Assembly: GCA_947588655.1 (NCBI GenBank)
Contig: CANPYS010000009.1
Location: 1-54,017, forward strand
Origin: an uncultured Alphaproteobacteria bacterium
GTDB taxonomy: Bacteria; Pseudomonadota; Alphaproteobacteria; RF32; CAG-239
Direction: 5' to 3'
DNA: 54,017 nucleotides
The notes beneath the pieces are model-generated. The model did no database searches and had not been told where the DNA came from. It was given only the letters and a program-made list of their open reading frames with translations. Numbering within the stretch: position 1 is the first letter of the stretch; each line of letters begins with the position of its first letter. Position numbers and translations under genes: made by a program. Positions 1-54,017 of the stretch are shown here, piece by piece.

Positions 1-10
1 TATAAATGAG

Positions 11-31
11 ATGCTGAAACAAGTTCAGCAT
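11..31. repeat. Dispersed ATGCTGAA palindrome, copy 1
   Basis: ATGCTGAA and TTCAGCAT arms flank a 5-nt spacer. The same palindrome occurs at 17491-17511 and 21396-21416, and in the other orientation near 21667-21687 and 53565-53585. It is always intergenic and next to TCATCCCGAA-type stretches, so it belongs to a dispersed palindromic repeat family. No function is visible. Confidence 0.75.
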
Positions 32-95
32 GACATTTGGGGTCGTTTCAGGATGACGATTCGGATGGGAGGACTTTATAATTAAGGAGGAAAGA

Positions 96-1151
96 ATGAA
101 GTACGTTTTAATTTTGATGATGGTTTTATTTTCAAATCAGGCGGTGGCGCTGAATTGTGAAAAGCAGCCAACTTGTGAAGAATTAAATTATTCCAAAGAT
201 GATGATCCTCAATGTGCTGAGGATGGTTATATTCTTTGTCCGTTTGATTTTTCATACAAAAAGTGTTTACAACCCGATTGCGAATCGTTAGGCTTTACAC
301 AATCAGACAAAACTTCTTGGTGCAAAAATATTGCTGCTTGTCCGAACAATAAAGACTATACCACTTGCATTAAAGCAACTTGTGAAATCGGTGATGTTTA
401 TTACTCAGACGGCTCTTGTGGTTTGGTAGAAGATTATAATGGTTCTAAAACACCAGTCGGTGTGGTTTATTATGTTTCTGACGGCGGTTACCACGGTAAA
501 GTGATTAACTTGAAAAATTTAACAAAAATATCAGAAAGTTCTGCTTTTGATCCAGCAAATCCGTATTATACAAAATATTGTTGTCTGTATTGGGGATATT
601 ACGGATATGATGTTCAGATGCTAACAAATTATAATGAAAACAATGTCGTTGACAGACTTAAAATGTATGATTCGGATTTGTATAATGGCAAAGGAAATAC
701 GGATAAAATTTTAACGACAGATAAGCCGCATTGCACCCATGCAGAAAACACAAAAGAATATTACCATTATTGTTTTCCGCAAGCTGCACAGGCTGCACAT
801 GATTTTTATCCGCAAGAAGAGTTGAAAAATGATTCTAAAGTTGGCAAGGGGAAATGGTATTTGCCTGCGCTTGGGGAGTTGATGGATTTATTTGGTTATG
901 ATAATAGCCAAATAACGGTCTTTAACGGGACAACAGGGGCAAATGGCAAGAATATAACTGTTATCAACAAAACTTTGAGCACTTTAAAGAGCAAGGACGT
1001 TGTGGCTGAAACATTGACAGATAATTACTATTGGTCGTCATCAGAGTATAGCAACAACGCTTCATGGGTACTCCATATGAGTACCGGTAGCCGAGGCAAC
1101 ACCAGCACCAAAAACGACGGCTACTATGTTCGTGTAAGTCTGCAGTTTTAA
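96..1151 (+). CDS. Secreted Cys-rich protein with DUF1566/Lcl-like C-terminus
   Basis: The 351-aa product starts with a signal peptide (hydrophobic core, then QAVA before LNC), so it is probably exported. Residues 20-115 contain many regularly spaced cysteines. The last about 110 residues have a DUF1566/Lcl-like pattern: GKWYLPALGELMDL, then YYWSSSEYSNNASW, ending YYVRVSLQF. The start follows AAGGAGG. A paralogue with a nearly identical first 120 residues lies inverted at 52292-53323, while the middle and C-terminal parts differ. The family is often surface-exposed or adhesive, but no specific role can be assigned here. Confidence 0.7.
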   Translation: MKYVLILMMVLFSNQAVALNCEKQPTCEELNYSKDDDPQCAEDGYILCPFDFSYKKCLQPDCESLGFTQSDKTSWCKNIAACPNNKDYTTCIKATCEIGDVYYSDGSCGLVEDYNGSKTPVGVVYYVSDGGYHGKVINLKNLTKISESSAFDPANPYYTKYCCLYWGYYGYDVQMLTNYNENNVVDRLKMYDSDLYNGKGNTDKILTTDKPHCTHAENTKEYYHYCFPQAAQAAHDFYPQEELKNDSKVGKGKWYLPALGELMDLFGYDNSQITVFNGTTGANGKNITVINKTLSTLKSKDVVAETLTDNYYWSSSEYSNNASWVLHMSTGSRGNTSTKNDGYYVRVSLQF

Positions 1152-1378
1152 GTATAATATCCAAACAAAAAAGCAGAGAGTGTGTACCACTCTCCGCCTG
1201 AACTTGAACTAAGAGAATAAAAGCCTTAAATGATTTATTTTCAAAACTTACTGAAGAAAAAGTATTTCAAAATATAACCCTTGTCAAGCTTTTTTTGACA
1301 CAAATGTAAAAATAAAACCATAAATTTTAAGATTTATCAGTAATATAAAAGATAAATATGGAGTTTTAAAAAGAAAAA
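1152..1378. other. Convergent intergenic region
   Basis: This lies between the end of the secreted-protein gene and the terminator of the ribosomal operon. It holds two small inverted repeats: GAGAGT/ACTCTC near 1176-1194 and TGTCAA/TTGACA near 1285-1303. No gene is seen. Confidence 0.5.
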
Positions 1379-1416
1379 ACGCGTAAAAACAACCTTTCTC
1401 AGCAATCTTTACGCGT
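1371..1416 (-). terminator. Intrinsic terminator of the ribosomal protein operon
   Basis: On the minus strand ACGCGTAAA pairs with TTTACGCGT around a 20-nt loop and is followed by a T-rich tract (TTTTTTCTTTTT). It lies about 70 nt past the rplO stop, which places the end of the operon here. Confidence 0.85.
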
Positions 1417-1483
1417 CCGTTTAGAAATTTATCAGAGCTTTTAGTTCAAAATAACCAAACGCCCATATGCATCAATACAAAGT

Positions 1484-1939
1484 TTAAGCAATCAAATTCA
1501 AACTACCGCCTGCTTTTTCCACCGCCACAACGGCTGTTTTAGAAGCAGAATTAACAGTAATATTAATTGCAGAAGTAATTGCACCTCGTGCCAAAAGACG
1601 AATACCGTCTCTTTTTTTGGTTATAATGCGTGCCGCTAAAAGAGCATCAGCATCAACAGCTTTAGCATCTAACTTGCCGGCATCAATTGCTTTTTGGATT
1701 GTATCCAAATTCACAACTGAGAAATGCCGCGCAAACGGATTTTTAAAGCCATGTTTTGGCAAACGACGGTAAATCGGCATTTGACCGCCTTCAAAACCGT
1801 TTTTAGCACCGCCAGAACGAGCCTTTTGACCTTTTTGACCACGTGCAGAAGTCTTACCTTTGCCACTACCAATACCGCGTCCGACACGTGTACGGTCTTT
1901 TGACGCTCCGGGATTATTTTTCAATTCATTAAGTTTCAT
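1484..1939 (-). CDS. rplO: 50S ribosomal protein L15
   Basis: The 151-aa product has the typical basic N-terminus ([20 protein letters not shown], then [18 protein letters not shown]). L15 binds 23S rRNA late in large-subunit assembly. ATG at 1939 is chosen over an upstream in-frame GTG because AGGTG lies 6 nt before it. A 213-nt structured spacer separates it from rpmD. It is the last gene of the operon here; secY, which usually follows, is absent. Confidence 0.97.
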
Positions 1940-1984
1940 GTTTTTCACCTAACTTATTACAATATAAAAGTTTATTTCAATGGA

Positions 1985-2146
1985 CTTTAAGAAGCTTAAA
2001 GCCCCTCGCCAAACCTTGATAAACAGGCAAACATGCCCTCAAGGCCAAATCTTTGGCTTTAATGCTGTACTGCGCCGCTGTTTTTGAGCGTTGTGTACAA
2101 ATAGCTACACGAGCGAAAAAACAGCAAGCATGACAGCACTTGAACA
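1985..2146 (-). other. Structured spacer between rpmD and rplO
   Basis: Four consecutive inverted repeats fill this spacer: CTTTAAG/CTTAAAG (1985-2001), CCTTGA/TCAAGG (2014-2044), GCCAAA/TTTGGC (2044-2057), and a long imperfect hairpin between about 2062 and 2146 (GCTGTTTTT arm against AAAAACAGC, with GTGT/ACAC inside). In most bacteria the two genes are only a few bases apart. It could be a regulatory RNA structure or an inserted hairpin element. Confidence 0.6.
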
Positions 2147-2152
2147 AAGATT

Positions 2153-2335
2153 TTACTCCTCAACTTTGACGAGGTGGGCCACCTTCTTAATCATCCCCCG
2201 TACCGACGGCGTATCTTCCAACTCCGAGGTGCGGTTCATTTTATTAAGACCCAAGCCGATTAAAGTAGCTCTTTGATCTTTCGGACGCCCAATTGGGCTA
2301 CCGATTTGCGTCACTTTGATAATTTTTTTCGCCAT
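2153..2335 (-). CDS. rpmD: 50S ribosomal protein L30
   Basis: The 60-aa product has the typical short L30 form ([20 protein letters not shown] and ending VAHLVKVEE). L30 is a small large-subunit protein that some bacteria lack. The start follows GGAGG, which overlaps the end of rpsE, so translation is probably coupled to S5. Confidence 0.95.
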
Positions 2336-2338
2336 GGG

Positions 2339-2905
2339 TTAAGCCTCCTCTTTTTCCATCTTCACGTTTGAAGCATTTTCGCGACGGCTAACAATATCGC
2401 CAACTTTTTTACCGCGTTTTGCAGCAATCATACGTGGCGAATTAATTGAAAGCAGAGCGTTAAAAGTTGCTTTAATCATATTATAAGGGTTGTTAGAACC
2501 CAACGATTTTGCAACCACGTCTTGCACGCCTAAAACTTCAAACACGGCACGCATTGGGCCACCGGCAATAACACCAGTACCAGCGGGAGCTGTACGCAAG
2601 ACCACTTTGCCTGCACCGAAATGACCGGTAACATCGTGGTGAAGTGTTCTGCCCTCGCGAAGCGGAATGCGAACCATATTCTTTTTAGCCTCATTTGTTG
2701 CCTTCACAACAGCTTCCGGCACTTCAGCGGCTTTGCCTGAGCCAAAGCCAACGCGACCCTTTTGGTCACCAACGACCACAACAGCCGCAAACGACATTGT
2801 GCGTCCACCTTTAACAGTTTTAGCAACACGATTCACGTGAACCAGTTTTTCAACCAATTCTTCGGATTTTTCTTTTTTATTCTGATGATCAGTAGATTGT
2901 GCCAT
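2339..2905 (-). CDS. rpsE: 30S ribosomal protein S5
   Basis: The 188-aa product has the double-stranded-RNA-binding fold typical of S5 ([32 protein letters not shown]) and the C-terminal half with [14 protein letters not shown]5 sits at the mRNA entry/decoding region and affects fidelity. AGGAGG lies just before the ATG. The C-terminus is slightly extended and charged. Confidence 0.97.
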
Positions 2906-2914
2906 CTTTTCCTC

Positions 2915-3277
2915 CTAGAACTTCAAACCGGCTTCACGTGCGGCATCAGCCAAAGCCTTGACGCGACCATGATAAACATATCCGCCGCGATCAAAAACAA
3001 CTTCACTAACGCCAGACTTCTGAGCGCGTTCGGCAACCAATTTACCAATAACGCCAGCAGCCTCAACCGTAGATGTTTTTTTCATGCCAGCGCGGACTTC
3101 TTTATCCAAAGTAGAAGCAGAAGCCACTGTTGCGCCTTTAGCATCGTCAATAATCTGCGCATAAATATGCTTGCCACTGCGGAAGACCGAAAGTCTAAGC
3201 TTATCGCCTGCCACCTTTTTCAAGGCAATCCGATTACGCGCTTTTCTTTTTTCAAACAATTTTCTTGGTGTGTTCAT
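2915..3277 (-). CDS. rplR: 50S ribosomal protein L18
   Basis: The 120-aa product shows L18 motifs: [19 protein letters not shown], and [20 protein letters not shown] at the C-terminus. L18 binds 5S rRNA together with L5, encoded upstream at 4569-5108. The length is normal for the family. Confidence 0.97.
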
Positions 3278-3289
3278 CTCAAGTTTTCC

Positions 3290-3826
3290 TTATTTTTTCT
3301 TGCCTTCTTTACGACGGATATATTCACCTTCATACTTCACACCCTTACCTTTATAAGGCTCAGGTTTTCTGTACTTGCGAATTTCTGCCGCCACTTGTCC
3401 GACAAGTTGCTTATCAACGCCAAAAACCTTAATTTGCGTCGGCGATTCACAACTAATTTTAATGCCTGCCGGCGCCGGAAAATAAACATCGTGCGAGAAA
3501 CCCAATGAAAGCACAAGCTTTGTACCTTCAACACGGGCTTTATAACCCACACCGATCAATTCCAGATTTTTAGAATAACCTTCTGTAACACCTTTAACCA
3601 AAGTGTTAATATTGGCACGCGTTGTACCCCAAAGGGCACGAGCGGTCAATGTTTCAGACAAAGGCGTCACAACAACTTTATTATCTTCCACTTTTGTGGC
3701 GATGTGACCGTCGTCAAAAGTGCAGCTGAGTTCACCCAACTTACCCTTAACTGTTACCTTGTTCCCTTCAACGGCAACGGTAACGCCTTGCGGGATAACA
3801 ACAGGATATTTACCAATTCTTGACAT
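3290..3826 (-). CDS. rplF: 50S ribosomal protein L6
   Basis: The 178-aa product begins [15 protein letters not shown] and ends with [20 protein letters not shown], the L6 signature. L6 lies near the factor-binding site of the 50S subunit. The open frame reaches 3853, but ATG at 3826 has GGGAG 8 nt upstream and matches the universal L6 start. Confidence 0.97.
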
Positions 3827-3837
3827 CTGTTTTCTCC

Positions 3838-4236
3838 CTAAAAGACCTGACACAAAATTTCACCGCCAACATTAGCTTTGCGAGCTTCATTATCGCTCAT
3901 CACACCTTGCGGCGTAGAGATAATGGAAATACCCAAACCGTTGTAAACTCTCGGCAAATCTTTCACGCTTGAATAAACGCGACGACCCGGCGTAGAGACG
4001 CGGTAAATTTCGGTTATAACAGAAGCACCTTCATGGTACTTTAATTTAATGTGAAGTTCATCAATACCGGGCTTCACGTTTTGCTTTTCATAGCCTTCAA
4101 TATAGCCCTCTTTTTTCAAAACTTCCAACACATTTTCACGCAAGCGAGAATGAGGTGATACAACATCCCTTTTCTTCGCTCTTTGTGCGTTTCTAATGCG
4201 TGTGAGCATATCGCCCAAAGGATCAGTCATTGACAT
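3838..4236 (-). CDS. rpsH: 30S ribosomal protein S8
   Basis: The 132-aa product begins [18 protein letters not shown] and has the C-terminal [20 protein letters not shown] motif. S8 binds the central domain of 16S rRNA; in Escherichia coli it also represses the spc operon by binding mRNA near rplE. Whether that control exists here is not visible. Confidence 0.97.
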
Positions 4237-4248
4237 AATATCTCCTCC

Positions 4249-4554
4249 TTACCAGCTTGATTTTACCAAACCCGGAATTTCACCGAAGCTTGCCATGTTT
4301 CTTAATTCAACACGGCTCAAACCGAACTTGCGGTAATAACTACGGGAACGACCGGTGAGCTTGCAACGATTTCTTACTCTGATTCTTGCAGAGTTACGTG
4401 GCAGCTCGGCCAATTTCAAAGTTGCTTGAAAACGCTCTTCTGGAGAGGCTTTTTTATCCATCACAACTTTTTTTAATTTCAGACGCCGATTCGCATACTT
4501 CTCGGACATCTTTACTCTTTTTAAGTTTCTATAAACTGAACTTGTTTTTGACAT
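4249..4554 (-). CDS. rpsN: 30S ribosomal protein S14 (long, zinc-free type)
   Basis: The 101-aa product has the conserved LTGRSRSYYRKFGLSR and the terminal GEIPGLVKSSW. The length and the lack of a CxxC...CxxC pair identify the C-minus (zinc-independent) form usual in proteobacteria. S14 acts in the head of the small subunit. Confidence 0.97.
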   Translation of the reverse strand: MSKTSSVYRNLKRVKMSEKYANRRLKLKKVVMDKKASPEERFQATLKLAELPRNSARIRVRNRCKLTGRSRSYYRKFGLSRVELRNMASFGEIPGLVKSSW

Positions 4555-4568
4555 CGTAAAATCTCCGC

Positions 4569-5108
4569 TTATTTCTTGTAAGGCAGGTTAAATGAAGTCA
4601 GCAAGAACTTAGCTTCTTCATCGGTTTTGGCGGTTGTGCAAATCACAATATCCATACCGTGAATTTCCTCAACTTTTTCATAGTTGATTTCCGGAAAGAT
4701 AACTTGTTCTTTGATGCCGAAAGCAAAATTGCCTTTACCGTCAAAGTGCTTACCGCTAATGCCGTGAAAGTCCCTAATGCGCGGCAACGCCATATTAACC
4801 AAGCGTTCCAAAAATTCGTACATACGTTCGGAACGAAGCGTTACTTTGCAACCAATCGGCATACCTTCTCTAATTTTGAAAGTAGCAATTGATTTACGAG
4901 CCAACGTCATCACGGGTTTTTGACCTGAAATCAAGGCCAACTCGTCCATAGCGTTGTTCAGTTTTTTCTTATCGGTAACAGCTTCGCCGCAACCGATATT
5001 TAAAACAATTTTCGTCAGCTTCGGAATCTCGTGTGGGTTCTTGTAACCGAATTTTTCCACAAGAGATTTCTTTATGACGTCATTGTATAATTTTGCAAAA
5101 TTTGCCAT
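4569..5108 (-). CDS. rplE: 50S ribosomal protein L5
   Basis: The 179-aa product has [36 protein letters not shown] and [20 protein letters not shown], all diagnostic of L5. It binds 5S rRNA and contacts the P-site tRNA. ATG is preceded by GGAGAAAA. Confidence 0.97.
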
Positions 5109-5119
5109 AAAATTTTCTC

Positions 5120-5434
5120 CTATTTATCGATTACTTCACCGGTTTTACGCGCAAAGCGTACTTTTCTACCGTTGTCTGTCTTAAAGCCAACTTTAGTGGG
5201 TTTACCATCAGAAGTGACTAAAGCGACATTGGAAATGTGAATAGCGGCTTCTTTTGAAATAATCCCGCCGGGAGTTGTTTGGCTGGGTTTGGTATGACGC
5301 TTTACAAGATTCACACCTTGCACCACCACTTTACTCTCTTTAGGCATAGCTTTCAAAACTTCGCCTGTTTTACCTTTGTCATCGCCTGACAAGATAATAA
5401 CCTTATCACCTTTTTTAATTTTCATTTTAGGCAT
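5120..5434 (-). CDS. rplX: 50S ribosomal protein L24
   Basis: The 104-aa product has the N-terminal KOW motif ([20 protein letters not shown]) and [21 protein letters not shown]24 is an early assembly protein of the 50S subunit. Its ATG overlaps the rplN stop by one base (TAATG), so translation is probably coupled. Confidence 0.97.
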
Positions 5435-5802
5435 TATAATACCTCCGGTGCTAATGAAATGATTTTCATAAATTTCTTGGCGCGCAATTCTCTGGTCACA
5501 GGGCCAAAAATACGCGTTCCAATCGGTTCGCCGTCTTTGTTAATTAAAACGGCGGCATTGCTGTCAAACCGAATAACGCTACCGTCTTTGCGGCGAATAT
5601 CGCTTGCGGTTCTGACAATAACAGCCTTGCAGACATCGCCCTTTTTAACGCGGCCTTTCGGCATAGCGTCTTTAATGGACACAACAATCACGTCGCCCAC
5701 GGTGGCATGCATTCTCTTGGATCCGCCAAGCACTTTAATGCACTGCACCTGACGTGCGCCGGAGTTGTCTGCAACATCTAGGTTGGTTTGCATCTGTATC
5801 AT
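5434..5802 (-). CDS. rplN: 50S ribosomal protein L14
   Basis: The 122-aa product begins [20 protein letters not shown] and has [15 protein letters not shown] and [14 protein letters not shown]14 forms part of the 30S-50S interface. It is highly conserved and of standard length. Confidence 0.98.
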
Positions 5803-5820
5803 TTTCTAATTCCTTCTATT

Positions 5821-6057
5821 CTAGGCGTTATCAACCAATACAGTCCAACATTTGGTTTTTGAATAAGGCTTTGATTCAATAATTGAAACCTGATCGCCAA
5901 CCTTGAACTGGTTATTTTCATCGTGCGCGGCAAATTTTTTGCTCTTTTTCACGATTTTTTTATAAACAGGATGCAAAACCTGATGCTCTACTCTGACCAC
6001 AACAGTTTTATCCTGTTTATCACTGACAACAACACCTTGAAGAATTCTCTTAGGCAT
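5821..6057 (-). CDS. rpsQ: 30S ribosomal protein S17
   Basis: The 78-aa product has [17 protein letters not shown] and [15 protein letters not shown], the S17 OB-fold pattern. It binds 16S rRNA early in 30S assembly. Confidence 0.96.
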
Positions 6058-6067
6058 ATTCTTTCTC

Positions 6068-6265
6068 CTAACTATTCTTCTTACGCTCGCTTAAGAGCGT
6101 GTTGATTCTTGCTATTTCGCGGCGGACTTTACGGATTTGAGCCGTATTTGTCAACTGACCGGTTGATTGTTGAATGCGCAAATTAAACTGCTCTTTTTTA
6201 TTTTCAAGCAATTTAGCTTCCAATTCATCAACTGTCATCGCGCGTAAATCTTTTGTTTTTACCAT
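6068..6265 (-). CDS. rpmC: 50S ribosomal protein L29
   Basis: The 65-aa two-helix protein ([20 protein letters not shown], then [16 protein letters not shown]) fits L29, which lies at the peptide exit tunnel beside L23. Its start overlaps the rplP stop by one base. Confidence 0.96.
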
Positions 6266-6693
6266 TATGCTTCTCCTTTATCCGAATTGAGGCGTTGCAC
6301 AAACTTGCTCTTAACGGGCAATTTGGCCGCGCCTAACGCAAATGCTTTGCGGGCGGTTTCTTCATCAATACCTTCCGCTTCAAACATAATGCGTCCGGGT
6401 TTTACTCTGGCAACCCAAAATTCAGGAGCGCCTTTACCTTTACCCATACGAACCTCAGCGGGCTTATCCGACACGGGGACGTCAGGGAAAATCCGGATCC
6501 ATAATCTTCCGGCTCTTTTCATTTCACGCGTGATAGCGCGGCGGGCAGCCTCAATTTGGCGTGCGGTAACGCGCTCCGGCGTCAGAGCCTTTAATCCATA
6601 TGTTCCGAAATCTAAAGTTGAGCCGCCTTTAGCCAAGCCATGAATACGGCCTTTGTGCTGTTTGCGGAACTTTACACGTTTTGGACTTAACAT
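6265..6693 (-). CDS. rplP: 50S ribosomal protein L16
   Basis: The 142-aa product begins [20 protein letters not shown] and contains [20 protein letters not shown], the L16 core. L16 organises the A-tRNA site on the 50S subunit. It directly follows rpsC. Confidence 0.97.
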
Positions 6694-6711
6694 TTTCTTT
6701 TATCCTCGTTC

Positions 6712-7380
6712 TTATTTCTGTTCAGCCAGCTTTTTGTCTTGCGCCATCGGATCATGAGCCATAATTTCGCCCTTATAAATCCAAACTTTGACACCGCAAG
6801 CACCATAAGTTGTATGAGCCGTAGAGGTAGCATAGTCAATGTCTGCGCGTAGCGTATGCAAAGGCACACGACCTTCACGATAATGTTCGGTACGGGCAAT
6901 TTCAGCACCGCCCAAACGTCCACTGCAGCAAACCTTGATACCTTCAGCACCTAAACGAAGAGCTGATTGCATCACGCGCTTCATCGCACGACGGAAAGCC
7001 ACACGGCGTTCCAACTGTTGTGCCACAGAATCAGCAACCAACTTTGCATCTAATTCTGGCTTTCTGACTTCCAAAATATTGAGCTGGACTTCAGAAGAGG
7101 TCAATTTTTGAATTTCCTTACGCAAATTCTCAATATCCTGACCTTTTTTACCAATTACAACACCGGGTCTTGCCGAGTGAATTGTTACTCTTGCCTTTTT
7201 AGCCGGACGTTCAATCACAATACGGCTAATACCGGCTTGAGCCAATTTCTCTTTCAAGAACTCCTTAATTTTTAAATCTTCGTGGAGATAGTCGGTAAAC
7301 TTGTCATCGGCATACCAACGAGAGTCCCAAGTGCGGTTTACACCTAAACGAAGACCTATAGGATTTACTTTCTGTCCCAT
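6712..7380 (-). CDS. rpsC: 30S ribosomal protein S3
   Basis: The 222-aa product begins [20 protein letters not shown], has a KH domain ([18 protein letters not shown], about residues 74-92) and the C-terminal domain with [21 protein letters not shown]3 lines the mRNA entry channel. The start follows the rplV stop by a few bases. Confidence 0.97.
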
Positions 7381-7385
7381 TTATC

Positions 7386-7760
7386 TTACTCCCCACGCTC
7401 TTCAACGACAACAGTCAGGCTGGAGAAAGGTTTCAAAACCCTTGCTCCGCGACCGCGACCGCGTGCGTGCATACGTTTCATAACTAACCCCTTACCGACA
7501 TAAGCTTCTTTTACAAAAAGCTTATCAATATTGAGGTTGTGATTGTTTTCTGCATTGGCGATTGCCGATTGCAGCAACCCCAAAGCCACCTTAGCGATTC
7601 TCTTCTTAGAGAAAGTCAACTCGGCGACAGCCTTTTCAGCAGCCAAACCGCGGATAGACTGCGCAACCAAATTCAGCTTGCGCGGGCTTGTGCGGATAGA
7701 GCGGCAAATGGCTTGTGCCTGTTTCAAGGCAACATTCTTTGTTTCAGTTTCTTTGACCAT
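7386..7760 (-). CDS. rplV: 50S ribosomal protein L22
   Basis: The 124-aa product has the L22 core [20 protein letters not shown] and the extended hairpin ending [20 protein letters not shown] that lines the exit tunnel. Its ATG overlaps the rpsS stop by one base. Confidence 0.97.
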
Positions 7761-8044
7761 TATGATTCACTCCTCTTAGCTGTTTTATCTGAGGCATGAC
7801 CGAAGAATGTTCTTGTCGGGGCAAATTCGCCTAATTTGTGGCCAACCATATCCTCGGTTACCAAAACCGGAATAAACTTGTGACCATTATGCACGCCAAA
7901 CGTTAAGCCTACAAATTGAGGCAAAATTGTTGAACGGCGCGACCAAATTTTAATCACCTCATTGCGCCCCGATGCTCTTGCGGCATCAGCTTTCTTAAGA
8001 AGATAACCGTCAACAAAAGGTCCTTTCCATACGGAACGTGTCAT
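7760..8044 (-). CDS. rpsS: 30S ribosomal protein S19
   Basis: The 94-aa product begins [20 protein letters not shown] and has [17 protein letters not shown]19 sits in the head of the 30S subunit and contacts the A-site tRNA through bridges to the 50S subunit. Confidence 0.97.
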
Positions 8045-8059
8045 ATCAGTTTCTCCTTA

Positions 8060-8893
8060 TTACTTTTTACTTTCATGACGAGATCTCATAATAAAGCGAT
8101 CTGTCTTTTTGTTAGAACGTGTCTTGTAACCCTTGGTCGGCTTACCCCATGGTGTCACCGGATGACGACCACCAGAAGTTCTACCTTCACCACCACCGTG
8201 CGGGTGATCAACCGGGTTCATCGCCACACCACGGACAACAGGTCTGATACCCAACCAGCGGGAACGACCGGCCTTGCCCAAAGATTTGTTTTGATTATCC
8301 GGATTAGATACCGCACCAACAGTTGCCAAACATTCTTCACGGACAATTCTTAATTCGCCCGATGAAAGTTTGAGCTGGGCATAGCCGGCATCTTTACCGA
8401 CAACCTGAGCATAACAGCCGGCAGAACGAACAAGTTGTCCGCCTTTGCCAACCTTGAGCTCCACGTTGTGGACGATTGTACCAACCGGCATACTCTTCAA
8501 AGGCATAGCGTTTCCGGGTTTGATATCAGCCTTGGCTGATGCCACAACCTTATCGCCGGCCTTTAACCGTTGCGGTGCCAAAATATAAGCCTTTTCGCCA
8601 TCTTCATACTTAATCAAAGCAATAAAAGATGTGCGATTCGGGTCATATTCAATCCGTTCAACTGTGGCTTCGCAGTCAAACTTATTACGCTTAAAGTCAA
8701 TCACTCTCAGCTTGCGTTTATGTCCGCCGCCGATTCTCCGACTTGTCACATGTCCAAAATTATCACGCCCACCGGTTTTTGTTAAGCCAACCGTTAACGT
8801 TTTTTCGGGTGCTCCCTTATAGAGCTCGCTGCGGTCAACAATAATGAGCTGACGCAACCCCGGAGAAGTGGGCTTAAATGTTTTCAAAGTCAT
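8060..8893 (-). CDS. rplB: 50S ribosomal protein L2
   Basis: The 277-aa product shows the OB-like and SH3-like domains of L2 and the conserved [17 protein letters not shown] segment, which holds the histidine implicated in peptidyl-transferase-centre function. It ends with [18 protein letters not shown]. Length is standard. Confidence 0.98.
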
Positions 8894-8895
8894 GG

Positions 8896-9213
8896 TTAAA
8901 TTCCTGTTGTAACATCAATATTTTGACCCTCGGCAAGTGTAACCACCGCTTTTTTATAGTCAGAACGAAAACCCTCTTGACCGCGGAAGACTTTTTTCTT
9001 GCCAAACTGACGAATGGTATTTACCTTCTTAACCTTCACTTTATAAATGCTTTCAACCGCAGCTTTAACATCGTCTTTGCTGGCAGACAAATCAACCATA
9101 AAGACAACTTTGCCGGCTTCAGATGAAACCATAGATTTTTCGGTAATTACCGGACGAACTAATGTATCATACATTTGAGCTGTCACATTGTTTGTTTTAT
9201 TAGATTTTACCAT
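8896..9213 (-). CDS. rplW: 50S ribosomal protein L23
   Basis: The 105-aa product has [20 protein letters not shown] and [20 protein letters not shown], typical of L23. It docks trigger factor and SRP at the exit tunnel. The frame runs to 9234, but ATG at 9213 has GGAGGAGA upstream. The start overlaps rplD by 7 nt. Confidence 0.96.
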
Positions 9214-9830
9214 TTCAATCTCTCCTCCAAGCAACGGACGGCTTCAGTCGTCAACACCAGTTTTTCTCTTCTCAAGATGTCATACACGTTTGCACCGATT
9301 GTTGGAAGCACATCAACGCCTTCAATATTTCGGCTAGCAAGCGCGAAGTTGACATCAACTTCCTGACCGTCAATAATCAAGCAATTTTTCAACCCGCATG
9401 CATTGAGCTTGTCTTGCAAGTCTTTTGTTTTAGGAGCTGATAATTTTGCCTCATCAATGATAATCAGATTGCCCTCTTTTGCTTTAGCAGAAAGGGCTGT
9501 TTTTAAACCGAGTTTTCTAAATTTCTTGGTCAAATCATGTGCATGACTGCGCACAACCGGACCAAATACCACGCCACCTTTACGGAATTGCGCACCTTTA
9601 CGCGAACCTTGACGAGCATTACCACTGCCTTTTTGTTTAAAAGGCTTGGCAGGTGTCAAAGCAACATCGGAACGACCCTTTGTTGCATGCGTGCCGGCTT
9701 GCTGACGTGCAAGTTGCCATAGAACAACGCGGTGTAAAATATCGGCGCGGACTTCTAACCCAAAAATAGAGTCATTCAAGTCAATTTTGCCGACATTTTT
9801 ATTTTCTAAATTTAAGATGTCCTGTTTCAT
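9207..9830 (-). CDS. rplD: 50S ribosomal protein L4
   Basis: The 207-aa product carries the tunnel-loop region [20 protein letters not shown] followed by [16 protein letters not shown]4 lines the exit tunnel and in gammaproteobacteria also represses the S10 operon. ATG at 9830 is chosen over TTG at 9839 because AAGGA lies 9 nt upstream of the ATG. Confidence 0.96.
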
Positions 9831-9850
9831 AATTTTCAATCCTTACAACA

Positions 9851-10576
9851 TTATGCATTCTCAGCCGGTGTTTCTTCGGCTTTAACTGCAACAGGTTCAT
9901 CAACTTTTTTCAGACCAGCAGGCATTGGCAACGTGACATGAGCTGTTTTTTTGACGGCATCAGTCACGCGAACCCAAGCATTTGTTGCGCCGGGAACAGC
10001 ACCTTTAACCATCAACAAACCCTTCACGGCATCTGTGGCCACGACCTTCAGATTCTGAACAGTTACACGCTCAGCACCCATATGACCAGCCATTTTTTTG
10101 CCTTTAAATACCTTGCCCGGATCTTGTCTTTGACCGGTAGAACCGTGCGAACGGTGTGAAATTGACACACCGTGAGAGGCTTCCAAACCGGCAAAGTTAT
10201 GACGTTTCATAACACCGGCGAAACCTTTACCGATTGATGTTGCGCAAACATCAACATATTGTCCCGGAACAAAGTGCTCCACAGACAATTCATTACCGAC
10301 AGAAAGCAGGCAATCTTCAGAAACTCTGAATTCTGCCAGTTTTTTCTTGGGTTCAATTTTCGCTTTAGCGAAATGTCCTTTTAAAGGTTTGGACACATTT
10401 TTAGCCTTCACAGCGCCTGTTCCTAATTGAACGGCAGTATATCCATCCTTTTGTGCTGTTTTAACAGCAATCACCTTCAAGTCATCAACGCTCAGAACCG
10501 TTACCGGTACATGAGTGCCGTCTGCCTCAAAAATGCGGGACATTCCCAGCTTTTTGGCGATTAGACCTGTACGCAT
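9851..10576 (-). CDS. rplC: 50S ribosomal protein L3
   Basis: The 241-aa product begins [20 protein letters not shown] and has [20 protein letters not shown], the loop that reaches the peptidyl-transferase centre. The glutamine in GQRQ corresponds to the one methylated by PrmB in E. coli. About 15 extra C-terminal residues ([10 protein letters not shown]) exceed the usual end. Confidence 0.97.
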
Positions 10577-10631
10577 TATTATTTTCCTTTTCTAATTGGT
10601 TGACGTTCTTTACAAAACGCCAACATTAAAA

Positions 10632-10940
10632 TTAAAGTTTAATTTCCACATTCACACCCGCGGCCAAATCAAGCTTCATTAAAGCATCAACGGTTTGGGG
10701 CGTGGGATCAACAATATCCAGAAGTCTTTTATGAGTACGAATTTCAAATTGCTCGCGTGATTTTTTATTAATGTGCGGCGAGCGGTTCACCGTAAACTTT
10801 TCAATTCTGGTTGGCAGAGGAATTGGCCCTCTGACATTTGCCCCTGTTCTTTTGGCTGTATGCACGATTTCTTTAGTAGATAAATCAAGCAGACGATGAT
10901 CAAAAGCCTTGAGGCGAATTCTGATATTTTGGGTATCCAT
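10632..10940 (-). CDS. rpsJ: 30S ribosomal protein S10 (NusE)
   Basis: The 102-aa product begins [20 protein letters not shown] and ends with [14 protein letters not shown]10 acts in the 30S head and, as NusE, in transcription antitermination. The open frame extends to 11027, but ATG at 10940 gives the universal S10 start with a GGGAAAG ribosome site. It is the first gene of the operon; tuf, fusA and rpsG are not upstream. Confidence 0.97.
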
Positions 10941-11100
10941 TTTTACTTTCCCTATAACTAAACGACAAAAACCTTCAAGAAAGCTGTCGTTTACCTTGTT
11001 AAAATTAAAGCAAACCGTTACATGCAAACGTTTTGCCTATGGTTTTATATTTAACATCACCGGAGTTTGTTAAGGACTCCGAACAAACGTTGTGGGCGGC
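10941..11100 (-). promoter_or_regulatory. S10 operon leader with hairpins
   Basis: The transcribed leader of about 155 nt contains GGAGT/ACTCC (loop about 9 nt) and, close to the rpsJ ribosome site, AAACGACA/TGTCGTTT with a 17-nt loop. Such leaders are often sites of feedback control by a ribosomal protein. No match to the known E. coli L4 target could be judged. Confidence 0.45.
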
Positions 11101-11129
11101 TTATAACATACAACAGCACAGATTGTCAA
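11101..11129 (-). promoter_or_regulatory. Promoter of the S10-spc operon
   Basis: On the minus strand TTGACA (11129-11124) and TTATAA (11106-11101) are 17 bp apart, about 160 nt upstream of rpsJ. The -35 matches the sigma-70 consensus exactly. Confidence 0.75.
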
Positions 11130-11240
11130 GCAAAAAATGCACAAAAAATGAAAAAAAGTTAACGGCGGAATCTTTGACGCAGACTCTCTTTGAGTCAAAT
11201 TGCCGATTCGCGCCGTTAACGATTTTGAGTCTAAAAATTT

Positions 11241-11774
11241 TTAAAAGCTATAAAGCTCCTCGCCCACTTGCTGACAAATGGGATAATAATAAAAATAGAA
11301 ACTTGTTAAGACAAGTGCCGCCACGGGAACGACCACTTTTTCAAATGGAAAATGGGCGTGACCACCATTTTTGGCTTTCATCCACTGGTAAAAACGCGCC
11401 GATAAAACAAGGACGACCGCGCCTAAAATGGTGCTAAAAAGAAACGGATCTAAATAAAAAACGCCAATCACTTCCGAATGATACGTTAATTGCCCGATAT
11501 AAACAAATCCAATCATGGCAACGGACAAAGCCAAAAGCACAAAATCACGACCATAAAAATTCCAATTTTTGCGATCAAACCACTTAATCGTCCAGTAACC
11601 CAACAACGCCAAAAATGCGCCAGCCCAAACTCCGACAACGCTATCATCCACCCCCAAACGACGGGCAATTTCCAATGAAGCCCCGACCGCAATTGTACAA
11701 ACAGCGCAAGCAGGGTTAGCTAAAGCCGGTTTAATCACAAAAACACTTAATAAAAGCAACAAACTTAAAAACAT
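11241..11774 (-). CDS. Multi-pass membrane protein of unknown function
   Basis: The 177-aa product has an N-terminal signal or membrane segment, then PACAVCTIAVGASLEIARRL with a CxxC pair, and about four more hydrophobic segments. The C-terminus is periplasmic or cytoplasmic with a lone Cys (YPICQQV). The CxxC near the membrane could bind a metal or act in thiol chemistry, but I do not recognise the family. It stands alone between the ribosomal operon and anmK. Confidence 0.7.
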   Translation of the reverse strand: MFLSLLLLLSVFVIKPALANPACAVCTIAVGASLEIARRLGVDDSVVGVWAGAFLALLGYWTIKWFDRKNWNFYGRDFVLLALSVAMIGFVYIGQLTYHSEVIGVFYLDPFLFSTILGAVVLVLSARFYQWMKAKNGGHAHFPFEKVVVPVAALVLTSFYFYYYPICQQVGEELYSF

Positions 11775-11829
11775 TTTTTCTTCCTTTCATTTTCCTATTA
11801 AATATAACTTTTCTAGAAATTCAAGTAGA

Positions 11830-13110
11830 TTAAGATAATTCTCCACTTTTAGCCGCGCGTGACCAAAGCGCAATTTTTTGACCGCCTTTTTGAAACAACT
11901 GCCCGCAAAGAGCCGGTTTCAAACAACCCGTAACAGAGGGTTCTGTAAAAGGCATTTTTTGCAAAAAGCAATAAGCGGCATCGGCAATAACACGCGCTTC
12001 CATATATTGACTACTGATACCAAAGACATCGCTCATTTCAATTTGTGGAATAACGCCCAAACAGCGTTCCCAAATTTTTTCAAACAAAATTTCGTGCTCT
12101 TGCAAAACAGCTTTAAGCTCTCTTTTTTGCATAATTTCTTTAAAATCCGAAAGACAGAGCGGATTACGCCAACCACCGCCAAAAAGCAAAAACTGCAAAG
12201 GCATAGACATATCTTTAGGCACAAAACGCAGACTCAAAGCAAAGTTATAAACACTGAAATATTCTGCCGTACGCAAAACATCGGCTTTAGCAAAAGCGTC
12301 CAAGCCCTTAGGCAACTGATACCAATTTGAATCTGACGATTTAGGCGGCATTTTTTCCAAAAAATTATGCCCTTTGGAATCAAGCGCCGATTGCATATAA
12401 AACAAGCGCAAAATATCCTCGGAAACTTTACCATCTCGCCCAAAAGCACCGTCAACATCCATCGTTTTTTGAAAGTACAAACGGCAGAGCATATCCGGAA
12501 AGTGATTAAACGGCCCAACATCCCAACCCAAAACCTGATTTGAAGTAATCAGGGCAATATTTCCCGTATTGCCAGCGTTACAAAAAGCCGCTCTGTCAAG
12601 TCCTAAAGCCTCGGCTAAATGTTTGTTATGAAGTGGCGCTAAAGGCGCGCCCTCACCACCAGCAAAAATATCATCGGAACGAAAGTCAAAAACCACATTT
12701 ATGCCTGTTAAATCCGCCAAAAGTTGCGGATTGCCCACTTGTAAAGTATAAGGTTTGTGATGACCGGCCATAGAAGGCGGAAAATGGTCAAGGGTTTGCC
12801 CATGAAACCCTATTGCCGCCACATCTTTAGCTTTAATTTTGCTTGCTTTGAACCATTCTTTAAGGCTTTCTGCCACAAACCGTGTATAGTCATCAATACC
12901 CTCTGTAAAAGCCCTGATTTGCGCAAGCGCATTCACATCAGATTGATGCGCCTGTACAAGCGCGCGCAAAGAGCGCATTTTTTCGCTTAATTCTAAAGGA
13001 TAAGCTTTGCTGTAAAATGCCAAATCACGAATATGTCCATTTTCAAACTCTGTAAGAACAAAGTCTGCCGCGTCCAAAGAGTTGCCCGTCATTATTCCAA
13101 TAATTTGCAT
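11830..13110 (-). CDS. anmK: Anhydro-N-acetylmuramic acid kinase
   Basis: The 426-aa product begins MQIIGIMTGNSLDAADFVL (family MSGTSLDG motif), has IGFHGQTLDHFP, TLQVGNPQLLADLTG, DFRSDDIFAGGEGAPLAPLH and LFGGGWRNPL. AnmK phosphorylates and opens 1,6-anhydroMurNAc in cell-wall recycling, giving MurNAc-6-P. The start is ATG at 13110. Its ribosome site GGGAG lies within a terminator hairpin (13112-13140). Confidence 0.93.
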   Translation of the reverse strand: MQIIGIMTGNSLDAADFVLTEFENGHIRDLAFYSKAYPLELSEKMRSLRALVQAHQSDVNALAQIRAFTEGIDDYTRFVAESLKEWFKASKIKAKDVAAIGFHGQTLDHFPPSMAGHHKPYTLQVGNPQLLADLTGINVVFDFRSDDIFAGGEGAPLAPLHNKHLAEALGLDRAAFCNAGNTGNIALITSNQVLGWDVGPFNHFPDMLCRLYFQKTMDVDGAFGRDGKVSEDILRLFYMQSALDSKGHNFLEKMPPKSSDSNWYQLPKGLDAFAKADVLRTAEYFSVYNFALSLRFVPKDMSMPLQFLLFGGGWRNPLCLSDFKEIMQKRELKAVLQEHEILFEKIWERCLGVIPQIEMSDVFGISSQYMEARVIADAAYCFLQKMPFTEPSVTGCLKPALCGQLFQKGGQKIALWSRAAKSGELS

Positions 13111-13111
13111 C

Positions 13112-13140
13112 AAAAAAAACTCCCTGTTGATACAGGGAGT
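13112..13140 (-). terminator. Terminator hairpin overlapping the anmK ribosome site
   Basis: On the minus strand ACTCCCTGT pairs with ACAGGGAGT (4-nt loop), followed by eight T and, one base later, the anmK ATG. The 3' arm contains the GGGAG ribosome site. It ends the upstream gene (13166-13528) and can hide the anmK ribosome site in read-through RNA. Confidence 0.8.
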
Positions 13141-13165
13141 GTAGAAGTTTTGTCTTAAAATTTAT

Positions 13166-13528
13166 TTAATAGGTTGCTACAGCTTGTCTTTGCATAGCAA
13201 TATTAAAGGAACTTTTTTCAATAAATTTCTTAAAATCACCCTTAAAGTGGGTAATATCGCCATGCCCCGCGTCTTTATATTTTTTAGCCGCCATGTAAAC
13301 ATAATCTTCCGGATTAAGTTCGCAACCCTTGCTAGCATTATATTCGGCAACACGCGCCTTCAATGTAGCAACTGTATCATTATCGGTGATTTTATCGGGG
13401 TTTGAACGTGTTTTTTCAAGCGCTGCCGAAAGCAACCTAAATGTCTTATCTTTATCACCTTCAGTCGCCTCCAAAGCCGCCTTAAAAAGCTGCCCCGTCG
13501 TCGGTTTTTTATTGAGCGTATCAGTCAT
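13166..13528 (-). CDS. Small soluble protein of unknown function
   Basis: The 120-aa product begins MTDTLNKKPTTGQLFKAALE; it is charged, mostly helical and has no signal peptide or membrane segment. ATG at 13528 is chosen because AAAGGAG lies 8 nt upstream. The family is not recognised. It is followed directly by the terminator shared with anmK. Confidence 0.65.
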   Translation of the reverse strand: MTDTLNKKPTTGQLFKAALEATEGDKDKTFRLLSAALEKTRSNPDKITDNDTVATLKARVAEYNASKGCELNPEDYVYMAAKKYKDAGHGDITHFKGDFKKFIEKSSFNIAMQRQAVATY

Positions 13529-13628
13529 GGACGTGCTCCTTTCGTGCATAATTATATTTATATTTTAAATATACCATAAATAAAGAACGAAAGCAAGCAA
13601 AATCTGTCACAAAAGTGTCACAATTGGG

Positions 13629-14522
13629 TTATGAGCGGCGATGAATAACAAAATCTGCCAAAGCGCTTAAAACATCGGCTTTTGGACCGAAATCTTTAAG
13701 GGCGTTTTGTGCCGTGTGAACCAAGTTTTGCGCCATATTTTTAGCCTCTTTTAAGCCATAGCATGAAACAAAAGTCAATTTATTTTGGGTTTCATCTTTA
13801 TGGAGTGTTTTGCCCATTTCTGCAACACTGCCTTCCACATCTAAAATATCATCAGCCACTTGGAAAGCAATACCGATATTTTTGGCATAGACATCTAGCA
13901 TTTCGCGTTCTTTTTCTGAAGCGCCACCAATAATAGCGCCTGCCTGAACGGCATAACGGAGCAAGCGACCAGTTTTCATTTCTTCAATATGACGAATAAG
14001 TTCTGCCGGCTGAGCAGATCCCTGCCCTTTTTCCGCCGCCAAATCTAGCATTTGCCCTGCGACCATACCATCAAATGCCCCTGCCCCTTGCGCCAAGAGC
14101 TTAATTAGTTCAATTTTAACAGATTCCGCATAATTTGCCTTTGCCAGCACTTCAAAGGCCAAAGTCAACAAGCCATCGCCCGCCAAGATAGCGGTTGGCT
14201 CATCAAATTGTTTATGACACGTTGGTTTACCGCGGCGCAAATCATCATTATCCATAGCCGGCAAGTCGTCATGGATGAGCGAATAAGTATGCAACATTTC
14301 AAGCGCGGCGGCGGCGGAAAAAGTATTTTGGAATGATTGCCCATAAAGTTTAGCGGTTTCATGGATTAAAAAAGGGCGCAGACGTTTGCCGCCATTAAGA
14401 ACAGAATAAGCCATCGCCTGCATCACGCGTTTTTCAGCACCTTGCGGAAGAACAAAAAACGCCCCGACTTTTTGATTAAATTCTTCACTATAAGAAAGGA
14501 GCAAGCTTTGAATATCAGTCAT
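13629..14522 (-). CDS. ispA: Polyprenyl diphosphate synthase (farnesyl/geranyl type)
   Basis: The 297-aa product has the first Asp-rich motif in LIHDDLPAMDNDDLRRGKPT and the second in QVADDILDVEG, plus NGGKRLRPFLIHE for IPP binding. It condenses IPP with allylic diphosphates, normally giving farnesyl diphosphate for quinones and undecaprenyl phosphate. Its ATG overlaps the xseB stop by one base; the xseB-ispA pair is common in proteobacteria and usually continues to dxs, which is not seen here. Confidence 0.93.
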   Translation of the reverse strand: MTDIQSLLLSYSEEFNQKVGAFFVLPQGAEKRVMQAMAYSVLNGGKRLRPFLIHETAKLYGQSFQNTFSAAAALEMLHTYSLIHDDLPAMDNDDLRRGKPTCHKQFDEPTAILAGDGLLTLAFEVLAKANYAESVKIELIKLLAQGAGAFDGMVAGQMLDLAAEKGQGSAQPAELIRHIEEMKTGRLLRYAVQAGAIIGGASEKEREMLDVYAKNIGIAFQVADDILDVEGSVAEMGKTLHKDETQNKLTFVSCYGLKEAKNMAQNLVHTAQNALKDFGPKADVLSALADFVIHRRS

Positions 14523-14767
14523 TATTCTTCAATTTTATCCAGCGGTTTCAAAACCTGAGAGCCTTGCGCGTCTATTTCAAGTTTTTCAACTTTCAACTGC
14601 GCGGCCTTAAGTTTTTCGTCACAAAATTTTTTCAAAGCGGTAGCTTTTTCATAAGCCTCAACGGCATCATCAAGTTTAATACGACCGCCTTCCAAATCTT
14701 GCACAAGTTTTTCAAGTTCTTGCAAAGCGTCTTCAAAGCTCAAATTTTTAAAATCAGCAAGTGTCAT
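14522..14767 (-). CDS. xseB: Exodeoxyribonuclease VII small subunit
   Basis: The 81-aa product has the XseB pattern: LSFEDALQELEKLVQDLEGG, then LDDAVEAYEKATALKKFCDE. Several copies bind XseA to form the single-strand exonuclease ExoVII. Its ATG follows GGAGG. xseA is not in the window. Confidence 0.93.
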   Translation of the reverse strand: MTLADFKNLSFEDALQELEKLVQDLEGGRIKLDDAVEAYEKATALKKFCDEKLKAAQLKVEKLEIDAQGSQVLKPLDKIEE

Positions 14768-14845
14768 TTTTCCTCCTTAACAGAGGAATATTTTAGGCTT
14801 TTTTAAAAGAATATCAACTAATTTTATAAAATTGTGAATTTATTA

Positions 14846-14873
14846 TTGACGAATTTAATAATTTGAATAATAT
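14846..14873 (+). promoter_or_regulatory. Promoter candidate for the structured RNA
   Basis: TTGACG and TAATAT are separated by 16 bp on the plus strand, pointing into the structured segment beginning about 14880. No open frame follows at once, consistent with an RNA gene. Confidence 0.45.
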
Positions 14874-14879
14874 TTTATA

Positions 14880-15105
14880 TTGTCGTATAAGACAGGTCTT
14901 GAACAGCCCGTTATTATGCGGTGACGGAAATCACCGAGAGCTTTGAAAAAAAGCAATTTCCCCGACCTTGGCCGGGGAGCTTTTAGTGGATGTCCAAAAG
15001 TTCGCACTTTAAAGACTAAGAGGTCATTGCATAATACATGATGTTCAACTTCCCGACCGCTTGAGCTCGTTACCGTATGTTTATAATTATAAAAGAACAA
15101 AAATC
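14880..15105 (+). ncRNA. Candidate structured non-coding RNA
   Basis: Nested long-range helices are visible: TTGAACA (14899) with TGTTCAA (15042), and ATTATGC (14913) with GCATAAT (15029). Inside are GGTGA/TCACC, CCCCG/CGGGG and AAAGT/ACTTT hairpins. An extended rod of about 200 nt with a promoter is reminiscent of 6S RNA in overall shape only, and I cannot confirm the family. The strand is inferred from the promoter at 14846. The minus-strand 81-aa frame here looks spurious. Confidence 0.45.
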
Positions 15106-15137
15106 AATATCTACGGACTTGCCTAAGCAATGAGTAT

Positions 15138-15153
15138 AAAGTATATATACTTT
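15138..15153. promoter_or_regulatory. Perfect 16-bp palindrome upstream of the arsR-like gene
   Basis: AAAGTATATATACTTT lies 72 bp before the regulator start. ArsR/SmtB proteins bind AT-rich dyads of this kind at their own promoters, so an autoregulatory operator is likely. Confidence 0.55.
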
Positions 15154-15224
15154 GCACTTAATTAAAACTTTCAATAACGTAGATTGATATTAAATAAACT
15201 CTTAAAAATTGTTAGGAGAAAAAG

Positions 15225-15494
15225 ATGAAAAGTCAATCGTTATTGGCTAAAACTGCTATTATAAAAGCAATTAGCAACCCCAAGCGTCTAGAGATTTTGC
15301 ATAATCTCAACGACAACGAATTAAGCGTTGGGAAATTGGAAGACCTTGTTAAGCTGAGTCAATCGGCTATTTCACAGCATTTATCTGTTTTACGTCGTGC
15401 CAAAGTGGTTAAGACGCGTCGCAATGCGCAAACCATTTATTACAGCATTGATAACAGCTTTGTTGCTGAAGTTTTGAAACTTTTGAATTTATAG
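15225..15494 (+). CDS. ArsR/SmtB-family transcriptional regulator
   Basis: The 89-aa winged-helix protein has AISNPKRLEILHNLNDNELS and the recognition segment LSQSAISQHLSVLRRAKVV, then TRRNAQTIYYSI. The usual metal site ELCVC is replaced by ELSVG and there is no cysteine, so metal sensing by that site is unlikely. TTAGGAG lies before the ATG. The next gene follows by 14 nt and is probably its target and partner. Confidence 0.85.
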   Translation: MKSQSLLAKTAIIKAISNPKRLEILHNLNDNELSVGKLEDLVKLSQSAISQHLSVLRRAKVVKTRRNAQTIYYSIDNSFVAEVLKLLNL

Positions 15495-15508
15495 GGATAG
15501 GAAGACTT

Positions 15509-16123
15509 ATGACTAAAATTAAATGGCCAGCGGGAACAATGCTTGCGCCACTGCCGCCAGTTTTGGTTTCATCGGGGTGCAATGAAGCGCCAAACGTTAT
15601 GACAGCGGCGTGGAGTGGCATTATTTGTACAAATCCAGTTTTGACGTATGTTTCTATCAGACCGGAGCGTTATTCGCATAAACTAATAAGCAAGAACAAA
15701 GCGTTTGTTTTGAATGTGCCGAACTTGCCTTTAGCGCGAGCGGTAGATTTTTGCGGTGTCAAATCGGGGCGAGATATGGACAAGTTCAAGGCTTGCGGTT
15801 TAACGGCTATAGCTTGTGACGAGGTTTGCGCGCCTCAAATTTTAGAAGCGCCACTATCGCTTGCTTGCAAGGTTTTAGAGATAAGGCCTTTTGGCACGCA
15901 CGATATGTTTTTAGCGGAAGTAAAATCGGTTTATGTTGACGACAAGTATCTTAACGACAAAGGGGCTTTATGCCTAGAAAAAGCGGGGCTTTTGGCTTAT
16001 GCTCACGGTTTTTATTATACTTTAGGGCGGCAACTTGGCAAATTTGGTTTTTCAGTAGAGAAGAAAAAGACGATTCGCAAGCGGCAAGCACTAGCGCGAG
16101 CAAATAAAAAAGCGATGAAATAA
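15509..16123 (+). CDS. Flavin reductase-like (flavoredoxin/DIM6-NTAB) domain protein
   Basis: The 204-aa product has the FMN-binding split-barrel pattern: PPVLVSSGCNEAPNVMTAAW, RPERYSHKLISKNKAFVLN, and a C-terminal AYAHGFYYTLGRQLGKFGFS. Related proteins bind FMN and reduce flavin or act in electron transfer. It is co-transcribed with the ArsR-like regulator. The basic tail (KKKTIRKRQALARANKKAMK) is longer than usual. Confidence 0.8.
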   Translation: MTKIKWPAGTMLAPLPPVLVSSGCNEAPNVMTAAWSGIICTNPVLTYVSIRPERYSHKLISKNKAFVLNVPNLPLARAVDFCGVKSGRDMDKFKACGLTAIACDEVCAPQILEAPLSLACKVLEIRPFGTHDMFLAEVKSVYVDDKYLNDKGALCLEKAGLLAYAHGFYYTLGRQLGKFGFSVEKKKTIRKRQALARANKKAMK

Positions 16124-16172
16124 TTTTGTTGACAACGGTGTTAAAATATGCCAAAACCCTCATTGTACTGAT

Positions 16173-16249
16173 GCGCTCTTAGCTCAGCTGGATAGAGCAA
16201 CAGCCTTCTAAGCTGTGGGTCGGGCGTTCGAATCGCCCAGAGCGCGCCA
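16173..16249 (+). tRNA. tRNA-Arg (UCU)
   Basis: All four arms are present: acceptor GCGCTCT/AGAGCGC, D-stem GCTC/GAGC, anticodon stem ACAGC/GCTGT with loop CTTCTAA (anticodon TCT), T-stem GGGCG/CGCCC. CCA is encoded. Confidence 0.96.
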
Positions 16250-16252
16250 CTA

Positions 16253-16284
16253 CCAAAAAACACCCTAACGGGTGTTTTTTGGTA
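16253..16284 (+). terminator. Terminator after tRNA-Arg
   Basis: CCAAAAAACACCC pairs with GGGTGTTTTTTGG around TAAC. The T-run is in the 3' arm, so it works as an intrinsic terminator in either direction. Confidence 0.8.
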
Positions 16285-16293
16285 GTGGCGGAT

Positions 16294-16436
16294 AGAACTT
16301 CTTTGCCTTGTGAAGCCGCGACAGCGTGCAAAACAAGGCGTAGAAGTTCTTTGACCGAAGCGTAGTTAGCGCGCCCATAGGGCAAGCTCTACGGAGCAAG
16401 ACCTATAAAAAAGGTGACTTAACGTCACCTTTTTTT
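16294..16436 (+). ncRNA. Possible small structured RNA ending at a terminator
   Basis: AGAACTTCT (16294) pairs with AGAAGTTCT (16342) and, inside, GCCTTGT (16305) pairs with ACAAGGC (16333). Further downstream GCTC/GAGC forms a small hairpin and AAGGTGAC/GTCACCTT plus seven T ends the unit (16411-16436). No promoter of its own was found, so it may be a repeat element or a trailer rather than an RNA gene. Confidence 0.35.
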
Positions 16437-16488
16437 AATGGCGGCGTAGCTTTGTTCAAACTGTGAACATAATGATTTGAGCTCAATA

Positions 16489-16764
16489 TCAGATTTTAAA
16501 CAAACGTGCATGACTGCCCATAGTAACCAGCAAAATAACAGTATTTTGCGATTCCTTATAAATAAGAACCCAATCCGGTTCAATGTGCAAATCCCGATAA
16601 CCTTTCCAATTATCTTTTAGAGGATGATCTTTATACTTTGCAGGAATATCTATTCCTTCTTCTAAAATTTTTAACACCGTGTGGAGTTTGCGCATATCTT
16701 TGCCTTGTTTTTGGCATAGTTTATAATCACGTTTAAACCCTGTCGTAAAAGCCAATTTACGCAT
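16489..16764 (-). CDS. yafQ: YafQ-family type II toxin (mRNA interferase)
   Basis: The 91-aa product matches YafQ closely: FKRDYKLCQKQGKDM, KDHPLKDNWKGYRDLHIEPD, WVLIYK and a C-terminal GSHARLFKI. YafQ cleaves mRNA on the ribosome; the late HxxLF histidine is the catalytic one in the family. It starts 3 nt after the antitoxin gene. Confidence 0.9.
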   Translation of the reverse strand: MRKLAFTTGFKRDYKLCQKQGKDMRKLHTVLKILEEGIDIPAKYKDHPLKDNWKGYRDLHIEPDWVLIYKESQNTVILLVTMGSHARLFKI

Positions 16765-16767
16765 AAA

Positions 16768-17049
16768 TCAATCCTTTTCTAATTCTGCAATTGTTTCTTC
16801 AGCATTTAAGAAAGGACCGCGCACGTTGCCGGCTTGAATATCAGCCTCTGTTCTTTTCAAGATTTTTTCCAATTCTTTACTAGGTTCATCATAGGCAATA
16901 TGAGGTTGGAAAGGCAAAGCCCGACTATGAATAATTTGTTTTACCAGCATACGGACGGCATCATTTAAGGTCATACCCATTTGTTCCAAGATGCTTTCAG
17001 CTTGTTTTTTACTTTCGGCATCAACACGCGCCTGAATAACCGTATTCAT
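16768..17049 (-). CDS. dinJ: RelB/DinJ-family antitoxin
   Basis: The 93-aa product begins MNTVIQARVDAESKKQAESI and has MGMTLNDAVRMLVKQIIHS, a ribbon-helix-helix N-terminus typical of DinJ. It neutralises the YafQ-like toxin downstream and should repress the shared promoter. ATG at 17049 is chosen over 17079 because GGGAG lies 8 nt upstream. Confidence 0.9.
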   Translation of the reverse strand: MNTVIQARVDAESKKQAESILEQMGMTLNDAVRMLVKQIIHSRALPFQPHIAYDEPSKELEKILKRTEADIQAGNVRGPFLNAEETIAELEKD

Positions 17050-17083
17050 TTTTTGTACTCCCTTTTGCATTTTCAACACCCTT

Positions 17084-17112
17084 AATATACTACAAAATCA
17101 TTACTAAGTCAA
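17084..17112 (-). promoter_or_regulatory. Promoter of the toxin-antitoxin operon
   Basis: On the minus strand TTGACT and TATATT are exactly 17 bp apart, 35 nt upstream of the antitoxin ATG. Confidence 0.7.
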
Positions 17113-17253
17113 TAATAATATAATAGTTTTGCGTTACTATTCAATAAGAGAGTTACAAAACCCTACAGAAAATTACTATGAATACACAAGTGGCGACTCG
17201 GCACAAATTAAAGCTTTTTCATTTTTATTTTAATCATTATTCTAACGCCCATT

Positions 17254-17296
17254 AAAAAAGACACCCTAGCGCACAAAACGTTAAAGTGTCTTTTTT
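17254..17296. terminator. Orphan bidirectional terminator hairpin
   Basis: AAAAAAGACAC pairs with GTGTCTTTTTT around about 21 nt. No gene ends just before it on either strand; it may be left from a lost gene. Confidence 0.6.
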
Positions 17297-17813
17297 CTCT
17301 ATAAAGGAATTCATAATAATATTGTTACTTAATTCACGAAAGGTTTGAAAAAAACTCATTTTTCAATAAATGGAAAGGAGAAAAATTTTTCTTCTTTCCG
17401 ATTCGCGGAAAGGTGAAGAATCTACCTCAACCGTCACTCTGAACGACCCCAAAAGTCATCCCGAACTCGTTTCGGGATCTCATCAAATAGATGCTGAAAC
17501 AAGTTCAGCATGACAATTTGATTCGTTTCACCTGGATTCTTCGGCTTCTTGCTCGTAAGTTTTGCGTTAATCGCAAAACTAACTCGCTTTGGTCACCGCT
17601 CTGTAACGCTTGCATCGGCGTCTATCGTCGCCTCGCAAGCTAACAATCGCGTGATGTCGCCTAAAAAACAACAATTACTTTTGTTGTTTTTATAGGCTCC
17701 ACGCCTCAGAATGACGTCAGGAGGCTGTTTCGCCTTTTCCACCTAAGTTTCGGGAAGGCGGAAAAGGAATATAATCCTTATTCTTTCTCCCGATTCGCGG
17801 GAAGGTGGATAGC

Positions 17814-17919
17814 GTGTGCAGATAGAGTGATTTAAGGGGCAAAAGTACCGCAGCGTACGTAAGAGGTACGTGAGGACACTTTTGCCCTCTTAAATTGCTC
17901 TAGGTGCCAGCTAGACACC
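17814..17919. repeat. Covarying hairpin element, copy A
   Basis: Arms: GTGT (17814)/ACAC (17915), AGAG (17824)/CTCT (17898), TTTAA (17831)/TTAAA (17890) and GGGCAAAAGT (17837)/ACTTTTGCCC (17878). The apex has GTAC, a short AAGAG-type loop and GTACGTGA. Copies B and C share the layout and the end motifs but not the arm sequences. Confidence 0.7.
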
Positions 17920-17946
17920 TTTCTTCCGAGTCGCGGGAAGGTGAAG

Positions 17947-18049
17947 AACCGTTTAGATAGAGGGGTTTTCAGGGCGAGGGAAATTCTAGTGTACAAAAGA
18001 GGTACATGAATTTCCCGAGACCCGCAAAAACGCCTCTAGATGAGCGGTT
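17947..18049. repeat. Covarying hairpin element, copy B
   Basis: Arms: AACCG (17947)/CGGTT (18045), AGAGG (17959)/CCTCT (18033), TTTT (17966)/AAAA (18026), GGG (17972)/CCC (18021), and GGGAAATTC (17978)/GAATTTCCC (18008). The apex is GTACAAAAGAGGTACATGA. It ends 19 nt from the autotransporter stop and could act as its 3' structure. Confidence 0.7.
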
Positions 18050-18067
18050 ATACACCTTCCCATGCCA

Positions 18068-21007
18068 CTAGAATTTGTACTTGGCTGAGAGGATTCCCGT
18101 GTGGTCGCTATAATCCTCACGGAATCTGCCCTCGTAACCAGCCGCCACTTCCCATTGAGAAGTCACGTCTGTTGCGACTTTCGCACCAAGCTCAAAACCA
18201 AAGCGGTCAAGCTCTTCGCCGTCCACTTTGATCGCCTGACCATTGGCCAAAACAACATGACTGTTGTTGTCGTCTGTGCTCAGGTCGTAAGTCAAAGCCG
18301 CACGAACTTCCGGACGAATGTTCAAACCGTTGGAAAACGCAAAGTCTTTCGCAGCTTTCACACCGGCAACCGCTGTTAAGACATCAATATCGCGATCTTT
18401 CACACGAACGCCCAAACCGTTGGTGTAAGAATCTTGCGAAGCATGCAAGTATCTCAAACCACCTTCGGGTGTGATGTTATAACCATCGCCGACATGGAAG
18501 TTGTAACCATACAAGCCTTCCAAAGCCAATGTATCAACGTCATATTTTGCCTTAGCATCATGACCTAACACAGATTTCTTTTCCTCATAATCCGACCAGC
18601 TATAAGCGGCAACGCCTTTGACGTACCAATCAGCCGGTTGATATTGACCATATACGAACAAGCTATGTGTATCCACATCTGTATCACGAGTATAGCCGTT
18701 GATATCTGATTGGCTATAAGCATAGCCTAAGCCGACCTTACCGGCACCGATTTCTTTATCAACACCCATGGCAACACCATAAGTATCAATATCAAAGCCA
18801 CGAGCTTTGTCTGTGTCGTCCCTATCGGCATAGTTAAACAAGCCTTTTATCCAAAGTTTAACTTTTTCAAACAGTGGGTTTGTTTCAGACTGTGCGACCA
18901 TTGCCGATTCGTTATCATCCAAAGCATCGCTTGCGGCATCAAAGATCATATTGCTTAACGCGGTTTCACGTGTTTGAACAACAGGTGCGGCATCAGCAAC
19001 TAAGGCATCTGCGGCGCGGCTCAACAATTCGCTATTGTTTCCATATTGCGATTCGCTACGCAGTGTATCTTGAATTTCATCAAAATCGGCACGACCGCTA
19101 CCAGTTTTGGAAGAAGAAGTTGCGAGCAATGTTGCCGCCTCAGCTTCTTTCACACCCAATCTGTTGGCAACATCACCCGCAGAGCGCTCTTTAACGGTGT
19201 AGCTGACGTCTTTTGAGGGAGTTTTTTTATCTTTCTCAAAGGTATACAGATTGTTGGTATCAGCATTTTTATCAAACATCTCGTCTATAAAACGTGAGTA
19301 GGTTATTGGATCCGAAAAAGCACCACCATTGCTTGTGGATGTTAATTTTACAGATTGTTGGTCACTATTCGTGAAAATACCGTTTGTGCCTGTTAATTGA
19401 AGGTTGCCATTATTCATGGTCTTGTCTGTAACAATGACACGAACGGAAGCTTGTGATTCTTCTCTATACTGTAAAACGTTTTCAACCTTGCTTTCAACCT
19501 TAGTTGTATCTTTCACAGTTAAGCTTGACTTGCCTTTCATCTCAAGCGTTCCGTTTTTACCGCTGATACCACCGTCCAAGGTCAATGAAGCCCCGTCAGC
19601 AAGCGTGACTGTGGAAGTGTCGTCAATGTTAATGTCGTTCTTCTTATCACCAACTTTGTTGTTCTTAAAGACGTTATTGCCTTTAAAGGTGGTACTTGTT
19701 GCAGCTGTTGAAATCGCACCGCCGGCACCTTTTGCTGTGTTATCTTCAAAGGTCACGTTTTCAAGAGATAAGGTTGTTTCCAAGCCAGCAAAAATAGCGC
19801 CACCGTTACCGTTTGTTGCGCTGTTGCCTATAAACGAACCATTTGTAATTTTAAGAGCCCCGATATTATTGCTATGATTGCTATAAATCGCACCACCACT
19901 TGCACCTGTATTGCCGTCAAAGGTTGCGTTTGTAACAGTCAGTGTTCCGCCACTGTTTAGGATAGCACCACCTTCTGCGGTGGAGTCGTTTTTACTAAAG
20001 CGACCGCCTTCAATGGTCAATTTACCTTTACTGTAAATTGCCCCGCCTTTGTTGGAGCTGTTTTCAATAAAATCACTCTCTGTGATAGATAAGGGCTGAC
20101 CTTCTACAGTACCCTCACTTTTACTGCCAATACTGATAGCACCACCGGCAACTCCGGAAGTGTTGCCTTTAAAAGTTGATTTGCTAATCTGCAAGCTACT
20201 CTCCTGACCATTGCTGTTACCTCGAGTCGCAATCGCACCACCAACCGTGTTGGAGTTGTTGCCTGTAAATGTAGAATTATCAATAGTCACATTGGAGGCA
20301 GAACCAACGAAGATGGCGCCACCGCCTTCGGATTTACCTGTATCTACATCATTTGCAAAGTTCGAGGCGTCATACTGATCACCATACACCTCGTTGCTAT
20401 CAAAAGTTGCGCCGGAGATGTGTGTTTCACCGCCTGACCAAATCGCGCCACCACCGTATTTGGCTTTGTTCTTTGTAAAGGTTGTGCCCTCTAGAACGGT
20501 CAATTTAGCACCAGGGGTGTTAGTGCTTTTACGGTTTGTCCAAATCGCCCCGCCCTGTCTGGACTGATTGCCCTGGAATGTAGCACCTGAAACAGTGGTT
20601 TCAGAGCCTTCTTTGCCAAAAATAGCACCACCATGACCATTGTTGCTACCACTGCTGAGGTCGCCGGCAATGTTTGTATCAAACAAACCACCGTTGACAA
20701 CCAAGATGCCCTCATTATAAACGGCCGCACCATTGTAGTCAGAACTTTTCTTAGTGTTGTTTCTAAAGGTGACATTGTTTAGGGTTAATTGTTCGGAATA
20801 ATAGCTGTTTGGGCCATAGCCGCCACCGCTGTTAAGTTTGCGCTCTGTTTTAAAAACACCATCCGTATCACCTGTATATACTTTATCGGTATATTCCTCT
20901 GGTGCTTTCCCTGCGTTAAAGCTTTTTGCCCCAACCGGCTTAACATTTGCGGTAAACGCAAACGCCACACTCACAAGAGCAGTTGTAATTAAAAGATTAT
21001 TCTTCAT
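18068..21007 (-). CDS. Autotransporter with Pmp/AIDA-like passenger
   Basis: The 979-aa product has a signal peptide (MKNNLLITTALVSVAFAFTA), a passenger of about 450 residues with repeated GGAI and FxxN motifs (GGAIFGKE, GGAIWTN, GGAIFVGS, GGAIATRG, GGAIYSKG) as in chlamydial Pmp proteins, and a beta-barrel from about residue 700 ending in an aromatic residue (ILSAKYKF). It should export a beta-helix passenger across the outer membrane, with a likely role in adhesion. ATG at 21007 is taken over a TTG two codons earlier; AAAGGA lies 10 nt upstream. Confidence 0.88.
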   Translation of the reverse strand: MKNNLLITTALVSVAFAFTANVKPVGAKSFNAGKAPEEYTDKVYTGDTDGVFKTERKLNSGGGYGPNSYYSEQLTLNNVTFRNNTKKSSDYNGAAVYNEGILVVNGGLFDTNIAGDLSSGSNNGHGGAIFGKEGSETTVSGATFQGNQSRQGGAIWTNRKSTNTPGAKLTVLEGTTFTKNKAKYGGGAIWSGGETHISGATFDSNEVYGDQYDASNFANDVDTGKSEGGGAIFVGSASNVTIDNSTFTGNNSNTVGGAIATRGNSNGQESSLQISKSTFKGNTSGVAGGAISIGSKSEGTVEGQPLSITESDFIENSSNKGGAIYSKGKLTIEGGRFSKNDSTAEGGAILNSGGTLTVTNATFDGNTGASGGAIYSNHSNNIGALKITNGSFIGNSATNGNGGAIFAGLETTLSLENVTFEDNTAKGAGGAISTAATSTTFKGNNVFKNNKVGDKKNDINIDDTSTVTLADGASLTLDGGISGKNGTLEMKGKSSLTVKDTTKVESKVENVLQYREESQASVRVIVTDKTMNNGNLQLTGTNGIFTNSDQQSVKLTSTSNGGAFSDPITYSRFIDEMFDKNADTNNLYTFEKDKKTPSKDVSYTVKERSAGDVANRLGVKEAEAATLLATSSSKTGSGRADFDEIQDTLRSESQYGNNSELLSRAADALVADAAPVVQTRETALSNMIFDAASDALDDNESAMVAQSETNPLFEKVKLWIKGLFNYADRDDTDKARGFDIDTYGVAMGVDKEIGAGKVGLGYAYSQSDINGYTRDTDVDTHSLFVYGQYQPADWYVKGVAAYSWSDYEEKKSVLGHDAKAKYDVDTLALEGLYGYNFHVGDGYNITPEGGLRYLHASQDSYTNGLGVRVKDRDIDVLTAVAGVKAAKDFAFSNGLNIRPEVRAALTYDLSTDDNNSHVVLANGQAIKVDGEELDRFGFELGAKVATDVTSQWEVAAGYEGRFREDYSDHTGILSAKYKF

Positions 21008-21037
21008 ATTCAAAACATCCTTTATAAAAAATTTTAT

Positions 21038-21062
21038 AAAAAAACCGCTCCAAAAGAAGCGG
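21038..21062 (-). terminator. Intrinsic terminator in the autotransporter leader
   Basis: On the minus strand CCGCTTC pairs with GGAGCGG over a TTTT loop and is followed by seven T, about 30 nt before the start codon. Its 5' arm abuts and shares bases with the stem at 21061-21135, so the two structures may compete, as in attenuators. Confidence 0.6.
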
Positions 21063-21135
21063 GCGGATGTTCAAAACCGTATAATCGCAGACGGCTCGGC
21101 TTATTTGGCAGAGCCTTATTCGCCGACATCCGCCC
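21061..21135 (-). promoter_or_regulatory. Structured 5' leader, riboswitch- or attenuator-like
   Basis: A perfect 10-bp stem (GGGCGGATGT/ACATCCGCCC) closes a region with nested CGGC/GCCG and GGCT/AGCC stems and a CCGT/ACGG hairpin. With the adjacent terminator this could control read-through into the autotransporter. I do not recognise a known riboswitch class. Confidence 0.5.
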
Positions 21136-21156
21136 AATATATAAATTGAATCAGAA

Positions 21157-21243
21157 GTCGGCACAAATTTTTTAAAGTCGCGTGCACACGACTACGATTA
21201 TCAAGGGTTTTGACGCCCTAGGCAGAACCTCTGCCATGCCGAC
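21157..21243 (-). promoter_or_regulatory. Four-way-junction-like inverted repeats at the transcript start
   Basis: GTCGGCA/TGCCGAC enclose three hairpins: GGCAGA/TCTGCC, AGGG/CCCT and AGTCG/CGACT. The upstream arm overlaps the predicted start of transcription, so the outer stem may act as DNA rather than RNA. Confidence 0.4.
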
Positions 21244-21272
21244 AGTCTATGTAATCTAATGGGAATAGTCAA
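21244..21272 (-). promoter_or_regulatory. Promoter of the autotransporter gene
   Basis: On the minus strand TTGACT and TAGACT are 17 bp apart, giving a leader of about 230 nt. Confidence 0.55.
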
Positions 21273-21395
21273 GCAAAAAATGAAAGTATGTGTAAATAAA
21301 AGAAATTCAAGCCATCAAAAGCTGCATAGAAAAACGAAAATCCCGAAACAAGCTTGGGATGACTTTTAGTATAGATTCGGGATCTTAGTAATGAG

Positions 21396-21416
21396 ATGCT
21401 GAAACAAGTTCAGCAT
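21396..21416. repeat. Dispersed ATGCTGAA palindrome, copy 3
   Basis: It has the same arms as at 11-31, preceded by CCCGAAACAAGCTTGGG at about 21342-21358. Confidence 0.7.
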
Positions 21417-21464
21417 GACAACAAGGAAACAAGAAAATCAATTACTTATCTTCTAAATATGTGC

Positions 21465-21567
21465 AAAAAAACGTACGTTTAAATGTGTGAATTGTCAAGA
21501 AAAATTTTCAAGATTTTTCAAAAGGTTATTTTCTTGATGAAATGAACATTTAAACGTACGTTTTTTT
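21465..21567. repeat. MITE-like hairpin element, copy 1
   Basis: About 103 bp bounded by inverted repeats (AAAAAAACGTACGTTTAAAT and its complement), with inner TCAAGAAAA/TTTTCTTGA arms. An inverted second copy, about 104 bp, is at 53784-53887; its terminal arms use GGTACA/GGTACC in place of CGTACG. No coding capacity is seen. It may be mobilised in trans or serve as a bidirectional terminator. Confidence 0.65.
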
Positions 21568-21599
21568 GAGAAAGGGGAAAATTTCCCAAAAACGTCACA

Positions 21600-21954
21600 C
21601 TTAGGACTTTAGTCCGAAGAGTCCAGGAAAAACGAATCAAATTGTCATGCTAAACACCCAAATGTCATGCTGAACTTGTTTCAGCATCTCTTTATGAGAT
21701 CCCGAAACGAGTTCGGAACGACGATTCGGAAAGATTAATTGTCCTGGACTCTTCCACCCTTCGGGTGTCAGAGTGACGGTAAGTGCGTTTTACCCGTGAC
21801 GTCATCCTAAGTGGAGCCTATAAAAAATAGTTTAAAAAATTTATTGATTTTTTAAGGTTTATGTATTACATTGTAATTAACAGGAGTAAATCCTTGCGGA
21901 TGGGGTTCTGAATGTTCCTCGTAAATAGTTCGTAAGGTTTCCTGTATTTTTTTA
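21600..21954. repeat. Dispersed repeat block
   Basis: No gene is seen. It contains the inverted ATGCTGAA palindrome (21667-21687), a CCCGAAACGAGTTCGG stretch near 21702, and a segment at 21719-21757 (ACGATTCGGAAAGATTAATT and onward) that is repeated at 22219-22255 inside the DUF3800 relic's upstream side. Confidence 0.6.
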
Positions 21955-22217
21955 CTATTTAAATAGCAAATAATCTTCCACAATAAACTTTTTTATCATT
22001 TCATAATAACTTTCATCATTATGTTCATATTTTTGGAATATTCCCCAAGAAAGGAAATCAACAATTTGCAAGCATTTATGCCTTGAGGATGATTTTATCT
22101 CTAATTTTAAATCAAGTTTATTTTTCACTTTCTTTGTTATGTAGTCCGTAAATACTTTGTTCAAATATTTATTTGTATCTTTTTGAGAGACAATAAAGTA
22201 TATAGGTTCTTTGATAA
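21955..22217 (-). pseudogene. DUF3800 protein, 5'-truncated
   Basis: The frame reads about 87 codons to the stop and matches the end of DUF3800 proteins: LEIKSSSRHKCLQIVDFLSW, then GIFQKYEHNDESYYEMIKKF. Upstream it continues in frame (EPIYFIVSQKDTNKYLNKVF) until it runs into a dispersed repeat at about 22218. The N-terminal two thirds, including the usual start, are missing. The only internal start is a TTG, so this is a relic. Confidence 0.65.
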
Positions 22218-22383
22218 CGACGATTCGGAAAGATTAATTGTCCTGGACTCTTCCTCCCTACGGTTCTCAGAGTGACGGTGGAGGGGAACTCTTCGGACTA
22301 AAGTCCTCAGTGTGACGTTTTTGGAAATGTTATCTCGCTTCCCAAACACCAATGACTTTTGGAGGCGTTTCGGGATTTTTTAT
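22218..22383. repeat. Dispersed repeat interrupting the DUF3800 relic
   Basis: A near copy of 21719-21757 followed by GGTTCTCAGAGTGACGGTGG- and GGACTAAAGTCC-type stretches. It fills the space to the rpoD stop. No gene is seen. Confidence 0.55.
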
Positions 22384-24489
22384 TTATTGATCCAAAAATG
22401 AACGTAACCGCCGCGACCGACTCGGATGTTTGAGCTTGCGCAAAGCCTTTGCCTCAATCTGACGAATACGCTCACGCGTCACATTAAACTGTTGGCCAAC
22501 CTCTTCCAAGGTGTGATCCGTATTCATCCCAATACCAAAACGCATACGCAACACACGCTCTTCACGCGGCGTTAAAGACGATAAAATTTTGGTGCAGGTT
22601 TCCCTTAAATTGGTATGAATAGCGGAATCTAAAGGCTGTAAAGCGCTCTCATCCGCAATAAAATCGCCCAAAGAAGAGTCTTCTTCATCGCCAACAGGCG
22701 CTTCAAGGCTCACGGGTTCTTTGGCAATCTTCATCACTTTTCTGATTTTATCCAAAGGCATAGAAAGCCTTTTAGCAAGCTCTTCCGGCACAGGCTCACG
22801 CCCCATTTCCGCCAACATCTGTCTTGATGTGCGCACCAACTTGTTAATGGTTTCAATCATATGAACTGGAATGCGGATAGTGCGTGCCTGATCAGCAATA
22901 GAGCGCGTAATAGCTTGACGTATCCACCATGTGGCATAAGTTGAAAACTTGTAACCACGCCGATATTCAAACTTATCAACCGCTTTCATCAAACCGATGT
23001 TGCCCTCTTGAATAAGGTCCAAAAACTGCATACCGCGGTTGGTATATTTTTTAGCAATAGAAATTACCAAACGCAAGTTTGCCTCAATCATCTCTTTCTT
23101 GGCGCGCTCCGCCTCGCGTTCGCCACGCTTGATTGTATCAACCATTTTACGATATTCAGCAATCGGCAAACCACATTCTTGCGACATCTGCGCCACATTC
23201 TCGCGCAACTGCGCAACTTCTTTGCCATAACGCTCCACAAACATTTGCCAATGCTTGTCTTTAAGGCGCGAAATATCATCTAACCAATGTGGATCAAGCT
23301 CCGATTTTTCATACGAAGCCAAAAAGTCTTCACGTTTGATTTTACAACTCAAAGCATAGCGCAAAAGCTTGCCCTCAAAGCCCATAAGGCGTTTGTTCAA
23401 ATCGTTTAATTGCTCAACAAGCTGTTCCACACGCGACGCATTCAGATGAATAGAACTCATCAATTCAATCAGTTCTTTTTTAACCTGAACATACTTCTTT
23501 TCAACCGTGCCTGAAACTTTGCGCCCCGACATCAACGCCGCCATACGATGCGACTGAATCTTTTTCAAATCGTCATAATAGCTAGAAATTTTGTTCAAAA
23601 TATCCAAAACAGGCTCTAATAAAGCTGTTTCCATAGCCGCAACCGATGTAGAAGAATGCCCCATAGCGTTTTCATCTTCTTCATTTTCTTCATCGGTGTT
23701 TTCTTCAACGGATTCGGCGTCTTCAATCTTTTCTTCTGTTTCAGATGTCGCTTCGTCCTCATTGGCAGATTCCTGATCTTCTATTTCTTCTTCATCGTCA
23801 ACCGTATCGTCAAGCTCAATGTCAGATGCTAAATCATCATCAATATCATCAAGATTTTTTTCAGCTAAATCTTTGGTAACAGAATCCAAATCATCAACTT
23901 GGGTTTCTTCATCATCATAAACCATGGCTTCGCTATCGTCGCCATACATCATTTCCAAGTCAACAATATCGCGCAATTGCATTGTACCGTTCACAAGCTC
24001 GTCACGCCAACCAGCAATTGCCTTTAAGGTCATCGGGCTTTCGCACAAACCGCTAATCATAACCGTTTTGCCGGCCTCAATGCGCTTGGCAATAGCAATT
24101 TCGCCATCACGTGACAAAAGCTCAACACAGCCCATTTCACGCAAATACATACGCACCGGATCATCTGAGCGACCAAGCTCCTTTTCATCAAAGTTACCAC
24201 TTTCTTCAGCGTATTCGGCGGTTTCTTCCTCAGCCTCGTTTTCTAAATTATCGGAGTCGGATTCTGAAATAATACTAATCCCCATATCCGAAATTTCAGA
24301 CATAATGTCTTCAATCTGTTCCGAAGATTCGCGTTCAGACGGCAAAGCGCGGTTAAGCTCTTCAACCGTAATATAACTGCGCTCTTTGCCCTTCTCAATC
24401 AATTTCTTGATTGTGTTGCCCAAAGAATCAATCAATGGCGAATCTAAAGAATTCCCATCATAAAAGTCTTGATTTTCTTTATCCGACAT
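22384..24489 (-). CDS. rpoD: RNA polymerase primary sigma factor RpoD
   Basis: The 701-aa product has region 1.1, region 1.2 ([20 protein letters not shown]), an acidic non-conserved insertion (about residues 190-280, mostly Asp/Glu), region 2 ([36 protein letters not shown]), region 3, and region 4 ([37 protein letters not shown]). It recognises housekeeping promoters. dnaG is not next to it; gltX is divergent. Confidence 0.97.
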
Positions 24490-24635
24490 AACGTTCCTTA
24501 AACCGGTTATCAGAGTCTTTGCGACTCCCTAAAAATGCTAGCGCCCATACTTTTAATTGAAACTTAATCCAATGTCAAGTATAACTTCAAAAAAAATATA
24601 AGTATTTTTTTCTAAATTTAAAGTTAAGAAAGTGC
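24490..24635. promoter_or_regulatory. Divergent rpoD/gltX promoter region
   Basis: An AT-rich intergenic region (about 150 bp) that must hold the rpoD promoter on the minus strand. No strong -35/-10 pair could be chosen for rpoD. Confidence 0.4.
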
Positions 24636-24663
24636 TTGCAATCTGTTTTAATTGTTTTATGCT
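24636..24663 (+). promoter_or_regulatory. gltX promoter
   Basis: TTGCAA and TATGCT are 16 bp apart and end 35 nt before the gltX ATG. Confidence 0.55.
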
Positions 24664-24698
24664 TGTGCAAAGCTTTAAAAAGTAAAGGATTTTTTAAC

Positions 24699-26126
24699 AT
24701 GAAAACAAGAACCAGATTCGCGCCAAGCCCCACAGGCTATATGCACATCGGCAACCTTCGCACCGCGCTTTACGAGTATTTGATTGCTAAATCCCAAAAC
24801 GGCGATTTTATTTTGCGCATTGAAGATACAGATCAAAAACGCTATGTGGAAGGCGCAACCGACATTATTTATGCCACCTTAAAACAAGTCGGCATGCTTT
24901 GGGACGAAGGGCCGGACATCGGCGGCGCGTATGGTCCTTATGTGCAATCGGAACGCAAGCCGATTTATGCTGAATATGCTCATAAGCTGGTGGAACTCGG
25001 TGGCGCGCATTATTGCTTTTGCAAACAAGATGAGGCTGATGAACAAAAAGACGAGGAAAATAACATCAAATTTCAAGATCCTTGCAAGCTTATTCCTTTA
25101 GACGAGGCCAAAAAACGCATCGCGGCGGGCGAGCCTTATGTTATCCGCCAAACCGTGCATAAAAAGGGCACTTCCGTTTTTCATGACGTGGTTTATGGCG
25201 ATATTGAAATTGATTATGACGAGCTTGACGAGGGCGTTTTGTTAAAATCGGACGGCTTTCCAACCTATAACTTTGCCAATGTGGTGGATGATCATCTCAT
25301 GGAAATCAGCCACGTTGTGCGCGGCAACGAATATATTTCTTCAACGCCGAAATATAACCTGATTTATGAAGATTTCGGCTGGACACCGCCTGTTTATGTG
25401 CATGTGCCGCAAGTGATGAAAGACGCGCAACACAAGCTTTCTAAACGAAACGGCGATGCCTCTTTTCAGGATTTGGTCGCCAAAGGCTATCTGCCGGAAG
25501 CTGTTTTGAATTACATCGCGCTTTTGGGCTGGAACCCCGGCACGGAACAGGAAATTTTTTCTTTGGACGAGATGAAAAAAATTTTTGATCCGGCACGTAT
25601 TAATAAATCGCCCGCTATATTTGATATTGTAAAACTCACATGGATGAACGGCTGTTATATCCGCGCGCTTTCACCTGAAGCTTTTCACGCTTTAGCGTTG
25701 CCTTACTACCAGAAATGTCTCACAAAGCCGCTTAACCTAGCATTTTTAAGCCAAATTTTGCAACCGCGTATTGAAACACTGCAAGACATTGTTCCTATGG
25801 TTTCTTTCTTGGAAAATCTGCCTGAATATGATGTTTCGCTCTTTGAAAATAAAAAGATGAAGACGGATTTAACCATTGCCCAGAAAGCCCTACAAATTGC
25901 CCTTTCAACGCTTGAAAAGCAAGACGCTTGGACGAATGAGGCTCTTTTTGAGGCGCTTAAAACAGCGGCAGAAAATCAAGCAATGAAAAACGGGCAGATT
26001 TTATACCCTGTACGCATTGCGCTTTCAGGTCTGGCAACAACCCCCGGTGGCGCAACAGAGTTGGCGGTGGTGTTGGGCAAAGCTGAAACTTTGCGCCGTA
26101 TTTCCGAAGCACAAAACCGTTTTTAA
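24699..26126 (+). CDS. gltX: Glutamyl-tRNA synthetase
   Basis: The 475-aa product begins MKTRTRFAPSPTGYMHIGNL (HIGH motif as HIGN), has ILRIEDTDQKRYVEGATD, and the KMSKS-type loop KLSKRNGDASF. It charges tRNA-Glu, and in many alphaproteobacteria one GltX also mischarges tRNA-Gln for the amidotransferase route. ATG at 24699 is chosen over 24636 because the conserved N-terminus starts there and AAAGGA precedes it. Confidence 0.95.
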   Translation: MKTRTRFAPSPTGYMHIGNLRTALYEYLIAKSQNGDFILRIEDTDQKRYVEGATDIIYATLKQVGMLWDEGPDIGGAYGPYVQSERKPIYAEYAHKLVELGGAHYCFCKQDEADEQKDEENNIKFQDPCKLIPLDEAKKRIAAGEPYVIRQTVHKKGTSVFHDVVYGDIEIDYDELDEGVLLKSDGFPTYNFANVVDDHLMEISHVVRGNEYISSTPKYNLIYEDFGWTPPVYVHVPQVMKDAQHKLSKRNGDASFQDLVAKGYLPEAVLNYIALLGWNPGTEQEIFSLDEMKKIFDPARINKSPAIFDIVKLTWMNGCYIRALSPEAFHALALPYYQKCLTKPLNLAFLSQILQPRIETLQDIVPMVSFLENLPEYDVSLFENKKMKTDLTIAQKALQIALSTLEKQDAWTNEALFEALKTAAENQAMKNGQILYPVRIALSGLATTPGGATELAVVLGKAETLRRISEAQNRF

Positions 26127-26240
26127 AGCTTGAATGGTATTTGCTTTCTCAGGTAAACGCTCATAAATATTAAATTTTATAAGATTTTGAAAAAAACTCT
26201 TGCCAAAGGTAAAATGTTGTGATAATCAACACTCACTTTT

Positions 26241-26317
26241 GGGTGTGTAGCTCAGTTGGTTAGAGCACTACGTTCACATCGTAGGGGTCACAGGTTCAAG
26301 TCCTGTCACACCCACCA
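26241..26317 (+). tRNA. tRNA-Val (CAC)
   Basis: Acceptor GGGTGTG/CACACCC, D-stem GCTC/GAGC, anticodon stem CTACG/CGTAG with loop TTCACAT (anticodon CAC), T-stem CACAG/CTGTC-type pairing. CCA is encoded. It is the last clear housekeeping gene before the mobile element. Confidence 0.94.
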
Positions 26318-26320
26318 TTA

Positions 26321-26350
26321 AAAAGGAATGATACTTGTCATTCCTTTTTT
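26321..26350 (+). terminator. Terminator after tRNA-Val
   Basis: AAAAAGGAATGA pairs with TCATTCCTTTTT around a short loop, with a T-run in the 3' arm. Confidence 0.8.
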
Positions 26351-26460
26351 TGTTTTAAAATCAAAATTAATTATCGCAAAATTTTAATCCCCTCAAACCG
26401 CCCATTTTCCGGCACTTTCCGGTTTTCATCAATCTCATTTATAGGCGCATTTGTGTGCTG

Positions 26461-26560
26461 GTCTGGTCGCGTATCTATTTTTTATTTTTACCAATTTCCC
26501 AAAAAAGATACCAAAATAGATACTTTTGGTCGGGACAGACCCGACCAAATTCGGCTTAAA
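26461..26560. other. Inverted-repeat region at the left end of the element
   Basis: GTATCTATTTT (26471)/AAAATAGATAC and TTTGGTCGGG/CCCGACCAAA form two nested or adjacent dyads. GTCTGGTCG at 26461 recurs at 49092. It could hold part of an attachment site or the recombinase binding region. The small frames on both strands here look like by-products of the dyads. Confidence 0.3.
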
Positions 26561-26629
26561 ACTAAGGCTTTTTATTCCCAACTGTTCGCGTTTCAAAACC
26601 CCTGTTTTTGTGAGCATAAAAATTTTTTC

Positions 26630-26667
26630 AAATTATGCCGAACGATTTTTTGATTTTGCGGAGTGTT
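26630..26667 (+). promoter_or_regulatory. Duplicated 38-bp upstream element, copy 1
   Basis: Matches 29016-29053 at 34 of 38 positions; the shared core reads TGCCGAACGA, then GATTTTGCGGAGTGTT. Both copies lie a short distance before the first gene of a small gene group on the plus strand, so a common promoter or operator is likely. Confidence 0.55.
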
Positions 26668-26688
26668 GTCTGTTGAAAGGAAAAAACA

Positions 26689-26835
26689 ATGGATACAGAC
26701 AATGCTTTTGAAACTTTGATTGAACTTCTCTCAACTCCGATAATGATTTTGCTTGATGAGCAAGAAAACGGCGGAAAAGTATCTAATTTACTGGATAATA
26801 ACGAAAAAGAGAGTGTTCATGTCACCAAGAGGTGA
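26689..26835 (+). CDS. Small protein of unknown function (48 aa)
   Basis: Begins MDTDNAFETLIELLSTPIMI and ends in VHVTKR. AAAGGA precedes the ATG. It follows the duplicated upstream element and is the first of three tightly spaced frames leading into the DUF2924 gene. No family is recognised. Confidence 0.4.
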   Translation: MDTDNAFETLIELLSTPIMILLDEQENGGKVSNLLDNNEKESVHVTKR

Positions 26836-26838
26836 CCA

Positions 26839-26931
26839 ATGGATAATTTAATCAATTTAATATTTAGTGCCGTTCTGGTGCTGATAGAAGAAAACAAAGA
26901 AAAAGACACAAAAGGAGAAACCGATGATTAA
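26839..26931 (+). CDS. Very small protein of unknown function (30 aa)
   Basis: Begins MDNLINLIFSAVLVLIEENK, 3 nt after the previous stop, and its stop overlaps the start of the DUF2924 gene by 8 nt. It has the same MD-hydrophobic-acidic pattern as the preceding frame. It may be a real leader-like protein or only the coupling sequence. Confidence 0.3.
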   Translation: MDNLINLIFSAVLVLIEENKEKDTKGETDD

Positions 26932-27322
26932 GGTGGATTTAAATGTGGACTTGCGCAAAATCCCGTCTCTCACATTTCCTGAACTGAAGGAATATTACGA
27001 GGCTCTGTTTAACATACCGACAACTTCTACCCGCAAGGAATATTATGTCTGGCGCATTACCAACAAATTGCAGGAAATGCGCTTCGGCGGGCTGGATAAC
27101 AAAACACGCCGGATGTTAGAGAATATGGAAATTAAGGAATTAAGCGAGCATAAAATGGTTGCCGGTATTGAGCTCGTGAAAAAATACAAAGGTGCAACTT
27201 ATAAAGTGCGCGTTGTCAACGGCGGTTTTATGATGGACGGTGAGGTTTATAAATCGCTCGGTGCGGTGGCCAGAACCATTACCGGGCGCAAAATATCGGG
27301 ACAGGCATTTTTCGGAGTATAG
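26924..27322 (+). CDS. DUF2924 protein
   Basis: The 132-aa product ends with the DUF2924 signature: KYKGATYKVRVVNGGFMMDG, then SLGAVARTITGRKISGQAFF. DUF2924 genes are typically found just upstream of large serine recombinases in alphaproteobacterial prophages and islands, as here (2 nt apart). Its exact role is unknown; a DNA-binding or directionality role has been suggested by position only. AAAGGAG precedes the ATG. Confidence 0.85.
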   Translation: MIKVDLNVDLRKIPSLTFPELKEYYEALFNIPTTSTRKEYYVWRITNKLQEMRFGGLDNKTRRMLENMEIKELSEHKMVAGIELVKKYKGATYKVRVVNGGFMMDGEVYKSLGAVARTITGRKISGQAFFGV

Positions 27323-27324
27323 CG

Positions 27325-28956
27325 ATGGAAGAAATCAAGTGTGCGGTTTATACCAGAAAATCAACGGACGAAGGCTTGGAAAAAGAGTTTAATACCCTAG
27401 AAGCCCAGCGCGAGGCCGGCGAAAACTATGTTAAAAGCCAAAAGCATCAAGGCTGGGTGCTGATTAAAGAGCATTATGATGATGGCGGTTTTTCCGGTGG
27501 TAACATGAACCGGCCGTCACTTAAACGGCTGTTGCAAGATGTTGAAGCCGGCAAAGTGAATATGATTGTGGTTTATAAAATTGATCGTCTCACACGTTCC
27601 TTAACCGATTTTGCCAAGATGGTTGACATTTTTGATAAATATAAATGCTCGTTTGTATCGGTTACGCAAAATTTTAATACTGCGGACAGTATGGGGCGCC
27701 TGACCTTAAATATGCTGTTATCCTTTGCTCAGTTCGAGCGTGAAATCAGCGGAGAACGTATCCGCGATAAAGTTGCCGCTTCCAAGAAGAAAGGAATTTG
27801 GATGGGCGGTTGCGTGCCGTACGGTTATGAGCCGATTAAACGCAAGCTGGTTATAAAGCCTGATGAAGCCAAAGCGATTAAGTTTATGTTTGAAAAATAT
27901 CTGGAGTATAAATCGCCGCTTGCCGTATCCAAGCTGATGGAAGAAGCCGGCATGAAAACCTTTGCCAGAGCATCGATTGACCGCATGCTTAAAAACCCGA
28001 TTTATATGGGCAAGATTAAACATCAAGGTGTGCTTTATGACGGACAACACGAAGCCATTGTCAGCGAGGAGATTTTTAAGGCGGCGCAAAATGTTGTAGC
28101 TGAAAAGCCGAAGAAACAACGCACTTGTATGTATGATAAAAATGAAGTCGGAATTATGCGTGGCCTCTTAACTTGCGGGTGCTGTCATTCTTTGATGACA
28201 CCGACTTCCAGCCAGGCGCATGGAATGAAGCGTTATTATTACACCTCAACGGTGGCAAAAATGTACGGACATCACAAATGCACCAACGGATCTGTGCCGG
28301 TGGTTACGATGGACGAATGTATGATAAAGATTGTATCACAACTGTTTTTGGACCCGAAAGTTTTTCAAGGTCTGCTTGAGAAAGTCGCGCCGAATAAATC
28401 AATGGAGTTATTAAGGGTTTTGCGCTCGCCGGAGCGGGTATTTAATAAGCTTTCGGAAAGGCATCAATTGCTTTTAATGCGCCTGATGATAACCGGTGTG
28501 ACGGTTAATGAGGAAACCATGGAGATAAACTGGACGGACTTAGGTTTGAGCTTGCTTCCGGATCATCTGTTGCAAAAAACAACCGGACATCAGACAATTT
28601 TGCCGATGCCGTTTGTAAAACATAAAGGTCGGACGGAAATTCACTTGCCGGAAAATATAGAGGTTGAACCGCATTTTGATAATGAGCTGATTAAGGGAAT
28701 TTGTCTCGGGTTTAAGTATCAAAAAATGATGGATCAGAAGAAAATGAGTATCGCCGATTTGGCTATCACAGAAAATACCGATGCTTCTCATATCGGTCGG
28801 CTGTTGCGCTTGACTTCACTCTCGCCGGTAATTATCCGTACGATTTTGAAAGGCCATCAACCGCCGAAATTATACCTGCGCAACTTATTGCGTAAAACTA
28901 TCCCGCCGATTTGGGAGGATCAGGTTAAACAGTTCGGCTTCACGATTTTAGACTAG
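27325..28956 (+). CDS. Large serine recombinase (site-specific integrase)
   Basis: The 543-aa product has the resolvase catalytic domain at residues 1-150 (CAVYTRKSTDEG with the nucleophile Ser, VVYKIDRLTRSLTDFAKM, FEREISGERIRDKVAASK), the recombinase domain (PYGYEPIKRKLVIKPDEAKA), a zinc-ribbon-like stretch (LLTCGCCHSLM ... HHKCTNG), and a C-terminal helix-rich part. It would integrate and excise the element by serine chemistry. Coupled to DUF2924. Confidence 0.92.
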   Translation: MEEIKCAVYTRKSTDEGLEKEFNTLEAQREAGENYVKSQKHQGWVLIKEHYDDGGFSGGNMNRPSLKRLLQDVEAGKVNMIVVYKIDRLTRSLTDFAKMVDIFDKYKCSFVSVTQNFNTADSMGRLTLNMLLSFAQFEREISGERIRDKVAASKKKGIWMGGCVPYGYEPIKRKLVIKPDEAKAIKFMFEKYLEYKSPLAVSKLMEEAGMKTFARASIDRMLKNPIYMGKIKHQGVLYDGQHEAIVSEEIFKAAQNVVAEKPKKQRTCMYDKNEVGIMRGLLTCGCCHSLMTPTSSQAHGMKRYYYTSTVAKMYGHHKCTNGSVPVVTMDECMIKIVSQLFLDPKVFQGLLEKVAPNKSMELLRVLRSPERVFNKLSERHQLLLMRLMITGVTVNEETMEINWTDLGLSLLPDHLLQKTTGHQTILPMPFVKHKGRTEIHLPENIEVEPHFDNELIKGICLGFKYQKMMDQKKMSIADLAITENTDASHIGRLLRLTSLSPVIIRTILKGHQPPKLYLRNLLRKTIPPIWEDQVKQFGFTILD

Positions 28957-29015
28957 GAAAATCAATCATTTACCGCCTCGAAATATATCCGGGGCAATTT
29001 TTTTATATTTTTTTT

Positions 29016-29053
29016 AAATTTTGCCGAACGACTTTCCGATTTTGCGGAGTGTT
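29016..29053 (+). promoter_or_regulatory. Duplicated 38-bp upstream element, copy 2
   Basis: A near copy of 26630-26667 upstream of the replication-like gene group (starts at 29092). Confidence 0.55.
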
Positions 29054-29091
29054 CCTTAGTGAAACAAGAATTTTAGAAAAGGAGAAATAAC

Positions 29092-29301
29092 ATGTTTCAC
29101 AGAGACAAAAAACACTACGTTACTGCGGAAATCCGCAAAATTCCGGTTGCCTATCTGCTTAATCTTGAGATGACGGCTTTGGACGAACTTGAAAAGCGCA
29201 TTGAGGAAGAAGGTAAACGCTCCGAGCTTGCCCGCAAATGGGTGGCCGGCTTAAAGCGCATTAAGCAAACGCTTAAAAAAGGAGGCGGCGATGGAAAATA
29301 G
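29092..29301 (+). CDS. Small protein of unknown function (69 aa)
   Basis: Begins MFHRDKKHYVTAEIRKIPVA; it is charged, helical and Lys-rich at the end (KRIKQTLKKGGGDGK). AAAGGAG lies before the ATG. It overlaps the next gene by 11 nt. Position suggests an early phage-type regulator or replication accessory, but no family is recognised. Confidence 0.6.
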   Translation: MFHRDKKHYVTAEIRKIPVAYLLNLEMTALDELEKRIEEEGKRSELARKWVAGLKRIKQTLKKGGGDGK

Positions 29302-29953
29302 AAAAACCTCAATTATCATCTATCCGGCAGACTTCCTTGCTTCTGTGCATAACTTTAAGAAAAGCGAGATTGCAAATTTAATTGTCGCGATATGTGAATT
29401 TAATTTATTCGGTGCCACGTCAGTAAAATTATCGGAGCTGAATAAAAAAAGATTTGATGCGATTCAACAAGTGATTGCAAATCATAATGAGAAATGGCGT
29501 CAAACCTGCGAAATTAACGCACAAAATGCCAAACGCGCGGTCAGCCGTCGCAAAGCGAACGCTAAACGAACGGTCAGCGAAGTTATTGAGTTTCCGTCAA
29601 CCGCTCGCCAACAGGAGAAGGAGAATGAGAAGGAATCTGATAAGGATAATGATAAGGATTGTAGAGAAAGAGAGACGGCTTTTGTGGATAACTTGAGCTA
29701 CATCGGAGCTCCGACAGCTGAAGATGTGTCCGGTTATTGTAATGAAATTGGAATTACGATCAACATACCGGCTTTCATCAGTTGGCACAATGAGCGTGGC
29801 TGGAAGCATGGCAAGAAGTGTATTGCGCGTGACTGGCAGAAGGCTATTCGGCAATGGTATTGCAAAGATAACGAGCTTTCCTTGCATGAATTTGAAGTTG
29901 CGGTCTTGAAGCGAGAATACGCAAAAGAGCTCAGCAAAGGCGGTGCGTTATGA
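29291..29953 (+). CDS. Replisome-organizer-like protein (DUF6291-type)
   Basis: The 220-aa product begins MENRKTSIIIYPADFLASVH, has a basic linker, and ends with the segment AEDVSGYCNEIGITINIPAF then SWHNERGWKHGKKCIARDWQ and KAIRQWYC. That C-terminal pattern is typical of phage and plasmid replisome organizers that recruit the host helicase. The middle (KENEKESDKDNDKDCRERE) is highly charged. It probably starts replication of the element. Confidence 0.65.
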   Translation: MENRKTSIIIYPADFLASVHNFKKSEIANLIVAICEFNLFGATSVKLSELNKKRFDAIQQVIANHNEKWRQTCEINAQNAKRAVSRRKANAKRTVSEVIEFPSTARQQEKENEKESDKDNDKDCRERETAFVDNLSYIGAPTAEDVSGYCNEIGITINIPAFISWHNERGWKHGKKCIARDWQKAIRQWYCKDNELSLHEFEVAVLKREYAKELSKGGAL

Positions 29954-30342
29954 TAACCGTTGAGCAAATCAAACAAGACCTGCAGACTGCGGCATTTGTT
30001 GATCGTATGATGCCAAAGATCAGACCACCGAAAGCCTCAGGCTGGCAATTTGAGATTATCTATTCTCAGCAAGAAATGGAGTTGATGGAACGTAAACCGC
30101 CTAAACTCCAACCAACCCTGGAACAAATTGATACATGGGAACGCGTGGTTTTAGATTGGTTTATGATTTTAGAACCGGAGGAAAGGCGTTTAGCATGGAA
30201 GCGAGCCAACCATATTCCTTGGAAATTTCTGTGTCGGGAATTCGGTTACGGACGAGCCGAAATGTGGCGACGGTTTCATCGGGTGTTAATAAAAATTTCC
30301 TTTTATCTCAAAGGGAAAAATGTTGGAGACAAAAAAGTATGA
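29950..30342 (+). CDS. DUF6362-like protein
   Basis: The 130-aa product has LEQIDTWERVVLDWFMILEP, RLAWKRANHIPWKFLCREFG and YGRAEMWRRFHRVL, a helix-turn-helix-like pattern seen in small genes of alphaproteobacterial prophages. It overlaps the previous gene by 4 nt. Its last codons are already part of the repeat array, so the array begins inside the gene. Confidence 0.6.
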   Translation: MITVEQIKQDLQTAAFVDRMMPKIRPPKASGWQFEIIYSQQEMELMERKPPKLQPTLEQIDTWERVVLDWFMILEPEERRLAWKRANHIPWKFLCREFGYGRAEMWRRFHRVLIKISFYLKGKNVGDKKV

Positions 30343-30380
30343 GACATTTTTGAATTTTTAGGTTATAAAACCGGATATAA

Positions 30381-30416
30381 TCGGGGGCGATGAATAAATT
30401 GCTCCCGATTTGTCAT
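30381..30416 (+). terminator. Hairpin in the first array unit
   Basis: ATCGGGGGC/GCTCCCGAT stem with a 12-nt loop directly after the first TATAAT, followed by TTTGTCATTTT. Only the first and last units have such a GC-rich hairpin. Confidence 0.55.
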
Positions 30417-31495
30417 TTTAAAGAGCTGTTTAAGGCTGATTTGTCGGGCTTTTAACAACTATTTTGTCGCGACAATTTTTAGCGCGACAAATTCCCAAAA
30501 AATTATTATAAAAAAGGTTATAATGCGGTAGGCTTTGTAACCTTGGTATTATTATCTATTCATGATTAATCCTAATCGTTTGAAATTACTGTGTTCGTAA
30601 TGCAACAAATCAAGCAAAAATGTTGCAACAAAAAAACATGCAACATTTTCAGCAAAATGGTTTATAAATACCAGTATGATTGAGGAAAAATGTTCTGAAC
30701 AAAAAAGTACTTAACATTTTTACCGAATTTGACTAGAATTTAATGTATAATCGGGAGAAAGTTGTAATGACATCTTTGATGTTTACATTTTTCCCAAAAG
30801 TGTGCAATATTTCAAATATAATCGGAAGAAATTGTGTACACAAAAAAGTCGTGGACATTTTTGCATAAAATGAGGTAATTTACTGGTATAATCTGCAAAA
30901 GATGTTGCGAACAAAAAACTCGTGGACATTTTCCCAAAAATCGATGTAATGCTGTGATATAATCGGGAAGTTGTTCCGAACATCTTAGCACTAGACATTT
31001 TACCTTAAATTGAAGTATTTTTGTTGTATCATCGGGAGGAAAAATGTGGTGCACATTTTTGTAGTGGACATTTTCACCGAAAAAGTGCTATTTTTTCGAT
31101 ATACTGGGAAGTAATATGTCCAGACATAAAATAACTGGACATTTTATCGGAAAATGAGATACTTTTGAGTTACAATGTGCGAAAAAAGTGCACGCGAAAT
31201 TTTTAACTCTGAAACAACAAAATTGTCTAGACAATTTTTCACAAGACATTTTGAGCAAAAATGCATACAATTTCCTGTATAATCGCGAAGTAATGTGTCC
31301 TAGACACTTTTCTTCTGGACACTTTTATGCTTTTTCGGTTATTTGTTATTTATGCTTGGAAAATTGAATGCATTAAAAATACATTGGAATTTTTGATGTA
31401 TTTTCAATGTGATAACACTCAAAAACAAGAAAAATGTACTGTACAAATTAGTGGGTTACATTTTCGCCTAAAATGTGGTAATTTCTTGGTATGAT

Positions 31496-31523
31496 CGGGA
31501 GGTTCGAGTAACCTCCCGTTTTT
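31496..31523 (+). terminator. Strong terminator at the end of the array
   Basis: CGGGAGGTT pairs perfectly with AACCTCCCG over a 5-nt loop and is followed by TTTTT. It begins immediately after the last -10-like hexamer, so any RNA started there would end after about 25 nt. Confidence 0.85.
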
Positions 31524-31564
31524 CGTGACTATTTGAACTATCTGAACTCTTAATTCGGACTACC

Positions 31565-31597
31565 GGGGACGGCCTTAAAAAGCCGCCCCCGTTTTTT
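31565..31597 (+). terminator. Second terminator before the sigma-like gene
   Basis: GGGGACGGC/GCCGCCCCC with an 8-nt loop and six T. With the previous terminator it insulates the next gene from the array. Confidence 0.8.
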
Positions 31598-31627
31598 GTT
31601 TTAAATTTCAAACATCAGGGATTAATC

Positions 31628-32116
31628 ATGAATAAAGAGATTTTCAACGGATTTCCGCAGTATATCCGTATCACAATCTGTGCTCAAATCAAAAAATTGT
31701 TGTCGACGCCGTACTTTGGCTATGACGACCGGGAAGATATTGCGCAGGACATGCTATGCCACTATTTGTATAAGTTTTACGAAATCCCTGATGTTGACGA
31801 AGCATTAGTGGTGCATGACCTGCGTCAATATGCCTTGCACTTGCTGGACAAACGAAAGCGAACCCGCGTACATTTAACATCCTCATTAGATTCTGATCAA
31901 TCTGATGGGGATTTTTTTTGCGCCAATTTAAGCACATCTACTGACAATGTTCGGATGTTGATGGCTTATGAGTTTCTTGAAAGAGCCGATACACCGAAAC
32001 TTAAAAAGGCCATGCGACTTATTATGGAAGGCGAAAGCATTGACTGTGTGTCGCGCACGCTACATATCAGCAAAGAGACGATTTATAAGTTCTTCAAGAG
32101 AATGCGAGAACTGTAA
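31628..32116 (+). CDS. Sigma-70-like regulator, small phage type
   Basis: The 162-aa product resembles a small sigma factor: a region-2-like part (YDDREDIAQDMLCHYLYKFY) and a C-terminal region-4-like helix-turn-helix (CVSRTLHISKETIYKFFKRM). Similar genes sit near late-gene or packaging genes of prophages. It lies between the array and the terminase gene, so it could control either. Weak ribosome site CAGGGAT. It may instead be a non-sigma HTH protein. Confidence 0.55.
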   Translation: MNKEIFNGFPQYIRITICAQIKKLLSTPYFGYDDREDIAQDMLCHYLYKFYEIPDVDEALVVHDLRQYALHLLDKRKRTRVHLTSSLDSDQSDGDFFCANLSTSTDNVRMLMAYEFLERADTPKLKKAMRLIMEGESIDCVSRTLHISKETIYKFFKRMREL

Positions 32117-32338
32117 ATTTGCAATGCCGGCGCGGTGGTAACCAATGGGTCCTTCCTGACGATTTTTCGTATGGGGGGCCGCAAGCCGCGCCGTTTCGCT
32201 AGCTGAACAGAAAAATTCCGGCTGGTCGGGTGCTTTGAAAAACAATGCAATATCAAATAGTTATAACAACCTCTTAAAATGTGGGCTGGTCATTTTATAA
32301 ATCCGGCTGGTCACTTGGTGTTTTGAAAGGAAAATCTA
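32117..32338 (+). other. Possible cos/packaging segment
   Basis: Upstream of the small terminase gene are GGTCCTTCCT (32148), the GC-rich dyad GGGGGGCCGCAAGCCGCGCC (32173-32192), TTTCGCTAG, and three GGCTGGTC repeats at 32220, 32284 and 32305, the last two 21 bp apart. This layout (nick region followed by repeated terminase-binding sites) is what cos regions next to Nu1-like genes look like. Assignment is by position and pattern only. Confidence 0.45.
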
Positions 32339-32848
32339 ATGGGAAAATTAGTATCAATGCGAGAATATGCGCGTATTCGCGGAGTGAACCTGAATGCGGT
32401 GCAGACGGCGATAAAGTCCGGGCGTATTCATAAGACGAGAGATGATAAAATTGATGTCGACGAGGCAAACCGGGAGTGGTTTATGAATACCGATCCGGCA
32501 CAACAACGCAAACCGGACCCGCTGTTTGAGGGGCAAGGCGGCGTTCGAATGAGCAATATGGGCACGTTTCAGCAGGCAAAGACTGCAGATATTTATTATC
32601 GGGCGATGTTGGCTAAGGCTAAACTCAAGATGCTGACCGGCGAGATGGTTGACCGCAAACGTGCAGGCAGTTATGCCTTTAACCTCGGTCGGGCTTTGAG
32701 AGATTTGTTTATGAGCTTCCCTGTACACTACGGTGCCTTAATCGCCGCAGAACTCGGAACCGACGAACACCAAACCTCTGCAATCTTGGACGAGTATATC
32801 CGCAAAATGCTCACCGAAAGCCAGGATATCTTGAGCAAAGAGCTGTGA
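32339..32848 (+). CDS. Phage small terminase subunit-like (Nu1/TerS type)
   Basis: The 169-aa product has an N-terminal winged helix (MGKLVSMREYARIRGVNLNA, VQTAIKSGRIHKT) and the helical part typical of Nu1-like TerS (AKAKLKMLTGEMVDRKRAGS, LRDLFMSFPVHYGALIAAEL). TerS proteins bind cos or pac DNA and direct the large terminase. There is no large terminase here; phage satellites often carry only TerS, to redirect packaging by a helper phage. AAAGGA precedes the ATG. Confidence 0.7.
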   Translation: MGKLVSMREYARIRGVNLNAVQTAIKSGRIHKTRDDKIDVDEANREWFMNTDPAQQRKPDPLFEGQGGVRMSNMGTFQQAKTADIYYRAMLAKAKLKMLTGEMVDRKRAGSYAFNLGRALRDLFMSFPVHYGALIAAELGTDEHQTSAILDEYIRKMLTESQDILSKEL

Positions 32849-32913
32849 GATAAATTTCCACAAATTGCCGAATTTGAAATAAATAATGCGGACCTCATAA
32901 AAGTATTCAGTTG

Positions 32914-32989
32914 TTGCAAAATTTGCAATAACTTGTGCAAAAAATGCACGAGTTTAGTTTTTATAGAAAGCAACGTGCAAAATTTGCAC
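32914..32989. promoter_or_regulatory. Three related dyads upstream of the defence operon
   Basis: TTGCAAAATTTGCAA (32914-32928), GTGCAAAAAATGCAC (32935-32949) and GTGCAAAATTTGCAC (32975-32989). Their centres are 21 and 40 bp apart, close to whole numbers of helical turns, as expected for cooperative operators. They lie about 100-170 bp upstream of the promoter at 33088. Confidence 0.6.
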
Positions 32990-33087
32990 ATTTGAAATAT
33001 ATTTATGCATGCTCATTGAACTGTCCGGTATTTCCGGATATTTTAATAAGATTTTCCTCCGACTCATTGAAAAATCCTAATTATTTC

Positions 33088-33116
33088 TTGCAATTTCGAT
33101 ACGGCTTGAATAATAT
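33088..33116 (+). promoter_or_regulatory. Promoter of the defence operon
   Basis: TTGCAA and TAATAT are exactly 17 bp apart, 35 nt before the first ATG. It is the only good promoter seen before the eight-gene cluster. Confidence 0.65.
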
Positions 33117-33150
33117 TACAATTGCTATTGTAGAATAATTAAGGACTAAC

Positions 33151-34620
33151 ATGACTACGGAGACCAGTGTTACTGTCAGACCGATACTTTCGGTATTTCT
33201 TTCTTCATTAAGGGATATAGGCTATTCCTTTGAAACGGCTTTGGCTGATTTGGTTGATAACAGTATTTCCGCCAATGCTGAAAACATTAAAATATATGCA
33301 TTACCATCCACCGATAAACTTGTCATTGTTGATGACGGAAACGGCATGTCGGATGATATGCTTAAGGAAGCCATGCGTTTAGGAACACAAAAGGAAACCA
33401 GAGCTAAAAATGATTTGGGGCGTTTCGGTTTAGGATTGAAAACAGCTTCTTTCTCGCAATGCAAACGATTAACGGTATTTTCGAAATGCGATCAAACCAT
33501 TTCGGGATATACATGGGACCTGGATTTTCTTTCACAAAAAGATGATTGGTTGTTACAGAAAGCATCTCTTGATGATTTAAAATCAAAACTGAATGAGATG
33601 AGCCCGCAAATATATGGTGAATTTTCTTCCGCAAAGCATGCTTCACTGATTTTATGGGAAAAAATAGACAGGTATTCTGAAGAAGAGTTTGATGAAGAAC
33701 TGAAAAATGCCAGGAAGCATTTGGCTTTGACTTTTCACAGATATTTAGGTTTTCCGGGATTTAACGGTCAAATGGTTAAATTGTATTTTAATAATACAAG
33801 AATTGACCCGTTTGATCCTTTTACATCCAAAGATAAAAATACGGCCCGATCCGGAATGCAGGCTCAAACCGATGAATACACATTGTCTAACGGTACAAGC
33901 CTCTCTGTTACTCCTTACATCCTCCCGCCTCTGAATAAACTCTCCCAAAGTGAATATAAAGAATTGGCTACTACTGAAGGTTTTACCAGATCACAAGGGT
34001 TTTATTTATACAGACAAGGCCGCTTACTGATTTACGGTACATGGTTCGGTTTATCTTGCATTAAGGATGCATCCAATCTTGTTCGAATAAGAATAGATGT
34101 TGATGTTTATCAGGATCAGGAATGGAAAATAGATGTTAAAAAATCTACGGCTTTTCCGAATTTGGAAATCCGAAAAATTTTATCCCATTACGTAAACGTC
34201 CCGATTGATAAATCAAAAAAGGTACATAAAGCTTCCGGTATAGTTTCCAAGAAAACAAAAGAATGCTACTGGAAGGAAGTTATATTTAATGATACTTCCG
34301 AATTCAGAATTAATGAAGAGCATCCGCGGTATAAAGCATTAATCGAAAATATGACTACTGAACAAAAACAGCGTCTGAAAGGATATCTGGCTTGTCTCGA
34401 GGAATGCTATCCGAAGGAACAATTACACTCCCTGATGACGACAGATCCGTATTCGGTCAAAGAAAGAACCGTAGATGAAAATATTTTGGTGGAAGAAATT
34501 ACTGAATACAAAAACATGGGAAAAGATAAAGAAACAGTCAGAAAAATACTTTTGGCAGATGAATACTATGTTAATGCCGAAAATTTAATTGATAAAAAGC
34601 TTGGAGAAATATATGACTAG
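33151..34620 (+). CDS. GHKL ATPase of MutL/MORC type (defence)
   Basis: The 489-aa product has the N-box ALADLVDNSISANAENI (about residue 30), G1 DDGNGM (about 60) and G2 LGRFGLGLKTAS (about 88-99) of Hsp90/MutL/histidine-kinase ATPases. Linked to Z1, Vsr and a cytosine methylase, it fits the predicted restriction-like systems in which MORC-related ATPases were recognised by comparative genomics. It may sense or remodel invading DNA upon ATP binding. It overlaps the Z1 gene by 8 nt. Confidence 0.85.
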   Translation: MTTETSVTVRPILSVFLSSLRDIGYSFETALADLVDNSISANAENIKIYALPSTDKLVIVDDGNGMSDDMLKEAMRLGTQKETRAKNDLGRFGLGLKTASFSQCKRLTVFSKCDQTISGYTWDLDFLSQKDDWLLQKASLDDLKSKLNEMSPQIYGEFSSAKHASLILWEKIDRYSEEEFDEELKNARKHLALTFHRYLGFPGFNGQMVKLYFNNTRIDPFDPFTSKDKNTARSGMQAQTDEYTLSNGTSLSVTPYILPPLNKLSQSEYKELATTEGFTRSQGFYLYRQGRLLIYGTWFGLSCIKDASNLVRIRIDVDVYQDQEWKIDVKKSTAFPNLEIRKILSHYVNVPIDKSKKVHKASGIVSKKTKECYWKEVIFNDTSEFRINEEHPRYKALIENMTTEQKQRLKGYLACLEECYPKEQLHSLMTTDPYSVKERTVDENILVEEITEYKNMGKDKETVRKILLADEYYVNAENLIDKKLGEIYD

Positions 34621-37426
34621 CGATTATGAAAATTTCGTAAATCTGGTAAAAGCCGAAATAACATTTAATTTCACAGATGTAACCAGTATAACGGAAGCGG
34701 ATATAAAAAATGTCGTCCAAGATACAAGGGATAGATATAAAAAAAGACATAATATAACTATATCTGATGAGGATGCTTTAAGAGCAGTATCAGAGTTATT
34801 ACATTTTTATGCTGTAACCATGACTGATGAGGATTCAGAATTATTTGAAACAAGAATTAAATCCACTTGGTGGACTGACTCAGCTGAAACTCGTGAAAAA
34901 GATGGCAGGAATTATTATTGGAATTCCTATAAAGAGTATCTTTTGAAAAAAGACAAATTACCAGCTGATGTTATTGAACGGATTGATGAAAGAAGTGATA
35001 AAGTAATGAATTATCTTTTTGATCCGACCAATCCGGATATTAGAGATATAATAACGCGTCGCGGTATGGTTATCGGTTCGGTTCAATCCGGTAAAACGGC
35101 AAATTATTCTGCGCTTGTAGCAAAAGCGGCTGATGCCGGATACAAAATTATTATTATAATCGCTGGTATATCCTCTCTATTAAGAAAACAAACTCAATTT
35201 CGCATAAACTGCGGTTTTGTAGGACTGACGGATTTAAATAGAGATGAACCGGAAAAAATCCCAGAAAAACCTTGTACCGAAGGAACAGTTACAGATTATA
35301 GAGGGCAAGATAAGAGTGAGCTGGAAAGGCTCAGACCATTTGCAATGACAAACGAACGTATGAGCGGAGATTTTAAGACTACTTCAAGCAGAGCTCAAAA
35401 CCAAACGAATTTAAATAATACCACATCTCCGCTTGTTTTTGTAATCAAAAAAAATACGACAGTGCTGCAACGTCTTATTGAATGGTTGGACGGTAAAGAT
35501 TTGTCTGAAAAATCTTTATTATTGATTGATGATGAAGCTGATAATGCATCTGTTAACACAAAGAAAGAATATGATGAAGTAACGGCAATAAATAAAAAAA
35601 TAAGATCAGTTTTAAAAAACTTCAAAAAGAGTGCTTATGTAGGTTTTACAGCAACTCCGTTTGCAAACATTTTTATAGATCCTATGCTTGCTGAAAATTC
35701 AGAAGATAGAGATTTGTATCCCAGTGATTTTATTATTTCTCTGGTTTCACCAGATAATTATTTCGGTCCACAAAAAGTTTTCGGTCCTGAAAACGCTGAA
35801 GAATCTGAATATATCAGATTACTTGCGGAAGAAAATACAGGTGAAGCGAAAGAAGATTGGCAAAAATACTTTCCGGTAAAGCAGAAAAAAGATGTTACAT
35901 GTCATAAAGTTGATGATTTACCTAGGACTCTTAAAGAAGCTATAAACTTATTTATCTTTAATATATACGTTCGTAATCATCGTGGATATGCAAACAAACA
36001 CAATTCCATGCTGATTCATGTCAGTTGTTTGGTTGATATGCATAGTGCAATAAAAGAACAAGTAACCAAATACCTTTTGGATTTGGAAAAAAATATAAGA
36101 AATTATGCAGGGATGAAAGGAACATCGGAATACTTAAAATATATAGCTCCGTTAGAAAAAATTTTTGAAGATATGTTAGAAGGTGATTGGGCTTCATCAC
36201 CAAAATTTGATACTCCTGATTTTGATGAAATGCTTCCGGAACTTCCAAACATCGTAGCTAGTATTAATGTCGGTATGTCTAATACAAAAGAAGCATCTAT
36301 TAAATATTCTTCTGAACACCAAACTAATATGATAGCAGTTGGTGGTAATAGTTTAGCCAGAGGATTTACAATAGAAAATCTCAGCGTGAGCTATTTTTTA
36401 AGAAATACAAAGATGTGTGATACACTTTTACAAATGGGGCGGTGGTTTGGATATAGACGTGATTATGACGATTTGTGTAAAGTATATACTACTGAAAAGT
36501 ATTATGATAATTTTCATAATGCCTTGATTTCAACAAATTCCTTGGTTAATTGTGTAAAGAGTATGGAAAAAGCAGGAAAAACTCCGACAGAATTTTTAGT
36601 GACCGTATCTCAACATCCTGCAACGCAAATGATTTTAACCGCTAAAAACAAAATGTATAATGCAAATAAAGATAATGGGGTCTTTTTAGATGGACATATC
36701 CGCGAGAAAGGAACATATAATCGTTCGGAAATGGATGAAGTAGCAAATTATTTTTCTACTGCAGAAAATTTTATTTCGCAACTTGGGACTCCAGAAACAG
36801 TTTCTCAAATAAATAATTCAGATGACACAGAAAATTGCTATCGTTGGTTGAATGTTCCCGCAGAAAAGATTATTGGATTAATAGAAAAATGCCCAAAATC
36901 GTTTAACAATATTAATGATTCTGATTTATTAATTAAGTATATCAAAGAAAATAAAAAACATAATTGGCGTGTGGTATTACCCTATGCTCAAAATGGAAAC
37001 GAAGTAAAATTATCTGGAAGTAATATATCTTTTTGTAAGTTTACACGTTTTGATAAATTAGAGGACGACAAAAGATCCTTTGCTGTATCAGATAAAAAAC
37101 AAGAACAATTTGGATCACTTAAGGAAGAGTATCCTAAAGAAATAACACGAGAAAATCTAAGGCTCGAGAGGAATGATCCATTACTTATTGTAAATATATT
37201 TGATTTATACGAACATATGAGTAAAGAAGATAGAAAGCATAAAGAAAAAATATTGGTTAAAGAGAATTTTCCTTTTTTCTCACTTAGTTTTCCCGGAAGT
37301 TTTGAAAAACCAAAATTTAATCCATTGATGGGATTTAAATATAATAAAATACTGCAAGAACAATTGCGAGCAGAGATAAGAGAACAAGAAGAAAGCAGTG
37401 ATGATACGGAGAATGAATATGAATAA
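34613..37426 (+). CDS. Z1-domain P-loop ATPase/endonuclease-associated protein
   Basis: The 937-aa product has a Walker-A-like GSVQSGKTANYSALV (about residue 154), a DEAD-like LLIDDEADNAS (about 300) and the Z1 signature LLQMGRWFGYRRDYDDLCKV (about 606-625). Z1 proteins accompany GHKL ATPases, AIPR and methylases in predicted defence loci; a helicase-like motor function is inferred. ATG at 34613 with GGAG upstream is preferred to 34589. Confidence 0.88.
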   Translation: MTSDYENFVNLVKAEITFNFTDVTSITEADIKNVVQDTRDRYKKRHNITISDEDALRAVSELLHFYAVTMTDEDSELFETRIKSTWWTDSAETREKDGRNYYWNSYKEYLLKKDKLPADVIERIDERSDKVMNYLFDPTNPDIRDIITRRGMVIGSVQSGKTANYSALVAKAADAGYKIIIIIAGISSLLRKQTQFRINCGFVGLTDLNRDEPEKIPEKPCTEGTVTDYRGQDKSELERLRPFAMTNERMSGDFKTTSSRAQNQTNLNNTTSPLVFVIKKNTTVLQRLIEWLDGKDLSEKSLLLIDDEADNASVNTKKEYDEVTAINKKIRSVLKNFKKSAYVGFTATPFANIFIDPMLAENSEDRDLYPSDFIISLVSPDNYFGPQKVFGPENAEESEYIRLLAEENTGEAKEDWQKYFPVKQKKDVTCHKVDDLPRTLKEAINLFIFNIYVRNHRGYANKHNSMLIHVSCLVDMHSAIKEQVTKYLLDLEKNIRNYAGMKGTSEYLKYIAPLEKIFEDMLEGDWASSPKFDTPDFDEMLPELPNIVASINVGMSNTKEASIKYSSEHQTNMIAVGGNSLARGFTIENLSVSYFLRNTKMCDTLLQMGRWFGYRRDYDDLCKVYTTEKYYDNFHNALISTNSLVNCVKSMEKAGKTPTEFLVTVSQHPATQMILTAKNKMYNANKDNGVFLDGHIREKGTYNRSEMDEVANYFSTAENFISQLGTPETVSQINNSDDTENCYRWLNVPAEKIIGLIEKCPKSFNNINDSDLLIKYIKENKKHNWRVVLPYAQNGNEVKLSGSNISFCKFTRFDKLEDDKRSFAVSDKKQEQFGSLKEEYPKEITRENLRLERNDPLLIVNIFDLYEHMSKEDRKHKEKILVKENFPFFSLSFPGSFEKPKFNPLMGFKYNKILQEQLRAEIREQEESSDDTENEYE

Positions 37427-38375
37427 AGCTGATAATTCAACCGTAATCCCTTGGAAATCTTTATCTGAAGGACAAAAGATTAAAGCTTCACCTGATGTTA
37501 AATCCGATATATGGTGGGTTCGTTTGCAAAACGGGAAGTATGGTCTTACAATAAATTTTAACGGCATTGTGCATATAGATCTTGCTCAAATTCGTTTTAG
37601 CGGAGCTGATGCTAATTTAGCAGACGTGAACGGAAAATCAGTTTTTGCTCTTTCTTTGCGTGAAGATGCAGATATTGAGATTTTTAATCGCTTCGGAGAA
37701 GACCTGGTATCCGTCCCCGTTTATGATGATAAGCAAAAATATGCGGAGGCACTGTTTGTAAGGATGAAACAATGGATGAAATTCTTACAAAGACTGAAAA
37801 AGAAAGAAATTGATATCAGAACCCAAATAGGCTTAATTGCGGAATTAAAATTTTTGCAATATATGCATTCGGAATATTCTCGCACATATGAAGAATTACT
37901 GGCGGCGTGGCAAGGTCCGGAAAGAGCTGACAAAGATTTTATGTTTGATGACTTTTTTGCCGAGATCAAGGCTTGTTTTGATGATGAAAACGGAGTTCAT
38001 ATTTCGAATGAACGGCAACTGGCACGAGAGAGCAAAGATTTATTTCTTGTATGTTATAAGTTTACTCAAGATGCCTCAGCTGACAATCTCGCGGATATTA
38101 TATCCGTATTAATACAACAAATAAGAGACGAAAAAGAAAATCTTGTTATCGTATTTGAGCAAAAACTTTTGTCGGTCGGTTATAACCCGGCACTTTTATA
38201 CGAAAACCTTGTATCCGTTAAAGATGTTTCTGTAACTTATTACAATGTTACCGATGAATTTCCGAGCATTACGGTAACAGATATTTCGGAATGTATCTCA
38301 AATGTAAAATACGACATTGATTTTATGGGTATGTCAAAGTATGCCGTACAAGAACTGATTGAAAGGAAAAAATAA
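37419..38375 (+). CDS. PD-(D/E)XK motif protein (DUF4420)
   Basis: The 318-aa product has SDIWWVRLQNGKYGLTINFN, TQIGLIAELKFLQYM and the putative nuclease motif DFMFDDFFAEIKAC (E-x-K at about residue 182). It is the likely DNA-cutting subunit of the Z1/AIPR cluster. ATG at 37419 is chosen because GGAGA lies 7 nt upstream; it then overlaps the Z1 stop by 8 nt. Confidence 0.82.
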   Translation: MNKADNSTVIPWKSLSEGQKIKASPDVKSDIWWVRLQNGKYGLTINFNGIVHIDLAQIRFSGADANLADVNGKSVFALSLREDADIEIFNRFGEDLVSVPVYDDKQKYAEALFVRMKQWMKFLQRLKKKEIDIRTQIGLIAELKFLQYMHSEYSRTYEELLAAWQGPERADKDFMFDDFFAEIKACFDDENGVHISNERQLARESKDLFLVCYKFTQDASADNLADIISVLIQQIRDEKENLVIVFEQKLLSVGYNPALLYENLVSVKDVSVTYYNVTDEFPSITVTDISECISNVKYDIDFMGMSKYAVQELIERKK

Positions 38376-40462
38376 TGGCAGATACTCAATTAGAAGATTT
38401 TTATCAAGGATTTTATCAAGATGCTTTGACTGATTTTCAGGTAGATAAGGATGCTTCGAAAGCACAGATTTTTACACAAAAAATAGGAAGTTATCTGGAG
38501 CAGGACGGAGATGTCGCAGATATCACCTGGAGTGAATACATTCAATCAGACATTGAATTTGCCGGTTATGCATATGATGAAGAACGAAAATTGCTGACCA
38601 TTATCGGAAGTCAGTTTTTCCCGGGTGAACAAATTGAGACACTTACAAAGGATATGTATGAGCGTAAATTTAAGAAAATGAAACTCTTTTTTGAAGAAAC
38701 GGTTAATACAAGTTCTCCGTTATATTTCGTAATGTCTCCTACCGATGAGGCTGTTGAGTCGGCAAAGTTTATTTATGAACTGTTTAACTCCGGTAAAATT
38801 CAACGAATTATGTTTTTAATTATCACAAACGGCACGCTGACCAGAAACACCAAAGTTATTGCGCCCGAAACAATTAAAAATTTGAGAGCTGATTTTCAGG
38901 TGTTCGATTTGAAGGATATTTACAGAATATCAACTCAGGAAAACAATCTGCAGGAAATTGAAGTTTCAATCAGCGATTATACGGATGAAGGTCTGTTGTG
39001 TTTACCTGCATCTTTGGAAGCTCAGGACTATGCTTCTTATCTGGTTGTTATGCCTGGAAATGTTTTGGCCCAGATATATGATCAGTACGGACAGAAATTA
39101 TTAGAGCAAAATGTTCGTACGTTTCTGCAATTCAAAGGAAATACCAATAAAAAAATGCAGATTACGATAAAAGAAGAACCGGAACGCTTCTTTGCATATA
39201 ACAACGGCCTGACTTGTACGGCATCTTCAATTGAAGTCGAAAAACAGGACAATGTCTTAAAAATTGTCCGGTTAAACGGATTACAAATAGTGAACGGCGG
39301 TCAAACGACTTCAGTTATTTATAACTGTTATAAGAATAAGGTTGATATCAGCAATATCTTCGTTCAAATGAAATTATCCGTAGTTTCTAAAGAGGATGAA
39401 TATGCGGACTTTGTCGGAAAAGTAGCAAGATATGCCAATAGCCAAAATCCTGTTAAAGAATCCGACTTTTTCTCTAACAGTCCGTTCCATAAAACATTTA
39501 AGGAATTATCGGAAAGAATATGGGCTCCTATGTCCGGTGGTCAACAGATTAAAAACAAATGGTATTATGAACGTACTCGCGGTCAATATTTGAATGAGAA
39601 AGCTAAATATGTCAGAGACGGAAAAGAAAAAGAATTTCTGTTGCGTTATCCGAAAGAACAAATGGTGGATAAACATTTGTTGGCTAAGACGGAAATGATT
39701 TTCAGTAACCTCCCGTACTTATCTACAAAGACAAACCAGGCCTTTCCGAAGTTTGCAAAACAAATTGAAGATATGCTTGAAAAGGATGAGGTTTCCATTA
39801 ATGAGGCTTATTTTAAGGAAGCAATAGCAAAGATAATATTAACCGTTAAAACAGATAACATCCTGAAAGAAGCTGATTGGGTCAAGAGCAGAAAATCCGT
39901 AAGAGCCTATATTAAGGCTTACGCATTGGCAATTTTGAATAAATATATCAAGGAACATGAAGCATATCTTAATTATGCTGATGTCTGGGACAGACAGGAT
40001 ATATCCGACGATATGGAAAAAGTGTTGAATATATGTATCAACGTTGTCAGATCATATATTGAAGCTCAGGAAAACGAAGCTGATTTGCGTGAAAAATTCA
40101 GTCGTGAATATACTTGGAAAGAAATACAACAACTCAAATTTGAAATACCTGAAAAATTATTTGAAAATATAATTACCGAAAAAGAAACGGTTAAATTCGA
40201 GAAAAAAGAAGCAAAAAAACAGCAGGCAATCGATAATAATATTGAACGACAGGCATTTGTTGTAAAATTACCGTTCTCTGTATGGGGAAAATTATTTGCA
40301 TTTTATAATGCAAATAAATCTTTATGCGGTGGTCTGAAGGAGTTTGAAATACTGGGAAAAATGTCAAAAGGTTATCTCCTTCCGCCGAGTGAGAAACAAG
40401 CTCAGATTCTATATGCTCTTTATGAAAAGGCTAAAAGCATGGGAGTAAAGCTTGATGGATAA
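38375..40462 (+). CDS. AIPR-family protein
   Basis: The 695-aa product has the AIPR core: KEEPERFFAYNNGLTCTAS (about residue 270) and LNGLQIVNGGQTTSVIYN (about 305). AIPR stands for abortive infection phage resistance, and members recur in restriction and abortive systems; the biochemical activity is not established. Its ATG overlaps the DUF4420 stop by one base. Confidence 0.88.
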   Translation: MADTQLEDFYQGFYQDALTDFQVDKDASKAQIFTQKIGSYLEQDGDVADITWSEYIQSDIEFAGYAYDEERKLLTIIGSQFFPGEQIETLTKDMYERKFKKMKLFFEETVNTSSPLYFVMSPTDEAVESAKFIYELFNSGKIQRIMFLIITNGTLTRNTKVIAPETIKNLRADFQVFDLKDIYRISTQENNLQEIEVSISDYTDEGLLCLPASLEAQDYASYLVVMPGNVLAQIYDQYGQKLLEQNVRTFLQFKGNTNKKMQITIKEEPERFFAYNNGLTCTASSIEVEKQDNVLKIVRLNGLQIVNGGQTTSVIYNCYKNKVDISNIFVQMKLSVVSKEDEYADFVGKVARYANSQNPVKESDFFSNSPFHKTFKELSERIWAPMSGGQQIKNKWYYERTRGQYLNEKAKYVRDGKEKEFLLRYPKEQMVDKHLLAKTEMIFSNLPYLSTKTNQAFPKFAKQIEDMLEKDEVSINEAYFKEAIAKIILTVKTDNILKEADWVKSRKSVRAYIKAYALAILNKYIKEHEAYLNYADVWDRQDISDDMEKVLNICINVVRSYIEAQENEADLREKFSREYTWKEIQQLKFEIPEKLFENIITEKETVKFEKKEAKKQQAIDNNIERQAFVVKLPFSVWGKLFAFYNANKSLCGGLKEFEILGKMSKGYLLPPSEKQAQILYALYEKAKSMGVKLDG

Positions 40463-40877
40463 ACTTACCAAAGAGCAAAGACACAAAAATATGGTTGCCG
40501 TTAAAAATAAAGACAGCAATATAGAACTGGTTTTGCGTAAAATTTTATGGGATAACGGATACAGATACCGTAAAAACTATTCCAAAGTATACGGTAAACC
40601 GGATATTGTTTTTATCGGCAAAAAAGTGGCTGTTTTTTGCGACAGTGAGTTTTGGCATGGGTATTCATGGAAAGAAAATAAGGATAAAATACATTCCAAT
40701 AAAGATTTTTGGATTAAGAAAATCGAGAGAAATATGGAAAGAGATGAAGAAGTTAATAAAAAACTTGAAAATGAAGGATGGACAGTGTTAAGATTCTGGG
40801 GTAAAGAAATTACAAAAAATCCCCGGGAGTGTTTTGAAAAGATTGTTAAAGCATTGGGAAAAGGTCATGAAATATAA
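40455..40877 (+). CDS. vsr: Vsr-like very-short-patch-repair endonuclease
   Basis: The 140-aa product shows Vsr features: NMVAVKNKDSNIELVLRKIL, YGKPDIVFIGKKVAVFCDSE, FWHG, and KKLENEGWTVLRFWGKEI. Classical Vsr nicks at T:G mismatches made by deamination of 5-methylcytosine. The first active-site histidine region reads FCDSEFWHG rather than the VHGCFWHGH form. It overlaps both neighbours (8 nt with AIPR, 11 nt with the methylase). Confidence 0.88.
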   Translation: MDKLTKEQRHKNMVAVKNKDSNIELVLRKILWDNGYRYRKNYSKVYGKPDIVFIGKKVAVFCDSEFWHGYSWKENKDKIHSNKDFWIKKIERNMERDEEVNKKLENEGWTVLRFWGKEITKNPRECFEKIVKALGKGHEI

Positions 40878-41979
40878 AACAATAGATTTGTGTGCTGGGA
40901 TAGGCGGTATTCGCAAAGGATTTGAAATGACGGGAGGTTTCAAAAATGTCCTTTCTGCGGAAATTGATGAATATGCCTGCAAGACCTATGAACATTTATA
41001 TAAAGAAAATCCCAGAAATGATCTGACTTCCGATGAGTTTAAGAATAAATGTGCAAATTTGGATTATGATGTTCTTCTGGCCGGATTTCCTTGTCAAACA
41101 TTTAGCAGAGCCGGAAAAAAAGCCGGATTTGAAGATACTGTTAAGGGAACAATATTTTTCCATATTTTAGAAATAATAAAACACAGTAAAAAACGTCCTA
41201 AAGTCGTCTTTTTGGAAAATGTTGATCATTTAACGACACATGATGGAGGCAGAACTTTCAAAACAATATTAGAAAGATTGACCCAATTAAATTATAAAGT
41301 AATCGGTGTTCAAAAAGAGGAAAATGGAAATATTTCTTATGATCCTAAGGACTTTATCAGAAATTCAAAGGACTTCGGTATTCCTCAAAATCGTCCGAGA
41401 GTTTACATAATCGGGTTTGATTTGAAACAATATCCTGATATCAAGTTACCAGATCATATTCCTTCCAAAGGTAAAGATAAGCTGTATACTGACTTGAATG
41501 ACCTGCTTGATAAGAATGTTTCCGAAAAATTCTTTATGTCGCAAGGATACCTGGAAACATTGGAGAGGCATGCTGTCAGAGAGAAAAATAAGGGCAATGG
41601 TTTCGGATACAGAATAGTTAATTTGGACAGTATAGAGCATCCGATTGCTAACACCATTTTAGCTACCGGCGGGTCAGGAAAGGAACGAAATCTTATATTG
41701 GATAAGAAAAACGGCAAAAAATATGCCGGGAAGATGTATGGTCAAAAACAAACACCTATTAATAATAAATTTGTGCGAGTTATGACACCTACTGAGTGGG
41801 GAAAACTCCAAGGTTTCGTTAATTATGCTTTTAAGAATGAAAAAACAGGTATGGATACTTTTTCTTTTCCCGCAGATGTTTCGGATACCCAACAATATAA
41901 ACTATTTGGTAATTCGGTTACCATACCGGTAATCAAAGAAATGGCTGAAACGGTACTGAAAATACTAAAAAAACAATAA
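40867..41979 (+). CDS. dcm: DNA cytosine-5 methyltransferase
   Basis: The 370-aa product has motif I (IDLCAGIGGIRKGFE), IV (GFPCQTFSRAGKKAGF with the catalytic Cys), VI (FLENVDHL), VIII (QNRPRVYIIGF) and X (YKLFGNSVTIPV). It should mark host DNA for the associated system; the target sequence cannot be read from the sequence. Start ATG at 40867 is inside the end of vsr. Confidence 0.95.
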   Translation: MKYKTIDLCAGIGGIRKGFEMTGGFKNVLSAEIDEYACKTYEHLYKENPRNDLTSDEFKNKCANLDYDVLLAGFPCQTFSRAGKKAGFEDTVKGTIFFHILEIIKHSKKRPKVVFLENVDHLTTHDGGRTFKTILERLTQLNYKVIGVQKEENGNISYDPKDFIRNSKDFGIPQNRPRVYIIGFDLKQYPDIKLPDHIPSKGKDKLYTDLNDLLDKNVSEKFFMSQGYLETLERHAVREKNKGNGFGYRIVNLDSIEHPIANTILATGGSGKERNLILDKKNGKKYAGKMYGQKQTPINNKFVRVMTPTEWGKLQGFVNYAFKNEKTGMDTFSFPADVSDTQQYKLFGNSVTIPVIKEMAETVLKILKKQ

Positions 41980-41995
41980 ATAAAAGAGGCTTATA

Positions 41996-44764
41996 ATGAC
42001 TATAGAATATCCAAGAGGTTCTGAATGGCGTAGATGGGAACTACATATTCATACTCCAGAGACAATAAAAAATGACCAATATATAGGCAGTAGCGTGGAA
42101 GAAAAATGGGATAATTTTTATACAGATATTTCAAATTATATCGGTGATGGCAATAACATAGACAAGAATATTGCAGTACTTGGAATAACTGACTATCTTT
42201 CTATAGAAAATTATAAGAAAGTCATAACAAATCAACAAAGATTACCAAATACTATAAAATTTATACTTCCAAATGTAGAAATGCGCATTCAACCAATTGC
42301 TCAGGATAGTCCTATCAATATACATTTTCTTTTTAATCCAAATATTGTAGATGATTTAGAAAGTAGATTTTTTTCTCAAATTAAATTTTCAGATGGTGAT
42401 ATTTCATATGATGCATCTAAAGCATCTTTAATTCGTTTTGGGAAGAAATTTGATGACAGTGTAACAGATGATGTAGCATACAAAAAAGGAATAGAACAAT
42501 TTGTACCGTCATTTGATAGCGTACAAAAAGTTTTTATAGAAGACAAAGAGCTACGTGATAATGTTATAATAGGAGTATCTAATTCTACATGTGACGGTGT
42601 TTCTGGTGCAGTGTCTCATTCATCTTATTTGGAAAATGGAGAATCTCAATTAAAAACATTCAGACAATCAATTTATCGTTTTGTTGATGTTATATTTTCG
42701 GCAACGCCTTCCGATATTGCATATTTTTTAGGAAAGAAAGCCTCGATACCAGCTGATGAAGTGAGAAAGCAGTGTGGAACATTGAAGCCGTGTATCATTG
42801 GTAGTGATGCGCATACTAATAGCAAAATATTTGAACCAGACAACAAAAAATATTGTTGGATCAAAGCAGATCCAACATTTAACGGTTTAAAGCAAATTTT
42901 ATATGAACCAGAAGAAAGGGTTAGAATATTAGAAACACAACCAGAGATTAAAGAAGATTATTATGTGATTGACAGGGTAGAATTTGATGAAGCAGATTTT
43001 CAAACAGATCCAATATATTTTAACGATAAGCTAACATGTATTATAGGTGGAAAGTCTACGGGAAAATCTATCTTATTACAAAATATGGCTAATCGTATAG
43101 ATTCGCAGGAGGCACAAAAAAATATAAAGAAATCTGAAACAAAAACTCGAGAAGTAACGAATTTACGCGTATTTTGGAGAGATGGTGAAGAAAAAGATAG
43201 AAAAATAATTTATATTCCTCAAACATACTTAAATAAGCTCAGCGATAGTAAGCAAGAAAAAACAGAAATTGATCAATGGATACAAGAGGTTTTATTTCGG
43301 AGAGCAGAAATTAAAAAAGCCTACGAAGTTTACAATTCAGCAATAAGGGACTTGAGTATAGATGTTGATACAAATATTATAAGTTTTGTGGGCAAAAATG
43401 AAGAGTGTATTGAAAACATCAAAGCTCAAAAAGATATTGGTGATAAACAAGGAATTATATCAACAATACAAAAGCTTGAGTTAGAGAGAACAGAAATATC
43501 TAAAGATTTAAAAATCTCGGAAGAGGATATTAAAGCGTATAATGATGCGTTAAGTAATATCCAAAAAGCAAATGATAATATAGTAAAATTAGGCCAAGAT
43601 AAGGCTATTATTTTGAGTATGGATTCTTTAATTCAAAATAAGAATCTGAATCCTTCTATTAGTGAATTGAGCAAAGATAAAATATTAAAAATCCAAGAAG
43701 AAATAGTAAATACCGCAAATCAAAAATGGCAAGGAGCTAAAGACGTAATAGTTAAAGACATTGATGACAAAATCACACAAGAAAATATTAACTTAATAAC
43801 TAGTACAAATGTGCTTAATGAAAAGAAACCGCAAATTGATAGTAGTCTTGCTATTTTGGAAATATCAAAAAGAATACAAGAAGAAGAGCGCAAAAAGAAG
43901 TTATTAGAAGAAAAAGAAAAGGTCTTAGAAAGTTTACGAGAGGAACGAAATAAACTTTTAGCATATTTATGCTCAATTCCAGAAAAGTATAAAAAAATAA
44001 ACAATGAATACCAAAATATAATAAATACCGCAAACATAGAAGATGAAGATATTTCGTTTTTTGCTACTGTAGTCTTTAGAAGCGATGCTCTCACGGAGAA
44101 ATTATCAACATTATATATTACTAGATATAACAGTTTCAAAGAAATTGTAAAAGATAGTTTATCAGAAACGGATTATACTATAAAACTTAAAGAAATAATT
44201 GAAAAGACAATCAATGAAGAGCTTCCTATTAAAAGTGGTTTTTCAAAAGAAGATGTATTACGAGATATTCTCATAAGTTGGTACAATACGACATATAAAG
44301 TTAAAATGGAAGAGGATACCTTGGATGTTATGTCACCGGGAAAAAAAGCACTAGTTTTACTTAAAGTACTGATAGGTTTAGCTGAAAATAAATGTCCAAT
44401 TTTGATTGATCAACCAGAAGATGACCTAGATAATCGGTCTATTTATGGTGATTTAGTTGATTACATTAAAGAGAAGAAAAAAGAGAGACAAATTATTATT
44501 GTAACTCATAATGCAAATATTGTTATAGGATCAGATGCTGAAGAGGTGATTGTTGCTAACCAAGAAGGGAAAAATAGTCCCAATAAAGAATTTAGATTTG
44601 AATATAAATCAGGAGCAATAGAAGATAATGCCCCTATGGATAAAAGGCAAAAAATAGATGACACAGGTATTTTAAATTCACAAGGGATTCAATATCATAT
44701 TTGTGATATTCTAGAAGGTGGACAGCTCGCTTTTGAACTTAGAAAGAAAAAATATCATATATGA
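41996..44764 (+). CDS. TrlF-like protein: PHP domain plus SMC-like ATPase
   Basis: The 922-aa product begins with a PHP phosphoesterase-like domain (SEWRRWELHIHTPETI, LGITDYLS, IIGSDAHTNSKIF near residue 268), then a P-loop (CIIGGKSTGKSILLQN, about 350), a long coiled coil (about 450-720), and Walker B (CPILIDQPEDDLDNRSIYG, about 800) followed by IIIVTHNANIV. Proteins of this type are associated with restriction loci. Base composition is more AT-rich than in vsr and dcm, so it may have joined later. Confidence 0.85.
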   Translation: MTIEYPRGSEWRRWELHIHTPETIKNDQYIGSSVEEKWDNFYTDISNYIGDGNNIDKNIAVLGITDYLSIENYKKVITNQQRLPNTIKFILPNVEMRIQPIAQDSPINIHFLFNPNIVDDLESRFFSQIKFSDGDISYDASKASLIRFGKKFDDSVTDDVAYKKGIEQFVPSFDSVQKVFIEDKELRDNVIIGVSNSTCDGVSGAVSHSSYLENGESQLKTFRQSIYRFVDVIFSATPSDIAYFLGKKASIPADEVRKQCGTLKPCIIGSDAHTNSKIFEPDNKKYCWIKADPTFNGLKQILYEPEERVRILETQPEIKEDYYVIDRVEFDEADFQTDPIYFNDKLTCIIGGKSTGKSILLQNMANRIDSQEAQKNIKKSETKTREVTNLRVFWRDGEEKDRKIIYIPQTYLNKLSDSKQEKTEIDQWIQEVLFRRAEIKKAYEVYNSAIRDLSIDVDTNIISFVGKNEECIENIKAQKDIGDKQGIISTIQKLELERTEISKDLKISEEDIKAYNDALSNIQKANDNIVKLGQDKAIILSMDSLIQNKNLNPSISELSKDKILKIQEEIVNTANQKWQGAKDVIVKDIDDKITQENINLITSTNVLNEKKPQIDSSLAILEISKRIQEEERKKKLLEEKEKVLESLREERNKLLAYLCSIPEKYKKINNEYQNIINTANIEDEDISFFATVVFRSDALTEKLSTLYITRYNSFKEIVKDSLSETDYTIKLKEIIEKTINEELPIKSGFSKEDVLRDILISWYNTTYKVKMEEDTLDVMSPGKKALVLLKVLIGLAENKCPILIDQPEDDLDNRSIYGDLVDYIKEKKKERQIIIVTHNANIVIGSDAEEVIVANQEGKNSPNKEFRFEYKSGAIEDNAPMDKRQKIDDTGILNSQGIQYHICDILEGGQLAFELRKKKYHI

Positions 44765-44776
44765 GGAGAGTAACTT

Positions 44777-46075
44777 ATGCCGGAAATTAAATGTCCTAAA
44801 TGCGGAGAAGTATTTACAGTTGATGAAAGCGGATATGCCGCCATTGTCAGCCAAATCAAAGATGCAGAGTTCCATAAGGAATTATGCGAACGTGTTGCTC
44901 AGTTGGAAAAATCAAAAAATGATGAACTGTCTCTTATTCGAACACAGGCGGTGGCTGATAAAGATAAATCTGTCTTTGAACTGAATAAAGAGATAGAGAG
45001 CCTAAAATCTAAACTGGAAACACAAGGAAAAGATTTTGAATTGGATAAAGAACGGTCTCTGAATGCCCTTAAACAGGAAAATGAGCAATTAAAGGCAAAA
45101 ATTGAAAACAATGCTCAGGAACGTACTTTAGCCGTTACAACGGCTCTGTCTGAGAAAAAAGATGAAATTGTAGAAAAAGAAAAACAAATTCTTTTGCTAG
45201 AAACCAAGTTGCAGAATGCTGAAAAAGATAAGTTGTTGCAAGAGCAAAGCCTAAAAGAAAAATACGCTTTCCAACTTAAAGAAAAAGATGATCAGATTGC
45301 TTATTTTAAGGATTTAAAAACTAAAATGTCTACCAAAATGGTGGGAGAAACCTTAGAGCAACATTGTGAAATAGAATTTAATAAGCTCCGCTCAACAGGC
45401 TTTCAAAATGCATACTTTGAAAAAGATAACGATGCTAAAACGGGCAGTAAAGGTGATTTTATATTCAGAGATAAAACAGATGATGGTATAGAATACATAT
45501 CCATTATGTTTGAAATGAAAAATGAAATGGAAACAACCTCTACAAAACATAAAAATGAAGATTTCTTCAAGGAATTAGATAAAGACAGAAATGAAAAAGG
45601 TTGTGAATATGCGGTGCTGGTTTCTCTTCTTGAGGCTGACAACGAATTTTATAATACCGGTATCGTTGATGTATCCTACAAATACCCTAAGATGTATGTG
45701 ATACGCCCACAATTCTTCATTCCGATAATTACATTATTAAGAAATGCCGCGGCTAATTCAGCTCAATATAAGAGACAACTGGTCGAATATCATAATCAAA
45801 ATATTGATGTAACAAACTTTGAAAATAAGCTTCTTGATTTTCAAGAGAAATTCGGAAACAACGTAAGACTGGCAAAAGAGCGCTTTGATTCCGCTATAGA
45901 AGAAATTGATAAGACTATTTCTCACTTACAAAAGGTTAAAGAGAATTTATTGGTGTCAGAGGATAAATTACGTTTAGCAAATGATAAGGCGCAAGATATA
46001 TCAATCAAAAAGTTGACACGTGGTAATCCTACAATGCAACAAAAATTTGAAGATGCTCAAAATAAAAATGATTAA
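44777..46075 (+). CDS. DUF2130 (RmuC-like nuclease-fold) protein
   Basis: The 432-aa product starts with one CxxC pair ([11 protein letters not shown]), has a coiled coil (residues 30-180) and the DUF2130 domain ([44 protein letters not shown]) with an acidic-plus-K pattern like PD-(D/E)XK nucleases. GAGGAG precedes the ATG. Its stop overlaps the phosphatase start by 8 nt. Confidence 0.85.
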
Positions 46076-46526
46076 AGTTTTGTTCGTTTGTCTGGGGAAT
46101 ATTTGTCGGTCGCCGATGGCGGAGTTTGTGTTTAAGCAAATGGTTGAGGAACGTGGCTTGTCCGAGCAGTTTGAAATTGATTCTGCCGCAACCGAAAGTT
46201 ACAACGAGATGTGTCACGCCGGCATTCATTATGGCACGTGCGAGATGCTGAAATCCATGCATGTGCCGTTTGAAGAACATTACTCTCGTCGTATTCGTCC
46301 GCGCGATTATGCTTATTATGACTATATTTTGGCGATGGACGACAGCAACATTGAGGACATTCAATCGCTCGTTGGTCCGGATACGGAAAACAAAATCCAT
46401 CGCTTGCTTGATTTTACCAATAATCCGCGTAATATCCGCGACCCATGGTACACTGGAAACTTTGATGAGAGCTACTGGGATATTTACGAGGGCTGTCAGG
46501 CGTTTTTAGAACATCTTAAGTTATAA
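46068..46526 (+). CDS. Low-molecular-weight protein-tyrosine phosphatase
   Basis: The 152-aa product begins [20 protein letters not shown] with the CX5RS loop and has the general-acid segment [14 protein letters not shown]. It removes phosphate from protein tyrosine. ATG at 46068 is the natural start. The gene has higher GC and another codon style than the defence genes, so it is probably chromosomal, and the element border may be right here. Confidence 0.9.
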
Positions 46527-46554
46527 TCTTGCGATTTTATAAATTAAACCCTAA

Positions 46555-47001
46555 ATATACGATATAATAGCTACAAAAAGTATTATTGAACCCAAAGGTA
46601 AGAACAGATTAACATTAGAAAAGGTAATTAAAGAACTCCAACAAAGTAATGATTATAATAAATTTGCCAACGAAATGTACCTAAAATATCAAGAACTATT
46701 TGATTCAGCGGAAGCTAAAAGGGTAAAAGAATTTAGAGATTCGCTATGTCATAATATAACAGAAGATGCCCAAAAGATGATTTATTGCAAAGATATAATG
46801 ATCATTATTGATGATGTAATGAAAATATTAAATAATATATATCAAAAAGTGTTTAATACTAGAAATGAAGATTTTTATAAAATACAGCAGATATCGATGA
46901 CACTTGCAGATGACTATTGGTCTGCAATTTGCGAGCAAGCAGACAAAATGCCAGACCGTAATAAAGAACTTTTGGAGTTACAAAGAATAATATCTTGTTA
47001 G
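46555..47001 (+). pseudogene. 5'-truncated gene with a HEPN-like motif
   Basis: An ATG-initiated frame of 108 aa begins at 46675, but sensible sequence continues in frame upstream to 46555 (LTLEKVIKELQQSNDYNKFA before MYLKYQELF) without any ATG, GTG or TTG. This suggests a lost 5' end. EFRDSLCHN contains R-x4-H, the motif of HEPN ribonucleases common in abortive infection and toxin systems. Function of the fragment is doubtful. Confidence 0.45.
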
Positions 47002-47003
47002 AA

Positions 47004-47219
47004 TTATATTTTTTGTTCCTCTTTGTAACGGGCGGCCATTTGTTCAAGTTTGAATTGCAGGCGGTTGAGGCGGTCGCGTGATCTTGTCGGTAGCGGATTA
47101 CCGTAGGCCTTTTTTAGCAAGGTTTCAATTTGAGTTAGGGTACGGCCGGCGTGGTAATAAACCATCACAAAGTTTGTCCGGTTGCTTGGCTTAATATCCT
47201 CGTATTTGCGCATTTTCAT
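47004..47219 (-). CDS. Small protein of unknown function (71 aa)
   Basis: Begins MKMRKYEDIKPSNRTNFVMV; basic, helical, with LTQIETLLKKAYGNPLPTRS. Its start overlaps the end of the next upstream gene by 4 nt, so the two form an operon. No family is recognised; size and pairing suggest an accessory module. Confidence 0.55.
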   Translation of the reverse strand: MKMRKYEDIKPSNRTNFVMVYYHAGRTLTQIETLLKKAYGNPLPTRSRDRLNRLQFKLEQMAARYKEEQKI

Positions 47220-47521
47220 AATTCAATCCCCATGTATCGGCAGTAGGATGAACCGGACGGGTCAACATAAAGTGTCGGTTTGCCGGTGCATTGTAAGGCA
47301 ACCACTTGGCGGTGGTTTTCATCATCATAACCGCCTTTGCCGGATAAAAAGATGTAATCGTCAAGTGGCGCTCGGCACACTGCACCATACCAGACCGGAG
47401 GCAGGTTCACCGTTTCTGCAACTGTTACTTCTTCGGCTTGATTGTTATAGCGCCGGCATAATTCCATCACTTCGTCAATATCTGAAGGTTTTCGGACCAT
47501 GTAAATCTTAACTGTTTTCAT
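47216..47521 (-). CDS. Small protein of unknown function (101 aa)
   Basis: Begins MKTVKIYMVRKPSDIDEVME and has DDYIFLSGKGGYDDENHRQV and VDPSGSSYCRYMGIEL. AAAGGAAA lies before the ATG. It is the first gene of a two-gene minus-strand operon with 47004-47219. Confidence 0.55.
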   Translation of the reverse strand: MKTVKIYMVRKPSDIDEVMELCRRYNNQAEEVTVAETVNLPPVWYGAVCRAPLDDYIFLSGKGGYDDENHRQVVALQCTGKPTLYVDPSGSSYCRYMGIEL

Positions 47522-47600
47522 TGTATTTCCTTTCGTTTAATACAATGAATGCTTGGATTTCAGCAGAAGTCCAGTGAAATATGATATAATGTTGAATTTA

Positions 47601-48950
47601 TCATAATCCACTTAAATCCACATTTACGATCATTGATTCATCATGATTATTTTGTTTCAGAAACATCACTAAATACCAAGGAAGATAGGTTATTCTCTCG
47701 GTTTTTTGGATATTGTCCATACAAAATACAATACCTTTTTTTAGGTTCCATTCCTTAACTTTTAAGGCATTATTAAGTGCGGCATGTGTTTTATAATCTT
47801 TACCTGATTTAATTTCAATCGGCATGACTTCATCATTTTGCTGAACCACAAAGTCCAGCTCTCCTATATTCTTTTTATTAAGATACCGCAATGCGAAGCC
47901 ATTGGCTTTTAAAAGTTCGGCAAAGGCATTTTCTAATATTCCACCCATATTTATAGATAAATTACCCTGCAGTATCTCAAATTGTATATTTTCCAGGCTC
48001 ATTGCGCATAGTAAGCCGACATCACTCATATAAAGCTTGAACAAACGGCTTTGTTCGTTAATTTTAAGCGGGATCTTTGGCTCTGTCAGATTATAGCAGG
48101 GCAGAGCAACTCCGGCATCTGAAAGCCAAACAAAAGAATCCTCATAATCACGAAGTCTGGCGTTCTTTTGAACTGATGAGAGCATAAATCGGCGATTTTT
48201 ATCATCCAGCTGTGATGGTATATTATCAAATATATTGTTAATCATATTTTTACTGGTGGTAGAATATTTGCTTATATCCTGTCGATATTGGGCAATAATA
48301 TCTCGTTGAACATTTACGACTTGTCCTATATCATGTGTGTTTATAAATCTTTTGACCACATCAGGCATACCGCCGACAACAATGTAATACTTGAATAGAT
48401 TAGACATGGTTTGATGAATGGAATCAGTTATCGGTGTCTGTTTTTCATAACATTCATGCAAATAATCAAGCGTTGATGGTTGAACTCCATTGGCAATACA
48501 AAATTCTTCAAAATCCATCGGATACATCTGGTATATTTCTTCATACCCCACAGGATAAGATGGAACTTGCTTATATTGAACGCCTAATAAAGAGCCTGAT
48601 TCTATGTAATCAAATCGACCATCATCAACCAAAAACTTAATGGCTGTTCTTGCATTAGGACATTCCTGTATTTCATCAAGGAATATCAAGGTTTTTCCTT
48701 TTTCTAATGACTTTCCGATGAATGCTGTTAAATTCATGATTAAAGTATCTGCGTTCAGATCACCGGAGAAGATATCTTTGGCAGAAGGTGTTGTGATGAA
48801 GTTAATTTCTACATAGTGTTTATAATTAGCTTTACCGAACTCACGTACGATATAAGTTTTACCGGCCTGCCGTTGACCGGTTATCAATAAGGCCTTTTTT
48901 TTCGGATTAGCCTTCCAAGCTTGCAATATTTTCTCTGCTTTACGATACAT
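47601..48950 (-). CDS. AAA ATPase with DUF4143 domain
   Basis: The 449-aa product has Walker A (LLITGQRQAGKTYIVREFG, about residue 25), Walker B (TLIFLDEIQECPNAR) and a C-terminal DUF4143 region (VQKNARLRDYEDSFVWLSDA, LDFVVQQNDEVMPIEIKSGK, a nuclease-like fold). Such ATPases are abundant in accessory DNA and their role is unclear. ATG at 48950 is used instead of 48977 because AAGGA lies 7 nt upstream. Confidence 0.85.
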   Translation of the reverse strand: MYRKAEKILQAWKANPKKKALLITGQRQAGKTYIVREFGKANYKHYVEINFITTPSAKDIFSGDLNADTLIMNLTAFIGKSLEKGKTLIFLDEIQECPNARTAIKFLVDDGRFDYIESGSLLGVQYKQVPSYPVGYEEIYQMYPMDFEEFCIANGVQPSTLDYLHECYEKQTPITDSIHQTMSNLFKYYIVVGGMPDVVKRFINTHDIGQVVNVQRDIIAQYRQDISKYSTTSKNMINNIFDNIPSQLDDKNRRFMLSSVQKNARLRDYEDSFVWLSDAGVALPCYNLTEPKIPLKINEQSRLFKLYMSDVGLLCAMSLENIQFEILQGNLSINMGGILENAFAELLKANGFALRYLNKKNIGELDFVVQQNDEVMPIEIKSGKDYKTHAALNNALKVKEWNLKKGIVFCMDNIQKTERITYLPWYLVMFLKQNNHDESMIVNVDLSGL

Positions 48951-48970
48951 TCGCTGTTCCTTAAATATAT

Positions 48971-49083
48971 TATACACATTTTATAAGCTATATTTAACAT
49001 AAAAATACACAAAATTCAAGAATTATTTTGATAAATTATACACAAAATTCTAAATAAATTCGATTTTAATATACACATTTTTC
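48971..49083 (-). repeat. Four iteron-like direct repeats upstream of the AAA ATPase
   Basis: TATACACATTTT at 48971, AATACACAAAAT at 49004, TATACACAAAAT at 49037 and TATACACATTTT at 49070; spacings of about 33, 33 and 33 bp. They end at the ATPase start and probably form its operator. Confidence 0.6.
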
Positions 49084-49291
49084 TTAAATTAGTCTGGTCG
49101 TCAGTTCTTATTTTTGTAATGAAACCCAGGTTGCGATACGAGAAAAGTGGTGGCCGAACAATAAAAATGGCCTGGCAGACTTAGATACCAATGGTTAGAA
49201 TAATTTACAAACCGGCGCGAAAGTTATCCGATTTCGCCTTTTAATATCCTATCCACCACCAATCTTAAAGCCAAGTTATATAATAACAAGA
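49084..49291. other. Intergenic region without recognised genes
   Basis: It holds GTCTGGTCG at 49092, which also occurs at 26461, and short dyads such as GGCC/GGCC near 49153-49170. It may contain a decayed right end of the element. Confidence 0.3.
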
Positions 49292-50008
49292 TTAAGCAAG
49301 CAAGCCATTTTCTTTAAAGCTGTAATGAGCACCCTGCACAATAATTAAGTGGTCATAAACCTTAACGCCAATGCCTTTAAGCACATTTTCAATGTCTTTG
49401 GTGCGCGCGATGTCTTCTTGAGAAGGCTTAAGTTTGCCACCAGGATGATTATGCACCAACACAACGCCCTTCGCTTTATAATCTAATATTGCTTTCAACA
49501 CCTCTCGCGCATGTATCGCCACACCGTCTAAAGTGCCACGTTGCAAAACCATTTCATGAACAACACGCAAACCGCCGTCAAGCAAAATCAGGCAAAATTC
49601 TTCAATATCCAAGCGTCCCATTTTCATCTGACAATAATCAATCAGGTAGTCATACGTATTTATAATAGGTTCGTCACGCGCCGCCAATTTTTGCCACGAC
49701 ATTTTAACCGCCGAGACCGAAACAATTTTCAAAACAGCAATTGTTGATTGCGTTAGGCCAAACGCCGCTAACTGATTTTGCGATGCGCCCAAAACACCAG
49801 CATAATCATGAAATTTTGCCAACAAACTTTTAGCCAATGGCTTAACATCTTTACGCGGTATAGCAATGGTTAAAAGCAATTCCAAAAGTTCATAATCGGG
49901 CATACTTTTGCCCTCGTCTTTCAAAAAGCGCTCACGCAAGCGTTGCCGATGCCCAATATAATGCGGCTGAACCTTTTTTGATTTTTCTTTTTCTGTCGTT
50001 TCCACCAT
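49292..50008 (-). CDS. RadC-family JAB/MPN+ domain protein
   Basis: The 238-aa product has the RadC N-terminal helix-hairpin-helix part (RLRERFLKDEGKSMPDYELL) and the C-terminal JAMM metalloprotease-like motif LVHNHPGGKLKPSQEDIART. Despite the name it is not established as a DNA repair protein. ATG at 50008 is chosen because GAGGA lies 7 nt upstream; the frame continues to 50062. Confidence 0.9.
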   Translation of the reverse strand: MVETTEKEKSKKVQPHYIGHRQRLRERFLKDEGKSMPDYELLELLLTIAIPRKDVKPLAKSLLAKFHDYAGVLGASQNQLAAFGLTQSTIAVLKIVSVSAVKMSWQKLAARDEPIINTYDYLIDYCQMKMGRLDIEEFCLILLDGGLRVVHEMVLQRGTLDGVAIHAREVLKAILDYKAKGVVLVHNHPGGKLKPSQEDIARTKDIENVLKGIGVKVYDHLIIVQGAHYSFKENGLLA

Positions 50009-50153
50009 TTTTATCCTCAATGACATAAGATAATATATAAAATAATCGCAAAGAGCAAGCATTTTTACAAGCCAATTTCATATATTTTAATCATAAAGAC
50101 ACAAAAAAAGGCTTGACGCGAGCTTATTTTTAATCTAACTTCGGTTTGTTTTC

Positions 50154-50230
50154 GGGTCTGTAGCTCAGTTGGTTAGAGCGGGCCGCTCATAACGGTCTGG
50201 TCGGGGGTTCAAGTCCCTCCGGACCCACCA
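50154..50230 (+). tRNA. tRNA with CAU anticodon (Met or Ile2)
   Basis: Acceptor GGGTCTG/CGGACCC, D-stem GCTC/GAGC, anticodon stem GGCCG/CGGTC with loop CTCATAA, T-stem GGGGG/CCCTC; CCA is encoded. The first pair is G-C and the anticodon stem lacks three G-C pairs, so it is not the initiator. Elongator Met or lysidine-modified Ile(CAU) cannot be separated by eye. Confidence 0.9.
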
Positions 50231-50235
50231 AAAAG

Positions 50236-50256
50236 CCTCCCCTCGCGGGAGGTTTC
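50236..50256 (+). terminator. Terminator after the CAU tRNA
   Basis: CCTCCC pairs with GGGAGG over a 5-nt loop, followed by TTTCTTG. Confidence 0.65.
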
Positions 50257-50318
50257 TTGATGAAAGGTTTTAAGAGAATAAAGATATAAATACCATTTCT
50301 AAACACTTTAAAATTATC

Positions 50319-51072
50319 TTATTTTACAACTATTTTCCAATAACCACCCTTGTCCGGGCCGATGCGATGAATTATGCCGTTCTTTTTCAATTTATTAAGA
50401 TTCCATTTAATACCATCGGGAGTTAATCCCGTTTTTTCAGCAAGTTCTTTTCTTGTGGCTTTAGGATTAGTTTCTAAAATCTGTAAAATTTTCTGGGCAG
50501 TTTTCTGGGTAGTTACATTATTATTAATCTGCATTTCACGATTATCCAACAAATTATTTTCACCCAACAAGAGATTTCCAAAAAATTTATCTAAAAACAC
50601 CATTGTATAAGAAATGTCTTTTTTGAGATTTTGATAATTGGCACGAACAAGCGCATTACGGAAATACTTAGCATGTCTCTCAAACATATCGTTATTAGTT
50701 TCAAAGCCCAAAGTATAAAGATATTTAATAACAAAAACAGCCGTTGTTCTGGTATTGCCTTCAGCAAATGGATGTATTTGCCAAATACCTGATATAAATT
50801 TTGCTAAATGCTCAACCTTTTGCTTATTTGAAAGTCCTTGATAATTAAAATTCTTTTCTTGAGCAAAATCATAATCCAAAGTTTCTTGAATACTATCCGA
50901 ACGACCGTAAATAACAGTATCCCCATTTAAAATAGGTTCTTTTTTTGTAATATCATAAGTGCGTATTTTTCCAGTTATTTCTTCATTTAAGAGTCCTGAA
51001 AATAAAAACTTATGAATAGAAAAAAGTTCTACAGGACTAAAAGAAAAAGTATGCGTACTTAAAAGTAAAGAT
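50319..51072 (-). pseudogene. Fic-family protein, 5'-truncated
   Basis: The reading frame from about 51072 gives FSPVELFSIHKFLFSGLLNE, GDTVIYGRSDSIQETLDYDF, the Fic motif WQIHPFAEGNTRTTAVF, and a C-terminal winged helix (KATRKELAEKTGLTPDGIKW). GNTR with TTA after it is usual for this Fic subfamily. An in-frame stop and no usable ATG precede the SIHKF part, so roughly the first 50-60 residues are missing. The 186-aa frame from a TTG at 50879 keeps the motif but lacks the front of the domain. Confidence 0.65.
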
Positions 51073-51191
51073 TAGAATCAGAATCAAAATAAATCTAATG
51101 CCAAAAAGAGACTTTTGCGCTTAGGCTTTTTATATTTTTTTATTGTCATTTAGTTCATCTTACATTAAAATTTCCTACGGAGGTTGATAAC

Positions 51192-52259
51192 GTGAACGCT
51201 GATATTGAAACAAATGTTTTTAAGCGCACGCAAATGCGCGCTGACAAGCTTTTGGCTTATGGTTTTGAAAAAAATAAGACGGGGTATACACTTGAAAAAA
51301 AGTTTTTAGATAATGCTTTTTGGACGCGTATCAGCATTAATTTTGAAGGTGTTGTTCAGGGCGAAGTCATTGAAACCGCCACAAACGAAGCTTTTGAGCC
51401 TTTACGCGTGGAAAGTATGAACAAGGGCTACGCGGGCAAAGTTCGCGCAGCTTACGTGGCGCTGTTAGAGGAAATTCGCCGCGATTGTTTTATGCAAACG
51501 CCTTTTGCCACACCGCAGGCGAACCGCTTGGCGGCGCGGATTCATGAAAAATATGCCGATGCCCCGCATTTCCCTTGGGAAAAATATGAGGGCTTTGGCG
51601 TTTTCAAAAATCCCGATAACGGCAAGTGGTATGGTTTGATAATGAATATTGACCGCGCAAAATTAGACCCTCAAAAAAGTGGCAAAACCGATGTGATGAA
51701 CCTCAAATTACCACCTGAACAAATTGAAATTCTGACCAAACAAAAAGGCTTTTACAAAGCTTATCATATGAACAAAAAATATTGGATAACGGCGCTTTTG
51801 GACGATACTTTAGATGATAAAACACTTGAAGATTTAATTGAAACAGGCCACCAATTCACCTTAAATAGCAAACGCGCGGGTAAGACGAATCAACATGTAT
51901 GGCTTGTGCCGGCAAATCCGAGTTTTTTTGACATTATCGGCGCTTTTCAAAAGAAAAAATGCATCACATGGAAACAATCCGGCAACATCAAAGCCGGCGA
52001 CACGGCGTACATGTATGTTGGCGCGCCCTACTCTGCCATAATGTTTAAGTGCGAAGTGCTTAAAACGGACATTCCCTACCATTATCAAGATAAAAATTTA
52101 ACCATAACCAAAGTCATGGAAATTAAACTGATTCAAAAATTTAAGCCCAATCAATTTCCGCTGGCATTTTTAAAAACCTTTGGCGTCACAAGCATACGTT
52201 GCCAACGCACCATGCCTGAAAATTTGCTCAAAGCCCTTAATGAGAGTAAAACCGTTTAG
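51192..52259 (+). CDS. MmcQ/YjbR protein fused to an EVE-like domain
   Basis: The 355-aa product has an N-terminal arm, a YjbR domain (about residues 110-215: HFPWEKYEGFGVFKNPDNGK, AYHMNKKYWITALLDDTLDD) and a C-terminal EVE/PUA-like domain (HVWLVPANPSFFDIIGAFQK, IKAGDTAYMYVGAPYSAIMF). YjbR proteins bind DNA; EVE domains bind modified bases in DNA or RNA. The fusion may read base modification, but that is inference. GGAGG precedes the ATG. Confidence 0.7.
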   Translation: MNADIETNVFKRTQMRADKLLAYGFEKNKTGYTLEKKFLDNAFWTRISINFEGVVQGEVIETATNEAFEPLRVESMNKGYAGKVRAAYVALLEEIRRDCFMQTPFATPQANRLAARIHEKYADAPHFPWEKYEGFGVFKNPDNGKWYGLIMNIDRAKLDPQKSGKTDVMNLKLPPEQIEILTKQKGFYKAYHMNKKYWITALLDDTLDDKTLEDLIETGHQFTLNSKRAGKTNQHVWLVPANPSFFDIIGAFQKKKCITWKQSGNIKAGDTAYMYVGAPYSAIMFKCEVLKTDIPYHYQDKNLTITKVMEIKLIQKFKPNQFPLAFLKTFGVTSIRCQRTMPENLLKALNESKTV

Positions 52260-52291
52260 ATAGAATTCTCTTTTTGCACCCAAGTCAAAGC

Positions 52292-53323
52292 TTAAAATTG
52301 CAGACTGGCACGGATAGGATACCATCCATTAGATGTATTCGCATGTCCTCGTCTTCCATTTTTGAATTCAAGGTGAAATATATTAGAAGCAGATTCTGAT
52401 TTTGTTGAAGACCAGTAATACAGATCCGTATAGATTGTTTGTGCAACATTTGCAGAAGCGAGAATCTCTAAGGTTTTGTTTATCTTTTGAATGACATTGC
52501 CTTTCGCGCCGCTTGTCTCCAGAACTTTTGTTATTTCAGCATTATCTGTGCCGTACATATCCATCAGTTCCCCTATGGCTGGCAAATACCATTTGCCTTG
52601 ACCAAACGACGGCGCCACACCGGACGGATAAAATTCATGTGCCATTAAGGCCCCTCTTGCAACGCAGCGAAAGCGATAGTCCACTGTACCCGATTCATAA
52701 ACGCAATCAGGAGTAACTATTTTAATCAAAATGTTCGTGCTTTCCTCGCCGTCATAAAATTTAGGCGATCTTTCTTGAAGAAGCTTTGTCTGCCCAGCCA
52801 TAGCCTCTAACTCCGGTATGGCATAGCCAGTCAATCCAAAGCCTACTTTGTTCTGATCAGCATTAAATACAGAGTCCCCGTATCTTTTTACATTTTCTAA
52901 GCTTACAATTTTGCCGTGGTAACCACCGTCAGAAACATAATAAACCACGCCGACAGGGATTTTGCTTTGGTTGTTCGGATTATAATCTTCCACCAAACCG
53001 CAAGAGCCGTCAGAATAATAAACATCGCCAATTTCACAAGTTGCTTTAATGCAAGCGGTATAATCTTTATTGTTCGGACAAGTGGCAATATTTTTGCACC
53101 AAGAAGATTTCTCGTTACTTGTAAAGCCTAACTTCTCACAGTCAAATTCCGCACATTTTTTATAGGAAAAATCAAACGGACAAAGAATATAACCATCCTC
53201 AGCACAATTAGGATCATCATCTTTGGAATAATTTAATTCTTCACACGTCGGTTGCTTTTCACAATTAAGCGCCACCGCCTGACTTGAAAACAAAACCATC
53301 ATTAAAAATAAAACATACTTCAT
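52292..53323 (-). CDS. Secreted Cys-rich DUF1566/Lcl-like protein, paralogue
   Basis: The 343-aa product begins MKYVLFLMMVLFSSQAVALN with the same signal peptide and Cys-rich region as 96-1151. From about residue 125 it diverges; the C-terminus has GKWYLPAIGELMDMYG, YYWSSTKSESASN and ends YPIRASLQF. The conserved frame around a variable C-terminal segment suggests recombining or diversifying surface proteins. TAAGGAG lies before the ATG. Confidence 0.7.
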   Translation of the reverse strand: MKYVLFLMMVLFSSQAVALNCEKQPTCEELNYSKDDDPNCAEDGYILCPFDFSYKKCAEFDCEKLGFTSNEKSSWCKNIATCPNNKDYTACIKATCEIGDVYYSDGSCGLVEDYNPNNQSKIPVGVVYYVSDGGYHGKIVSLENVKRYGDSVFNADQNKVGFGLTGYAIPELEAMAGQTKLLQERSPKFYDGEESTNILIKIVTPDCVYESGTVDYRFRCVARGALMAHEFYPSGVAPSFGQGKWYLPAIGELMDMYGTDNAEITKVLETSGAKGNVIQKINKTLEILASANVAQTIYTDLYYWSSTKSESASNIFHLEFKNGRRGHANTSNGWYPIRASLQF

Positions 53324-53339
53324 TTTTTACTCCTTAATT

Positions 53340-53640
53340 ATGAATTCTGCCCAATCGTCATCTCAAAACCCTTAAAAAACGTCATTCTGAGGCAGTTTAC
53401 CGCCGAAGAATCCAGAAAAACACCCTTCCGAATCGTCACCCCGAATCGCCCCAAAAGTCATCCCGAGCCCCCTCAAAAATCGTCATTCTGAGCCCCTCAA
53501 AAATCGTCATTCTGAGGCGGTTTACCGCCGAAGAATCCAGGACAAACAACCTTTCCAAATTGTCATGCTGAACTTGTTTCAGCATCTCTTTGATAAGATC
53601 CCGAAACGAGTTTGGGATGACGTTTTAGAGAGACTTTCCC
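53340..53640. repeat. Dispersed repeat block
   Basis: No gene is seen. Three CGTCATTCTGAG-type segments, two GCGGTTTACCGCCGAAGAAT-like hairpins (GGCGGT/ACCGCC), the inverted ATGCTGAA palindrome (53565-53585) and CCCGAAACGAGTTTGGG. Confidence 0.6.
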
Positions 53641-53670
53641 TCTCTTGTTCTAGCCAAAGAAATGTGGAGA

Positions 53671-53778
53671 GTGGTGCAGATAAAGTCGTTTCAAAAGTGA
53701 GGAAAATTTGAGCGTACATAGACGTACGTGAATTTTCCGAACTTGAAGAAACGGCTTTAGATGTGCCGCTATACACAT
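53671..53778. repeat. Covarying hairpin element, copy C
   Basis: Arms: AAAG (53682)/CTTT (53755), GTTTC (53688)/GAAAC (53748), and GGAAAATT (53701)/AATTTTCC (53731). The outer arm GTGGTGCA/TGTGCCGC pairs through three G-U pairs. Apex GTACATAGACGTACGTGA. Same order of parts as copies A and B. Confidence 0.7.
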
Positions 53779-53783
53779 TTCTT

Positions 53784-53887
53784 AAAAAAAGGTACATTTA
53801 AATGCGCGTTTCATCAAGAAAATAACCTTTTGAAATATCTCAAAAAATTTTCCTTGACAAAATGCACATTTAAAGGTACCTTTTTTT
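53784..53887. repeat. MITE-like hairpin element, copy 2
   Basis: Reverse-complement relative of 21465-21567, sharing the inner AAAGGTTATTTTCTTGATGA stretch, with altered ends (AAAAAAAGGTACATTTAAAT and GGTACC). It directly follows hairpin copy C. Confidence 0.65.
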
Positions 53888-54017
53888 GCATATGTTTTGG
53901 CGATAAGTTGTTGATTTTACGGATAATTGTTTTTTCTTACCTTCTCTTTTTGGTTTTTTAATTTTTAATAAAAATAGAAAAAACACACCATTAGTTATAT
54001 TTTTATATTGACATTTG
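53888..54017. other. AT-rich end of the window
   Basis: Nothing definite is seen. TTGACA at about 54009 could be a -35 element for a gene beyond the window. Confidence 0.3.

What the first reader, a model, noticed from the sequence alone, without database searches (positions are those of the whole stretch)
21038..21272. Long structured leader of the autotransporter gene with a terminator before the start codon
A 10-bp closed multi-stem region lies next to a perfect intrinsic terminator about 30 nt before the ATG, and the two share bases. A second four-way-junction-like set of repeats sits at the predicted transcript start. This arrangement suggests attenuation or an unknown riboswitch controlling a surface protein.
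Basis: partly seen in the sequence, partly recalled or inferred. Interest (0 to 1): 0.62.

Follow-up and report, generated by a model that had tools for sequence, protein, structure and literature searches.

The report
Phage-immunity-type RNA switch before surface gene
The stretch before this surface-protein gene is a real, conserved folded RNA built like the antisense-RNA 'immunity' switches of phages P1 and P4, and gut bacteria related to this one carry many copies of it, mostly in front of genes for outer-surface proteins, each copy with its own matching recognition sequences.

Summary
The minus-strand leader 21243-21008 has a promoter-like site, a 10-bp closed multi-stem core (P1-P2-P3), an intrinsic terminator sharing bases with P1, and the autotransporter ATG 30 nt later. 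It is not isolated: I read about 90 relatives in one gut-Alphaproteobacteria family (RF02221 matches in 59 of 82 genomes, up to 18 per genome). P1, P2, P3, the terminator and a long-range helix covary strongly. The core is a diverged relative of Rfam sRNA-Xcc1 (34 bits, cut-off 53; 56 bits in a relative). That family sits before phage antirepressor genes and symE, and has the C4/P4-CI layout: upstream a1/b1 targets, antisense core a'/b', downstream target at the ribosome-binding site. In the window type the terminator lies after the core, the target is the Shine-Dalgarno complementary to the P1 3' arm, and the genes are mostly envelope genes (65/79 exported or lipoprotein; background 140/424). 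Best reading: a chromosomal C4-type antisense leader giving each surface gene a private self-silencing switch. Alternative pairing and relationship are supported; direction of control and trans action are inferred. A metabolite riboswitch is not supported. New variant of a known kind.

The parts
21267..21272 (-). promoter-like -35 TTGACT
   Evidence: promoter-like pairs upstream of a1 in 40 of 56 relatives vs 6.8 expected from shuffles
21244..21249 (-). promoter-like -10 TAGACT
21221..21235 (-). 5' hairpin GGCAGAGGTTCTGCC, variable in sequence among relatives
21206..21213 (-). a1 strand UCAAAACC, upstream target of a'
   Evidence: a1:a' helix covaries: 68 double-change cells vs 15.4 shuffled; coordinates
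21190..21202 (-). b1 strand GAUAAUCGUAGUC, upstream target of b'
   Evidence: own b1/b' stem 8.9 bp vs 3.8 permuted, max 4.49 of 5000; coordinates
21176..21193 (-). hairpin H AGUCGUGUGCACGCGACU between a1/b1 and the core
   Evidence: covaries in the 72-sequence alignment
21157..21165 (-). conserved UGUGCCGAC, which can pair with GUCGGC of the core in the alternative fold
   Evidence: fold; conservation
21126..21135 (-). P1 5' arm GGGCGGAUGU (possible RNase P site at its 5' end, GGR)
   Evidence: GGA/GGG in 68 of 72
21097..21125 (-). P2 with conserved A-rich internal loop (GAAUAA / AAAUAA)
   Evidence: P2 outer helix 100% paired with changes on both sides at all four pairs
21080..21087 (-). b' antisense strand CGAUUAUA in the P3 loop
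21071..21078 (-). a' antisense strand GGUUUUGA
21061..21070 (-). P1 3' arm ACAUCCGCCC, alternative partner of the Shine-Dalgarno
   Evidence: P1 covariation and Shine-Dalgarno covariation
21038..21062 (-). intrinsic terminator, stem 21062-21045 and T7 21044-21038
21014..21020 (-). Shine-Dalgarno region GGAUGUU (a2), complementary to the P1 3' arm
   Evidence: 93% paired, 10 double-change cells vs 1.3 shuffled; own duplex -10.75 vs -9.08 permuted, min -9.67
18068..21007 (-). controlled gene: autotransporter with Chlamydia-PMP-type repeats
   Evidence: Pfam PF03797 E 3e-49, PF02415 E 7.3e-20

Best explanation
The leader is a C4-type antisense-RNA module (the kind used by phages P1/P7 and P4, and here shown also for the sRNA-Xcc1 family) used as a 5'-UTR switch for a chromosomal surface gene. 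Shown from sequence: (1) a1/b1 near the transcript start is complementary to a'/b' in the core, with locus-specific matched changes; (2) the core P1-P2-P3 is conserved and is followed by a terminator; (3) the P1 3' arm (AACAUCC) is complementary both to the P1 5' arm and to the Shine-Dalgarno (GGAUGUU), and the three change together; (4) copies occur mostly in front of envelope genes. Inferred: in the full transcript a1/b1 pairs with a'/b', which frees the P1 3' arm to mask the Shine-Dalgarno (OFF). When the core folds, the P1 3' arm is held in P1 and the Shine-Dalgarno is open. Most transcripts stop at the terminator, and the short RNA, perhaps cut by RNase P at the base of P1, acts in trans on read-through transcripts of the same locus through a/b pairing. 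Each gene would then be self-limiting, with a threshold, and insulated from its paralogues. Whether the short RNA represses (as P4 CI and P1 C4) or activates (as Gifsy-1 IsrK) cannot be told from sequence; default OFF is the favoured state.
For: Recurrence in 4 places of the own genome, in 24 of 55 relatives, and as RF02221 matches in 59 of 82 family genomes with 0 of 14 controls. Gene starts at a near-constant distance after the terminator. Covariation of P1/P2/P3/H, a1:a', Shine-Dalgarno:P1 3' arm and terminator, with slid controls far lower. Own a1b1:a'b' duplex -20.2 kcal/mol vs -7.6 with copies of the same genome and -9.0 with other genomes. Ten paralogous leaders in one genome (G095) vary most at a/b, and each pairs best with itself. 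RF02221 matches the window core full length at 34 bits, E 1.6e-4, and a family member at 56 bits, above the cut-off. RF02221 RNAs precede ant genes of phages Aaphi23, Rac-SA53 and Pmp1 at 62-86 bits and Bro-N, KilA-N, P22_AR, pRha and SymE genes in genomes, with upstream and downstream antisense targets, as annotated in phage P1. Gifsy-1 IsrK work (PMC4825925) shows experimentally that the upstream isrK strand pairs with the downstream strand in a translationally silent fold. MFE folds contain the long-range helix in 62 of 72 full leaders and P1 in none.
Against: The window core is below the RF02221 cut-off, and the C4 model RF01695 does not hit the own genome at all. No b2 target like that of phage C4 was seen. 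The terminator lies after the core in 72/72 window-type leaders but in only 1 of 33 phage-type loci, which instead have a T run before the core in 26 of 33, so the phage mechanism cannot be copied over unchanged. The Shine-Dalgarno covariation rests on few lineages. Avoidance of shared specificity within genomes was not significant (1 near-equal pair vs 4.4 expected, P 0.155). 11 of 90 copies have no clear downstream gene. No expression data exist here.
Confidence: 0.72

Rival explanations
1. A metabolite-sensing riboswitch (unknown class) with an expression platform made of the terminator and the Shine-Dalgarno helix.
For: Conserved multi-stem core with invariant A-rich internal loop in P2, a terminator, alternative pairing of the P1 3' arm.
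Against: The a/b segments vary most and vary as matched pairs between paralogues of one genome, which a metabolite sensor does not need; the nearest relatives are phage antisense leaders; no Rfam riboswitch hit.
Confidence: 0.08
2. A free-standing trans-acting sRNA gene that happens to lie before surface genes; the downstream gene is expressed only by read-through.
For: A promoter-like site and terminator bracket the element; sRNA-Xcc1 was found as an 88-nt RNA (PMC2996969); 11 of 90 copies lack a clear downstream gene.
Against: 79 of 90 copies have an ORF at a near-constant short distance, and the Shine-Dalgarno of that ORF covaries with the core, so the downstream gene is part of the unit.
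Confidence: 0.1
3. A mobile DNA repeat or a structured single-stranded DNA site (MITE, attC-like) that spreads in front of genes.
For: Multiple copies per genome and links of sRNA-Xcc1 to integrons (PMC12444791).
Against: Compensatory changes, G-U pairs, terminator and Shine-Dalgarno coupling and fixed orientation relative to a start codon point to RNA function; none of the pattern in viral contigs and none in plasmids.
Confidence: 0.04

Closest known systems
sRNA-Xcc1 (Rfam RF02221)
   Same: Same order P1-P2-P3, A-rich P2 loop, CCGUCU...UACGGUUUUxGA motif; full-length alignment at 34 bits in the window, 56 bits in a family member.
   Different: Window score below the family cut-off of 53. RF02221 loci elsewhere precede phage antirepressors, Rha, SymE; T run lies before the core; classical a2/b2 around the Shine-Dalgarno.
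C4 antisense RNA of phages P1/P7 (Rfam RF01695, with c4-a1b1 RF03163)
   Same: Order a1-b1, antisense core with a'/b', downstream RBS target; annotated in phage P1.
   Different: No RF01695 hit in the own genome; target in the window is the Shine-Dalgarno paired by the P1 3' arm; no b2 seen; surface gene instead of antirepressor; terminator after the core.
P4 CI RNA (seqA-CI-seqC) and Gifsy-1 IsrK
   Same: Upstream strand pairs with the antisense core; alternative folds decide whether the downstream ORF is translated (PMC4825925); P4 hits RF01695 and isrK models.
   Different: Prophage replication or antirepressor genes; the IsrK terminator lies upstream of the C4-like part.
Acinetobacter baumannii Group 1 C4-like sRNAs
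   Same: Many chromosomal copies of C4-like RNA in one genome with variable a' (PMC5320573).
   Different: Reported as sRNAs; in the passages read, not described as leaders of envelope genes with a matching Shine-Dalgarno.

Membership tests
sRNA-Xcc1 (RF02221) | Covariance-model score at or above the curated cut-off (53 bits) | tested here: not met
   34 bits, E 1.6e-4 in the window; 56 bits in relative G028
sRNA-Xcc1 (RF02221) | Consensus secondary structure P1, P2, P3 over full model length | tested here: met
   alignment to model positions 1-87 and covariation
C4 antisense RNA (RF01695) | Match to the C4 covariance model | tested here: not met
   no match in the own genome at E<=5; best relative 25 bits, cut-off 45
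C4 antisense RNA system (architecture) | Upstream a1/b1 complementary to a'/b' of the core | tested here: met
C4 antisense RNA system (architecture) | Downstream target at the ribosome-binding site complementary to the core | tested here: met
   Shine-Dalgarno complementary to P1 3' arm / a'; longer a2 in relatives L283/L284
C4 antisense RNA system (architecture) | Downstream b2 complementary to b' | not tested
   none seen by eye in window-type leaders; no statistic computed
C4 antisense RNA system | 5' processing by RNase P at a GGW motif with 3' RCC | not testable with these tools
   only motifs seen: GGA/GGG in 68/72, RCC in 62/72; the window itself has GGG and GCT
C4 antisense RNA system | Controls a phage antirepressor gene | tested here: not met
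   autotransporter; envelope genes in relatives
Known riboswitch classes in Rfam | Covariance-model match | tested here: not met

The most novel reading that the evidence does not exclude
A phage-type antisense immunity module has been taken over by gut Alphaproteobacteria as a standard control part for surface proteins: each copy carries its own matched a/b 'address', so that many surface genes in one cell are each silenced by their own short RNA without cross-talk, giving independent on/off states (phase-variation-like diversity) without any DNA change.
Probability: 0.3. Interest if true: 0.82.

Novelty: new variant of a known kind. Interest (0 to 1): 0.64.

Why it matters
It links an Rfam family annotated as a virulence-linked or vesicle-borne sRNA (sRNA-Xcc1) to the C4/P4-CI type of phage antisense regulators, and shows a chromosomal branch attached mostly to envelope genes in a large, hardly cultured gut clade. 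The many copies with matched, divergent address sequences make RNA-RNA orthogonality and surface-protein switching directly testable in a laboratory host.

Tried and rejected
Leader peptide: an ORF runs through a1/b1 in the window, but its frame is broken in relatives and the changes there are compensatory. Known riboswitch: no Rfam hit. Mobile element: exact core pattern 0 in viral contigs, no plasmid match; the only phage-collection hit to the window leader (MT836653, unverified faecal 'Bacteriophage sp.') carries the same leader before a long secreted-type ORF plus a tRNA and is probably a bacterial contig. Selection against shared specificity within one genome: trend only, not significant. 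C4 model as a direct match: failed for the own genome. Antiterminator GGGCG:CGCCC between upstream GGGCG and P1/terminator: considered, not tested separately. Pseudoknot with the long-range helix and P1 both formed: possible, not resolved. Phage gene families for several unnamed RF02221 downstream genes: one weak unknown-function PHROG hit only. Searches failed for technical reasons and gave nothing.

Full report
What is there. On the minus strand a promoter-like site (21272-21244) is followed by a leader of about 235 nt and the ATG (21007) of an autotransporter with PMP-type repeats. The leader has a 5' hairpin, a segment GGGCGUCAAAACCCUUGAUAAUCGUAGUC, hairpin H, a conserved UGUGCCGAC, a core of three stems closed by a perfect 10-bp P1, and an intrinsic terminator sharing two bases with P1. 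Its folding energy lies far outside shuffles.

It recurs. BLAST of the leader finds four copies in the own genome and copies in 24 of 55 relatives. The genome belongs to a reduced (1.5 Mb) gut Alphaproteobacteria family; named records with the core include Azospirillum sp. CAG:239 and many uncultured gut Alphaproteobacteria. A sample of 385 genomes of the class shows it in a few other families too. I extracted 90 distinct copies. In 79 an ORF starts just after the terminator, and 65 of these are predicted exported or lipoproteins by a crude rule, against 140 of 424 long ORFs in neighbouring DNA by the same, more generously applied rule: autotransporters, OMP barrels, small lipoproteins, pilin-like proteins, and a few regulators.

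It is an RNA with alternative pairings. On an alignment of 72 leaders (A1) the core stems and H have 46 double-change cells against 9.4 in shuffles, and slid controls fall to about 30-40% paired. The helix between the upstream a1 strand (UCGAAAACC type) and a' (GGUUUUCGA type), counted together with H, has 68 against 15.4. The neighbouring b1/b' strands differ between most loci yet match within the locus: mean own stem 8.9 bp, permuted 3.8, never above 4.49 in 5000 trials. The P1 3' arm also pairs with the Shine-Dalgarno, and the two change together: AACAUCC/GGAUGUU, AACUUCC/GGAAGUU, AACACCC/GGGUGUU, with the P1 5' arm following. In leaders of another family the Shine-Dalgarno complement extends over most of a' (GGTGTTCGAAAA, GGATTGTTCAGAAA). 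The terminator covaries, and a T run follows in 72 of 72. Minimum-energy folds of full leaders contain the a1 helix in 62 of 72 and P1 in none; half of the former also mask the Shine-Dalgarno. A pseudoknot with both is possible and was not tested.

What it is related to. No Rfam family reaches its cut-off at the leader. The only meaningful sub-threshold hit is sRNA-Xcc1, RF02221, full length, 34 bits, E 1.6e-4. The same model hits 59 of 82 family genomes and 0 of 14 controls, once above cut-off, and 62 of 398 Pseudomonadota genomes. Reading those loci shows what RF02221 is: the RNA lies shortly before Bro-N, KilA-N, P22_AR and pRha genes (phage antirepressor/regulator types) and before SymE, and directly before annotated ant genes in phages Aaphi23, Rac-SA53 and Pmp1 with 86, 78 and 62 bits. 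In these loci the a'/b' loop is complementary to its own upstream (-26.3 kcal/mol; permuted minimum -21.2) and its own downstream RBS region (-17.9; permuted minimum -15.4). This is the layout annotated in phage P1: a1, b1, C4 RNA, a2, b2, icd/ant; P1 and P4 themselves match the C4, c4-a1b1 and isrK models (some of these below the cut-off). I found no paper in the held library that mentions sRNA-Xcc1 together with antirepressors; one lists both models in Xylella without linking them in the passages read, and sRNA-Xcc1 was noted upstream of symE in Xanthomonas integrons. By model score the window RNA is a member of neither family; by structure and layout it works like one.

What is different. 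In phage-type loci a T run lies between a1/b1 and the core in 26 of 33, and after the core in 1 of 33; window-type leaders have it after the core in all 72. The downstream target is the Shine-Dalgarno itself, paired by the P1 3' arm, and no b2 is apparent. The regulated genes are mostly envelope genes.

How it may work. Published work on Gifsy-1 IsrK (PMC4825925) shows that the upstream isrK strand pairs with the downstream strand in a translationally silent structure and that the short upstream RNA acts in trans to activate. P4 CI, as cited there, represses by causing early termination. For the window I favour: full leader with a1b1:a'b' formed and Shine-Dalgarno masked is OFF; core folded is Shine-Dalgarno-open; the short terminated RNA acts in trans with locus specificity. 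Support for locus-specific action: in genome G095 ten paralogous leaders vary most at a/b and each is best matched to itself; over all genomes, foreign copies of the same genome pair at -7.6 against -20.2 own. The formal test for avoidance of shared addresses within genomes was not significant (P 0.155). An Hfq gene is present in the genome, so Hfq help is possible; the conserved AAUAA loops of P2 are unexplained.

Limits. All statements on expression, processing and direction are inference. Shuffle controls do not correct for phylogeny; the slid controls and the paralogue set partly do. Most genomes are metagenome assemblies. Exported-protein calls are heuristic.

Noticed in passing
L122-L151, L276-L278: Rfam sRNA-Xcc1 (RF02221), described as a virulence-linked or vesicle sRNA, is in many loci read here the antisense leader of phage antirepressor, Rha or SymE genes, i.e. 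C4-like; Rfam does not place it in the C4 clan.
   Followed up: yes
L105-L110, L255, L257, L258, L261 (genome G095): One genome has about 18 RF02221 matches; ten leaders read here precede paralogous secreted proteins (FAQCVATQDCETLGYTETSC...). The leaders differ mainly in the matched a/b address sequences.
   Followed up: partly
window 21097-21125: Conserved A-rich internal loop GAAUAAGG...CCAAAUAAG in P2, shared with RF02221 but absent from the phage C4 model; function unknown (ARN-like Hfq site possible).
   Followed up: no
window 26241-50227: Region next to a tRNA with a large serine recombinase (27325-28956), a Mza-type defence gene set (MzaB, C, D, E at 33151-40462, plus methyltransferase and Ppl-like gene) and a PDC-S01 candidate defence gene (47601-48977); a second tRNA lies at 50154-50227.
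   Followed up: partly
window 21389-21694: Inverted pair of 32-nt repeats (TGCTGAAACAAGTTCAGCATGAC type, 97% complementary) and a 40-nt inverted repeat around AAACGTACGTTTAAATG at 21464-21568, upstream of the leader promoter.
   Followed up: no
L275 562-775 (MT836653): An unverified faecal record labelled Bacteriophage sp. carries a window-type leader before an 890-aa secreted-type ORF; probably a bacterial contig.
   Followed up: partly
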